Assembly (NCBI RefSeq): GCF_016097555.1
Contig: NC_054712.1
Location: forward strand, 57,353,181-57,417,180
From: Gigantopelta aegis
Taxonomy: Eukaryota; Mollusca; Gastropoda; Neomphalida; Peltospiridae
Direction of reading: 5' to 3'
Length of the DNA stretch: 64,000 bases
Shown here: in pieces, positions 1-64,000 of the stretch
Layout of the letters: each line of letters starts with the position of its first letter
Position numbering within the stretch: the stretch's first letter is position 1
Translations under genes and position numbers: made by a program
The notes under the pieces: generated by a model
What the model was told of the DNA's origin: nothing
Seen by the model: the letters and a program-made list of their open reading frames with translations, nothing else
Database searches by the model: none

Positions 1-294
1 GTCATTAGAAAGTGACGTCATTAGCAATTGGAACAGGCGAAGTTGACGATTCAAGGGTCTACAGTTAGATTGTAGCCAGGTATTTTTTCCAAGAAATGCC
101 AAATATAGTTAGTTCTGTAGAAAAACGATTCAGTTTACAATGGACATAACCATATGGAGTTTTTAGATTTGCGGGTGATATTGTTTATTTGATCCCGCAA
201 ATGTAATTTTTGACCGAAAGCGTTAGCGACGTCTGCCCCGCCTATATCAAGTAATGAACCTATGAAATGCCGTCTAAATCGGTTAGAAGGCTTA

Positions 295-363
295 AGACGT
301 TTCTTCAGAAATAAGAACGGGCTCGGCTTCGCTCCGCCCCTTCTTATTTCTGAAGAAACGTCT
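295..363. repeat. Perfect 23-bp inverted repeat (hairpin)
   Basis: Positions 295-317 and 341-363 are exact reverse complements separated by a 23-base GC-rich loop. The transcript of either strand could fold into a long hairpin. No coding sequence surrounds it. It may be the end of a fold-back or MITE-type element, but no target duplication was identified. Confidence 0.85.
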
Positions 364-493
364 GAATGCCTTTTAAACTATACGTAGGCCTATAAAGTAG
401 ACTGTGTCCCCTTTACTAGATATAGCACCTTCCCCCAATTTTTTTTTTTTTTTTTTATAATTTGTTTGGGTTTTCTTTTTTTTTTTTTTTTTT

Positions 494-1154
494 GGGGGGG
501 GGGGCAACTGAGTAGTTAATAGTCTAAAACTCCTTTTCTTTAAGTTTCTATGCTTTCCGAAAAAAATTCGGGGGGGTGGGGGGTGGGTGTTGTTGGGGTT
601 TTTTTTTTGTTTACACATATTTCCGTTTAAAAACTATTATACTTTCATATGGCCTCATCGTACTATGATGAATTACAAATTATTTTGATACAAATTGACT
701 TTTAATATCTAACTAACCTGAGCAGCCGTGGACCAGTGTGGCTGGCTCCCTGTTCTACAGATGTTGTTTGAAAGTGATGTTAGGTTGATCTTCACCCACG
801 AGTAACCTCGTCGTGTATTATGACGTCATATGGCATTGTCATAGTGGTGTCAATATTACTGCGCAAAGAGTTCGCGTGTTGGTTTTGGGTAATTTTCAAA
901 ACAAGCTGATTTTGTGAAAAATTGAATAGCTAAACCTTTATCAAAGCGAGAGTTTTTGTAAGGTTCCACAGAATATATTATGTGTGATATCGCCCGCTTG
1001 GATACATGTGAACATTGTCAAGTCCGGAGGCTACGACTCTGTCTACGGGCCTGAGATCCATGTTTGAAGGCTAATTATTTTTAATATTAGTAAGCTTAGT
1101 GATGGCATTATAGAAAGTTAAAGAAAAGGAGTTTTAGACTATTAACTACTCAGT

Positions 1155-1192
<38 letters not shown>
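494..1192. repeat. Inverted repeat pair with homopolymer G/C ends
   Basis: About 50 bases after the G run at 494-504 (reaching about 553) reappear as the reverse complement at about 1104-1156, directly before the C run at 1157-1192. The arms are nearly identical and enclose about 550 bp of non-coding sequence. The symmetrical order (G run, arm, spacer, arm, C run) suggests a short transposon whose ends are G/C homopolymers, or an inverted duplication. No transposase is visible. Confidence 0.7.
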
Positions 1193-1193
<1 letters not shown>

Positions 1194-1205
1194 ACCCCCC
1201 AAACA

Positions 1206-2215
1206 AAAAATCCTAGCTACGGCCCTGGCCACTGCTATAGGCTCGCTATTCATGCACCGGGTTTCACTTAATTTTGACAAATAAAGTGTCATCTGCGAAA
1301 TCCAGGTCTTCGAGCATGTTTGCAAAAGTCCACTGGATCCCTCTTCTTCCTGAGTGTTCCACATTCTTCATGATCCAGTCTATCCCAATTATGAACAAGA
1401 ATGGTAAAAGAATAGGCTACACCCTTGTTTTACCCCAATGTTTATGTTGAAAGGGTCACTGAGAAGGTTGCCATTTATAACTTGAGAATAGAAATCTGTA
1501 TGTGACAGCCTGATGATGTTTACAAGTTTGGAGGGTATGCCATAGTGTCTGAGTATCCGCCAGAGCGATTCCCTGTGAATACTGTCAATACTGTCAAAGG
1601 ATTTTTCAAAGTTGATGAAGTTTACATATACATATATCCTTGTTCTGTTCCAGGATTTGTCTCAAGGTGAAGATGTGATCCCTGCAAGACATTTCTTTCC
1701 GAAATCCAGCTTGTTCTTGACGCATATCATTTTCTAAAGCAGTGATTAGGCGACTATGTATGATTTTGTTGAAAACCTTGCTGGTGAGTGACAACAATGT
1801 AATTCCTCTCCAGATGTTACAGTTGGTAAGATCTCCGTTCTTTAGTAATTTGACTAGTATGCCGGTTTTCCAATTTGCTGGTTTATCTTCGGTTTTCCAA
1901 ATCTGCTTGAAGATCTCAAGTCAGGATTTTTGGTGTTTCATTTTCTTCTGCTTTTAGCATTTCTGCAGATACCCCCATCTGCGTCTGGTACTTTTCCATT
2001 CTCCATAGCTCTAATGGCATTCTTCGCGTCTGTGAGTGTTGGTGGATCAATATTCATGTCAAGGTCTTAGTCTGCTTCTGGAATTTCTGCTAGGCTGTTT
2101 GGTTCTGCTCTGTTCAATACGCTTTTAAGTGATCTTTCCATCTGGCTAACTTTTCAGTCTCGCTTCATATGCTGTTTCTATTCATATCCTTGACGGGTAG
2201 GTCATCATGATGGTT
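1206..2215 (-). mobile_element. Degraded LINE (non-LTR retrotransposon) reverse transcriptase
   Basis: Reading the minus strand from about 2215 to 1206 gives scattered reverse-transcriptase blocks. Around 1797-1606 are a SLTSKVFNKIIHSR segment and RQEQAGFRK. Near 1620-1560 is a motif-A-like block (NFEKSFDSI) followed by SLWRILRHYGIP. Near 1455 is GVKQGC, and at about 1302-1288 the catalytic FADD of motif C. These blocks fall in different frames with stops between them, so the copy is dead. Motif order is that of LINE RT fingers-palm. The clade (RTE, CR1, jockey-like) cannot be decided by eye. The endonuclease part is not evident, so the copy is probably 5'-truncated. Confidence 0.85.
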
Positions 2216-2609
2216 TCATACCAGTATTTGGTGAAATTTTAATATTACATTCAAAACTATTAAAATATTTGTTTTATACATGTTTATTGTAACGACCTCT
2301 TGCGACGATTAAAAATTCGAAGTGCATTGAAAATATACTTACATCCAAAAAACCTTTACATACATAAAATTTAAATAATATAATTTGATAGGCCTAAACA
2401 GTGTTGCCAATCAAAAAGAACCAATTTAGAAACCACCGTAACAACACCTCGCATGTATCACGAAGTGCATTGTGACGTGTAGATGTTGAACTTCTTGATG
2501 CTTTCATACTCCACTATACCGTTTGTTGGTTTTCTATAATATAATTTTAAGCCGTGTAAAGCTTGTTTTGGACATCAGTATAGTCGTCTCATTCGCAGTA
2601 ATTCGAAAG
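2216..2609. other. AT-rich non-coding stretch, no feature seen
   Basis: No exon, RNA gene or clear repeat was recognised between the LINE remnant and the next SINE. Confidence 0.5.
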
Positions 2610-2975
2610 TACCAGCCTCGGTGGCGTCGTGGTTAGGTCATAGGTATACAGGCTGGTAGGTACTGGGTTCGGATCCCAGTCGAGGCATGGGGTTTGTAAT
2701 CCAGATACCGACTCCAAACCCCGAGTGAGTGCTCCGCAAGGCTCAATGGATAGGTGTAAACCACTTGCACCGACCAGTGATCCATAACTGGTTCAACAAA
2801 GGCCATGGTTTGTGCTATTCTGCCTGTGGGAAGCGCAAATAAAAGATCCCTTGCTGCCTGTCGTAAAAGAGTAGCCTATGTGGCGACCAATGTTTGACGT
2901 CCAATAGCCGATGATAAGATTAAAAAAAACCAATGTGCTCTAGTGGCGACGTTAAATAAAACATTTATTTTTTTT
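2610..2975 (+). mobile_element. tRNA-derived SINE, head variant B
   Basis: The 5' end carries an A-box-like TCGTGGTTAGG and a B-box-like GGTTCGGATCCC, as expected for a tRNA-derived Pol III promoter. The body holds the AAAAGATCCCTTGCTGCC and CAATAGCCGATGAT blocks shared with the commoner SINE of this window. The tail is the shared CTCTAGTGGCGACGTTAAAT. It therefore looks like the same body and tail joined to a different tRNA head. Confidence 0.8.
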
Positions 2976-3503
2976 AATTCGAAAGCACGAGGTCTACGAT
3001 CAGTTAAAGACGCAGACGCTAGTTTCAACCCGTACAAAAAAAATTGACACTAAGTTTTGTTAATTTACAAACCTGTAACTCATTACATTGCTTCTGTTCA
3101 AACCTAATGCTCATTTGTCAGTGAATTCAGTGTCTTTTGACACAGTTCATATTATATTTTGTTGCGGGTTCGTTCAATGCTTTTTCTTTTAAAATGCATG
3201 GATCCACGTTATAAAAAATAAAATTCCATTTCGCATGAGGTCAACAATCAAAGTATGAATTGGTTTCAAGTCAATTTATCCGGCGACTAGTATGACAGTC
3301 CAGGAAGCAGGCCCATAGGAACTGAGAATGAAAATGTTATTTTGGAGCCCCACTCTATATAAATAAATTGAAACTTGCCCCCCCCCCCCCCCCCCCCCCT
3401 TCACTAGACAGTGTGCTCCTTCCAGATATCTCCAGTACAAAATAAAAAATCATGTAAGCCTAAAGGAAACGCCACACAATACAAATGCCTCGTACTGTAA
3501 TAG

Positions 3504-5215
3504 CAGACCTTCGTTTTTGAAAAACCCAGGAGTGCTAAAAATCGCACTCCTCAAAATGCTTACGAGGGGAGTAGAAATGACACTCCTCAAAATGCAGAGG
3601 AGGGAAAAATTGCACCCCTCAAAATAATCAGAATTAGGAGGCAAGAGACCGAGAGGAATTGCATCCATGAACATGATTAAGTTTGAGGAGTAATGATTTC
3701 TAAATTAAATATCTTAAAAGTTAACGTTTTGTGTTTTCAAAATAAATATCTTAATTTAACTAATATGATAGTTGTTCTCAAAGATGAAGGAATGAGCCAT
3801 TGCAGTCTTTCACAAGAAAAAGAAACACCATGAACACAACATTTATCGATTTCTTATATATTATATGCATATTAATTATGTTGCATTAAAATTCTGAATC
3901 ATGATAATCTGTTGACTATTTATGAATAAAGAATTGAAACTGATTTGTTTGTGTTTATTCTGTTTTATTTAAATCAAGTACAATAATTTTAATCTTCATC
4001 GCAGAATGATATGATTTCTCCATGGACACAAACCTGTGAACTGAATGTGAATTGGCATTGTAACAACTATGGTATTGTTATTAAGAATTCTAACTGTAAA
4101 ATATTTAATAAAACACTCACAAAATAATGTCAGTAGGCCTATTTGTAAATCATTTAAACTAAAAAGAAATTAAAAGTGTAACAACCACATGGCACAGGGT
4201 TATCACATTTATCATGATATCATAATATAAGTCATGTACCTTCAAAGTCTCTACTTAAAAATGATAATAATAATAATGTTATAACAGAGATAATGTCAAC
4301 ATCTATTGTTTTCTACCCAAATATATCTTACTACAACTTTTATAATTATATATTTTTACAAACAGGATTAACTTTAATTGTCGATGTACTGTAGTTAACA
4401 CGTCATTTATTATACTACTAACTCGAATCATAGCAACCCATAAAAAAACAAAAACAAAAACAAACAAAAAAACCCAACATAACCACCCTAATGTAAATTT
4501 AATTTTAAAATATACATGCTTTATACTCGGTAAATTCGAATTACTGACTTGAAATTAAATCGGTGTATGTTTGTTTCAGGGGCCCGTCAACCGATCACAT
4601 GTACTAGAAATCTGACTCTACCAAGGGCAATGTCCTTTGCTTTAAATCACGTGGCAGTATCGTAAAACAGAAAGTAGAAATGTCTACGAGTACATCGCTA
4701 TGTTATTAACGAAAACAAAACCTGCTTTACTAAATTACGTTTTTGTTTGTGTACGCGTTTACTGTGATATCAATATGTATAAACATTATACATTATACAG
4801 TAAACATTATATATATTGGACAACGCACCTATTATTTTTCCTGTACGTGATCAAAATGACGACAGTATAAATACATTTCGCGATCGTTACCTGCATTGTA
4901 CGAGATTAAACAAACAAAACCGACGAGATCTTAATAATAAGTGAACTCCTAGCTGATTGGCTCAGTGTAAAGATAACCAACCAATCGTGTTTCAATATGT
5001 AAAAAGTATTCTAGGAAGTTCATTGTGAACAGAATGGAAAGATTTGTGGTGTTGTGGATTGTATTCAATAAACAATTAAAATGGCGGAGTTAAAAAACAA
5101 ACAACACAAGTGTGATTTGTTCAATTTAGGGGCGCGTTATTTCGCGCCCGTCAGATTGAGTTGACGGGGGTTCACGGGCGTGATAGCGCTCGCGCCCGTC
5201 AAAAACGAAGGTCTG
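3504..5215. mobile_element. 1.7-kb non-autonomous DNA transposon, 17-bp TIR, 6-bp TSD
   Basis: The 17-bp sequence CAGACCTTCGTTTTTGA at 3504-3520 recurs as its exact reverse complement at 5199-5215. Immediately outside both ends is the same 6-bp TAATAG (3498-3503 and 5216-5221), a perfect target-site duplication. Subterminal short repeats occur at both ends: ACTCCTCAAAATGC-type units at 3535-3625 and CGCCCGTCA-type units at 5135-5200. The interior is AT-rich with no transposase. Superfamilies known to give 6-bp duplications include IS3EU and Dada, but the family is not resolved. A related, eroded copy may lie at 31204-32310. Confidence 0.9.
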
Positions 5216-5300
5216 TAATAGCCGATTTCATAACAGCCAGTCAAATTGTCCAGCAAGCGGATTTTTATATTAGCCTCATAATTAGGCCTACGACATAAAC

Positions 5301-5510
5301 AAAAAAAGTTTGTTTTGTTTAACGACACCACTTGAGCACATTGATTTATTAATCATCGGCTATTGGATGTCAAACATATGGTCATTTTGGCACAGTCATA
5401 GAGGAAACCCGCTACATTTTTTTTCCAATAGTAGCAAGGGATCTTTTATATACACCATCCCACAGACAGGATAGCACATACCACGGCCTTTGATATACCA
5501 GTTGTGACGA
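5301..5510 (-). mobile_element. SINE (tail and body, head lost)
   Basis: The sequence begins with the reverse complement of the SINE tail (GTTTAACGACACCACTTGAG) and continues through the body blocks GCTATTGGATGTCAAACAT and AGCAAGGGATCTTTTATA to the word GATATACCAG. The tRNA head is missing. Confidence 0.85.
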
Positions 5511-5616
5511 CATAAGAATCTCAGGCGACTGAGCTTGATCCCTTTCGGGAAGCAGGCACGTCTGGTATTAAAGAGAATTGATAACACACTGAGAATATGA
5601 ACATTGTTAGTTTATT

Positions 5617-5690
5617 ATATCACACACACACACACACACACACACACATCACGCACACACACACAATCACGCACACCACACACGCAAGCA
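5617..5690. repeat. (CA)n microsatellite
   Basis: About 30 bases of pure CA dinucleotide repeat followed by imperfect CA/CACG-rich sequence. Confidence 0.9.
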
Positions 5691-5808
5691 GTTTAGTTTT
5701 GTTGTTGTTGGTAAATACCATAGACGCATGAACCTATGGGTTAAATCCTCCTACGAGAACAGCCAATTACATAGCAACCAATGAAATAATAATGTCTCGT
5801 TTCAATCA

Positions 5809-6105
5809 GGGGATTTAGCTCGGCGGGCCGAGTGCTCGCTTGAGGTGCTTGCGATGCAGTATCAAACCACTTCAATGGATCCATTGAACGGACTGGTTTT
5901 TGCCATCATTCCAACCAGTACACCACAACTATCAAAGGTGTCTCATGGTATGTGTTTTTCTGTGTGTGGGAAAGTGCATATTATACAAGATCCCTTGCTG
6001 CATTATGAAAAATTGTGACTACATGACAGAATTACCAAATGTTTGACATCTACTAGCTGATGATTAATTAATCAATGTACTCTAGTTGTGCCGTTAGACA
6101 AAAAC
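5809..6105 (+). mobile_element. tRNA-derived SINE, diverged copy
   Basis: The head GGGGATTTAGCTCGGC is tRNA-like. The body and tail blocks (AGATCCCTTGCTGCAT, ACCAAATGTTTGACATC, ACTCTAGTTGTGCCGTTAGA) match the window's SINE consensus with many changes, so this is an older copy. Confidence 0.75.
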
Positions 6106-6827
6106 AACAATGTTTACGGTTTCATCAGCTATTCTCGTACGAGACATTCGTATCGTGTGATGTCACCTTTATTTCACACAAAAAACCAGTTCTGTTAAGC
6201 ATCCATGGCATTAATATACCGTGGAAAAATAGTCTCCACATCATTTTTGACATTAATGTGTAAGAGAAGTTTAATTTAGCTGTAATAATAATAATTATAA
6301 ATTAATAAATAAATAAATAACCGACAGAAAATGGAAAGTTCCACGGCCATGGTTACTTGCCAGGGCTGTATAGTATGTTACATGTAGATATACCAGTACC
6401 CATCATCAAGTTTTAAAACAAAAAACAATCAACAAATTTGAATATCACACGTTTAATTTTTTTAGTGTTATAATAAATATTTACAGAATGACTACCAAAG
6501 TATAAAATATAATGGACATGAATAAACGGATACATGTGTGATGTAATGCAGGATGGAATAAAACTAAATATACAGATAAAAACCTGCCAGTGGCCAGTAC
6601 AATGTTAGTATGAAAAGTAAGAATATGGATACAGAACAAACTAAAATCAGGAAAATTCAGCACGTTAAAACACCTAGAACAGCCATTCAATATATTCAAG
6701 TCGTCCTCGTACTCCCTGCACTAGGCAAAGGTGAACGAGAATCTTCACTAAGAAATCCCCACTTAATCATTACTAACACTACATGTACACGTATATGCTA
6801 CATTAATTTTTTGTGCCTATATACATA

Positions 6828-6898
6828 CATACATACATGTATATACATATATGTATGTATGTATGTATGTATGTATATATATATATATATATATATTA
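6828..6898. repeat. (TACA/TATG/TA)n microsatellite
   Basis: Compound ATAC, TATG and TA repeats. The open frame that crosses it is a by-product of the repeat. Confidence 0.9.
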
Positions 6899-6989
6899 AC
6901 CCCTGTTCAAAGGTACCCTACAATGATGCCATAATACGAACTGCATGCAGTTCCAAGTCGTCACTAAATATGAGTGTAACAGAAAAATC

Positions 6990-7080
6990 AACCTCCACTG
7001 AGGAGATTCGAACCACAGACTCTCAGTACGAGAGTCCAGTGCTCTACCAACAGAACTAACAAGGAAATTCCCACTAGCTA
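6990..7080 (-). repeat. tRNA-like sequence (SINE head or tRNA pseudogene)
   Basis: On the minus strand there is an A-box-like block (GTTGGTAGAGCACTGGA), a stem-loop in the anticodon-arm position (ACTCT, 7-base loop, AGAGT) and a B-box-like GGTTCGAATC. The loop lacks the invariant T33 and the acceptor stem is not convincing, so it is called a tRNA-like SINE head or pseudogene and not a functional tRNA. Its 5' end points toward the tandem array that begins about 60 bp away. Confidence 0.6.
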
Positions 7081-7134
7081 CTGCCAGTAGGAGCACTTTG
7101 TATCAACACTAAACCAGAATTCAAACACCTTTTT

Positions 7135-7635
7135 AATAACACATTTCTATACATGTTCAAGTGTCTGGAAATGGGCATTACAAATCCAATACTTCTTGAA
7201 CATGGGCATTACACACTCTAAACCTTTCTCTCTAGAGCTTTAGACTATGTAACGTTTAAGTGTTTGGAAATGGACATTACAAATCCCATACTTCTTGAAT
7301 ATGGGCATTACACTATCTAAACCTTTAGACTATGCAACGTTCAAGTGTTTAGAAATGGACATTACAAATCCCATACTTCTTGAATATGGGCATTACACTC
7401 TCTAAACCTGTCTCTCTAGAGCTTTAGACTATGTAACGTGTAAGTGTCTGGAAATGGACATTACAAATCCCATACTTCTTGAATATGGACACTACACTCT
7501 CTAAACCTTTCTCTCTATAGCTTTAGACTATGTAAAGTTCAAGTGTCTGAAAATGGACATTACAAATCCCATACTTCTTACATATGGGTATTACACACTC
7601 TAAACCATTTTCTGTAGCTTTAGACTATGTATAAA
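7135..7635. repeat. About 99-bp tandem repeat, five copies
   Basis: The block AAATGG(G/A)CATTACAAATCC recurs at about 7168, 7267, 7352, 7451 and 7549, giving a period of 98-99 bp with one 85-bp unit. No coding potential. Confidence 0.9.
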
Positions 7636-9229
7636 CTTTGCTAAACAGGTACTGAAAAAAGAAAAACTACCTGATCATTCTCCCGAAGTCCAGCTTGAAT
7701 GAAATGTACCATACAAATAACTGTCACAACAGCTGAATTCTAGATAGCCACAAACACGACAGCTCTCCAAAACCTCTCAAATAATATTGACTAATGGTCG
7801 ATCATACAAGATGCTGCCGTTTCATCCCATAGTTCAGTGAAGCTTAGAGAATCAATTATTAAACGTCCGTCCATCCATTCAATAAGGCTTCCGATTACAG
7901 TTCATGACATCATAGCACTACTCAACTGCTGTGCAATCCCTTGAATAACTGCCACGTCACTCAAAACGTTTCACATCAGACGTCTGCTTTGACTAGGCGT
8001 CAACACACAAGTGCAGCACATCTGCACACACCCAGGTACAGTCTGAGCGGTGCTAAATGTACAGGTATATATACTACACCCATTGGAACAAATCACACTT
8101 TCCCTGTAAGTCTTATAATTTTCAGGAGCACGATTTTTCTCTTCTCCACATTCTATGGAGTTCACACTTACTTTCATGCTCCTGTTCGTTATACGTTTTT
8201 TTTTCAAAAATGAAAGTTTAACACTCCAGTTACGGTGTAACTACGAACAGATCACTGTAAACTAGCTTAGCTAAACCATGAGTTATCTCAACTTGGTGGG
8301 GCCAGTGACAGATCCAGTGACAGAGTAACAAAATGAAAAAATACATTAAAAATATAACTCTCACAAAACTTAGATCCGCCACTGAGGGCTGTAATCTGTT
8401 AATATAGTCAGCACCGAACAATATTTACACAAGACGTTTGTTCTTGAACACCCAAAAAAACAAATACATGTATAATGATGAAAAACACCCAAACGAATGA
8501 ACAAAGAAACAAACAAAAAACGAGAATAAAACCTGTATGGAAAACTAATAAATAGCTTGTAATTAATGAGATAAATGAATGTCTTATAAAGAGTAAAAGA
8601 ATGCCATATATCTTCAACATGACCATACGTGTAGTCTTCAAGTTAACATAATATGAATCAAAATAATATTTCCCAACTCAGTTTTGTTTTACCTACACTT
8701 CTGTTAATTATACATTTTTGTCAATATTTATATTTATACACAAACACACACACAACAAAGCTTAGTTATTGGTAAAATGCTATGTGAAGTTACAGTACAT
8801 ACATTTTGAAACTTGGAAGTATTCCAACATGTATCAAGATATGAAAACAACACCTCATGAATAGAAATGTTTTTCAAGAATATATATCTGAATTAATCAA
8901 GTAGACTAAATTAATCTTCAAAAACAACCAATAGTATATTATATGATCACATCTTTAACACATGGCTGTTTCATACATAAATTAAATTGATTAAATATTT
9001 AATAAAACAAACGTCATATATTATTAAATAATACTGCAAACATTTTTAGTATGATAGTAGATTTTAGATTTTAATCATGCGTTACATAAATGACCAACAT
9101 ATAGTTAAAGACAGATGACTGGTATTTTTGGTGTTTTCAACTCTTATTTTTAAGCACCTAGACAAAGTCATAAAGATTTTCAAAAAAAAAACACTTTTAT
9201 GTTTTGAAGTATACAATTATTTTTAGTTT
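7636..9229. other. AT-rich non-coding, no feature seen
   Basis: Only short unrelated open frames and A/T-rich sequence. No conserved protein motif, RNA gene or clear repeat was recognised. Confidence 0.5.
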
Positions 9230-9560
9230 CCTATTGGTCCCAACCGGATAATACTGTACATTTCGTCTCTGTCCTGTCCCACATACAGATTTCTGGACTT
9301 TTTCCCACAATGCTTTTGTGTATAGGTTTGACTTTCATGGGGATTTGCCCATTTTTGACAGAGTTATGGCCCTTGAACTTAACAGTAAGAGATATGTATT
9401 GCTTCAGCAGTTTTTGGCCCGCCATTTCCAAAACTTTGTTTATTTTTTTTGTTGTAAATAGTTTGATACCCTTTATTTTTGACAGTCCGTCTAAATTGCT
9501 GAAATCATCTTCAAACTTTAGATGAGCACTCAAATTTTTTGTTTGGCTTTTCAGTTTGAC
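9230..9560. repeat. Probable dispersed repeat
   Basis: Contains the phrase GAGTTATGGCCCTTGAACTT, which I associate from memory with dispersed repeats in molluscan genomes. Open frames on both strands across it have no recognisable domain. The call is weak without a repeat library. Confidence 0.35.
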
Positions 9561-9579
9561 CAGACATGGTTATTCTCGC

Positions 9580-9728
9580 CTTTATTAAAATTTTCAAATT
9601 TCCTCTCACCTCAAACTTTACCCCTCCCACTCCTGTCCTGGAATTAGTCACTGGCAATGTCAGAGATTAAGTCCGGGATGGGCATGCCTGAACTGTAAGT
9701 GGATGTGGGCACATTAATACAGTTCCCA
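9580..9728 (+). repeat. Diverged relative of the flank of the 37-41 kb ORF units
   Basis: From CACCTCAAACTTTACCCC through GAATTAGTCACTGGC and GGGCATGCCTGAAC to GGGCACATTAATACAGTT the order and wording follow the segments at about 39045-39170 and 40545-40668. It is a solitary, older copy of that module without any ORF. Confidence 0.75.
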
Positions 9729-10349
9729 GGCCAGCTTCAGCAGTACTCTCAGAATGCTTGTTTGAACGAGTAAACACAAGTAGGCTACCCTGACCAAAAC
9801 GATACAGCTGCCATATGATGGGAAAGTTACAACATAAACAGCATCACAATGACACAAACATTGGCAACTTATTTTATAATACAGTCAAAACTGACTTTAG
9901 CAACTACTAGCATTTGAAAGAGTATAGTAATGTGGCTGACTTATACAAGTAATGCTGTTCTTAATTGGGGATGGAAATAACATCAAACAAGCCACCCACT
10001 CACACACCCTGTAAAAAATAAATATAAAAAAATCCAGTAAATTCTTGAAAAGTAACAATTTACTATTTAGTCTTTCATCAAAGAACAAGGTAGGAAGTTT
10101 TTTTTTGATGGGACTAAGACAGAAATTAAAAAAAAAAAAAAAAAATGTTTTCACCAAAGTTGTACAAGTATTAGGTGATTTCAGTTAATAAGGTGGCTGT
10201 TTATACAGGTTTGACCGTAGGCCTACATGTATATCCACTACATAACATAACAAAAAAAAAACATGGCCGACAGAACAAAAGCTCCCAGTTTCATGGTAAA
10301 CATTCTAACCATCTTCCTTCTTTAAAGAAGCATGACCTAACGACGATCA

Positions 10350-10560
10350 AAACAGTGGCTGAATCTACATAAGGAGACTGAAGGATCTTAACAAATCTTA
10401 ACTCATCATTGAAAAGCAAATATTACAATAAATTACAACCCAAATACTATCAATACAGTGGGTAAATCTACACAAGCAGTCTACAAATCAGACTGAAGGA
10501 TTTGACAAATATTAACTCATCATTAAAAAGCAAATATTACAACAAATACTATTCGGCCAG
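10350..10560. repeat. Imperfect tandem duplication, unit about 125 bp
   Basis: The block GACTGAAGGAT followed by ATTAACTCATCATT-AAAAGCAAATATTACAA occurs twice, starting near 10377 and 10492. Confidence 0.7.
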
Positions 10561-10879
10561 AAATCATCATGCACTAATTACTGTAAATGTACAAAAGATA
10601 CTAAACAAAAACCATGTATTATCAATGAACAAATATTATAGCTACATGTATATTTGCATGCAAATTATAATTCAGTGCAGTAAAAAGTACATGTGAATTT
10701 CAAAATTGTTTCCATAATATAACATTTAGGAACTATTAACAAAGAAATGTTAATCAAATGTAAATTAAATCTAAAAACAAGAAAATGTATGTTGTTTGAA
10801 AATTTAGTGCTTACACATGTAGTTTACTGAAAGTATGTTGTTGCATGTTTCACCAAATTAGTATGTCCTTATATTTATG

Positions 10880-10940
10880 TGCGAGTGTGTATGTATGTTG
10901 TGGTACGTGTGTGTGTGTGTTGTATGTGTGTACATACAAC
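10880..10940. repeat. (TG)n-rich microsatellite
   Basis: Imperfect TG/TATG repeat. No feature otherwise seen between about 10560 and 11780. Confidence 0.7.
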
Positions 10941-11526
10941 TGTCGGTGGGAGGGCATCCCAGAACAAGACTCAGAGAATGTGGCTGTTTCACCACATTTC
11001 GGACTCACTGTAATGCGTGTATCAGTGTATGTCAATGGAAATATCTCAATCAAAAGAAAAGTGTTATAAGTCACAGACAGAGGAAGTGAACAATAGTTAG
11101 GAAATATGTGCTGTAGTTCCATAAACTTAAATTGTTTAACTGTAACAAGTGCACCAGCTTTTGTTATGAATGAGAAAAAATATCAGTCTATCTCTAATTC
11201 TACAACTTAACAGTGAATGAACAAACCAGCTGTCCATATGCATGCAAAGTCGTAAACTAAAATCAGTCGCAAACAAAAGTACATGTAGAAAAGAAATACA
11301 CACATATTCAGTAAAAATCTGGATTCAACAGTTACAAAAGATGAATAAGGAATGTTTTTTTCTTTTCTTGGCAAGTCCAGAGAAGCATATTTAAATAAGG
11401 CAAAATTATTCTCACAATCTTTCAAAACAATCCCCAGAAGTAACCAACGGCAACCTACTGAAAACTAATCAACATACATGTATGGTAAGACCATAAGACA
11501 TTTTAATAGAAATGTTTATTTACTAT

Positions 11527-11558
<32 letters not shown>

Positions 11559-11780
11559 CATTTATAATCCCTTCCAGTGTTTGACATGGAACATTATTAT
11601 AAGATATTAAACAAGCTTCCGTTTCGAATCAGGTTTATGTTCAGAGTGAAATAATTTTAGCTTTAGCGAGTGACAATGAAATTATTTTACAAGGGACATA
11701 GACATGATATGAAATGATAGCGAGTTTAATATCCTATTTATGATTCATAATCAATCTTAATTTATATCACTCAACTCATT

Positions 11781-12074
11781 TGGTTTACATTCCTGTTAGG
11801 TTGTGGTGCGCCAATCAATGACGTCAATGTATGACATCGAAGTGTTACGTCCCATTTGGCATTCTAGTGGGATGTTACACCCTGATATGTACCAAGATAT
11901 TTGTAACCATATGGGTAATAACGTTTGGTTTACATTCCTGTTAGGTTGTGGTGCGCCTATCAATGACGTCAATGTATGACATCGAAGTGTTACGTCCCAT
12001 TTGGCATTCTAGTGGGACGTTACACCCTGATATGTACCAAGATATTTGTAACCATATGGGTAATAACGTTTGGT
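11781..12074. repeat. Two tandem copies of a 145-bp unit
   Basis: TGGTTTACATTCCTGTTAGG starts at 11781 and again at 11926, and the third start is cut off at 12071. The two units differ at only a few bases. Each contains the palindrome TGACGTCA (CRE-like). No gene lies close enough to assign a regulatory role. Confidence 0.92.
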
Positions 12075-12371
12075 ACTGCATCACAATATGCTGTCCCTGT
12101 TTGAAAAGGCACTGGCGTAGCAGCAGCGATGTTTTTTTTAATATACACACACACACACTTTTTGACACCTTCTTATGCCCGTGAAAGGTATTATCAGTTA
12201 GTTTTAATATTACAAAATTTAAGACCAATAAATCAAACAACTCATTAAAATTAATTGCTACTTTTGCGCTTCTTCAACCTCAAGTTTGTTCATTCATTAA
12301 TCACTACAAATTTTTGAAAGCAGAGCCAGGATTATTTCTCACTGTAACTACCCAGCATCATACGGTTTATA

Positions 12372-12537
12372 CAATGAAACCCCTCTAAACCGGACCCTCT
12401 GTAAACCAGACTTCCTTTTAAGCTGGGCACTTTTCGGTTCCTTTTTTTAAAATATCAATAAATAATGGAACCGCTGTAAACTAGATGCCTCTTAAAACCA
12501 GACTTTTTACTTGTCCAGTTTACGAGGGGTTTAACTG
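12372..12537. mobile_element. MITE with pogo/Tigger-like ends, TA target
   Basis: The left end CAATGAAACCCCTCTAAACC and the right end (reverse complement CAGTTAAACCCCTCGTAAAC) form about 25-bp inverted repeats flanked by TA on both sides. The 166-bp body has no ORF. TA duplication and these ends suit a Tc1/mariner-superfamily (pogo-type) MITE. Relatives lie at 52858-53023 and 58276-58450. Confidence 0.75.
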
Positions 12538-14419
12538 TATATAATAGGAATAAAATGTGACAATGTTTTGATGGTATATTTATAGTACTGTGTATATTTA
12601 GTAACACGTAACTAATTCATTCAAATGCTGTTTAATAAAAAAATCCACCAAAAAAACCCCACCCCACTAAACAAAACGTTAAATGATACTCCAGCACAAA
12701 CAAAGAAACAAACATCGCTGTTTGGTATCATACAAAAGAAAATTACAGTATATGTACATGATGCATAATACCATTTTATACACTACAAATTATATACAAA
12801 AGAACACTGTTTAATCTATTACCTCACTTACAACAAATACCTGTCATAATTAAAATTTGGAACAAAAAGTTCTAAAAATAAATGCTACAGTGACCAAGGT
12901 TTTCTGGTCAAAATAGAATTAAAATCATTTACATTTCAAAATTGCCATTTTCCAATATTGTGAACAATCTAGAGTTCTGAAATTCCTGCTAAATTTTTTA
13001 AATGTTACAATATTTTTTGTGCCACATTTTATATTTTCCAAAAGATTAATTACTAACACTATTAACTGGACAGGACTTTTTGTAAAAATATAACACATAA
13101 TAAAATATACAAACTACATGAATTGTAAAACTCAAAAAAGACATCAAAGGAAGGAAAAAAACAACAAAAAACTATTGAAATGTTTTGATTATTCTTGCAA
13201 CATATGTGTAGGACATGTTATTTCTGAACTAACATAAAGTGCGAATTAATCCACACTACCGTAAAATAGCAAACTGCAGTATTCAACAACTGTTTGAGAA
13301 AGTCACTATTCCTCACAGGTTTGGCTAGTGCCCTATGTACAAGTATTATAGTAATATAGGTGATAATTTCAACTAGCCCAGACCAGAAATTATCTAGCCG
13401 GGACCAAAGGCTTGTGGATTTGTCGAAATTGGCTAAATATCGATCTAAACCTGTTGCCTAATGACATCACCAACTCACATTAATATGACGTCACTAAACA
13501 TATTACTGTAATAGATTTTTTCTCACAATTACCATTGTGTATTTGTACCAGATATGAACAGTATCAAATTTTTTAATGTAGGAATAAATGTGTTTCCCTC
13601 TTGGATTGCAGGGCCGTACCCTCGGTGGGGGTGGGGGTGGGGAGGAGGGGGCAGTTGCTGTTGTCTATGATCACCAACTCACATTAATATGATAACACAT
13701 ATTACCAATGAAGTAATACTCCCAATGTTAAACACAATGACATCTACCATATGAAAGATACAAATTTATTTCATACCTTTCTTTTGTAACATAGCTCTGC
13801 CCTATATACCTACTGATAAACGAAAGAAATACTTTTCATTGATGTCTTTTGTCAGATAATGCAGTCCTATATATACTTAAATATGAGAGGGAAACATATA
13901 ATCTAATTTTTTATTACAGGAAAATAACAATTTGATGAATTTTGCTAATGGTTTGCCAAATTAACAATTATCTTGCAAAAACAAATACAACAAAACAAAT
14001 GACGTGGTTGTCAACATTTGAATTTTTTGCAAATTTACTTTGAAATACACGTTAGATTGAACAATATTTAATATTATACTATTTCAGGAATAAAAAAATT
14101 AACCCTGAGACCATACAAATAACAAACAAAAATGCTTTATGTCCAAAATGTATTAAGTATCTTCATGTCACTTCCAATGTCTGGCCTGCAAAGTGATTCT
14201 GGGTGCAGTGTCAACATTTTGTTCGGAGAGTGATTCCGTGATAAATCTCAAAATCTGCAAGATCAACAATAAATCGAATATTTATGCAGGTATGATAACA
14301 ACTTGTTTAAAGCTGCTGATGCTAAGAAACCCCTAGGGTACATGTATATACCTTTTCTGTTTTATAGTTATTTTTGAACTACAATGTATTACAGACACCA
14401 GGATGATCAAATACTGCAG
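12538..14419. other. AT-rich non-coding, no gene seen
   Basis: Contains a short G-rich tract near 13620-13655. No exon or RNA gene recognised. Confidence 0.5.
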
Positions 14420-14424
14420 GCATC

Positions 14425-14490
14425 AAAATAAGTCAAGAACGGCCGTTTAAGTTACTACCTGAGGTTACCTCAGGAAAGTCAAGAACGGTA
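14425..14490 (+). mobile_element. Fragment of the CAGGCATCAAAATAAG MITE family
   Basis: Starts with the same 16-bp end as the complete MITE at 42738 and shares the word AAGTCAAGAACGG, present twice here. Only a short piece remains. Confidence 0.6.
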
Positions 14491-14792
14491 CTTTGTTCTC
14501 AATAAAATCTTATTGAAACAAAACCTACAACCCCATACCAGGGTCATACCTAGGGAGTGGGGTGGGTGGGGGTGAGAAATCCAGTGAAAATAATAGAAAC
14601 TAAAAGAAAATCCTCTTCTTAACTGTTTAAGGAAGTTTTAGAATGGGGAGAATCCATGTGCCACCCACCCTCCCCCAACAAAAGTCCTAGCTGTAAACGG
14701 CCCTGCTAACTTGTGATCATTTGTGGTTTTTATCAATATACAAATGTATATATATCTTCAAGTATAGGTACAATAAGAAAAGTACTATGAAA

Positions 14793-15104
14793 AAGTTTGT
14801 TTGTTTTGTTTAACGACACCACTAGAGCAGTTTTATTAATCATAGGCTACTGGATGTCAGACATTTGGTAATTTTGACATATAGTCTAAGAAAGGAAACC
14901 CACTACATTTTCCATTAGTAACAAGGGATTTTTTATATGCACCATCCCATAAGACAGGATAGCACATACCACGGCCTTTGATATACCAGTCATAGTGCAG
15001 TGGCTGGAGCGAGAAATAGCCCAATGGGCCCACCGACGGGAATCAATCCCAGACCAAACCCGCATCAAGGCGAGCACTTTACCACTGGGCTACGTCCCAC
15101 CCCT
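14793..15104 (-). mobile_element. tRNA-derived SINE, nearly complete
   Basis: In reverse order the copy shows the tail (GTTTAACGACACCACTAGAG), the body blocks, and a complete tRNA-like head ending ACCACTGGGCTACGTCCC. On the minus strand the head carries an A-box-like TAGCCCAGTGG. Its head end directly abuts the 44-bp satellite array. Confidence 0.92.
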
Positions 15105-17550
15105 AAAATATGACTAACAAATTATCAGTGTGTCTGCTATGGGATTTTAAAGTATGACTAACAAAGTATCAGTGTGTCTGCTATGCGATTTTAAAGTATG
15201 ACTAACAAAGTATCAGTGTGTCTGCTATGCGATTTTAAAGTATGGCTAACAAAGTATCAGTGTGTCTGCTATGGGATTTTAAAGTAATAATAACAAAGTA
15301 TCAGTGTGTCTGCTATGGGATTTTAAAGTATGGCTAACAAAGTATCAGTGTGTCTGCTATGGGATTTTAAAGTATGGCTAACAAAGTATCAGTGTGTCTG
15401 CTATGGGATTTTAAAGTATGGCTAACAAAGTATCAGTGTGTCTGCGATTTTAAAGTATGACTAACAAAGTATCAGTGTGTCTGCTATGGGATTTTAAAGT
15501 ATGGCTAACAAAGTATCAGTGTGTCTGCTATGGGATTTTAAAGTATGGCTAACAAAGTATCAGTGTGTCTGCTATGGGATTTTAAAGTATGGCTAACAAA
15601 GTATCAGTGTGTCTGCTATGGGATTTTAAAGTATGGCTAACAAAGTATCAGTGTGTCTGCGATTTTAAAGTATGACTAACAAAGTATCAGTGTGTCTGCT
15701 ATGGGATTTTAAAGTATGACTAACAAAGTATCAGTGTGTCTGCTATGCGATTTTAAAGTATGGCTAACAAAGTATCAGTGTGTCTGCTATGGGATTTTAA
15801 AGTATGGCTAACAAAGTATCAGTGTGTCTGCTATGGGATTTTAAAGTATGGCTAACAAAGTATCAGTGTGTCTGCGATTTTAAAGTATGACTAACAAAGT
15901 ATCAGTGTGTCTGCTATGGGATTTTAAAGTATGACTAACAAAGTATCAGTGTGTCTGCGATTTTAAAGTATGACTAACAAAGTATCAGTGTATCTGCTAT
16001 GGGATTTTAAAGTATGACTAACAAAGTATCAGTGTGTCTGCTATGGGATTTTAAAGTATGACTAACAAAGTATCAGTGTGTCTGCTATGGGATTTTAAAG
16101 TATGACTAACAAAGTATCAGTGTGTCTGCTATGGGATTTTAAAGTAATAATAACAAAGTATCAGGGTGTCTGCTATGGGATTTTAAAGTATGACTAACAA
16201 AGTATCAGTGTGTCTGCTATGGGATTTTAAAGTATGACTAACAAAGTATCAGTGTGTCTGCTATGGGATTTTAAAGTAATAATAACAAAGTATCAGGGTG
16301 TCTGCTATGGGATTTTAAAGTATGACTAACAAAGTATCAGTGTGTCTGCTATGGGATTTTAAAGTATGACTAACAAAGTATCAGTGTGTCTGCTATGGGA
16401 TTTTAAAGTATGACTAACAAAGTATCAGTGTGTCTGCGATTTTAAAGTATGACTAACAAAGTATCAGTGTGTCTGCTATGGGATTTTAAAGTATGACTAA
16501 CAAAGTATCAGTGTGTCTGCTATGGGATTTTAAAGTAATAATAACAAAGTATCAGGGTGTCTGCTATGGGATTTTAAAGTAATAATAACAAAGTATCAGT
16601 GTGTCTGCTATGAGATTTTAAAGTATGGCTAACAAAGTATCAGTGTGTCTGCGATTTTAAAGTATGACTAACAAAGTATCAGTGTGTCTGCTATGGGATT
16701 TTAAAGTATGACTAACAAAGTATCAGTGTGTCTGCTATGGGATTTTAAAGTATGACTAACAAAGTATCAGTGTGTCTGCTATGGGATTTTAAAGTAATAA
16801 TAACAAAGTATCAGTGTGTCTGCTATGGGATTTTAAAGTATGACTAACAAAGTATCAGTGTGTCTGCTATGGGATTTTAAAGTATGACTAACAAAGTATC
16901 AGTGGGTCTGCTATGGGATTTTAAAGTAATAATAACAAAGTATCAGTGTGTCTGCTATGGGATTTTAAAGTATGACTAACAAAGTATCAGTGTGTCTGCT
17001 ATGGGATTTTAAAGTATGACTAACAAAGTATCAGTGTGTCTGCTATGGGATTTTAAAGTATGACTAACAAAGTATCAGTGTGTCTGCTGAGGGATTTTAA
17101 AGTATGACTAACAAAGTATCAGTGTGTCTGCTATGGGATTTTAAAGTATGACTAACAAAGTATCAGTGGGTCTGCTATGGGATTTTAAAGTATGACTAAC
17201 AAAGTATCAGTGTGTCTGCTATGGGATTTTAAAGTAATAATAACAAAGTATCAGTGTGTCTGCTATGGGATTTTAAAGTATGACTAACAAAGTATCAGTG
17301 TGTCTGCTATGGGATTTTAAAGTATGACTAACAAAGTATCAGTGGGTCTGCTATGGGATTTTAAAGTATGACTAACAAAGTATCAGTGTGTCTGCTATGG
17401 GATTTTAAAGTAATAATAACAAAGTATCAGTGTGTCTGCTATGGGATTTTAAAGTATGACTAACAAAGTATCAGGGTGTCTGCTATGGGATTTTAAAGTA
17501 TGACTAACAAAGTATCAGGGTGTCTGCTATGGGATTTTAAAGTAATAATA
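15105..17550. repeat. Minisatellite array, 44-bp unit, about 56 copies
   Basis: The unit reads ACTAACAAAGTATCAGTGTG then TCTGCTATGGGATTTTAAAGTATG. Recurrent variants are a 39-bp form lacking TATGG, an AATAATAAC form replacing ATGACTAAC, and GGTGTCTG or GTGGGTCTG single changes. Variants recur in patterns, which suggests block duplications. It lies 3' of the MAF1 stop codon on that gene's strand. No coding potential. Confidence 0.97.
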
Positions 17551-17561
17551 ATGTAAACGCA

Positions 17562-17626
17562 ATAACCATGTATTTTGTGGTAACCTTTACATGGGTTATC
17601 AGACACACTGCTTATTTTAATGCCTG
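17562..17626 (-). mobile_element. End fragment of the CAGGCATCAAAATAAG MITE family
   Basis: On the minus strand, CAGGCATTAAAATAAGCAG followed by TGTGTCTGATAACCCAT matches the left part of the MITE at 42738 closely. The other end is not present; the 44-bp array lies where it would be. The MITE-internal word CAGTGTGTCTG also occurs in the array unit, so the array may derive partly from this element. Confidence 0.6.
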
Positions 17627-18308
17627 ATACTTCATTTGTAAAAATTTATAAACTATGCAAAAAGTTGTAAGTGCATGAATTACTATAAGAAGGAAGGAAT
17701 GTTTTATTTAACGATATACACTCAATACATTACAGTAACGGTTATAAATAGAGGATTCATCACAAGTATTTTTAATATGGAAAATATCAACCGAGGCTCT
17801 GTCGAGACAAATACCGATTAACTAGACGAGGTTGATATTTTACATATTAAAAAAAACGAGTAGCGAATTCAGTTTATCCTATAACACTTCTAAAATAACA
17901 TTGAAATTAATTTTTTAGTAAATCAGAGTACTAAAGTCGCTGCCATCGATAATATGACGTTATCATGATTAGCAGATTAGTTTGATGTCACAGCAACACA
18001 TTACCTAGAGACCGTGTAAATTTGCATACCATTATTAATGGGGTTAATAAAGTAAATTATCACATGGGTTTATGACATGGATAGCATGGGTAAGTTATAG
18101 GATAAATTGTATTATGGTGTCGGACATATATGTTTAAGACTATCTAAAATCTAGGGTGAGCAGTTTTTAAATAGTATTTCTTCAAATCAAAGTTAAAACA
18201 AACCATGCAGTATAATTAAAAATCAAAATCACCTTACACTAAGATTACTGTTTCACTATGTACACCATACTGTAAAACAATAATCACACTAACACATCAA
18301 CTTACCAT

Positions 18309-18384
18309 TCAAATGTCGTCATCATCCATCATGTCCATACTGACATCAGCACCATCATCCGAATTACCAGACGGAACCGACGAG
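18309..18384 (-). CDS. MAF1: MAF1 coding exon 6 (terminal)
   Basis: After an ATTACAG acceptor the frame reads [20 protein letters not shown] then DDDI and TGA. The phase matches exon 5. It is 11.5 kb from exon 5 across the transposon and satellite region. The acidic tail fits the family, but the link rests on phase and splice sites. Confidence 0.88.
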
Positions 18385-21300
18385 CTGTAATTAAAAACAT
18401 GTGTCCATATCACTGTAATGAACAGGGGATCAAGCTCGAATGCAGGGCTTGGAAAGGTTTTGAATTGAACCCCCATTCTTCTCTATTTTGACATGTATAT
18501 TTTCTGGAGGATCATGACACAACTCTCCCTGCATAAATGTCTGCACATGCACCTGAACATCAATTTAAAAAAGATTGTTTTGTTTAAAGACACCACTAGA
18601 GCACATTGATTATTATCATCGGCTATTGGATGTCAAACATTTGAGGGTTTTTCTTTACCCGTAGTATTCGAGGAAACCTGCTCCATTTTTGCATAGTAGC
18701 AAGGGATCTTTTACATGCACCATTCCACAGACAGCAGTGTTCTCACTGCTCCATTTTTCCATAGTAGCAAGGGATCTTTTATATGCACCATTCCACAGAC
18801 AGCAGTGTTCTCACTGCTCCATTTTTCCATAGTAGCAAGGGATCTTTTATATGCACCATCCCACCGACAGCAGTGTTTTCACTGTTCCATCTAAGCGGGC
18901 GCCCCACCCCGCTATTCCTTTTGACGCCCTCCTTTCACGCTCCCCGCCCTCCTTTATTTTTGAGTGCCCCTCTTTATTTTCCAGCACCTATCTCTGCTAT
19001 TTCCAAATGCACTTTTTTCCACACAAAAAACAATGATCAGTCTGCACACTGGACATCAAAGGAAACAAGCTGCGTTATGTACGAAAAAGCAATTGACGAA
19101 ACATTTACGACAGTTACCGTAACGTAATTTAACAGTATTTTTAACAGCCTCTATTTTGTCCAATATCTGTATCCATTTGTATGTTTGATAGACACAATAA
19201 AAGTTATATTTTATGTAAGCAATGAAAACATTTAATTTTTTACGGATTCGGCAATCTCCAATTGAAAAAAACCCAACCTTATTTGGCGCCAAATTTGTCA
19301 TGTGATCAGAACGGTCATTCTGTCTTTTGTTTCCACTAACTATCGTTTGATATTTTGTCCTTAGTTGCAGATATAATTAGTTTTTACTTGCTGTTATTCT
19401 GTTTATTCAGCAGTTCTTTATAAAATATTGTAAACTTTTCATTTTGAGGGGATATGAACGCTTATAAAAACAACGGAAGTGGTAGTGTTTATCATTAAAA
19501 TCATTTATCTTGAGTGCCAAATAATATATACACCGTCTTTATCAGGTGGCGATAATATTTTATCACAGCAATCGATTCATTCGATGAAGATGGAAATAAC
19601 AAAATGTATCTGACATTAGGAGATCACTTTACAAACATCTTTATTGTTTTTCGTATATCTTGAAATCTTTATTAAAAATAATAATATTAAAACTTTGATC
19701 GATACAGCAAAACTGGAACTGCCAGTGAATGTCAGACCGATATCATCTTTGGTTCAGTTAAAAGACGAGTCTTTTTTATAAACCCCTTTGCACTTTTTTG
19801 TAGGCAAAATAAGGAGTATGCCTTTACTCAAAGTCTACCAACACACAACAATATGGTAACCAAACTACTTCCCCCCCCCCCCTTTTTTTTTTTTGCTTTT
19901 CGTTTATTGGTGTATTTTGTTGTAAACATTTTTTGAAGGTTGTGGTGCCGAGCGGCCGCCCTCCTTTAATTTTCACCGAGCGAGAACACTGGACAGGATA
20001 GCACATACCACAGCTTTTGATATACAAGTCATGGTGCATTGGCTGAAACGAGAAATAGCCCAATGGGCCCACCGACGAGTATCGACCATGCATCAAGTAA
20101 GAGCTTTACCACTGGGCTATGTGCCACACATTCAATAAAACAAGTTACTATACACAGGCTGGGTTGTGCCCTCAAATGTATGACCAAGCGTGTAGGTAGA
20201 GATTTACCACTGGGCTACATGCCACACATTCAATAAAACAAGTTACTATACACAAGCTGGGTTGTGCCCTCAAATGTATGACCAAGCGTGTATGTAGAGA
20301 TTTACCACTGTGCAACGTGCCACACATTCAATAAAACAAGTTACTATACACAGGCTGGTTTATGCCCTCAAATGTATGACCAAGTGTGTAGGTAGAGATT
20401 TACCACTGGGCTACGTGCCACACATTCAATAAAACAAGTTACTATACACAGGCTGGGTTATGCCCTCAAATGTATGACCAAGCGTGTAGGTAGAGATTTA
20501 CCACTGTGCAACGTGCCACACATTCAATAAAACAAGTTACTATACACATGCTGGGTTATGCCCTCAAATGTATGACCAAGCGTGTAGGTAGAGATTTACC
20601 ACTGTGCAACGTGCCACACATTCAATAAAACAAGTTACTATACACAGGCTGGGTTATGCCCTCAAATGTATGACCAAGCGTGTAGGTAGAGATTTACCAC
20701 TGGGCTACTTGCCACACATTCAATAAAACAAGTTACTATACACAGGCTAGGTTGTGCCCTCAAAGGTATGACCAAGCGTGTAGGTAGAGATTTACCACTG
20801 GGCAACGTGCCACACATTCAATAAAACAAGTTACTATACACAGGCTAGGTTGTGCCCTCAAAGGTATGACCAAGCGTGTAGGTAGAGATTTACCACTGGG
20901 CTACGTGCCACACATTCAATAAAACAAGTTACTATACACAGGCTGGGTTATGCCCTCAAATGTATGACCAAGCGTGTAGGTAGAGATTTACCACTGGGTT
21001 ACTTCCCACACATTCAATAAAACAAGTTACTATACACAGGCTGGGTTATGCCCTCAAATGTATGACCAAGCGTGTAGGTAGAGATTTACCACTGGGCTAC
21101 ATGCCACACATTCAATAAAACAAGTTACTATACACAGGCTAGGTTATGCCCTCAAATGTATGACCAAGCGTGTAGGTAGAGATTTACCACTGGGTTACTT
21201 CCCACACATTCAATAAAACAAGTTACTATACACAGGCTGGGTTATGCCCTCAAATGTATGACCAAGCGTGTAGGTAGAGATTTACCACTGGGCAACGTGC

Positions 21301-24300
21301 CACACATTCAATAAAACAAGTTACTATACACAGGCTGGGTTATGCCCTCAAATGTATGACCAAGCGTGTAGGTAGAGATTTACCACTGGGCAACGTGCCA
21401 CACATTCAATAAAACAAGTTACTATACACAGGCTGGGTTATGCCCTCAAATGTATGACCAAGCGTGTAGGTAGAGATTTACCACTGGGCTACGTGCCACA
21501 CATTCAATAAAACAAGTTACTATACACAGGCTGGGTTATGCCCTCAAATGTATGACCAAGCGTGTAGGTAGAGATTTACCACTGGGCTACATGCCACACA
21601 TTCAATAAAACAAGTTACTATACACAGGCTGGGTTATGCCCTCAAATGTATGACCAAGCGTGTAGGTAGAGATTTACCACTGGGCAACGTGCCACACATT
21701 CAATAAAACAAGTTACTATACACAGGCTGGGTTATGCCCTCAAATGTATGACCAAGCGTGTAGGTAGAGATTTACCACTGTGCTACGTGCCACACATTCA
21801 ATAAAACAAGTTACTATACACAGGCTGGGTTGTGCCCTCAAATGTATGACCAAGCGTGTAGGTAGAGATTTACCACTGTGCTACATGCCACACATTCAAT
21901 AAAACAAGTTACTATACACAGGCTAGGTTGTGCCCTCAAATGTATGACCAAGCGTGTAGGTAGAGATTTACCACTGGGTTACTTCCCACACATTCAATAA
22001 AACAAGTTACTATACACAGGCTGGGTTATGCCCTCAAATGTATGACCAAGCGTGTAGGTAGAGATTTACCACTGGGTTACTTCCCACACATTCAATAAAA
22101 CAAGTTACTATACACAGGCTCGGTTATGCCCTCAAATGTATGACCAAGCGTGTAGGTAGAGATTTACCACTGGGCAACGTGCCACACATTCAATAAAACA
22201 AGTTACTATACACAGGCTGGGTTATGCCCTCAAATGTATGACCAAGCGTGTAGGTAGAGATTTACCACTGGGTTACTTCCCACACATTCAATAAAACAAG
22301 TTACTATACACAGGCTAGGTTATGCCCTCAAATGTATGACCAAGCGTGTAGGTAGAGATTTACCACTGGGCAACGTGCCACACATTCAATAAAACAAGTT
22401 ACTATACACAGGCTGGGTTGTGCCCTCAAATGTATGACCAAGCGTGTAGGTAGAGATTTACCACTGGGCTACATGCCACACATTCAATAAAACAAGTTAC
22501 TATACACAGGCTAGGTTATGCCCTCAAATGTATGACCAAGCGTGTAGGTAGAGATTTACCACTGGGTTACTTCCCACACATTCAATAAAACAAGTTACTA
22601 TACACAGGCTGGGTTATGCCCTCAAATGTATGACCAAGCGTGTAGGTAGAGATTTACCACTGGGCTACGTGCCACACATTCAATAAAACAAGTTACTATA
22701 CACAGGCTGGGTTATGCCCTCAAATGTATGACCAAGCGTGTAGGTAGAGATTTACCACTGGGCTACATGCCACACATTCAATAAAACAAGTTACTATACA
22801 CATGCTGGGTTATGCCCTCAAATGTATGACCAAGCGTGTAGGTAGAGATTTACCACTGGGCAACGTGCCACACATTCAATAAAACAAGTTACTATACACA
22901 GGCTGGGTTATGCCCTCAAATGTATGACCAAGCGTGTAGGTAGAGATTTACCACTGTGCTACGTGCCACACATTCAATAAAACAAGTTACTATACACAGG
23001 CTGGGTTGTGCCCTCAAATGTATGACCAAGCGTGTAGGTAGAGATTTACCACTGTGCTACATGCCACACATTCAATAAAACAAGTTACTATACACAGGCT
23101 AGGTTGTGCCCTCAAATGTATGACCAAGCGTGTAGGTAGAGATTTACCACTGGGCAACGTGCCACACATTCAATAAAACAAGTTACTATACACAGGCTGG
23201 GTTGTGCCCTCAAATGTATGACCAAGCGTGTAGGTAGAGATTTACCACTGGGCTACGTCCCACACATTCAATAAAACAAGTTACTATACACAGGCTGGGT
23301 TATGCCCTCAAATGTATGACCAAGCGTGTAGGTAGAGATTTACCACTGGGCAACGTGCCACACATTCAATAAAACAAGTTACTATACACAGGCTGGGTTA
23401 TGCCCTCAAATGTATGACCAAGCGTGTAGGTAGAGATTTACCACTGGGCAACGTGCCACACATTCAATAAAACAAGTTACTATACACAGGCTGGGTTGTG
23501 CCCTCAAATGTATGACCAAGCGTGTAGGTAGAGATTTACCACTGGGCAACATGCCACACATTCAATAAAACAAGTTACTATACACAGGCTGGGTTGTGCC
23601 CTCAAATGTATGACCAAGCGTGTAGGTAGAGATTTACCACTGGGCAACGTGCCACACATTCAATAAAACAAGTTACTATACACAGGCTGGGTTATGCCCT
23701 CAAATGTATGACCAAGCGTGTAGGTAGAGATTTACCACTGGGCAACGTGCCACACATTCAATAAAACAAGTTACTATACACAGGCTGGGTTGTGCCCTCA
23801 AATGTATGACCAAGCGTGTAGGTAGAGATTTACCACTGGGCAACGTGCCACACATTCAATAAAACAAGTTACTATACACAGGCTGGGTTGTGCCCTCAAA
23901 TGTATGACCAAGCGTGTAGGTAGAGATTTACCACTGGGCTACGTGCCACACATTCAATAAAACAAGTTACTATACACAGGCTGGGTTGTGCCCTCAAATG
24001 TATGACCAAGCGTGTAGGTAGAGATTTACCACTGGGCAACGTGCCACACATTCAATAAAACAAGTTACTATACACAGGCTGGGTTGTGCCCTCAAATGTA
24101 TGACCAAGCGTGTAGGTAGAGATTTACCACTGGGCAACGTGCCACACATTCAATAAAACAAGTTACTATACACAGGCTGGGTTATGCCCTCAAATGTATG
24201 ACCAAGCGTGTAGGTAGAGATTTACCACTGGGCAACGTGCCACACATTCAATAAAAAAGTTACTATACACAGGCTAGGTTATGCCCTCAAATGTATGACC

Positions 24301-27300
24301 AAGTGTGTAGGTAGAGATTTACCACTGGGCTACGTGCCACACATTCAATAAAACAAGTTACTATACACAGGCTGGGTTGTGCCCTCAAATGTATGACCAA
24401 GCGTGTAGGTAGAGATTTACCACTGGGCAACGTGCCACACATTCAATAAAACAAGTTACTATACACAGGCTGGGTTATGCCCTCAAATGTATGACCAAGC
24501 GTGTAGGTAGAGATTTACCACTGGGTTACTTCCCACACATTCAATAAAACAAGTTACTATACACAGGCTAGGTTATGCCCTCAAATGTATGACCAAGCGT
24601 GTAGGTAGAGATTTACCACTGGGCAACGTGCCACACATTCAATAAAACAAGTTACTATACACAGGCTGGGTTGTGCCCTCAAATGTATGACCAAGCGTGT
24701 AGGTAGAGATTTACCACTGGGCTACATGCCACACATTCAATAAAACAAGTTACTATACACAGGCTAGGTTATGCCCTCAAATGTATGACCAAGCGTGTAG
24801 GTAGAGATTTACCACTGGGTTACTTCCCACACATTCAATAAAACAAGTTACTATACACAGGCTGGGTTATGCCCTCAAATGTATGACCAAGCGTGTAGGT
24901 AGAGATTTACCACTGGGCTACGTGCCACACATTCAATAAAACAAGTTACTATACACAGGCTGGGTTATGCCCTCAAATGTATGACCAAGCGTGTAGGTAG
25001 AGATTTACCACTGGGCTACATGCCACACATTCAATAAAACAAGTTACTATACACAGGCTGGGTTATGCCCTCAAATGTATGACCAAGCGTGTAGGTAGAG
25101 ATTTACCACTGGGCAACGTGCCACACATTCAATAAAACAAGTTACTATACACAGGCTGGGTTATGCCCTCAAATGTATGACCAAGCGTGTAGGTAGAGAT
25201 TTACCACTGTGCTACGTGCCACACATTCAATAAAACAAGTTACTATACACAGGCTGGGTTGTGCCCTCAAATGTATGACCAAGCGTGTAGGTAGAGATTT
25301 ACCACTGGGCTACATGCCACACATTCAATAAAACAAGTTACTATACACAGGCTGGGTTGTGCCCTCAAATGTATGACCAAGCGTGTAGGTAGAGATTTAC
25401 CACTGGGCTACATGCCACACATTCAATAAAACAAGTTACTATACACAGGCTAGGTTGTGCCCTCAAATGTATGACCAAGCGTGTAGGTAGAGATTTACCA
25501 CTGGGCAACGTGCCACACATTCAATAAAACAAGTTACTATACACAGGCTGGGTTGTGCCCTCAAATGTATGACCAAGCGTGTAGGTAGAGATTTACCACT
25601 GGGCTACGTCCCACACATTCAATAAAACAAGTTACTATACACAGGCTGGGTTATGCCCTCAAATGTATGACCAAGCGTGTAGGTAGAGATTTACCACTGG
25701 GCAACGTGCCACACATTCAATAAAACAAGTTACTATACACAGGCTGGGTTATGCCCTCAAATGTATGACCAAGCGTGTAGGTAGAGATTTACCACTGGGC
25801 AACGTGCCACACATTCAATAAAACAAGTTACTATACACAGGCTGGGTTGTGCCCTCAAATGTATGACCAAGCGTGTAGGTAGAGATTTACCACTGGGCAA
25901 CATGCCACACATTCAATAAAACAAGTTACTATACACAGGCTGGGTTGTGCCCTCAAATGTATGACCAAGCGTGTAGGTAGAGATTTACCACTGGGCAACG
26001 TGCCACACATTCAATAAAACAAGTTACTATACACAGGCTGGGTTATGCCCTCAAATGTATGACCAAGCGTGTAGGTAGAGATTTACCACTGGGCAACGTG
26101 CCACACATTCAATAAAACAAGTTACTATACACAGGCTGGGTTGTGCCCTCAAATGTATGACCAAGCGTGTAGGTAGAGATTTACCACTGGGCAACGTGCC
26201 ACACATTCAATAAAACAAGTTACTATACACAGGCTGGGTTGTGCCCTCAAATGTATGACCAAGCGTGTAGGTAGAGATTTACCACTGGGCTACGTGCCAC
26301 ACATTCAATAAAACAAGTTACTATACACAGGCTGGGTTGTGCCCTCAAATGTATGACCAAGCGTGTAGGTAGAGATTTACCACTGGGCAACGTGCCACAC
26401 ATTCAATAAAACAAGTTACTATACACAGGCTGGGTTGTGCCCTCAAATGTATGACCAAGCGTGTAGGTAGAGATTTACCACTGGGCAACGTGCCACACAT
26501 TCAATAAAACAAGTTACTATACACAGGCTGGGTTATGCCCTCAAATGTATGACCAAGCGTGTAGGTAGAGATTTACCACTGGGCAACGTGCCACACATTC
26601 AATAAAAAAGTTACTATACACAGGCTAGGTTATGCCCTCAAATGTATGACCAAGCGTGTAGGTAGAGATTTACCACTGGGCTACGTGCCACACATTCAAT
26701 AAAACAAGTTACTATACACAGGCTGGGTTGTGCCCTCAAATGTATGACCAAGCGTGTAGGTAGAGATTTACCACTGGGCAACGTGCCACACATTCAATAA
26801 AACAAGTTACTATACACAGGCTGGGTTATGCCCTCAAATGTATGACCAAGCGTGTAGGTAGAGATTTACCACTGGGTTACTTCCCACACATTCAATAAAA
26901 CAAGTTACTATACACAGGCTAGGTTATGCCCTCAAATGTATGACCAAGCGTGTAGGTAGAGATTTACCACTGGGCAACGTGCCACACATTCAATAAAACA
27001 AGTTACTATACACAGGCTGGGTTGTGCCCTCAAATGTATGACCAAGCGTGTAGGTAGAGATTTACCACTGGGCTACGTGCCACACATTCAATAAAACAAG
27101 TTACTATACACAGGCTAGGTTATGCCCTCAAATGTATGACCAAGCGTGTAGGTAGAGATTTACCACTGGGTTACTTGCCACACATTCAATAAAACAAGTT
27201 ACTATACACAGGCTGGGTTATGCCCTCAAATGTATGACCAAGCGTGTAGGTAGAGATTTACCACTGGGCTACGTGCCACACATTCAATAAAACAAGTTAC

Positions 27301-29526
27301 TATACACAGGCTGGGTTATGCCCTCAAATGTATGACCAAGCGTGTAGGTAGAGATTTACCACTGGGCTACGTGCCACACATTCAATAAAACAAGTTACTA
27401 TACACAGGCTGGGTTATGCCCTCAAATGTATGACCAAGCGTGTAGGTAGAGATTTACCACTGGGCAACGTGCCACACATTCAATAAAACAAGTTACTATA
27501 CACAGGCTGGGTTATGCCCTCAAATGTATGACCAAGCGTGTAGGTAGAGATTTACCACTGTGCTACGTGCCACACATTCAATAAAACAAGTTACTATACA
27601 CAGGCTGGGTTGTGCCCTCAAATGTATGACCAAGCGTGTAGGTAGAGATTTACCACTGTGCTACGTGCCACACATTCAATAAAACAAGTTACTATACACA
27701 GGCTGGGTTGTGCCCTCAAATGTATGACCAAGCGTGTAGGTAGAGATTTACCACTGGGCAACATGCCACACATTCAATAAAACAAGTTACTATACACAGG
27801 CTGGGTTGTGCCCTCAAATGTATGACCAAGCGTGTAGGTAGAGATTTACCACTGGGCAACGTGCCACACATTCAATAAAACAAGTTACTATACACAGGCT
27901 GGGTTATGCCCTCAAATGTATGACCAAGCGTGTAGGTAGAGATTTACCACTGGGCAACGTGCCACACATTCAATAAAACAAGTTACTATACACAGGCTGG
28001 GTTGTGCCCTCAAATGTATGACCAAGCGTGTAGGTAGAGATTTACCACTGGGCAACGTGCCACACATTCAATAAAACAAGTTACTATACACAGGCTGGGT
28101 TGTGCCCTCAAATGTATGACCAAGCGTGTAGGTAGACATTTACCACTGGGCTACGTGCCACACATTCAATAAAACAAGTTACTATACACAGGCTGGGTTG
28201 TGCCCTCAAATGTATGACCAAGCGTGTAGGTAGAGATTTACCACTGGGCAACGTGCCACACATTCAATAAAACAAGTTACTATACACAGACTGGGTTGTG
28301 CCCTCAAATGTATGACCAAGCGTGTAGGTAGAGATTTACCACTGGGCAACGTGCCACACATTCAATAAAACAAGTTACTATACACAGGCTGGGTTATGCC
28401 CTCAAATGTATGACCAAGCGTGTAGGTAGAGATTTACCACTGGGCAACGTGCCACACATTCAATAAAACAAGTTACTATACACAGGCTAGGTTATGCCCT
28501 CAAATGTATGACCAAGTGTGTAGGTAGAGATTTACCACTGGGCTACGTGCCACACATTCAATAAAACAAGTTACTATACACAGGCTGGGTTGTGCCCTCA
28601 AATGTATGACCAAGCGTGTAGGTAGAGATTTACCACTGGGCAACGTGCCACACATTCAATAAAACAAGTTACTATACACAGGCTGGGTTGTGCCCTCAAA
28701 TGTATGACCAAGCGTGTAGGTAGAGATTTACCACTGGGCAACGTGCCACACATTCAATAAAACAAGTTACTATACACAGGCTGGGTTATGCCCTCAAATG
28801 TATGACCAAGCGTGTAGGTAGAGATTTACCACTGGGCAACGTGCCACACATTCAATAAAACAAGTTACTATACACAGGCTAGGTTATGCCCTCAAATGTA
28901 TGACCAAGCGTGTAGGTAGAGATTTACCACTGGGCTATGTGCCACACATTCAATAAAACAAGTTACTATACACAGGCTGGGTTATGCCCTCAAATGTATG
29001 ACCAAGTGTGTAGGTAGAGATTTGGCAAAAATGTTATGGAGGGGGTCAAGTGCTGCTAAAAAGACCCACCCAATTTGCTTGAGCCAGGTTTCCCTGAACC
29101 CACCCCTGCAAACAGACCTGGTGACAGTGATCAAAATACTGCCATCACATCTGGATTTTGCCAGTCAACATCAAATTTGTACTTTCAGTAAAATAAATTA
29201 ATTTTGGTGTTATATTGTGCAGTCATCTCTGGGCGAGCAAAACAATTCGCCAAATTAACTTACAACATGCAAAATCCACTGTTATTTTTCAACAAAATAA
29301 CAATTATTACAATTTACATGCAACGTTTTCGCAAAATTGAAATTAAACTTCACCAACTGTTCCTAAAATTCGCAATTGGCGAGTGGCAGAGCTAGCCCTG
29401 ATTGTGTGAACTGAGAAAACTACCACTGTATGTCAAAACGAAAGATATTTAAAAACAAGGAATGATTTTTTTGTTTTTATGTGAGTTAAAACTAAAACTA
29501 GTAAAACTAGAATTAATAAGTGTATA

Positions 29527-29611
<85 letters not shown>

Positions 29612-32600
29612 TCAGCAACGAAAGTTTAGCAAATATCTTTTATGACGTCTAAATTTGCCATGGTTGAATAAACTTAAAAGAAAACCAGGTCCTCCTGTTG
29701 TGTTAAGGCAAAGGTTGATGAGTTTATGTTGCTTGTAAATGGTAAACATTTCAGATGTGAATACTAATTAATAAAAATAGGTTAATTTATAAATGTTATG
29801 CCATTTGTTTTTAATTAGCTAAACTTTTCTTGTTGAGTATATATATATTTGAATTTAAAACAAACCTAGTTGATCTGCATGTGAAGAAAACAATGCGTTT
29901 CATCTTTCTGTTGTAGATGAAGTAGTTGAATGACCAGATACATCCTTCTTCACCGTAAGGGTCTGAGGCAAGGTCAGGATTGTAGCTGGCAAAGTGAGAA
30001 TTATAAACAAGAATTACATAACAACTACTTTTGATAGTTCTCTGAGAATAAGTTTTGATTCACAGGCCTCTAAGAATTGAAAATTTGCATAAACATTTAT
30101 GAGTTGTAAAAAACCCAAATCCAGGTAACCCATTCCCTGTTTGCATAACCCATCATTGATCATGTAAATAATGTCCTAAATTTAATGCACAAATGAAAAA
30201 AAGGGTTACACAAAACTGGACTTACACAAGCTACATGTGAATAAAACTATCTTTTTTGCAATTCAGGTCTCGAATTTAATGACGGAACCGATGGCAATTG
30301 CCGTTATTGAGATATAAATTGCCATAGGTACAGAGCATTACCGATAAAACTCCTCAATAATGGCAAAATATATACACCTGGTGTACATAATCTTCCAATA
30401 TTAAAAATTTTCACATTTGAAATATGTTTACATACAGCAAAATAACCTTTCAGTTATATTTATTTTCTGAAAATGTCACTTTAAAAAAATAACTGCCATA
30501 GGCAGGCTCAAAATTGTCATTGGTGGACTGTTTCACCCATGGCAATTCTTTTTAAAATTGCTGTTAAAGACAAATTCTTAAGTTTGAGCGCTGCAATTTT
30601 CAGAGGCCTGATTCTGAGAATTGTCGTGAAAGTGACCAAAATCTTAGCCCTGCTGTTTACAGAAAAACGTTCATCACTTACCTATACACATCACAGTCTT
30701 GAAGATTGATTTCTTCATCAATGGCTGTCCACAGGAGAGGTTTTAGAGATCCATAGGAATCACCCACTGTTGCAAATAGCTGAGTATCAATCGCATTGGC
30801 AACCCACTGTTAACAACAAAGAAGAAATGTATAGCTTTAACATTAGAAAATAATAATAACAAGCATTCTGAAAGTACCGCTAAAGCAATTCATGTCCCCT
30901 ACCTAGCCCAACAAATTTTTGTATCTGCTAAATTCATAGGCAATAAGTTAACTCTGTGAAAATTGGGGAAATAACAGTATATGATAAAGCAATATATGAT
31001 AAAGCTATATACAAAATTTCAACACAAAACGCCAATTGAAAATTCCATTCATCTTTGTGACTCGCACGAACCCTGTCAGTGCTAAGTGTAATAGTATCTT
31101 GATAAGCTAAGATTTTTTGTGTGGAAAGATTGCCATAACATATATATTTATTATGCATGTTACTTTATAATGTCTAGAATTCTGTCATGAAATGTGACTG
31201 CGTCAGACCTTCTTTTTTAAGTTGTGTGAGCACGATCGTGCATTTACATGTACAGCGAATGTAATAAATGTGAAAAACAACACATTATACTTGATAACAA
31301 ACAGCACATGTAAAATAATTAAGAATTGACCGCAATTATTTTTTGGTTCATGCAAGTATGAACCGAAAAAATGATGTGCACACTGTATGAGTCCGCGTAG
31401 AGGTCATACAAAAGTGTGCACATTGATTTTTCGGTTCATACTTGCATGAAACAAAAAATAATTGAGGTCAAATCTTATAATTAAATTTATATGCATACTT
31501 TAACAATACATAACTGATTTTATTTTGTTTAGCTTTAAATACGCTTGTAGTATTGTTTGTGTAAACTTCATTGATACTTATGTCGCGTAAGAATGCGAAC
31601 GTTCATTCACTATTATTTGAATCAGGTGATTTTTTGTAAATGACATCATTTCCTCTTGCTGCTTTGCATTTTTACAGATCATTTAAGAATTGACTGCAAT
31701 TATTTTTTGGATCATTTAAGAATGTCTACTCTGCTATAGCATTTTTCATTAATTTATCGTATACATTTTTTGTAGTGTTCACGTGTGTTTTGTTCAAAAT
31801 ATCTAAATATGATCGCCAGAATAATCCGGCTTGTTGCACAAAAGTGGTGCGAGTCAGTGGGGTGTGTGTGTGTGTGTGCGTGTGTGTGGGTGGGTAGTAG
31901 GTGTGGCTTAATGTTTTTCGGTTCATCGAGATATGAACGAAAAAAAGTAAGCACCTCTGGACCAATCAGATTGCCGTAAAGTGTATAGATGCAAAGAAAA
32001 GTTAATTATTTTCGTATATTGACTGCCACTATTTACAAAATCAGTAGCTTTCATACTTTATGTTGCTGATAGTAAAATGCATTCAATAAAATAATTTTAA
32101 AATGTTTAATGATATTTTTTAGCTTGCCATGCAAGCTTTCACTACATTTAACAATTACTTAATACATTAATAATGCTTGGTTTTTTTTTAACTCACCGTA
32201 GCATTTTGAAGAGTGCAATTTTTCACTTGCCTAAGTGTTTTAAGGTGTGCAATTTTTCCACTTGCTCAAACATTTTAAGGTGTGTGATTTAAAAAAAATT
32301 TAAGTTCTTTAGTACTAGTGCCCATTATGAAATTGCATCCTCTCTATATTAAAAAACAACAACAACCCTGCAGTAACCTCTGCATTCTCAGCAGAATGAA
32401 CTTTGTTTTTATTTAATTTTAACGGTACCACAAAAGCACATTGATTTTACTGTCTTTGGCTATTGGATGTCAAACATTTGGTAATTCTGACATATAGTCT
32501 CAGATGTTCTCTAACTGCTACAGGTTTCCAGCAGCAGCAAGGAACCTCTATATGCACTTTCCCACAGACAGGACAGCACATTTCATGGCCCTTGATAAAC

Positions 32601-35600
32601 CAGTCATGGAGCACAGATTGGAATGGGGGAAAAAATATATCAGAGAATGGGTCCACTGAGTAGATTCGATCCTGCGACCAAAGCACCTCAAGTGAGTGCT
32701 CTACCTACTGAGATAGATCGCATCATAGTGCAGAAATAGATCTGATTTTTGGATGGCTGAATACAAACCTGAGCACTTGGTTCACGGCTGAACTCCTCAC
32801 TCTTGGCATTGCTAAAATCATAGTCCGGGTTGAATGATGCATTGAGGGTGGAGATGAGATAAAACAGAGTCTTTGTGGAAATGGTATCACACAGATAACC
32901 TTCAACTTCATAACTGTGGCTGTACTGTCTGTGAAAACAATAATACATATTTTTTTTAAAAATCTGTTGTATATAATGTTTTTGTAATAGAGGCCCAGAC
33001 AACCAGAATGGTCAGACAAGGTGATGCATGAAACTCAACAAAATGTTCCCTGTAGTGTGTAGTTAATTATTGATGAAAAATTCTTCGAGCAGGAAAAAAT
33101 TGCATTATAATGAGTCTGAAAGCAGGGCTTATAAATTATGGTAGCCCCACTCCCATGGCTAGTGATATTCAATGATGGGCTAGTAAATAACTACTATTGC
33201 CATGCCCAATGGCTAGTGAATTTTTGTTTGTTAAATGTTGCAGTTAAGTCTATTTTGAAAATATGACTATCCTGACCCCACGCCAACCCCAATATTAGTG
33301 TTTTTAACCTCCATCTTCCTCTTTCGGTGACATATTTGATTATAACTGTTATTTAGTAAAATGCATTAACTTAAAGTAAAGTAGGGCTAGTGAATTTTTA
33401 ATTGTGGCTAGTATATTTTTTTAAATCGCTGATCCCATGGCTAGTGTATTTTACAACAATTGTAGAAGCGCTGCTGACAGTATACATACCTGACCGGGCT
33501 GTGTGATAAAGCACTCTGGGGAGGGGACAGGGCCTGCAGACCAGCAGTTGCGTGACCACCCTCGTTGGCTTCGATATTTAAGCTCTTGAAAAGGCGTTTG
33601 TCATTCCCTGCCATTTTACAAGAGTAACTTTCAATTCTGAAATGAAATTTAATGATCATGTACATTTAAGACTCAAAGAAAAAAATGGTTACAGATCAAA
33701 TGCAGTGCTCGAGATTGTGATATACATTGTTAATACAATAATTAATACATTAATATTATGTGGTACCTGTATATTTTAATCTGTAATTTCTCACGACCAG
33801 TGCAAGATATGAAATTGGTTGTATAAACTGAATTGTTTTCATTAATTTATTTAATAATGTAACAGTGTGGAATCATTTAGTTTTATGAATTGTTACTTGC
33901 ACATGTGTATTATTACTGGTAACTAGCATCCTAGTAGGGTACATGTAGTGATTTCCCTAAAAATTAGGCAAGGCATGGTAGACCAAACACTTTTGGGGCA
34001 TTTTCACCATTTTCAGGGCACTTTTATTTATTAAAAATACACAAAAATTAATTGAAATAAACATTAATGTCATTTATGACTGCTTTAATAAATGAATGGC
34101 AAAAGATATAAAAGGCATATTTTATTAATTAATAACACCTTTTGGGGTGTTTTATAAAGGCAATTTTAGAATTAATTACTGAAAAAGGCTTATTTAATCT
34201 CAGGGCAGCATGGCGCTGATTAAGGCAAGATGGTGCTAGACTATTGAGGCATGGTGCTGCACCATGCTAAAACAAGCTAGGGAAAACACTAATTTCATAT
34301 ATAAATCTAGTCAGAGACAGACATTTAGACAATTATCAGTTGATGCTCTCTAACCATCAGACCAATCTATATATGAATTCTGTGCAATCTCTGCCTACCA
34401 AATGGTATCAGGTCATTTCGCCCTTATTCCCGATCGCCCCATGTCGTTTCACCCTCTATACAGGGTCGTTTTGCCCTCATGTTTATGTTTGTGAATGATG
34501 AATAAATTTGTTTACGTGACTCTAGTTGCAAATCAGATATAGATTATCAATTTGTAACCCTTTATCAACCATAAACACCATTTATATGTATATGTTATTA
34601 TGTGCAATATTTTAAAGAACCCCTCCCCTCACACCATCCCAGTTCCTACGGGCCTGATGTATTTTATATTAATAAGTACAAAGACTAGCCTACACAATGA
34701 TATTGTCGACAGAACATATTAGTTATAAAGTGCTTTGGTGTGTGTGTGTGTGGAGAGGGGGGGGGGAGACTGCTTTTTTGCAAATTTGCGAAATTGACCT
34801 CTGTAATATCCATTGACGTGTCATGTTTACATCTATGCTGATGAAATATTAAAAGATCCATTTGCTTCAGTTTACATTTAAAAAATGCTTGTTGTATGCT
34901 ATATATGGCATTGTTGTTGTCCTTGTTAAAAAAATAATGCGTATTTTGTTATTAAAATGTTTTTAAATTATGTGTGTTTTGTGCTTTTTTAAACAGGTTT
35001 TAACATAACATATCGATGTCTGTTCTCGTTACAGCCAGTTTAGGGAAAAATACATGCAATTTTCTGCTGTCTGCCATTTTGGTTTTTTATGGAATACTCT
35101 TATAGAGTGGTGAAAGACTCTAAAATATTAATATAAAATCAATGATCTCTAGTGGTATCTTTAAACAATCAAATAATATTAATAATAATAAAATAATATG
35201 ACGTCATCACATTTGCATTTATATCATAACATGTTATTACATTCAACGGTTGTTAGATTAAGTCATATCCTTTCACCCCTCTTGTAGAATATTCTATAAA
35301 AAGTCAAAATGGAAGCCGGCACAAAATTACATGCTTTTTGCCCTATGCGAACTCAGCGAAGTCGATACAGGTGACATGGTTATCATCTAGTATGTGGAAT
35401 CCATGCCATTGTTTTTTTCAAGATTTCTGTCTGGACCAAATGTGGGTAAAATCTAACGAAAAATAAATTTGTTGTAGTTGTCCACATTTTGTTTCGGACT
35501 ACCCCAATACATAGGGGCGAAACGACTCATAATGGAGGACGAAACGACTCATTCTAAGGGTGAAATGACTCGGGGCGAACGGGAATAAGGGCGAAACGAC

Positions 35601-35601
35601 T

Positions 35602-35636
<35 letters not shown>

Positions 35637-35991
35637 GAAACGGAATAAGGGCGAAACGACCCGGATTCCTACCAAATGGTAGTCAAAGATTCCCGCTCTA
35701 ATACGACAATCCTATATTTAACATTAAATACCTTTACATTTGGTTGGCAGAGATTGCACAGAATTTATATAGATTGACCTCGGATGGTTAGAGCATTTAG
35801 AACTGTACAAATGTCTGTTTAGCTATATTACCATAAGAGTACTCAGGCTAATATAAATCAGTTTAAGTTGTTGTAATCTTTTTGTAAATTATAAAGGTAT
35901 AGGCCCACCTCCCATCAATTCTGCAATTTTCAAGGTCAAAAGACAAAGCTGAATTCACTGCTTCAAACTTTGAATTTTCCAGCAACTTCAT
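18309..35991 (-). CDS. MAF1: MAF1, repressor of RNA polymerase III (six coding exons)
   Basis: Maf1 binds Pol III and keeps it from TFIIIB-bound promoters, lowering tRNA and 5S synthesis. In known systems TORC1 phosphorylation relieves the repression. Coding exons on the minus strand are 35991-35909, 33636-33490, 32928-32769, 30806-30682, 29985-29866 and 18384-18309. All are bounded by AG/GT and join in phase to 711 nt, 236 residues (human about 256). The protein opens [20 protein letters not shown], has [12 protein letters not shown] (about 30-41), the family signature PDYDFS at 111-116 and WSFNYFIYN at 189-197, then [12 protein letters not shown]. It ends in a short acidic tail (DMMDDDDI), as in animal Maf1. 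The last intron is 11.5 kb and holds a satellite of about 91 copies. A 5' UTR exon and promoter were not identified. Assignment is by recalled family sequence. Confidence 0.96.
18570..18865 (-). mobile_element. SINE, 3' half, with internal triplication
   Basis: Tail and body of the tRNA-SINE in reverse order, interrupted at 18866 by the transposon. A unit of about 68 bp (CTGCTCCATTTTT through the GACAG and the first bases CAGTGTTCTCA of the transposon end) is repeated about three times. The SINE/transposon junction was therefore tandemly duplicated after insertion. The SINE's 5' half resumes at 19992. Confidence 0.85.
18871..19991. mobile_element. 1.1-kb DNA transposon inserted in a SINE
   Basis: The left end CAGTGTTTTCACT and right end (reverse complement CAGTGTTCTCGCT) are short inverted repeats. 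GACAG flanks both sides (18866-18870 and 19992-19996), and removing the insert restores the SINE word CACAGACAGGATAGCAC. Subterminal GCCCTCCTTTA words occur near both ends. No transposase is seen. The superfamily is uncertain because a 5-bp duplication and CAGTG ends do not decide it. Confidence 0.82.
19992..20125 (-). mobile_element. SINE, 5' half (tRNA head)
   Basis: Continues the SINE broken at 18866: GACAGGATAGCACATACCAC, then AAATAGCCCAATGGGCCCAC, then the tRNA head ending TTTACCACTGGGCTATGTGC. The head is the start of the 98-bp satellite. Confidence 0.88.
20110..29020. repeat. 98-bp satellite, about 91 copies, in the last MAF1 intron
   Basis: The word AATAAAACAAG recurs every 98 bp from 20134 to 28952 (90 intervals, all 98 bp except two 97-bp units near 24250 and 26601). 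The unit contains, in reverse, the SINE tRNA head (minus strand GGCACGTAGCCCAGTGGTAA), and the first unit is continuous with the SINE head ending at 20125. The array thus grew from a SINE head plus flank. Marker variants repeat at 24-monomer and then 19-monomer spacing, showing higher-order blocks. No coding potential. Each unit keeps an A-box-like motif but I see no convincing B box. Confidence 0.97.
29520..29608. repeat. (TATATG)n/(TA)n microsatellite
   Basis: Pure TATATG repeats running into TA repeats. It borders the MITE that starts at 29609. Confidence 0.93.
29609..29838. mobile_element. MITE, ends CACTCAGCAACGAAAGTTTAG
   Basis: The left end ACTCAGCAACGAAAGTTTAG pairs with the right end (reverse complement ACTCAACAAGAAAAGTTTAG), flanked by TA-rich sequence. 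This fits a Tc1/mariner-type MITE with TA target, about 230 bp. It lies in the last MAF1 intron close to exon 5. Confidence 0.75.
29866..29985 (-). CDS. MAF1: MAF1 coding exon 5
   Basis: Encodes [20 protein letters not shown] and [20 protein letters not shown], the most conserved C-terminal block of the family. Acceptor TTTGCCAG, donor GTTTGT. Confidence 0.97.
30265..30620. repeat. Dispersed repeat shared with 46530-46680
   Basis: The stretch TACACCTGGTG(T/C)ACAT through CATTTGAAATATGT and ACATACAGCAAAATAA is common to both places. GCCATGGG/GGCAATT words recur within it and near 58780. Probably a non-autonomous transposon family; exact ends not found. Confidence 0.6.
30682..30806 (-). CDS. 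MAF1: MAF1 coding exon 4
   Basis: Encodes [20 protein letters not shown] and [17 protein letters not shown]. Acceptor GTTAACAG, donor GTAAGT. Confidence 0.97.
31204..32310 (-). mobile_element. Candidate eroded relative of the 3504-5215 transposon
   Basis: At 31204 CAGACCTTCTTTTTT and the following GTGAGCACGATCGTGC resemble the right end of the element at 3504-5215. At 32190-32290 the reverse complement reads CAAAATGC and GAAAAATTGCAC units like that element's left subterminal repeats. The right terminus and target duplication are not recognisable, so this is tentative. Confidence 0.45.
31325..31472. repeat. Long imperfect palindrome, about 60-bp arms
   Basis: Arms running TTGACCGCAATTATTTTTTG, GTTCATGCAAGTATGAACCG and TGTGCACAC pair with the reverse complement at 31415-31472 around a loop of about 25 bases. 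A further partial copy of the outer arm lies near 31687. It lies in MAF1 intron 3. Confidence 0.85.
32410..32725 (-). mobile_element. tRNA-derived SINE, diverged
   Basis: Reverse-oriented tail and body (GCTATTGGATGTCAAACAT, AGCAAGGAACCTCTATATGC, GACAGGACAGCAC) ending in a tRNA-like head (AGTGAGTGCTCTACCTACTG). It sits between MAF1 exons 3 and 4, about 45 bp from exon 3. Confidence 0.82.
32769..32928 (-). CDS. MAF1: MAF1 coding exon 3
   Basis: Encodes [20 protein letters not shown] and SREPSAQ, the start of the conserved Maf1 core. Acceptor TTTTCACAG; the exon ends in phase 0 before GTTTGT. Confidence 0.97.
33123..33473. mobile_element. hAT-like MITE next to MAF1 exon 2
   Basis: The left end CAGGGCTTATAAATT and the right end (reverse complement CAGCGCTTCTACAATT) are imperfect inverted repeats. 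CTGAAAG (33116-33122) and CTGACAG (33474-33480) flank it, 6 of 7 identical. CCATGGCTAGTG words recur inside near both ends. The right end is 16 bp from the exon 2 donor. Confidence 0.7.
33490..33636 (-). CDS. MAF1: MAF1 coding exon 2
   Basis: Acceptor TTTCATTTCAG, then [18 protein letters not shown] and a Ser/Pro stretch [13 protein letters not shown], which corresponds to the LSPPQ segment of human MAF1 that carries phosphorylated serines. Donor GTATGT. A MITE ends 16 bp inside the following intron. Confidence 0.96.
33946..34291. mobile_element. hAT-type MITE, TAGTGWTTTCCCTA ends
   Basis: The left TAGTGATTTCCCTA and the right (reverse complement TAGTGTTTTCCCTA) are paired, with GGCATGGT words just inside both. 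A fragment of the same family is at 59206. No matching target duplication was found. Confidence 0.65.
34318..35825. mobile_element. 1.5-kb element with about 90-bp inverted repeats
   Basis: About 90 bp at 34318-34405 (ACAGACATTT, CTCTAACCATC, AATTCTGTGCAATCTCTGCC) recur inverted at about 35735-35825. Inside both arms lie GGGCGAAACGACTC-type repeats, again in opposite orientation, with a G run at 35604-35635. No ORF is present. A non-autonomous transposon with long composite inverted repeats is likely. It lies in MAF1 intron 1. Confidence 0.75.
35604..35635. repeat. Poly-G run
   Basis: About 32 consecutive G, set among GGGCGAAACGACTC repeats; may be unstable or form quadruplexes. Confidence 0.95.
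35909..35991 (-). CDS. MAF1: MAF1 coding exon 1
   Basis: The start codon at 35991-35989 begins the conserved MKLLEN. The exon encodes residues 1-27 plus two bases and ends at a GTGGGC donor. An AG about 19 bases upstream of the ATG could be the acceptor of a 5' UTR intron, but this is not certain. Confidence 0.95.
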
Positions 35992-37014
35992 GTTGATGTG
36001 GATGTTGTCTCTTTATTACCGTTGTCAGCAAGTCACATATAGATTGTAGATGATATATTATTGATAAAAGTTAACACTTTTTTGTTTAATTTAATGATTT
36101 GGGGGGGTTCAATTGAATAGGCCTATAAAACATTTAATAGCAATTGCAACAAGAACACGGTGGGCAAGCTATACTGTTCAAAACAAATATGTTCGATGTA
36201 GGGGATATGAGTTTGTGTCTACTGTAATCTTGATCCTGGTGGGGAGGTACACACTGAACAAACACCATTTCCTTTTGTAAGTAAAGAATCGCCATCACAT
36301 TCACAGTCAATGAATAAATGAACCCAAATGATGGCAAATCAGCTGTCAAATGTTTTTGTGCTATTTCGATCGGCTTTTATAACAAATATCCACAGAATGA
36401 CAGTTGTGGTCTACGGTGCTGGTAGGTAATCACAAGACTGTCAAATCTCACTGTAGAGTCAGAAATGCGATCAAACTTTATGAACAAAAATTCCTCTTTT
36501 TCTTCTTCTCAAAACAACTTCTTTCCTTGATGCTAAAAATAACCATTCGTTTGGTTTTTCTTTTCTAATTTACCCAGAATTCCTAAGTTCGGCTGCATCC
36601 GATTCTTTTCGGCTTTCAATCGGCAAATGTCGCATCTTTTCGTCAAATTAGAAAATCTTTGGTTGTACTTTACCAAATAAAATCCCATAGGTGACAATGG
36701 TAACGTATATGTAGTTAAACGCCCATTCTCCCTATTTTGGGACATAATGTGAATATTCATGTCTCTTGCAGAAATATTCTTTATCTGCGTTTTATCTGTT
36801 ACATAACCTTTTTAAAGTTAGAGTTTACTACGCCGAACATTGAGATTATATTATATAGTTTTGTATATTCGTGGCATTTAACCCTTGAAAGTGCTGCAAA
36901 TGTGGAAAATGGCATGTCCACAGCACATAGGCCTAGTACCAATACAATATAGCTAAATAAATATTTATTAAATACACTGTTTTATTACATCACTGTATTT
37001 CGATCTTTATAAGA
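35992..37014. other. Upstream region of MAF1, nothing firm seen
   Basis: Should contain the MAF1 5' UTR and promoter on the minus strand. I see no TATA box at a sensible distance or other clear element, and open frames here have no recognised domain. Confidence 0.4.
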
Positions 37015-37284
37015 GGGGGCGGAACGTACCCTAGAGTGGTAACGCTCTTGCTTGATGGGCGGTCCGTTTGGGATCGATCCCTGTCAGTGGGCCCATTGGG
37101 CTATTTTTCGATTGATATATCAAAGGCTATAGTATGTTCTATCATGTCATTGGGATGATGCATATAAAAGATACCTTGCTACTAATGGAAAAATGTAGCG
37201 GGTTTCCTCTCTAAGACCATAATTTGTAAAAATTACCAAATGTTTGACATCCAATAGCCGATGATTAATAAATCAATGTGCTCG
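37015..37284 (+). mobile_element. SINE interrupted by the 3.55-kb element
   Basis: tRNA head (TAACGCTCTTGCTTGATGGG) and body up to AAATCAATGTGCTCG at 37284. The SINE tail (GCTCGAGTGGTGCCATTAAA) continues at 40838-40862. The two halves prove that 37287-40837 is an insertion. Confidence 0.9.
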
Positions 37285-37286
37285 TG

Positions 37287-37383
37287 CAATCTAATTAAAA
37301 TTAGCTCCACTATTACACCAGCCAGTTGGAGCTCATGTCCACCAATCAAAACCTTACTTGCAGAATCCTGCCAATGATTTAAA
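37287..37383 (+). repeat. Left terminal inverted repeat of the 3.55-kb element
   Basis: 97 bp matching the reverse complement of 40728-40837, with a 13-bp gap after ATTAC. Confidence 0.92.
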
Positions 37384-37474
37384 CATAATTTGAAAACATT
37401 CCGAATTATCCTGAGGGTATACGACATGTTTCGTGTGAATTACGAATGCCTTAAAACATGTTTTATTTTATAAA

Positions 37475-37575
37475 ATAAATAATTTGTAATGTAAAACTGA
37501 AGACTGATTTAGTTTTTTTTTTATATATATATATAAATATATAAATAATTTTTAATGTAAAATTGAAGACTGATA
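37475..37575. repeat. Short imperfect duplication
   Basis: ATAAATAATTTGTAATGTAA with following TGAAGACTGAT is repeated about 65 bp later with T/A-rich sequence between. Confidence 0.75.
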
Positions 37576-37799
37576 ACCCACCCCGTACGTATTGGTATGG
37601 TTCGCTAAAATAGACTCGCCCGATATTTTTTGAATTTGTATGCTCCCAAATAACGTTATAAAAGGCGAAGTGTGATTGGTCAAATTATTATTCCGATTCT
37701 GCATTCCAATTTTGTTTACGATGAAGCTAGACGTGAGTCCCTGCTCTCTGGAGTTACCCCCCCCCCCCCCACCTGGGGGGACTCATAACAACATACGGA

Positions 37800-38672
37800 A
37801 TGTTGTTGGAGTACCGCGTCGCGTACACCGGGTCACGGGCAACCGTGACTTTGGTGTACGGCGACCCGGTCCCAACCAAGACTAGGAGGACGAGGAAGAA
37901 GAGGAGAAACCCGCCAGGAACGGTTCGGGGGGGGGGGGGGGCAACCCCGGTGGCTAAACCACCGGCAGCGGCTCCTTCTGCTTCGCCGTTTCCTGTAGTC
38001 TCCACCGGAAAGAAGGAAGGGAAGCCAGTTCCGACCGGCCCAGCTCCCGCTCCGGAGGCGGTCCGAGACGAGGCTAGTATCACTAGGACTCCGACTCGTT
38101 CCAGCACTTCGCCTCGTCATACTATGGATAGTATTGACGTGTCACCAATTCTACCGGTGTCACTAATGGCTATCCCGGACCGCCAAGGAGCTGTTGGGAA
38201 GCGCAAGGCAGAGGTGGCGACCACTGTTCCCACTACAAGAACCCCACCAAAACAACCTCCGCCACCACCAGAAGGGGCAGAGTCAGGTGAATCCATGGCC
38301 TCCTGGACTCTGCACGGGAAACTGGATCGCCGCTTTTCCAAGTGCGCTGTTGTTGATGTCCTGGACACCAAGCACCTCTTGGCAGTGCCCCGTTGCCGCA
38401 CCTTTGAGGACATCCCGAACGCAGACGGTGAATACGAGATGCACCCGGTGACCTTTAAGGATGGGAGGTCGGCTGTGAGTATTACCCATCATCTGGACAA
38501 CCGCTACAGCCAGGCTCTACTGTTTGCTGAGATGGACAACATATCGATTCATCGCCTGATGAAGAAGGTGTTCCACAAACAGTATCCTGTGATCACTAGA
38601 CTGCTAGCGAAGCCGGATATACACCAGCTGATCCCCCATCTGGACACCAGGGTTTGGCTCTCCTCCCCCTAG
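37800..38672 (+). CDS. Unknown proline-rich/basic protein, unit 1 (290 aa)
   Basis: I do not recognise this family. Residues 2-20 (LLEYRVAYTGSRATVTLVYG) match residues 26-44 of the second ORF. A basic stretch (TKTRRTRKKRRN) and a long Pro/Ala/Ser-rich, probably disordered, middle follow. A C-terminal domain of about 120 residues (from GKLDRRFS to the end) shares with unit 2 the words FKDGR/MKDGR, EMDN, IHR and PxIT and an identical SSP end, at roughly 35% identity. The DNA is GC-rich with coding-like composition. The segment matching the first 24 residues of unit 2 is not in this frame, so the listed start is the first internal Met and the copy may be incomplete at its start. There is no signal peptide or membrane span. 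Nuclear or nucleic-acid binding is only a guess from the basic stretch. Confidence 0.7.
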   Translation: MLLEYRVAYTGSRATVTLVYGDPVPTKTRRTRKKRRNPPGTVRGGGGATPVAKPPAAAPSASPFPVVSTGKKEGKPVPTGPAPAPEAVRDEASITRTPTRSSTSPRHTMDSIDVSPILPVSLMAIPDRQGAVGKRKAEVATTVPTTRTPPKQPPPPPEGAESGESMASWTLHGKLDRRFSKCAVVDVLDTKHLLAVPRCRTFEDIPNADGEYEMHPVTFKDGRSAVSITHHLDNRYSQALLFAEMDNISIHRLMKKVFHKQYPVITRLLAKPDIHQLIPHLDTRVWLSSP

Positions 38673-38679
38673 TCAATCT

Positions 38680-39180
38680 TTCCTCCGTGAGTACTAACCT
38701 CTTTTATTGGGCTAGTTAGACTTTAGTTCTAGTTAGTTCTAAATTCTTATGTTTATTTTTTTATAAGTAGTCTAACGCATTTTATTTTGGCGCCCGTTCA
38801 ATTGCTCAAAATCACCTTAAAAACTTTTCGGCCGAGCAGTCTTAACTATTTTTGGCTAAAAATTTAGAGTCCAGACATGTTTTGGTATGCAGTACTCTTT
38901 GTAGACTTAGGTGAAAAACAGGCTTCACCGAGGAATCGAAATTCAGCCAATCAGAACACGGCTCCCACTCGGTGTTACTTCAAGTTTATGAAGTGTCTGC
39001 TATTTGGTCCGCGCTTACTAAATGGCTTTTTTCCAAATTCCGTCCACCTCAAACTTACCCCCCCCCCCCCCCCTGCTCCGGAGTTAGTCACTGGCGAAGT
39101 CAGAGGCTAAATCCGTAGTGGGCGTGCCTGAACCTCTGTGGATAGGGGCACGTAAATACAGTTGCCCGTTGCCCGTTATT
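38680..39180 (+). repeat. Conserved non-coding flank, copy A
   Basis: Nearly identical to 40173-40679. It starts with a splice-donor-like CCGTGAGTA right after the stop codon. It contains AGCCAATCAGAACACGGCTC (CCAAT box-like) and a C run of about 16, and ends with GGCGTGCC ... GGCACG able to form a 6-bp hairpin before TAAATACAGTTGCCCGTTGC. It lies between the two ORFs, so it could be 3' region of unit 1, promoter of unit 2, or both. Confidence 0.9.
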
Positions 39181-39195
39181 CCGATTTGAGCTAAG

Positions 39196-40149
39196 ATGAA
39201 GCAGGACGTGTGCGCTTGCTCTCTCGAGCTACCCCCCCACCTGGGGGGATTCATTGCTTCTTACGGAGTGTTATTGGAGTACCGCGTCACGTACACCGGG
39301 CCACGGGCAACCGTGACCTTGGTGTACGGTGAACCAGCGAGGAAGCCACCTAGGAGGAGAAGGAGGAGGAAGACGGACGCGCCAGGGGCGGACCGGGGGA
39401 GGTCAAAACCGGTAGCTCAACTACCGGCGGCGACTTCTTCCGTTGTACGCCCCAAGCCCCAGTCTACACCAGCGAGACCAGCTGTTACAGCCCTGCTGGA
39501 TCCAGATGTTGACTTGCCAGTGGCGAAGCCGGACACGGACCTTAACCGGGCCCTGATGGAATCGCCCCCCATATCTCCGAAGCCTTCAGCCTCCGGGTTT
39601 CCAGCGATGCCACCCCCACCCAGGAAGAGTGGCGCTGTAGAAACCCAGGCCCGTCTTGTGGCCGTTGGAAAACGAAAGGCGGTTGTGTCTCCAGGCGACC
39701 AACCAGACAAGCCAAGTCCGCCGACTCAACCGCCTACACCAACTTCACCGCCGATAGATGATTCGACCATCGGCCAGCCTTGGACATTACAGTCTGGCAA
39801 GCTACCATCGCGCTACTCAAGGCTGGTCAAGACCAACATCGGGGATGTCCGTCGGCTCCTTTGTGAACCTGGTCCGAATACCTACGAACCTCTGCCGCTA
39901 ACGGAAGGAGAGTTTTCGGTGCGGAGGATTACTATGAAAGATGGGAGAGGGATCTGCCTTACTGTCCGCCGGAGGGGACTTTTCCACCAAGGGATGCTTC
40001 TCGATGAAATGGACAACCCGACCATCCACCGCGTCATCAAGACCGTTGCCGGGGAAGACTACCGTCCAATCACCGAGAACATCGCCAAGTCCACATACCG
40101 GCAAGCCCTCCACCATCTGGATTCGTCCCTCTTCATCAGCTCTCCTTGA
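39196..40149 (+). CDS. Unknown proline-rich/basic protein, unit 2 (317 aa)
   Basis: I do not recognise this family. Order: N-terminus MKQDVCACSLELPPHLGGF; conserved LLEYRVTYTGPRATVTLVYG (about 26-45); basic RRRRRRK (about 51-57); Pro-rich region to about 195; C-terminal domain of about 120 residues from SGKLPSRYS with MKDGRG, LDEMDN, TIHR and a final SSP. The start at 39196 is the first ATG after the conserved flank and the matching ATG exists in unit 1. Codon use and GC content differ sharply from the neighbouring host genes. Position inside a TIR element suggests cargo or an element protein. It could also be a captured host gene family. No catalytic motif is visible. Confidence 0.75.
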   Translation: MKQDVCACSLELPPHLGGFIASYGVLLEYRVTYTGPRATVTLVYGEPARKPPRRRRRRKTDAPGADRGRSKPVAQLPAATSSVVRPKPQSTPARPAVTALLDPDVDLPVAKPDTDLNRALMESPPISPKPSASGFPAMPPPPRKSGAVETQARLVAVGKRKAVVSPGDQPDKPSPPTQPPTPTSPPIDDSTIGQPWTLQSGKLPSRYSRLVKTNIGDVRRLLCEPGPNTYEPLPLTEGEFSVRRITMKDGRGICLTVRRRGLFHQGMLLDEMDNPTIHRVIKTVAGEDYRPITENIAKSTYRQALHHLDSSLFISSP

Positions 40150-40172
40150 CGACATCCCCTCTACCAACCTCC

Positions 40173-40679
40173 TTTGCCTCCGTGAGTAACCTCTTTTATT
40201 GGGCTAGTTAGACTTTAAATGTTTTGTAAGCAGTTCAAAAATTTTATGTTTATTTTTTTATAAGTAGTCTAACGCATTTTATTTTGGCGCCCGTTCAATT
40301 GCTCAAAATCACCTTAAAAACTTTTCGGCCGAGCAGTCTTAACTATTTTGGGTTAAAAATTTAGAGTCCAGACATGTTTTGGTATGCAGTTACTCTTTGT
40401 AGACTTAGGTAAAAAACAGGCTTCACCGAGGAATCGAAATTCAGCCAATCAGAACACGGCTCCCACTCGGTGTTACTTCAAGTTTACGAAGTGTCTGCTA
40501 TTTGGTCCGCGCTTACTAAATGGCTTTTTTTCCAAATTCCGCCCACCTCAAACTTACCCCCCCCCCCCCCCTGCTCCGGAGTTAGTCACTGGCGAAGTCA
40601 GAGGCTAAATCCGTAGTGGGCGTGCCCGAACCTCTGTGGATAGGGGCACGTAAATACAGTTGCCCGTTGCCCGTTATTT
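40173..40679 (+). repeat. Conserved non-coding flank, copy B
   Basis: Second copy of the flank described at 38680, differing by a few substitutions and small indels, mostly near its first 60 bases. Confidence 0.9.
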
Positions 40680-40727
40680 ACAGACGAAATGTTACCTGGA
40701 CATTGGGGACTACGCAGTGTTGTTAGT

Positions 40728-40837
40728 TTTAAATCACTGGCAGGATTCTGCAAGTAAGGTTTTGATTGGTGGACATGAGCTCCAACTGGCTGGTGTTAGA
40801 TCCACATGTAATAGTGGAGCTAATTTTAATTAGATTG
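40728..40837 (-). repeat. Right terminal inverted repeat of the 3.55-kb element
   Basis: 110 bp; reverse complement of the left arm. It ends at the point where the interrupted SINE resumes. Confidence 0.92.
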
Positions 40838-40977
40838 GCTCGAGTGGTGCCATTAAACAACAGCGTTGAATCCAGACCAAAGATCAGTTTCACGGAAAAG
40901 ATCCGGAGAACGCGGAGAGCAGATCACAAAAACAAATTGAGAGGAAAACACAGCAGAAGCCCAGAACAGACATTGTA

Positions 40978-41070
40978 AAGCTTTTTTGTTTAACGACACC
41001 ATTAGAGCACATTGATTTATTAATCATCGGTTATTAGATGTCAAACATTTGGCAATTTTGACATTTAGGG
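40978..41070 (-). mobile_element. SINE tail fragment
   Basis: Reverse-oriented SINE 3' end (GTTTAACGACACCATTAGAG, AGATGTCAAACATTTGGCAA) stopping after about 90 bp. Confidence 0.8.
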
Positions 41071-41420
41071 TTGCATTAGAAGAAACATCACCCACAAGTG
41101 GGCGGGGATAAAAATAATCAACGTGTCTCATTGAAAACTTCAGGATACAGAAAAAAGGATTTTGGAAAACGGTCTGAAATTTACACCTACCAATGAGAGG
41201 GTTATGAGGATCGACCCCCCCCCCCCTCCCCTCCCTGCTTAAGTCCCTTTTCTTTTTTGTTTTCAATATCTGCACCGACCCCCAATAAACTTCGCTCGCC
41301 ACTGTCTAGACCCTCTGTCATGGGAAAAATAAAATAAATCTGGGGAAATTGCCTCGTCTTTCTCATGCTGGCTACGCCATTGATTTTCGAAAAAAAAAAT
41401 TCGCATATAGGCCTACACTA

Positions 41421-41470
<50 letters not shown>

Positions 41471-41883
41471 CAGGAAGAAAGCTGACAGCACACCCTTTCA
41501 ATATAATGTTCCGTTAAATATGTATTAGCTGACGAGTTTCTTCCTGTGGTGTGTGTATTAGTGATTAAAATGTGACGGAGCGGTGATATTAACTGTCTAA
41601 ATGTGTCTTTATGTCTTCTAGCTCTCTCAGCGTCAGACTCGGGAGAACGGTTGGAATGCAGTTTCATTGATAAATAGCTAAATCAAATGACCACTACATC
41701 AATGGCGTAGTGGAGGGGGGCACGGGAAATCCCCCGAATCAAACCTTTTTTCTTTCTTTTACTGTATTAAATTTTATAAAATGATACATAGTATATGGGT
41801 TGTCTCCCCAATAGGCCCCCCCCCCCCCCACCATATACTGCACTACATTTTACTCAAGCCAGTTTATGTTGATTTTTGTTCAC
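41071..41883. other. Non-coding; (CA)n and short C/G runs
   Basis: Contains C runs near 41214-41230 and 41817-41830 and a pure (AC)n tract at 41420-41468. No gene seen. Confidence 0.55.
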
Positions 41884-42065
41884 TCGTGTGCCCCTGGGTT
41901 ATAGCTCTGTCGTAGAGCTCTCGCATCAGGAGCAGTGAGTTGTGTGGTTGATCGCCTTCGATAGAATCAATCCAGTCATTGTCCTGCAACTGGTACATCA
42001 ACGTCTGCGGTACGCTGCGTACTACGCGCTGTCCTCTACAATAAAGTGCATAACGTGATGAATGA
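41884..42065 (+). mobile_element. tRNA-derived SINE, family C
   Basis: Shares TAGCTCTGTCGTAGAGCTCT, CAGGAGCAGTGAGTTG, GGTTGATCGCCTT and CTGCAACTGGTACATCAA with the copy at 48455-48630. The TAGCTC..AGAGCTC head is tRNA-like. Distinct from the commoner SINE. Confidence 0.75.
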
Positions 42066-42737
42066 ACTCTCACCCGGAAGTGATCTGTGTAATGAGACCT
42101 TAGCGAAAAATAGCTGGCTGAACATAATTAAGTTAGTGCTATTCGTCATAAACATGATTCACTTCGTCATAACTTCCTGGTTTTAGTTTCTGTTTTGATG
42201 ATTAATTTTTTTTTTATTCTGGATTACTAAGACAAATATGTACTAACAAATGAATGTCAGATAATGGAGGATTACAAAGCTGCTTGAGCAATCCAGGTAA
42301 ATGTTCAAGTTCTTGAAGTTGCACAGTCACTCTGTCACGTCACAGACCAAACATTTTAAGGTCATATTATCTGTATAATATTGTTATTTTCTAACTCTTT
42401 AATGTCATTTATCTATTATTTTAAAAATGAATTTACAAAATTAAAGGCTATGGTGACGTTGTCTGGATAGTGTTACATTAGGCCTACCCTATAATAGGCT
42501 ATATAATATATAGCTGCTAGCTTAGTAGCTGTTAAAAACTTGTGGCGTGCGTTACAACAGCTTGTTCTGAATGTGCATGTAAAACCCTATGACCTGACCT
42601 GAAAAACTTGTTTCAACTGTTTCTCAACCGAAATAGTGCAACAATGTATAACATACCATACTCACTAAATCCTGATTGAAGTACTTGCATCATTATTAAC
42701 AAAATAAATCTTCCAACTACATCATTAAAAACTTTCC
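42066..42737. other. AT-rich non-coding, nothing seen
   Basis: No exon or repeat recognised. A 5' UTR exon of the downstream gene could lie here unrecognised. Confidence 0.4.
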
Positions 42738-43093
42738 CAGGCATCAAAATAAGCATTGTGTCTGGTAACCCATTTACAGGTTACCACAAAATATAGCCTG
42801 GTAACCTATAGGTTACCACAACTATATAGACTGTATTCCAGTACTTCTGTGTTTAAATTAATTGTTCTTGCAAACTACTCGGCACACATCTAGTTGATGC
42901 TGCTAAAATGCGGTTGTTCTGAAATTGTATCGGAAATGCGGAAGTCCGGAATGCTTTGCCTGATTTACGTTCGGAAACAAAACTACTGTTCGGTGAAACT
43001 TGTGTCAAGAACGAAACACCATTCTCGACTTTTCTTACATGTGGTAACCTCCCGGTAACCTGGATGACCGTTCTCGACTTATTTCGATGACTG
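42738..43093. mobile_element. 356-bp MITE, 16-bp TIR, 6-bp TSD
   Basis: The left CAGGCATCAAAATAAG and the right (reverse complement CAGTCATCGAAATAAG) match 14 of 16. CTTTCC flanks both ends exactly (42732-42737 and 43094-43099). GGTAACC/GGTTACC words recur inside near both ends. Fragments of the family are at 14425 and 17562. Confidence 0.88.
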
Positions 43094-43823
43094 CTTTCCC
43101 TGCCATTTTAAATTTGCTAAATAGAAGGAATTTAGCAACTTGCCTTGCACATTAAAAGTATATACTTAATGTATGCCCTGCACTAATCATCACCATTTGC
43201 TTTAGGCTTTTAATTCTGTTGTCTTTTCTGCCCTGCATGGTTGATGCAATCAACATTGAATTTGTTGACGTTCATTTTTGAGGTTTTTCTTCATATAATT
43301 TGAAAGCATTTTTATTAACAATAAAGTTTAAACAAGTAAATATATCTTAATGCAAAACTTTTAAAGCCATTAATTTTACCATGTCATTTTTATTTATTCC
43401 TTAAAATTACCAAAATCGAGTTCACTTGACTTGTATCTAGACATTATGTTAAAATGGAGGAAGATGAATTAACATTTGATGCATGTCACATGACTTCATA
43501 TGTGCCACACCAACAAGGCTAAACTTTTAACTTTTAACTGACAAATGGCTACCTGGTAAATAATTTTAAAAAGCAATAATTTGATACTTTATTTAATATT
43601 CTTTCGGATTTTTTTTGAATTAATAAAAAAAAAAAAGGCTACACATATAATCAATAAAAAAAGCGATAGATTTATACTTTGTTAAAACATTCTTTCAGAT
43701 TTTATTGTGATTTAATGGTGTTTTTGTTGTTTTTACAGTAAATAGGAACATAAAAGCTATTTTAATATATTGTTAAAATACTTTTTGTGATTTTAAAACT
43801 TTAATTTAATTTTTTTTAAATAG

Positions 43824-44111
43824 ATTTTGTAAGGAACTTGTATAAGTTCACACAATGGCCTCTGTACATCCACCACTGATGAATACGAGTCAGTCCATTG
43901 GGATGACTGGCAGGGCAACACTGAGAGGCAACAGGTCTGCACCTGTAGAACAGCTGAAGGAAACCTCCAAGAAGCTGGAAGCTGCAATACAAGCTGGTGA
44001 CTTGGACAAAGCCAAACAGTTTGCAGAGGAGCTGGCCACGGAAAAGGTCAAGGTCAATCTAGAGATAGATGCGCAGACTTATGAGATGCGGTTGAAAGAA
44101 CAAAGCTTCAG
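43824..44111 (+). CDS. RBCK1: RBCK1-like exon with start codon
   Basis: An acceptor TTTTTTTAAATAG at 43811-43823 precedes 31 bases of 5' UTR and ATG at 43855, so at least one upstream non-coding exon is expected. It encodes MASVHPPLMNTSQSIGMTGR and the LTM-like helix. Donor GTAATC. Confidence 0.9.
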
Positions 44112-47100
44112 GTAATCGTCGTGATTCAGTTGGCAAATGTATTCCCCTTGTACATGTGTGTGTTCTGTGAAGTAAGGTGGACATCTGTCCAAGTCGGGAG
44201 CTGGATGTAGCCCATTGCAGCACTAGCTCTGGCACATGCCAAATTCACCAATTGCGAATTTTAAAAACAATTTTGTTACAAAATTACTGGATTCCTGCAA
44301 TTTTTGATGTTTAATAGACAATTTGGAGATTTAATCTGCTCACTCTGGGATCGATCCGTGTCAGTGGGCCCATTATGCTATTTCTTGTTTCAGCCAGTGC
44401 ACTGCAAATGGTGTATCAAAGGCTGTGGGATATATGCAAATAAAAGATCCCTTGCTACTAATGGAAAAATTAAGCAGGACTATATGTCAAAACTACCAAG
44501 TGTTTGATATGTCTCCAATAGCCGATGATTAATAAATCAGTGTGTACTAATGGTGTCATTAAACAAAACAACCTTTGACTTTAACTGTCCAATCTTTGTC
44601 ATCCATCCCATGTCATCCATATAAGGGTTCGAAACAGGAAGTAAAATGCTGTTAGTTTGTTAGAATAGCAGGTCCAAAGAATTATGTCCTGCCAAGAAAA
44701 ACAATTATGGCCTGCTGGGAGAGTTTGGACAGTGTGTGAAACATTAGGGCCTACATGTGTGAGATGTATTTTAGAACATAATGGCCTGCTGGGAGAGTTT
44801 GGACAGTGTGTGAAACGTTAGGGCCTACATGTGTGAGATGTATTTTAGAACATTATGGCCTGCTGGGAGAGTTTGGACAGTGTGTGAAACGTCAGGGCCT
44901 ACATGTGTGAGATGTATTTTAGAACATTATGGCCTGTTGGGAGAGTTTGGACAGTGTGTGAAACGTCAGGGCCTACATGTGTGAGATGTATTTTAGAACA
45001 TTATGGCCTGCTGGGAGAGTTTGGACAGTGTGTGAAACGTTAGGGCCTACATGTGTGAGATGTATTTTAGAACATTATGGCCTGCTGGGAGAGTTTGGAC
45101 AGTGTGTGAAACGTCAGGGCCTACATGTGTGAGATGTATTTTAGAACATTATGGCCTGTTGGGAGAGTTTGGACAGTGTGTGAAACGTCAGGGCCTACAT
45201 GTGTGAGATGTATTTTAGAACATTATGGCCTGCTGGGAGAATTTGGACAGTGTGTGAAACGTTAGGGCCTACATGTGTGAGATGTATTTTAGAACATAAT
45301 GGCCTGCTGGGAGAGTTTGGACAGTGTGTGAAACGTCAGGGCCTACATGTGTGAGATGTATTTTAGAACATTATGGCCTGCTGGGAGAGTTTGGACAGTG
45401 TGTGAAACGTTAGGGCCTACATGTGTGAGATGTATTTTAGAACATTATGGCCTGCTGGGAGAGTTTGGACAGTGTGTGAAACGTTAGGGCCTACATGTGT
45501 GAGATGTATTTTAGAACATTATGGCCTGCTGGGAGAGTTTGGACAGTGTGTGAAACGTCAGGGCCTACATGTGTGAGATGTATTTTAGAACATTATGGCC
45601 TGCTGGGAGAGTTTGGACAGTGTGTGAAACGTTAGGGCCTACATGTGTGAGATGTATTTTAGAACATTATGGCCTGCTGGGAGAATTTGGACAGTGTGTG
45701 AAACGTTAGGGCCTACATGTGTGAGATGTATTTTAGAACATAATGGCCTGCTGGGAGAGTTTGGATAGTGTGTGAAACGTCAGGGCCTACATGTGTGAGA
45801 TGTATTTTAGAACATTATGGCCTGCTGGGAGAATTTGGACAGTGTGTGAAACGTTAGGGCCTACATGTGTGAAATGTATTTTAGAACATAATGGCCTGCT
45901 GGGAGAGTTTGGACAGTGTGTGAAACGTCAGGGCCTACATGTGTGAGATGTATTTTAGAACATTATGGCCTGCTGGGAGAGTTTGGACAGTGTGTGAAAC
46001 GTTAGGGCCTACATGTGTGAGATGTATTTTAGAACATAATGGCCTGCTGGGAGAGTTTGGACAGTGTTTGAAACGTTAGGGCCTACATGTGTGAGATGTA
46101 TTTTAGAACATTATAGGGGGAGGGCGTAGCCCAATTGTAAAGTGCTTGCTTGATGCATGGTCGGTCTGGGATCGATCCCCGTCAGTGGACCCATTGTGTT
46201 CCATCCAGTGCACCACGACTAGTTTATCAAAAGCCGTGGTGTTTACTATCCTGTCTTTGAGATGGTGCGTATAAAAGATCCCTTATTACTAATGGAAAAA
46301 TGTAGCAGGTTTCTTTTTTTAAGATTGTCAAAATGACCAAACGTTTGACATTCAATAGCCGATGTGCTCTAGTGGTGTCATTGAACAAAACAAAGTTTAA
46401 CTTTTAGAACATTATGGAATTGAAATATAACAGAATCTCGAGATAATTGAATGCACATTCTTCTCTTAAAACTTGTCCTGCAATTGTTCAGTGGGTTTAA
46501 CAGGTGAATTCCTATTTCAAGTCTATGGCACTTTTGTGCTGTCGGTAAAGCTCCTCAAAGATGACAAAATGTGTACACCTGGTGCACATTATCTGCTGGT
46601 GTATAACATTTATACATTTGAAATATGTCTACATACAGCAAAATAATCTTTCAATCATGTTTATTTGCTGCAAAAGTCAGTTCGTTATGTTTAACAACAT
46701 CACTAGAGCTCATTGATTTATTAATCATCATCAGCTATATTGGGATGTCAAACATTTGGTAATGTTGACATATAGTCTTAGAGAGGAAACCCGCTACATT
46801 TTTTAATTAGTAGCAAGGGATAGCATATGCCACTGCCTTTAATTTACTATATGTGGTGCACTGGCTGGAATAAGAAATAACCATCCATTATGAATACAAA
46901 AACTGGTCATGACTCATGATATGTAATTTGGCTCAGGAACAGATAGGTGTTTTTTTTATTCATGGATGGACATTTTAAAATACTCTTGAAATAATTATTT
47001 TCATTATCATATTTCAAGATGACACATTTTTAAATTGAGTAATTTTTATCTCTTTTGTGTTGTTATTTCTCAATTTCTCTTGTTTTGTTTTAGTCTGAAG

Positions 47101-50100
47101 GTGATAATTGAAGACCGGGTGTCAACTGGGACTTGTGTGTATCTGACCGTGAAGCCTAGTGACACTATACTTGATCTTAAGAGAAGGGTAGGTTCTGGTT
47201 AGATAACACTCATAATACATGTTATGAGATCTCGGGCCTATTTTACAAAACATCTTACGTTTACTTCTGCGATTAGCAGTTATACAAGGCATACATTTAC
47301 ACGTGTTTGGGATCTATTTCACTCAGGAAATTACATCATTACAGAAGATGGGGCATTTTAAGGACAAAAGAAAATGAAATATGTATACTCTATTTGTTGT
47401 ACTATAATAGTAATAAGAATTGTGGTTTAGTTGTAGGTTCAGGGGTGGAAAAATACCATTGCCCGACTCCCGTGTACAGTAATATTTCATGGTCGGGCAA
47501 CAAATATTGGTACGCCAGCTTGCCCGTGGGCAAGTAAGGAATTTTTTATTTTTTTATTTTTTATTTTTTATAAATACTTACCTTAAGCTAGGAAAAGTTC
47601 TGTGGCTCACCTATATGTATGACTTAAAATACTGTTAACTAGTAAAGTGAATAACTTACTCAACAAAACAACGAACGATCGATAACATGTTTTAATTAGT
47701 TATGTGCAACCACCTATCAATAGTGTTAGAGTAGTCTCCCTTGTTAAAATCGATTGAAAAAAGAAAAGGGACCTTGGTAAATGAGACAATATTAGCAAAG
47801 AAAAAAAAATGATGACAAAAATCGGAAACGTAAATTCGTACTGAGTTGGAAGGAACAGTTTCCGTGGGTCATTTACGATCACGAGGCTAACGTCATGACA
47901 TGTTCTGTTTGCTGTAAATTCCCGAGCGTTAATGCAAAAAATCTGCAAATTAGTTGAGCTGATGTTCGTAATGAGCCCGTGCACAGCTATATGCGAGAGA
48001 ACGTTCTCCAGTATGAACTTAGTCAAGACAAACCACAGGACTGTTCTAAACCAAGAGACACTTGAAAATACTCTGCCAGTAATGGCACATGGACCCAAGA
48101 CACTGAGAGATTTCTGCCCTAGAGTTGCTATCAGGGAATGGCCTAGCCGGATTCAAAGTGCCCAGGGTACACGCCATATCCTGTCTTTAGAATCTGATAC
48201 GGCTGAAGGTGGACCAGAAACTTTAACAAAACCAGTGGATTAAAGTAAACAAATAAAAATCAGAAAAGTTTCTTGTTATTCGCTTAAAAATTCAACATTC
48301 ATCACATAAAAAATCTGGGCAAGTATTGTATAATTCAGGGCAAGTACATTTATAGTTTTTACTTGCCCGAGGACAAGTACATTTATAAAATAATTTTCCA
48401 CCCCTGAGGTTTATGTTTAAGTACAAAACTAGGCTTATGAAGTTTAGTGAAATTGGGCCCTGGGTTGTAGCTCTGTCGTAGAGCTCTCGCATTAGGAGCA
48501 GTGAGTTGTATGGTTGATCGCCTTTGAGAGAATCAGTCCAGTCATTGCCCTGCAACTGGTACATCAAAGTCTGTGGTATGTACTGTCCTCCCTATGGTAA
48601 AGTGCATACAAAAGATTACTTTTTACGGCTATTATGGCAAGAGCCTATATGGTAGCAGAGGGAAGTCTTTCTTTATTTTCAGTTTGGGCTACTTCACAAA
48701 ATTAGGACAAACCAAAGACACATTGAATATATACAACCTAATATTTAAAATAAGAAACTATGTTTAGAATGTAATTTTAAGTGTTAAAGCCGCACACCCT
48801 AGTTCCATCCAGCGAAAATAAATTATAATTTGGTTAATCTACAAACCTGTAACACACTTAGATCACGTTTTTATCAAATGGAGTGAAAAAGCAGGTTTTA
48901 TATCAATAAATACCATGGGAATTCCCATGTCCCAATTGCTTGAAATAATTTTGAAAGTTAGTATTCTGATGTCACCGGTAGAAGCACAACAATGCCTACG
49001 TCACGACAAATTTCACAGACTTGGGGTGCGTTCGTTTCACCTCTCCTGGACATGTTCCAACTGTTCTGTCCTGGTTGTATCCCCTCTCCAGATATCGTAA
49101 GACTTAGCAAAATTATTGGTTTTAAGGGTTTGTAACGTTTTGTATTGAGACACTTACTTGTCTGAACTTTATTGTTACTGAAAATGTTCACGAACTGTGA
49201 AGAAAAATCTCACAAATCAATAACAACAAATCGGAAACAAACCAAACCAAAATGATAACGGTCACGTGATATACCAACGTCTGTGACATTAAAAATAGAT
49301 TGGACCTCGCTTGCTTAACGGTTTTTTCTCGACAACACGTTTTGTGAAAAAATGCAAAAAAATGCATTTCGTGGTTTTACAAACATCAGGATTACCAAAA
49401 AAAAAGTACTTCAGGTGAATGGAAATGTGTATTCTAAATAATAAAATGTAAGTAAAGTGCAATTTTATTTGTGAAAAATGGGGTTTAATAGCGAAAAACA
49501 ACGCCGTAATAGTTAACAAATAAACGTAACTAGGGTGTGTCCCTTTAAAAGATTTTATTAGTATAGGAAGCTTCTTGCAATGGCAGCAAACTCCAGACAG
49601 TCTCTGTAAATTAGTTCATTTTTCAGCATTTTGGAGCAAATTCAATCTTTGTGAACATTAGTTTACAGGACTGCAGATTTCACGCAAACAAACGTTTCCG
49701 GTACTGTGTCGGTAGCGTGTTGGTAAACTTGATTATTATATCGAGTATGACTATTCAACAAAAATAATAAACGGTTTTCAATGGGTTCCCATGATCACAA
49801 GGCACGGAATTGAAAAAGTGTTTTTCATGAAATTTGAAATCATATGGCCTGATAATACGTTAAAAAACTTCAGGTAATGAAAAGAAAGAAAGAAGTGAAA
49901 TCAGATAAAAATTAGAAAATCTCATTCATGATCCATTTTACATGACTTTTCAAATTTCTTTTTTGCTTAACCTGACCTTCTACAGTGGAGCAAAGAAAAG
50001 ACATCCAAACTGTAACAGCAAAGGAGAAAGAAGGAAGTTTCAGTCGTGTGACCGGAACAGGAAGTGGACGACTCATTGGAAGATTTTAAGCCATCCCATT

Positions 50101-53100
50101 GGCTGTTGGGATGTTTAACCCAGACTGCTATCCCTAGGGGGAATATGCCATTGTATGAGGTTGGGTTAAGTATTCCTGAAAGCAAAAACAATCTTAAGTT
50201 TTCTCTCTTTCATTTTTTGTTTTGATTAAATTTGTAGATGATGATTGACTACGACTTCCCCATTGAAGTCCAGCGGTGGATAATTAGTCTTCGTGTCTGC
50301 GAGGATCACAGGACCTTACAACATTATCAGGTCAAATGTCAAGGCTGCACTGCATACCTCTACATGATAACTGCCAAGTCGGTGCATCTTGACCACGAAA
50401 AGCATGAAAGGAACAGAAATGATGCTTGTGTGTAAAATCTATTCTATTTTTCATAATTGATAGTACCACACACATAATTGTTGCATACATTTATTTTTCT
50501 GTTTAAGAATACAAAGTTGAACTTTGTTTTGTTTAATGACATCATTATAGCACATTGATTTGTTAAATCAGTGGGTATTGAATGTCAAACATTTGGTAAT
50601 TTTAACATATAGTCTTTAGAGAGGAAACCTGACACATTTTACCATTAGTAGCAAGGGATCTTTGATATACCCCATATCACAGACAGGATAGCACATACCA
50701 TGACCTTTGAATTACTAGTCGTGATGCACTGGTTGGAATGAAAAATAGCCCAATGGGCCCACAGATGGGGATCGATCCCAGACCGACCATGCATCGCACA
50801 AGTGTTTTACTTGCTACTGGGCTACGTCCAGCCCAATTTGAGATTAGAATAATAGGAAGAAACCTATATTCATCATTGGGATTGACACTTAAGAGCTGCA
50901 TTGCTTCAAACTGATTTGAGATTAGAATAATAGGAAGAAACCTATATTCAGCATTGGGATTGACACTTAAGAGCTGCATTGCTTCAAACTGATTTGAGAT
51001 TAGAATAATAGGAAGAAACCTATATTCAGCATTGGGATTGACACTTAAGAGCTGCATTGCTTCAAACTGATTTGAGATTAGAATAATAGGAAGAAACCTA
51101 TATTCAGCATTGGGATTGACACTTAAGAGCTGCATTGCTTCAAACTGATTTGAGATTAGAATAATAGGAAGAAACCTATATTCAGCATTGGGATTGACAC
51201 TTAAGAGCTGCATTGCTTCAAACTGATTTGAGATTAGAATAATAGGAAGAAACCTATATTCAGCATTGGGATTGACACTTAAGAGCTGCATTGCTTCAAA
51301 CTGATTTGAGATTAGAATAATAGGAAGAAACCTATATTCAGCATTGGGATTGACACTTAAGAGCTGCATTGCTTCAAACTGATTTGAGATTAGAATAATA
51401 GGAAGAAACCTATATTCAGCATTGGGATTGACACTTAAGAGCTGCATTGCTTCAAACTGATTTGAGATTAGAATAATAGGAAGAAACCTATATTCAGCAT
51501 TGGGATTGACACTTAAGAGCTGCATTGCTTCAAACTGATTTGAGATTAGAATAATAGGAAGAAACCTATATTCAGCATTGGGATTGACACTTAAGTGCTG
51601 CATTGCTTCAAACTGATTTGAGATTAGAATAATAGGAAGAAACCTATATTCATCATTGGGATTGACACTTAAGAGCTGCATTGCTTCAAACTGATTTGAG
51701 ATTAGAATAATAGGAAGAAACCTATATTCAGCATTGGGATTGACACTTAAGAGCTGCATTGCTTCAAACTGATTGAAGTTCAGAAACAATTAGCGGTGTG
51801 ATGATAGAACCTTGTTTCCGGGCTGCACACCTTTTTTGTTTTTCCTATGAATGTTGAGCAAAAACAAACATCAGGACAGTGAGAAACAAGTTGGGTTTGC
51901 TAAAATGTGTAACTTATGCAATACATTGTAATTAAGATATAATTTACATTAATGATGAAAGCCATAATTGCCGAAAATATTTGACACCACCCAATAACTA
52001 GAATGGGGATGATTTAAGTTTTGTGATAAGTATCAAATCTCAACCCATGTATCTGGATACATATCATATTGGTAACTACCCTTTATTACACCTCGGTCAA
52101 AATAAACTGATTTTTACGAGTCTTTGAGTGTGCATTTAATGGGCTGAATTTACCAAATGTGACTACATTCATTTACAATGTTTAAATGCCTGCGTTTAAG
52201 AAAAAGAGGCTTCGTAAATTCGGCCCTAAATTTTTATAATCACAGGCTCTGGTAATTGCTGTCAATTGTCTAAAAACAAGAATCTTGAGCTATAAACCTT
52301 TGTGGTGTCATGAAGTGTATACTACCCTGTCTGTGGGATGGTGCATATAAAAGAACCCTTGCTGCTAATCGAAATCTGTGTGGTCCGTAACCATATGTCT
52401 GACGCCATATAACCGTACATAAAATGTGATGAGTGCATTGTTAAATAAAACATTTCTCTCTGTGCTTATAAAAGTTGAAAGTCTAAGAGTGAAATTTAAA
52501 CTTTAATAATTAATGTCTCACTCACATAAAAAGCATGGGACCTAGTTCACAAAGCTTTCTTTAGCTGTCTTGAGGAACATCACATCGTCGTTGCAAGATT
52601 TTTTGCACTGCAATGCAATGGTGCAAAGTTGTGATAATTTAGTGAATTAGGCCCATGAAGTAAAATTCCAGAGACTTTGCAAAAGTGTAGATTTTTACTG
52701 TTCTACATGTATAAGCCTATAGCCATCTCCTAGTATTTCTCATTTAATTGTTTGTCCAGAATGGTTGCAAAATTGTATTTATTATATTGTCTATTTTCAG
52801 TGAATGGCATACCATATCCTAGTGAAATGCAAAGTGGAGGTATGTATTAATGGTGTACACAGTTAGACCCTCTCAAAACTGGACCCTCAATAAACGGGAA
52901 TTTCTTAAAGACCGGACATTCTCACGGTCCCTTTTAAATGTCCTCTCTGAACCAGATACCTCTTTAAACTGAACGTTTTACTTAGTCCCATGAGTGTCTG
53001 GTTTAGAGGGGTTTCACTTTATATTTATTTTGTTATGTGCATCTTGGTTTTAACACTTTATAGGTAGAACATACAATAAACAATTGTGTATTACTTAAAA

Positions 53101-56100
53101 TTCGAAACGTTACTATTAATTAGTAACCTTTATCAGTGTTCAGTTTTGACAAATAGTAGGTAATGGGTTTGTATTACAGTACCGGATCCACTTAAGAGAG
53201 AGTTTTATCTCAGTGCGAAGGTGTAAGGCTACTATCCTGACTTCTATCTCACTTACCGCTAACCATTAATATTTGTTTAAGATTTAATCTGGACACAAAA
53301 TTCTGTTAACAGTTAAGTGAGTTTTATTTTAAAACTTGTAAAAATTTAATTTGTCTCAGCCAACAAAATATGGCATGTATTCTCAAATGAGCCTTTTGAA
53401 ATGAAGTTACAATGTAACTATATTCACCAAATTCAATTAAAGACCTTTGAAATTGTGAAAACAATTGTATTGTTCCCGCATTCCCATTGTAAGTCTCTCT
53501 TCGTGTAACCCATTTTCATTGACATATTAAGCTTACAACATCATTTACATGGTCCTGCAAATTTGGAATGTGTAATCTAAATTTGTTTTTGTGTAACCCA
53601 CAAATGGTTCATGAAAATTTTCAATTCTTAGACTTGAATTACAATTTGCATTTTGAGATTTGGCAATACCTAAAACCAGTGGTCGAGATTAACGGTATCC
53701 CCGATATCCCAGGGATACCAGAATTTAATTTTGGATACCACACTTAAATAACCCAGAATCCCACCGGGATACCATATAATGTTTGTTTTTTTAATCCTGC
53801 TTGTCACGGGGATTCTATAATACCCGTAACTGAATAAAACACGATTGTCCAAATACCTCTCCTAACTGTATATCTATTAGATCTCTCTGTAACAGGCAGT
53901 TATACCCGCTGTGGCTCGTCTCTAGGTATGATCAGAGATAAGATCTTATATAAAGTATATATTATTATAGCACGTTTAGTTCACTAGAAAACACAACAAA
54001 AACACAATACACTTTGGAATCTGTATTAACCTACGCTGACAAATGTACTGCCGCAGTAGTTAATTAACAACAACAATAATAACAACCCAGAACTGATCAC
54101 TTAATTAGTTAATCTCTAGGTGTCTAGTTTACACAATATGCTAATCACTTCACCGTGACACAACACCCACACGTGTGATAATTGAGAAACGCTAGCACAC
54201 ACACGTGCGATAATAGAGAAACGCTTCCAGGGGAACTTAATTAATTAAGGAATTACAACACTATTCCTAACTGGTTAATTTTCAGTTAACCCTAACTACT
54301 CATTCAATAACCTTGTAATACAGAATTAATACTGGTACCTATCACAATAAAGACAATAACCTACAGTTTACCTAGGTCCTCTAGGATGACTGGCTAAGCT
54401 TTATATTACCAAATACTCGTATAAATATAGAACAGTAAGACTACGATTTACTTCGTCAGATGACCGAAGACACTGTCTAAATAATATTGGTATAATACAG
54501 TATTAAAATATTAAAAGTCACATCAATCACATCAAGGTTATACAACAGAGCAGAAATAATATATTTACCAAAGTCCAAACGGACAACGTTCCCCCGGGAT
54601 ACCTTCCTATGGTTCTCCTAGATATCTCTAAACCCTAGCTATTTATTCAAAACTCTCAGAGACAGCGAATATCGCCTGGGGTTACAAGGCGGTACCTCAT
54701 GTATCATGTGGATTTTCCACAGCCACCATATTTTTTCTCTGATCGTCAGACTGGCTGTCGCCATCCGCGAGCACTCCCCTGGCCATAAACAGCACTACCG
54801 GAGATACTACGTAACTACTAGCCACATGGCCTCCACCCCTGCTCTGGGCGTGTATTAGAAAAGCTCGATGACCGTCGCGCAAAGGTATCACGTAACAAGT
54901 TGTCCACCTGGGCTTAAGTGCTTATTGGACTGCACACGGCCCTCTAACACAATTAATATCGCCACTGGCGAAAACAAAATTAAGAGCATGTTCCGTCACA
55001 CTGCTTTTTTAATTTTTGTTGAAACAAATTTCGAGCTCGTACCCAGTCTAATGCTATGCTATAACAATATATCCCCCAACCCATACCTAGTCTAATGTTA
55101 CACTGGAGCAATAGCAGCGTAGCAACAGACTAGGAACCACTATGGTTTTTGTTGGATGTTTCCTCCCTTCAAATTTTATTTGAGATGGTGATTCCATATC
55201 TGCAGAAAATTGATACAGGTAGGTTTATCATTAGTAATGTCGGAAACACTTGTAGATTACTGCTAGATATTAATTTATGTCAGTATTACTCAAAAATAGA
55301 TGCAGCAAATCTTTTTGCCGATTCTGTTTGATTGATTCACGAATTCCGAAATTTAGATTGCGGTGTAGCAATAGACTGGGAACGAGAACAATGTCGTCCA
55401 AATTTGTTACGATGTTATTTATGGATTTCATTTAAGTGAGATACTAAATTCTCAGGTGGGATACCAGATTTTGAAATGTTAGTATCCAACTGGAATACTG
55501 CCCCAAATTTTTAATCTCTTACACTGCCTAAAACGCTGGATGTGTAATCAGAACAGTGCTTGATCCACACTTTAAAATATGAAACATGACATTTTTATAA
55601 TTAAAATAACTGACATTTTCCTTTTCTTTGAATCAGCTTTTTTTCACATTACATAAAACATTCCTTTCTTTACTGTCTTGCCTTTTTATGAATTAAAAAG
55701 TCAAATGTAGGTATTAATTTTATGATGTCTGTGACAGTGTCAACTCTTGCATTTAGCTTAACCGGTAACTGTTAAACACTGGCATTTTGTGGTAGCTCCA
55801 TTTCTCAGAAACTTGAAACAATAAGTCCTACATCAGTGAAACTTGGTTTGTAGTTGCATCGATTGATGTTCATCTCAACGAATATGAAATAAAAAAAATA
55901 AAAAATTAACATTTTAATTTAATTTTTTATTTAATTTTAAAAACTATTTTTTTTTCTTCTTCTTTTTTAACATTGATTGAGATATGAACATCTACAGATG
56001 CATCTGTCAGCTACAGTGAAATACATTTATGGTATGCGAGACATTTAATATCGTGGAATTCTTGTTATGAACTTCAGATTACATGACAATGAAAAACCCA

Positions 56101-57653
56101 ATGATGCATACGATGCCAACAAATTTCCGTCAGACCCCTGCAGGCGCAGATGGAATGGGAGAAGGCTATAGTGCATGGGATTCTAAACCTACGACACCGA
56201 GAAACAGCGGAAATCTTCCCAGTGGACTCATGAGTGGTAGCAGTGAGGCACATGTCGAACCTGTCGTCGAGGTGGCAGGTGGAGAGGAGGTGCCACACCT
56301 GTTGACAGCACCCCCGCCACAAGCCAATCAACAGCAAGTACGTTTTACTTTTTACTTTATTTTTTAATTACAGGTTTTTTAAAATACTTTTTTCAATTAT
56401 TTAATTTATTTATTGCCTGGCCCCATTACTTTCTCACCTTGTAAATCCATCAAGATATTTGTTTTCCCAATCTTTCTCACCTTGTAAATCCATCAAGATA
56501 TTTGTTTTCCCAATCTTTCTCACCTTGTAAATCCATCAAGATATTTGTTTTCCCAATCTTTCTCACCTTGTAAACCCATCAAGATATTTGTTTTCCCAAT
56601 CTTTCTCACCTTGTAAACCCATCAAGATATTTGTTTTCCCAATCTTTCTCACCTTGTAAACCCATCAAGATATTTGTTTTCCCAATCTTTCTCACCTTGT
56701 AAACCCATCAAGATATTTGTTTTCCCAATCTTTCTCACCTTGTAAACCCATCAAGATATTTGTTTTCCCAATCTTTCTCACCTTGTAAATCCATCAAGAT
56801 ATTTGTTTTCCCAATCTTTCTCACCTTGTAAATCCATCAAGATATTTGTTTTCCCAATCTGTCAGCTTCTGTCATCTTTTAACTGTGTATGTATGTACAT
56901 TTATTATCCACATAGTTCAAGATATTCAGGGAAATATAACCAGTATGACCCACATGTGTCATAATGATTTGACGTGCACAACTAATAACGTAATTTTGTG
57001 AGGTGATGTCATAACATAATGAATCTGGCGAATGTATGTCATCACCAATTCACCAATAAGCTAATTCGAAAACATTGTGTCGTGTGTATGTTTTTATTAA
57101 TAATTGTTTAGCTAAATGTTACTTGAATTTGGCTACAATTTTTTTTATCAAATTCGCAAAATTGCTATCAATTTCTGGCGTCCAGCTTAAACATTATGCG
57201 TGTGTTAAAATCTCTCTTGTGTCTTTGTCTGTGTCTGTGTTCATACTACATGTATAAACTACGCTGTTAAGTAACTGTATATCTGTTCCTATTAAAAAAT
57301 AAAATAAAATTATTAAATTATTTCATTCACCAGGTGGGGTGGCAGTGCTCGGCCTGTACATTAGTAAACAAGCCGACGCGGCCAGGCTGCGAGATGTGTG
57401 GGTCCGAACGTCCAGCTGATTATAAAGTACCGGAGGGCTACGTTCTGTCTGAGGAGGAGCGGCGGTGGATCGCTCAAACACAGGAGACAGAGCGACTAGT
57501 TCAAGAGGTTGGTCTTTAAACATTCGTTTGTTTGTTCATAGATAAACTGAGTTATTATTAATCCTATTCATATATATGTACCTACATGTACCCAATAACC
57601 GATGTGAATTTGTGTGCTGGGGTGTCATTAATCGTTCATTCATTCATTCATTC

Positions 57654-57708
<55 letters not shown>

Positions 57709-60700
57709 CATTCATTCATTCATTCATTCATTCATTCATTCATTCATTCATTCATTCATTCATTCATTCATTCATTCATTCATTCATTCATTCACTCACT
57801 CGCACACACACTAACCTTCCACCCACTCACTCACTCGCACACACACCAACCTTCCACCCACTCACTCACTCGCACACACACCAACCTTCCACCCACTCTC
57901 ACTCATTTAAATATTAATTTATTTTTCTTTCATTCTTTCCTTTCCTTTTTTGTCTTAAAACATTCATTCATTTGTTCATCCAATCTATCTTTCTTATCTT
58001 TGTTTGTTCCAGGGGGTCAGTCAGTAATTTTAATACCATGACTGAAAGCTTTTATCGCAAACATTTGACAACTTTCTGGGCCACTACTGTATATAGGATA
58101 TAACTGTGTGCTCTTCATGTTTGCAATGGGCTGTAGAATTGATATCCCACAGTTAGCTCACTGGGTTATTTAGAGCTCCATGATTACATGTAATATACCA
58201 AAGGATATGGTATATGCCAATATCACCAAAACCCCAACAAAAACAATCTCGTATATTGTTATCTGCTAATTAGTACGGTGAAACCAGTCTAAGCCAGATC
58301 ATGCCTGGGACCTAATATTTATCCCATTTACACAGGATCCGTTGTTTAGAAGGTAGCGTTTTAGAATTTAGAAAATTCAGGACTATGAAACCCGGGCAGT
58401 TTTGATGGGATTCCGGTTACTACAGGGTTTGGTTTAGACCGGTTTGAAAATTAAAAAAAAAAAAAAAAATCCCTTAATAGAAAGTAGTCGTTTTGTGTAT
58501 AAAAGGTTATATTCAAAATAATGTTTGACAAATTTTGTTTTACAAGTTTTATCTTATGCTTCATTTTTAAAACCATTTATCCTTTAAATACATATATCTA
58601 TATATGCCTTCAGAAGTAATGTTTTCTGTTGGGCCATTTATTATTTTGTGACGTCTAAAAACATCCGATTCTGTGACTGTTAATGTCTAGCTGCTTGAAT
58701 GACACAACCCCTTGCCATTGTAAAACCTCAGAAAAAAAAGGTGCAACAAACAATTATTAACTCCACAGCAATCTCCATGGCATTGCCGATTGCCATGGGT
58801 AGTTGCAGGGTTTGATGACATCCTGAAGTTTTAAGACCTTTTATAATGCCATGGCTTGTGACTGTCCTACTGCTGGGAATCGGTTGGAATTTCATCACTG
58901 ACCATCGGTTATAATCGCTTTACACCAACTGATCAACTTCTGATTACACCATCGGTTAATTTTATGAACATAGAAGGATTTAAATTATAAGGACCATGTA
59001 CTTAGACCGAAATTTTTTTTTTACTTGTTTCCTATTACATGCTGAATAAATATAGGGTAGGTAGGTAGGAAAAACATTTTATTTTGGAAAATAATTTTAT
59101 TTATGGATATTAAATAAAGGTGTTGACTACCGGTATCCAAAATAACCTCTGCATGTATAGAAATGCATTATGCAAACCAACAATACCATTCATCACAGTG
59201 TTTTCCCTAGAAATGAAGTAAGGCATGGTAAAGTGACCTTTATAAAAGGCAAGGCATTTTGATTTCGAGGGCAACATGGTGCTAACCTATCTGTGGGAGA
59301 GTACATACAAAAGACCCCTTGCTGTTTAATAATAGGCAGAAGGTTTACTCTCATACTAACACTTAACTTCTGTACTGGTCCAGGACAGACTTGGTTGAAC
59401 CTTAATTGGATAGAAACCAGTAAATAAGTTATAACAATTTCTTTTAATGAAACTGAAAAGAAGGGTTCTATATTTATCTGTCCAACAATAACATTTAAAA
59501 AAAATGTTATGAATATTATCTTTCCTAGTGTATCTAAGAAATGGTAGACTTACCAATTTTATAATTTGCAATGTTAGTTTTATTCTGTATGCATCCAGTA
59601 TTAAAGTACACACTTGGTTTGAAGCAATCAATTGGTCCAATGAATAGAAATGCAGTACAAATGCTCAGGATGCTCAAACGAATGTTGAAAAGTAAAGTTT
59701 GTTTTATTTAAGGACGCCACTACAGCACATTGATTTTTATCTTTAATATCATCGGCTATTGGACGTCAAACACATGGTCATTCTGACACTGTTTTTAGAG
59801 GAAACCCGCGAAGTTCCAAGTGACCACTTACAAAAAATAACGAAACGCATCGAGATCTTACTGACATATTTAATAATTTGATTTGGCAGTAAACTCCATC
59901 AGTATCGGTAAACATTCCCTCCCCTAGTTTATCAGAAGGTCACTAAATTTCTACACGGCCACTTTGTCACTGGAGTAAATCATTAAATATAGTTATTATT
60001 ATTAGTATTATTATTCGGAACACCTCGCTACGCTAGATGTAGAGTAAATCGGAAAAGATCGCATATATTCATGAAAACAATTTTCTGACTCTTCGCCCGA
60101 TATCTCACGAAAGTTCAATTTGAAGGGAAGTAACTCCATCAATCAATTGTTAGAAGAAAACATTTTGTGGTTAACACGTCGCCAATAAAACTAAATTTGC
60201 GACAGTGAAACCACCGATCCCAAACAAAAATTGCAAGCTTAATAAATAGCTGGTAACTAGCAGGTAACTACCTTGCGACAAGGTTGTACAAGCATATTTT
60301 ACACGGTAGTAACTACCGCGTTTCGAGCTAGTATATGGAACCTTTTTACAACCTTGCGACAAGCTTCCTGCAAGCTTGTGACGAGCTTCCCGCAAGCTTG
60401 CGATGAGCTTCCCGCATGCTTGCGACGAGCTTCCCGCAAGCTTGTTCAGTTTAAGCTAGTATTTGGAACCTTTTTACAACCTTGCGACAAGCTACCTGCA
60501 CGCTTGGTACGAGCTTCCTGCAAGCTTGCGACTAGCTTCCCGTACACTTGCGACTAGCTTCCCACAAGCTTGCGACGAGCTTCCTGCAAGCTTGCAACAA
60601 GCTTCCCGTACACTTGCAATGAGCTTCCCGCAAGCTTGTTCAGTTTAAGCTAGTATTTGGAACCTTTTTACAACCTTGCTGTAAGCTTGCTACGAGCTTC

Positions 60701-63528
60701 CCGCAAACTTGCGACGATCTACCTACAAGCTTGCGCCATCATCAGTGGCAGCCATCTTGCATCTTGTATAATTCTTCAAAAAAACAACAACAATGGTTTT
60801 AAAGTGAAAAACATGAACAGTTAAAACAAAAAAATAGGTGCTACATGTTGTCAGATACTTAGGCTACAAAATTAGTTTACCTGTCTGATAGACATGTTCC
60901 ATGTATGTGGGATAGTCTTGACTAAACTAATATGCTAAAAAGCTCCTGGTCCTATATTCTTATTCTTCTTGTTTTAGGTTATATTCCTCCACTATCTGGA
61001 GATCCACACTGTGGTGTAAAGTCATTTGTTTGTTTCTTCTTGTTTTCTTTTTTCTCCTGTTCCACCAAGCAGGATTTAACCAAACTTGGTCCAAATGATC
61101 CTCTTATAGACTTGGCCAAGTGTTGTTATTTTTCAGGCCAATAAAAATTCCAAGATGGCCGCCCTGGCCTCTGAATAACTGAGACATTTTTAACTTTTAC
61201 TCAAGTTCCACCATGCAATTTTAAACCATATGTATTCCTAATGATCCACTCATGGCCCTGACCAAGTTTGTTATTTTTCGGGCAGATTTAAAATCAAGAT
61301 AGCTGCCCTGGCCTCTGATTGACAGAGACATTTTTTTGCTTCTTCTCAAATTCCACCAGGCTAATTTCAACCAAACATGGCCCATGTCATCCTCTCATGG
61401 CCATGCATATGTTATTATTTTGGGGGCCAATTGAAAATCCAATCATTACAAGATGATTCTGTTTTAACCATATTGTATTATCATTCGTATGTATTAATAT
61501 TAATTTTGTTTTAATTATTAATGTAAATACTATCTAAATCTGTTACATGTATGTTTGGTTGTTTAGCCACTGTTCCCTCTGAATTTGATAAATCATATGA
61601 GAAGTTATGAATAAAAAAAAAAAAACAACATGAAAATGATTTGGTCTTAGCTTTTTCTCCACAAGTGTAGACATGCTTTCACAGTTGAAGATATACATGC
61701 AGCAAGCTTGCAAAAATGAAAACATGCTTGCGGGAAGCTTGCACAGTTGAAGATATGCATGCAGCAAGCTTGCACAAGCTTGCAAAATGAAAACATGCTT
61801 GTGGGAAGCTTGCACATTTGAAGATATGCTTGCAGCAAGCTAGCAAAAATGAAAACATGCTTGCGGGAAGCTTGCACAGTTGAAGATATGCATGCAGCAA
61901 GCTTGCGCATGCTTTCACAAATGAAAACATGCATGCGGCAAGCTTGCAGAAATACTGACTACCTTACGCAAGCTAAATGTTAGCTTGCAAATAGCTTGCA
62001 TTGCTTGTACTACCTTGTAACAACCTAGCCGCAAGCATGCATTTTTTGGGGGGATATACGTCTGCAAATCGGAAAACACAGTAGGGTTATCCCCTAAATG
62101 ATACCAAATTAGTGCTTGTGATAGATTTGGAATGTTTTTGTGGAAATCGTTTTTGGATATACAAAAAAAGTTTTAGGGTCGGCAGGTTCAAATTAGGGTT
62201 GGTTGGGTAACCGGAAACAAACAATATTTTGTGTTACGCCTTATTGTAATGTTCACTGGGACAATTAATACGCTAATTTTACTTTTAATATATATATTTT
62301 TTTCTTTATCTATGCATGAAAACAAACACCAACATATTTACATCAATACCAGCATCTAAACTGGAGGGACAATTATTGTTAAACATTTTCCACGACAATC
62401 GAATACGGATTTTTATAATCAATCCTCACATCACTAGAGTTCAACTGATCAGTCTTCGATTATAATTGATTGTAATCAATCATGGATAATCATTAAACTA
62501 CATGTATTCCACTATTGTTAACAATGTTCAGCTCAGACCCATAGTCTTCATTAGATCTTCTGGACAGTATTAAAAAGACTTACCATTGGATACATCCTCA
62601 TTGATATCAACCCCTTCATTTTGTGAATCAGCAAAGATGGGACAGATTCCATGATTCTTTCGTTGTAAGTTCCTCCTTTATTACAGGAAGACCACTATAA
62701 ACATGCCATGGGACAGCTAATTACATCATGGTGCAGCATACATGTATCTGCACTACAGTTCAGGCTTTACTCAACAGACTTGGACGCCTGTATTAAGTAC
62801 AGCTATTAGTATAATATTACAATAGCCATGTACAGTATGCCATCAAATTCACAGTTCAGAGAGTATTTAAATTACTTTGCATATTGAAAGATAAAACAAA
62901 ATAACTAATTTGCACTGAACTTGGGTTCTTGAAATGATAGAGATCTCGATCGCTGGATGGAATGGAAATTGTGGTTATATAACTATAGGATGGACTCTCC
63001 ACCAATAGGAGGTGGTTCATTGGTCGGTGATGAGGTGGTTCATTGGTTGTCGGTGATGAGGTGGTTCATTGGATGTTGGTGATGATGTGGTTCATTGGTT
63101 GGTGGTGTGAGGTGGTTCATTAGTTGGTTTGTGTCTATTCACCGAAATCGACAATCGAACGCTGGCTGCCATGTTTCAACTCTTCTCTCTGTTTGTATTT
63201 TCAGGATGGGTCACAGAGAGGAGAGTACGGAAACACTGGTGGTCTTGCTGCTGCTGGAGGTGGTGGGGGAGGTGGAGGAGGTGGTAAAGGTGGAGGAGGT
63301 GGGGGAGGTGGTAAAGGTGGAGGAGGTGGGGGTGGTGCTGGTGGAGACAGCATGGACGAGCCTCTCACTGTGGAACAGCTTGACCTCATTCTCAAGTTCA
63401 ACGATGCCATCCAAGAGATGGCCAAGAAACAAGGGATCAAGCCGCACGCAGGGCAGGCCCCTGCTAACGATGTGCCAGACTCGATGCTGTATCCGTCGTC
63501 TGACGAGGACAACAATCTTACACATTGA
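43855..63528 (+). CDS. RBCK1: HOIL-1 (RBCK1)-like LUBAC subunit, model ending without RBR (seven coding exons)
   Basis: HOIL-1 is the accessory subunit of the linear-ubiquitin ligase LUBAC; its UBL/LTM region docks to HOIP and its NZF binds linear ubiquitin. Exons: 43855-44111, 47094-47187, 50238-50427, 52801-52839, 56078-56337, 57334-57507, 63205-63528; all join in phase to 445 residues. Seen: an LTM-like helix (about 31-70, VEQLKETSKKLEAAIQAGDL); UBL (about 86-165; YLTVKPSDTILDLKRR, DYDFPIEVQRWII, AYLYMITAKS); a linker; NZF 281-305 (WxCx2C ... Cx2C, [12 protein letters not shown]-like); and the post-NZF helix VPEGYVLSEEERRW, which follows HOIL-1 better than SHARPIN. The last exon adds a poly-Gly tract and an acidic end and stops, with no RING-IBR-RING. 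This may be a short isoform with RBR exons beyond the window, or genuine domain loss. Confidence 0.88.
44335..44575 (+). mobile_element. SINE, head truncated
   Basis: Starts at the GGGATCGATCC (B-box region) and runs through GTCAGTGGGCCCATTATGCT, AAAAGATCCCTTGCTACTAA and CAATAGCCGATGATTAATAA to the tail GGTGTCATTAAACAAAACAA. Confidence 0.9.
44702..46114. repeat. 74-bp tandem array, about 19 copies, RBCK1 intron 1
   Basis: Unit words ATGGCCTGCTGGGAGAGTTT, GGACAGTGTGTGAAACGT and ATGTGTGAGATGTATTTTAG recur every 74 bp. Two common variants (ATTATGG/ATAATGG and CGTCAGG/CGTTAGG) alternate in blocks. A SINE is inserted at the right edge. Confidence 0.96.
46115..46401 (+). mobile_element. SINE with perfect 14-bp target duplication
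   Basis: The 14-bp TTTTAGAACATTAT lies at 46101-46114 and 46402-46415, immediately flanking the element. The target is the last unit of the 74-bp array. Head GGCGTAGCCCAATTGTAAAG (A box), GGGATCGATCCC, body, and the tail GGTGTCATTGAACAAAACAA. It is complete and gives the best definition of this SINE's ends, about 287 bp. Confidence 0.96.
46530..46680. repeat. Dispersed repeat shared with 30310-30480
   Basis: CTCCTCAAAGATGACAAAAT and ACATACAGCAAAATAATCTT correspond to words in the same order at 30345-30450. Confidence 0.65.
46682..46890 (-). mobile_element. SINE, diverged, reverse orientation
   Basis: Tail GTTTAACAACATCACTAGAG, body GGGATGTCAAACATTTGGTA and AGAGGAAACCCGCTACATT; the head is degraded after TGGTGCACTGGCTGGAATAA. 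Confidence 0.82.
47094..47187 (+). CDS. RBCK1: RBCK1-like exon, UBL first half
   Basis: Acceptor TTGTTTTGTTTTAG. Encodes SLKVIIEDRVSTGTCVYLTV and KPSDTILDLKRR. Donor GTAGGT, phase 0. Confidence 0.93.
47440..48406 (+). mobile_element. Internally deleted hAT transposon (BED finger plus dimerisation remnant)
   Basis: The ends CAGGGGTGGAAAA (47440-47452) and its exact reverse complement (48394-48406) are hAT-type, with AGGTT outside both (47435-47439, 48407-48411; part of an 8-bp duplication at best). Inside, one frame reads KRKFVLSWKEQFPWV and MTCSVCCKF (about 47825-47930), like the N-terminus of ZBED/ZNF862-type hAT proteins. A second frame from 47932 reads TAICERTFSSMNLVKTNHR, the hAT C-terminal dimerisation block, to a stop at 48243. 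The several-hundred-residue RNase H-like catalytic core between them is absent, so the copy cannot transpose by itself. It sits in RBCK1 intron 2. Confidence 0.85.
48455..48630 (+). mobile_element. tRNA-derived SINE, family C, second copy
   Basis: Matches 41884-42065 over GGGTTGTAGCTCTGTCGTAG, GAGCAGTGAGTTGTATGG, GTCATTGCCCTGCAACTGGT and GTAAAGTGCATA. Confidence 0.8.
48631..50237. other. RBCK1 intron 2 remainder, nothing firm seen
   Basis: AT-rich. The stretch 48780-49560 with paired phrases about AAACCTGTAACACAC and GGGTGTGTCCCTTTAAAAGA could be another transposon, but ends were not defined. Confidence 0.4.
50238..50427 (+). CDS. RBCK1: RBCK1-like exon, UBL second half
   Basis: Encodes MMIDYDFPIEVQRWIISLRV ... 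GCTAYLYMITAKSVHLD, closely parallel to the HOIL-1 UBL (LDYGFPPVLQQWVIG, SAYLYLLSA). The donor GTGTGT at 50428 is chosen because only this phase keeps the next exon open. Confidence 0.9.
50518..50836 (-). mobile_element. SINE, complete, reverse orientation
   Basis: Tail TTGTTTTGTTTAATGACATC, body, GGGATCGATCCCAGACCGAC, and head ending ACTGGGCTACGTCC at about 50830. The head directly abuts the 78-bp array. Confidence 0.92.
50837..51773. repeat. 78-bp tandem array, 12 copies, RBCK1 intron 3
   Basis: Unit TTTGAGATTAGAATAATAGG, AAGAAACCTATATTCAGCAT, TGGGATTGACACTTAAGAGC, TGCATTGCTTCAAACTGA; 12 units with very few substitutions (TCATC for TCAGC, AAGTG for AAGAG). Because 78 is divisible by 3, one minus-strand frame stays open for 370 codons (26-residue repeat). 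This is most likely fortuitous. Confidence 0.96.
52300..52465 (+). mobile_element. SINE 3' part, family B-like
   Basis: CCTGTCTGTGGGATGGTGCA, AAAAGAACCCTTGCTGCTAA and a tail GAGTGCATTGTTAAATAAAA. The head is absent. Confidence 0.7.
52801..52839 (+). CDS. RBCK1: RBCK1-like 39-nt mini-exon
   Basis: TATTTTCAG acceptor and GTATGT donor bound 39 bases reading NGIPYPSEMQSG in the only phase that suits both neighbours. The other two phases meet stops. Its short length makes it less certain; a pogo-like MITE starts 18 bp downstream. Confidence 0.7.
52858..53023. mobile_element. MITE, pogo/Tigger-like, second copy
   Basis: The ends CACAGTTAGACCCTCTCAAA and (reverse) TAAAGTGAAACCCCTCTAAA pair imperfectly. 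Same family as 12372-12537. It starts 18 bp after the mini-exon donor. Confidence 0.7.
53677..55526. mobile_element. 1.85-kb non-autonomous hAT-type transposon, perfect 8-bp TSD
   Basis: CCTAAAAC stands at 53669-53676 and 55527-55534. Just inside, CAGTGGTCGAGATTAA pairs with the reverse complement of the right end (CAGTGTAAGAGATTAA, 13 of 16). GGGATACCA/GGTATCCC words cluster near both ends. The 8-bp duplication and CAG-type ends suit hAT. The interior has no transposase frame. Confidence 0.9.
55535..56077. other. RBCK1 intron 4 remainder, nothing seen
   Basis: AT-rich with a T-rich tract before the 56078 acceptor; no repeat defined. Confidence 0.45.
56078..56337 (+). CDS. RBCK1: RBCK1-like linker exon
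   Basis: Acceptor AACTTCAG, donor GTACGT. Encodes a Met/Ser/Gly/Pro-rich linker (DYMTMKNPMMHTMPTNFR ... LLTAPPPQANQQQ) that leads into the NZF, as the Pro-rich linker does in HOIL-1. Confidence 0.9.
56431..56862. repeat. 43-bp tandem array, about 10 copies, RBCK1 intron 5
   Basis: Unit CTTTCTCACCTTGTAAAYCC, ATCAAGATATTTGTTTTCCC, AAT. The only variation is AAATCC versus AAACCC, with the AAACCC form confined to the middle units. Confidence 0.96.
57334..57507 (+). CDS. RBCK1: RBCK1-like NZF zinc-finger exon
   Basis: Encodes [20 protein letters not shown] and MCGSERPADYKVPEGYVL, an NZF of the form W-x-C-x2-C-x10-C-x2-C. The ubiquitin-contact pair is Thr-Leu where human HOIL-1 has Thr-Phe. Acceptor TTCACCAG, donor GTTGGT. 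Confidence 0.96.
57635..57905. repeat. (ATTC)n/(ATCA)n microsatellite and 33-bp minisatellite
   Basis: ATTC and ATCA tetranucleotides to about 57793, then three units of about 33 bp (CACTCACTCGCACACACACY, AACCTTCCACC). Tetranucleotide repeats keep long His/Ser/Ile frames open; these are not genes. Confidence 0.95.
58276..58450. mobile_element. MITE, pogo/Tigger-like, diverged third copy
   Basis: CGGTGAAACCAGTCTAAGCC on the left, GGTTTAGACCGGTTTG on the right, imperfectly inverted and near TA. Older than the other two copies. Confidence 0.5.
59206..59350 (+). mobile_element. hAT-type MITE fragment joined to SINE-like piece
   Basis: CAGTGTTTTCCCTAGAAATG and AAGGCATGGTAAAGTG match the 33946-34291 family. 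At about 59280 it runs into CTATCTGTGGGAGAGTACAT and AAAAGACCCCTTGCTG, a SINE body piece. Confidence 0.6.
59695..59815 (-). mobile_element. SINE tail fragment
   Basis: GTTTGTTTTATTTAAGGACG, GGCTATTGGACGTCAAACAC, AGAGGAAACCCGCG; the head is missing. Confidence 0.8.
60245..62045. mobile_element. Fold-back-type element with repeat-built inverted arms
   Basis: The left arm (60245-60745) is a tandem series of about 22-bp units such as GAGCTTCCCGCAAGCTTGCG. The right arm (about 61670-62045) holds the reverse complement series (GCTTGCGGGAAGCTTGC). The outer borders also pair: ACAAGGTTGTACAAGCAT on the left, and the reverse complement of the right end reads ACAAGGTAGTACAAGCA. The 0.9-kb centre has no transposase. 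This is the layout of Foldback/Galileo-like elements. Target duplication not established. It lies in RBCK1 intron 6. Confidence 0.8.
61040..61430. repeat. Three diverged tandem units inside the fold-back element
   Basis: The phrase order TTCCACCA-GCA, AACCAAAC-TGG, GATCC-CTC, TGGCC, and GCCCTGGCCTCTGA-TGACAGAGACATTTTT occurs three times about 120-130 bp apart. Confidence 0.7.
62046..63007. other. RBCK1 intron 6 remainder, nothing firm seen
   Basis: No RING-type (CPxC) exon or other conserved frame was found here or elsewhere in the intron. Confidence 0.5.
63008..63128. repeat. About 27-bp minisatellite before the last RBCK1 exon
   Basis: About five copies of GAGGTGGTTCATTGGT with a GTCGGTGAT-like spacer. 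It ends about 75 bp before the acceptor at 63204. Confidence 0.9.
63205..63528 (+). CDS. RBCK1: RBCK1-like terminal exon, poly-Gly, no RBR
   Basis: Acceptor TTGTATTTTCAG in phase 0. It reads DGSQRGEYGNTGGLAAAG, then about 30 mostly Gly/Lys residues from a GGT/GGA tract, then DEPLTVEQLDLILKFNDAIQ, MAKKQGIKPHAGQ and YPSSDEDNNLTH with stop TGA at 63526-63528. I do not recognise the final segment. It could instead be the last exon of another gene, but the phase and AG fit. Confidence 0.72.
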   Translation, partial: DGSQRGEYGNTGGLAAAGGGGGGGGGGKGGGGGGGGKGGGGGGGAGGDSMDEPLTVEQLDLILKFNDAIQEMAKKQGIKPHAGQAPANDVPDSMLYPSSDEDNNLTH

Positions 63529-63649
63529 GCACCCATTTGTTTCGTTAATTGGTTCAGCCATGTTTTCCCCGATTCAAGTAAAACTTGACCACTTAGATAT
63601 TCTTGTTCATGTAGGTATTAACCAAAATAATACTGCGCACACTTTCATA

Positions 63650-63960
63650 TGGGGGAGGGACGTAGCCCAGTGGTAAAGCTCTTGCCTGATACACGGTCAG
63701 TATGAGATCAATCCCTGTCAGGGAGCTCATTGAGCTATTTCGTGTTCCAGCCAATGCACCAATGCTGGCATATCAAAGGTTGTGGTATATGCTATCCTGT
63801 CTGTAGGGTGGTGAATATGAAAGATCCCTTGCTACTAATGGAAAAATGTAGTGGGTTTTCTTTCTAAGACTTGCAAATCAAAAATTATCAAATGTTTGAC
63901 ATCCAGTAACCGATGATTAATAAATCAATGTGTTCTAGTGCTGTTGTTAAACAAACTTTA
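63650..63960 (+). mobile_element. tRNA-derived SINE, complete
   Basis: Head GGACGTAGCCCAGTGGTAAA, TGAGATCAATCCCTGTCAGG, body, and tail TGTTCTAGTGCTGTTGTTAA. It contains AATAAA at about 63919, which lies about 390 bp beyond the RBCK1-like stop and could serve as its polyadenylation signal. Confidence 0.93.
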
Positions 63961-64000
63961 GCTTTCTTGTAACTAACTTATGAATGTGCTTAATGGCTTC

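Follow-up and report, generated by a model that had tools for sequence, protein, structure and literature searches.

SINE partners of stringent LINEs share the 3' ends of these LINEs and finish in short repeats, while the HAL1 or 'half-L1' elements of mammals carry an ORF1 without a reverse transcriptase (RT) and are moved in trans. HeT-A itself is also without an RT. The stringent type is found among the L2-clade LINEs of zebrafish, whose RNA is recognised through a 3' stem-loop (PMC4176376). HeT-A is, in the relevant parts of PMC5537684, a Gag-only non-LTR element of Drosophila telomeres that forms head-to-tail arrays and is served by the RT of another element. Molluscs carry many LINE families according to surveys of gastropods (PMC11203168) and bivalves (PMC10294476), and for the bivalve SINE families the latter gives LINE donors for three of eight. 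The parts of these two surveys drawn on here describe no ORF-coding retroposon of the kind treated below.

The window, that is the whole stretch of 64,000 nucleotides that was analysed, contains a 3.55-kb object (37287..40837) that is a nest: a SINE-like repeat is split by a terminal-inverted-repeat (TIR) element, which in turn holds two retroposons of about 1.5 kb (Table 1). The split repeat is presumably a tRNA-type SINE. Within the TIR element unit A precedes unit B at a spacing of about 1.49 kb, and A is inserted in the 5' end of B. The 11-bp target-site duplication (TSD) of unit A covers the first bases of unit B, and unit B was inserted before unit A; the TSD of B itself is seen as no more than TTATT, a repeat of 5 nt. 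Each unit has a short 5' leader, one ORF of about 290-320 aa, a 3' UTR of about 500 nt and a (GTTGCCC)n tail. The leader ATG of unit A (37721) and the ORF body stand in different frames on either side of a run of 14 C; unit B has 7 C, and its leader reads through into the ORF. The sequence-only reading had proposed a single inserted 3.55-kb element with inverted arms of about 110 bp that splits a SINE. The split repeat and the arms are real (the arms were found at 37287-37388 and 40723-40837), but the TIR element is distinct from both units, and all three are separate mobile elements. Its two units of about 1.49 kb with one long ORF each were recovered, the ORFs being 290 and 317 aa.

Table 1. 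Features of the nested locus and of a related copy elsewhere in the window.
Feature	Coordinates	Strand	Remarks
SINE-like repeat, left part	37015..37286	+	ends ...AATGTGCTCG; flank matches at many places in the window
Outer TIR element, left arm	37287..37400	.	separate, repeated DNA element
Outer TIR element, interior left of the retroposons	37401..37687	.	match to the L010 element
Unit A, left TSD TTATTCCGATT	37688..37698	+	11 bp; exact copy at 39176-39186
Retroposon unit A	37699..39175	+	limits from TSD and comparison with other copies
ORF A, 290 aa	37800..38672	+	
3' UTR of A	38673..39160	+	genome matches 93-97%
3'-terminal RNA module of A	39072..39156	+	imperfect 21-bp hairpin and 7-bp hairpin
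(GTTGCCC)n tail of A	39161..39175	+	
Unit A, right TSD	39176..39186	+	overlaps 5' end of B
Retroposon unit B	39178..40676	+	comparison with other copies
ORF B, 317 aa	39196..40149	+	
3'-terminal RNA module of B	40570..40654	+	103.9 bits, model R1
Outer TIR element, right arm	40723..40837	.	inverted match to left arm
SINE-like repeat, right remnant	from 40838		begins GCTCGAGTGGTG
Older diverged copy of 3' UTR and RNA module	9430..9735	+	76% over 137 nt; 79.9 bits

Units A and B are best interpreted, with a probability of roughly 0.85, as two inserted copies from a large non-LTR retroposon family, non-autonomous but protein-coding, whose members encode an ORF1/Gag-like protein only and depend on the RT of a LINE in trans. 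The LINE RT would recognise the 3' hairpin module and the tail and copy the units, while the ORF protein would package its own RNA. The module would be common to several old ORF lineages because each time they took up the version then in use, through either recombination or template switching. New copies frequently insert into the 5' end of a copy already present, which produces head-to-tail arrays such as A-B. The inverted arms belong to an unrelated TIR element.

The copies end in (GTTGCCC)n or related tails, a constant 3' end with short repeats as in TPRT retroposons, and after the tail the DNA differs from locus to locus. At 22 of 28 other loci the two sides have a word of 10 nt or longer in common, directly after the tail, compared to 52 of 756 mismatched cross-locus pairs. 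TSDs were undetected at six of the 28, among them L008, where the filter drops two-letter words. Of 35 such matches with lengths of 9-13 nt, 15 measure 11 nt, a count over overlapping loci in which some copies appear twice. Most fetched copies are full length; the one clear case of 5' truncation, L019, is without a detected TSD. L085 may be another 5'-truncated copy or a different element. Head-to-tail neighbours are found at 10 of 60 distinct tails and inverted neighbours at none, after deduplication and with L081 outside the ten. Two further candidates, L030 and L035, turned out to be false, being 27-nt matches.

The last 85 nt or so of the UTR form two hairpins, an imperfect one of 21 bp and one of 7 bp, which are conserved in 16 UTRs. 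The structure as a whole displays 14 two-sided changes versus 4.5±2.1 in shuffles; for the terminal hairpin alone covariation is not above the shuffles. Related modules terminate other repeats, one of which has a tRNA-like B box, and at two RT loci, L072 and, weakly, L073, the module is found further downstream, in another repeat. A known ribozyme or structured RNA was rejected, as Rfam gave no match and then chance-level matches only, and neither ARAGORN nor Rfam revealed RNA genes in the 64-kb window. The Pol III promoter head (tRNA, 7SL, 5S) of a SINE is absent, and the units start with leader and ORF.

Five ORF types, A-E, carry the shared UTR, with 24-47% identity between types. ORF A and B types are 35% identical over 324 columns (L001 vs L002) and have a conserved N-terminal stretch in common, in agreement with the early observation that the first 20 or so codons are kept. 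Their C-terminal domains, said in the sequence-only reading to share about a third of their residues, are 36% identical. A genome search with protein B gave, among the matches listed, 126 with 63-100% identity, 106 of them stop-free within the match, and first-look candidates for the family number in the thousands. The protein consists of a small N-terminal domain, a basic run, a Pro-rich disordered middle and a folded C-terminal domain. In the AlphaFold2 model of B, high confidence is confined to residues ~200-310, and ~21-50 are modelled with moderate confidence. As Foldseek gave no significant match to this model (best E 0.16 for PDB and 0.07 for viral entries), the protein is called Gag-like by its architecture. 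Several dsRBD chains are found among the weak Foldseek matches and are not relied on. No recognised family had been seen at the outset, and searches of Pfam, NCBIfam, PDB and BFVD with A, B and a C-terminal alignment, and of Pfam with A, B and 21 C-terminal domains, gave nothing above chance; phage records, searched with protein B only, and viral contigs gave no match. To judge from substitution patterns the ORF is kept under purifying selection, the median dN/dS being 0.39-0.67 in every dS class (an average over the whole ORF in 20 copies picked for being intact). Strong diversifying selection, one of the causes suggested earlier, is rejected as the main cause by these values.

A genome search for the RT domain PF00078 gave 12,774 first-look candidates, of which the best 150 were scored, and of nine of these 150 listed loci that were sampled on the 3' side none terminates in the module. 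L085, a copy with an exact tail, contains only about 89 nt of the module and no RT. No RT ORF was seen in the fetched copies, the ~1.5-kb units being filled by ORF and UTR, and we therefore infer that the RT is supplied in trans by a LINE. It is further conceivable, at somewhat less than even odds, that the units are part of a genome-wide class of 'coding SINEs': several ancient single-protein retroposon lineages that never had an RT, that compete for one LINE machinery by swapping repeatedly onto the 3' module which it currently serves, and that favour the 5' ends of their own resident copies, where transcription starts, as insertion sites. Short 5' repeats, CA[GT]TCGATTCTTG, of about 13 nt are present in the units, and if the 'coding SINE' proposal is true these would be self-insertion fossils or stacked initiators. 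An ORF that is the ORF1 of a complete two-ORF LINE, with the 1.5-kb units as HAL1-like deletion derivatives of a rare, unsampled full-length element, would also be in keeping with the ORF1-like architecture, the purifying selection and the LINE-type 3' end with TSDs. However, the UTR is found downstream of the ORF in 25 of 25 loci fetched with the ORF B query among the matches listed, a base-level comparison of eight copies puts its start no more than ~50 nt from the stop codon, and the presence of the short form in several very old ORF types means that RT loss would have to be repeated or very early. A rare long form might lie outside the matches listed. This origin, which can be compatible with movement in trans, is considered unlikely.

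The evidence for acquisition of the module by old retroposon lineages comes from the flanks. The stretches after ORF A and ORF B, described early on as nearly identical over some 500 bp, show 94.9% identity over 509 columns, and the near-identical flank represents a 3' UTR with a short tandem repeat at its end. The UTR of A is found at 39 other places among the genome matches listed, at 93-97% and with unit B as one of them, and the copies lie scattered across many contigs of chromosome scale. Very different ORF versions share one RNA tail, and hence the non-coding parts are alike while the proteins differ. For A-B pairs (n=51) dN is 0.53-0.65 and dS 1.21-1.72 at a UTR distance of only 0.019-0.110, and pairs with dS of 0.05-0.30 have median UTR distances of 0.067-0.079. 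The median UTR distance is 0.058 within and 0.057 between ORF types, and the UTRs of one D-type and one B-type copy differ by 0.4%. UTR and ORF are incongruent: on a UTR tree of 50 copies, which left out matches shorter than ~420 nt, further instances of identical UTRs and three rows that had no ORF call (L015, L034, L019), ORF type takes 10 changes, the minimum possible being 4 and the shuffled mean 22.8. ORF types still cluster on the tree, and the nearest UTR belongs to another ORF type in only 9 of 50 copies, so that the tree calls for an exchange that is repeated but not free. These data support a transfer of the 3' UTR from one old ORF lineage to another. The sequence-only reading had, as one of three options, ORF bodies exchanged between fixed flanks; exchange of ORF and flank is supported, but in the modified form that it is the UTR that moved. 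It had also suggested gene conversion, which could keep the flanks of existing copies alike without any exchange during retrotransposition and would fit UTRs that are similar across ORF types whose ORFs are near synonymous saturation. It would, however, need to act between loci spread over many chromosome-scale contigs, in tracts that each time end near the stop codon, and appears improbable.

The arm pairs I1 and I3 of the TIR element are 96% and 100% complementary, with 87% over 110 columns including gaps, and a genome search with the arm gave at least 41 matches (251 first-look candidates, best 40 scored). The element might be an autonomous or Pack-type DNA transposon with the ORFs as cargo cassettes, since two units are found between inverted arms here and one unit is likewise inside such an element at L010. 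But at L010 the same TIR element, two arm/interior stretches of which match that of the window at 84% and 94%, holds a single A unit, which is inserted elsewhere in the arm and flanked by a TSD of its own, TGAGCTCCAAC. Among L001-L070 the arms are present only at L010 and L046 and at the window duplicates L001, L015 and L031, and at most loci the units have their own TSDs and unrelated surroundings, moving independently of the arms. Thus the same flank does follow different ORF bodies at many loci, as had been anticipated, but TIR arms surround few of them (among L001-L070). A cassette inside the TIR element is rejected, as TSDs flank single units, and the cargo interpretation, already largely refuted, is very improbable. 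A recent tandem duplication of A and B with proteins diverged by positive selection would explain their head-to-tail order. It is refuted, as the first description of the locus had anticipated, by an A-B dS of 1.2-1.7 where the UTRs differ by just 2-11%, and the dispersed copies of both types and the TSD of unit A itself also speak against it.

For retroposons moved in trans, the family would be a natural record, kept in a single genome, of the way in which non-autonomous elements may track a changing RT, as old protein lineages near synonymous saturation carry the same young 3' module. How such parasites keep pace with a LINE can be tested by comparing module and ORF trees, and one-way head-to-tail insertion and the conserved protein family are open to direct testing.

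Compared to HAL1, the likeness is an ORF1-type ORF without RT and movement in trans, which is probable here. HAL1 is, however, derived from one LINE by deletion, while many very old ORF lineages here share an exchanged 3' module, and HAL1 has a parent LINE, while none was found here in nine RT loci of the 150 listed. HeT-A, as portrayed in the relevant parts of PMC5537684, is similar in its Gag-only coding (Gag-like here), in its head-to-tail arrays and in an RT from elsewhere, as would be the case here. It is telomeric with an oligo-A end, whereas the units described here are interspersed, with TSDs of about 11 bp, a UTR of about 500 nt, hairpins and a 7-mer repeat. The stringent LINE/SINE pairs are alike in having a conserved 3' stem-loop, as outlined in the parts of PMC4176376 used here. 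In contrast to these pairs, the non-autonomous element here codes for a conserved protein, and its module consists of hairpins of 21 and 7 bp.

Inverted arms, a split repeat and two units of 1.49 kb with flanks about 95% identical were all described in the sequence-only reading, and each of these was recovered on the window sequence (contig 14 of the 1.149 Gb genome that was searched). The ORFs of the two units, A and B, have a GC content of 58-59%, their UTRs 43%. The target-site duplication (TSD) of A, TTATTCCGATT, is found on both sides of the unit, showing that B's first bases were the insertion point of A; the duplication belonging to B itself is weak (TTATT only). A second copy of the element with terminal inverted repeats (TIR) is found at locus L010, where a single A unit with TSD TGAGCTCCAAC lies within the arm, while the point corresponding to the A-B pair holds no unit. 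The order of insertion in the window is SINE-like repeat, TIR element, B and finally A. The appearance of its SINE would make a mollusc the probable host.

Features and their positions
Feature	Sequence	Position	Remark
TSD of A	window	37688-37698; 39176-39186	TTATTCCGATT
C-run followed by ACCTGGGGGG, near ORF start	window	37757-37776 (A); 39232-39248 (B)	
GTGAGTACTAACCTC in UTR	window	38685-38702	right behind stop codon; resembles splice donor with branch point nearby
132-nt UTR block	window	38883-39014	
Query for older layer	window	9430-9735	finds L056-L070
Weak 3' module copy	window	59369-59424	29.8 bits
A unit	L007	1985-3377	directly upstream of an ORF
3' module on other body	L024	334-418 (unit orientation)	very similar
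3' module on other body	L043	1212-1296	very similar
(CCTGA)n element	L072	3140-3430	downstream of LINE ORF
(CCTGA)n element	L073	1600-1860	downstream of LINE ORF
Tandem repeat, about 65 bp	L073	about 1150-1600	separates LINE ORF from (CCTGA)n element

The flank of A, which is a 3' UTR ending in a tail of the retroposon kind, gave at least 41 matches in the genome, a lower bound because only 40 places of 3,415 first-look candidates were scored. (GTTGCCC)n, or a repeat closely resembling it, terminates the flank in the 30 loci fetched with it; the DNA beyond the tail varies between loci and is in a few cases another unit. The young tail, searched as an exact pattern of 28 nt, has 172 occurrences (92 + 80); the same pattern backwards, used as control, has none. 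For 28 loci (L002-L030, omitting L015, the window's own B), a stretch of 360 nt around the unit start was compared with the tail region of 83 nt. A common word of at least 10 nt, each time immediately past the tail, was present in 22; among control pairs, whose left and right sides come from different loci, 52 of 756 had one. None was detected in L005, L008, L012, L018, L019 and L022; the miss in L008, which has an 11-nt repeat, is a filter effect, and L019 is a 5'-truncated copy beginning at the UTR. A wider scan of 82 tails, some from overlapping loci, gave matches of at least 9 nt in 51. Sixteen of these matches measure 14-16 nt, many being tail repeats, and 35 measure 9-13 nt, of which 15 have 11 nt. 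A CA[GT]T start, which resembles the initiator of jockey/I-type LINE promoters, follows the match within 3 nt in 28 of the 51.

Some units form head-to-tail arrays. Of 60 distinct tails, ten have a further unit's 5' end, in the same orientation, no more than 130 nt downstream (including L024, whose tail is that of another body), one precedes a truncated unit, and none has a unit on the opposite strand behind it. Simple duplication is excluded for several of these pairs, since they mix ORF types (A-B, C-A, A-F and B-C). The TSD in the window spans the resident copy's first bases, and that in L013 likewise covers those of its F unit, if F starts at CATT like other units. The ORF downstream of the A unit in L007 resembles a FLYWCH/MULE transposase.

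Protein B gave at least 126 matches of 63-100% identity (125 of 6,757 candidates scored); by hand count, 20 of those listed contain stops within the matched stretch and 106 none. Protein D gave at least 128 (127 of 5,806 scored), and many of those listed cluster around 60-66% identity. In an alignment of 20 proteins an N-terminal motif, LEYRVxYTGxRATVTLVYG, is followed by a basic run, a variable Pro-rich middle and a C-terminal domain containing EMDNPTIHRVxK; in L047 and L051 the N-terminus is A-like and the body B-like. The AlphaFold2 model of B has a mean pLDDT of 60, residues 201-310 reaching 72-93 (blocks of ten), and structure searches gave no significant fold match to it. The C-run near the ORF start counts 14 residues in A against 7 in B; its length differs among copies and shifts the reading frame, and it may mark a place of slippage or of frequent mutation.

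The ORFs and the UTRs have different histories. Among 190 pairs of 20 intact ORFs, the 51 A-B pairs have dN 0.53-0.65 and dS 1.21-1.72, with UTR distances of 0.019-0.110. The 115 pairs with dS 0.05-0.30 have median UTR distances of 0.067-0.079 and median dN/dS of 0.40-0.48; for the 19 closest pairs the latter is 0.67. Fifty UTRs were placed on a tree and assigned to types by the C-terminal domain of their ORF: 13 A, 25 B, 4 C, 6 D and 2 E. On it 10 changes of ORF type are needed, where the minimum would be 4 and shuffling gives a mean of 22.8. UTRs of one type differ by a median distance of 0.058 and those of different types by 0.057, the nearest UTR belongs to another type in 9 of 50 copies, and the closest cross-type pair (D/B) differs by 0.4%. 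Together this indicates that UTRs have moved between ORF lineages several times, though not freely. The common UTR sequence begins at most about 50 nt past the stop codon in eight copies compared. More distant UTRs are those of type F (one copy, L013; about 80%) and of the D-like L084 (77-80%). In an older layer of 15 loci the same ORF family lies upstream in ten, judged by the frames displayed, and the tails differ, e.g., (CATTCC)n or (CCACAT)n. The 132-nt UTR block is found in the young copies and also in L013 (F) and L081 (D), is missing in eight older copies and is mostly missing in L084.

The 3' RNA is conserved. RNAalifold predicted 51 pairs from 16 UTRs, including two hairpins, an imperfect one of 21 bp and one of 7 bp, and a stem farther upstream. 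For 38 pairs from these three, 97.5% of cells are able to pair (95.5±0.3 in shuffles), and 14 two-sided changes were counted against 4.5±2.1, reached in 0 of 500 shuffles, although related sequences may exceed shuffles even without structure. The upstream stem holds ten of the 14. In another alignment, of 20 rows, the terminal hairpin taken by itself did not exceed shuffles in covariation: 175 in 500 were as high.

The RNA model of the 3' module, the last 85 nt or so of the UTR, also matches outside such units. The 20 places displayed score 14-91 bits; the four lowest (14-28 bits) do not exceed what the units' own modules score on the antisense strand (20-29 bits), and the case for these four depends on visible sequence likeness. 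Sorted by the 260 nt upstream of the module, these places and unit A of the window make up ten groups. One contains the window's own UTR, and L026 and L040 probably join it only via a nearby tail of their own. L062, with a tRNA-like B box upstream of its module, groups with L044 and L058, and its upstream sequence, like those of L033, L063, L072 and L073, differs from the window's group. The body common to L024 and L043 is different as well; it has no recognised ORF in the 1.2 kb visible in L043, and its L024 copy carries a (GTTGCCC)n tail. The (CCTGA)n element of L072 and L073 has a 3' end of two comparable hairpins and may represent an additional such family.

The simplest account would be target-primed retroposition by a LINE reverse transcriptase (RT) acting on the 3' module. 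Strict recognition of 3' stem-loops by LINE proteins is described in PMC4176376. A search for an RT partner bearing the module covered nine RT loci and one additional tail, few against the 12,774 candidates, and gave none. Judged by titles and abstract openings, the literature gave no ORF1-only elements of this kind, which is not proof of absence. One of the two nearest known parallels is HAL1. The other is HeT-A, as it is described in PMC5537684.
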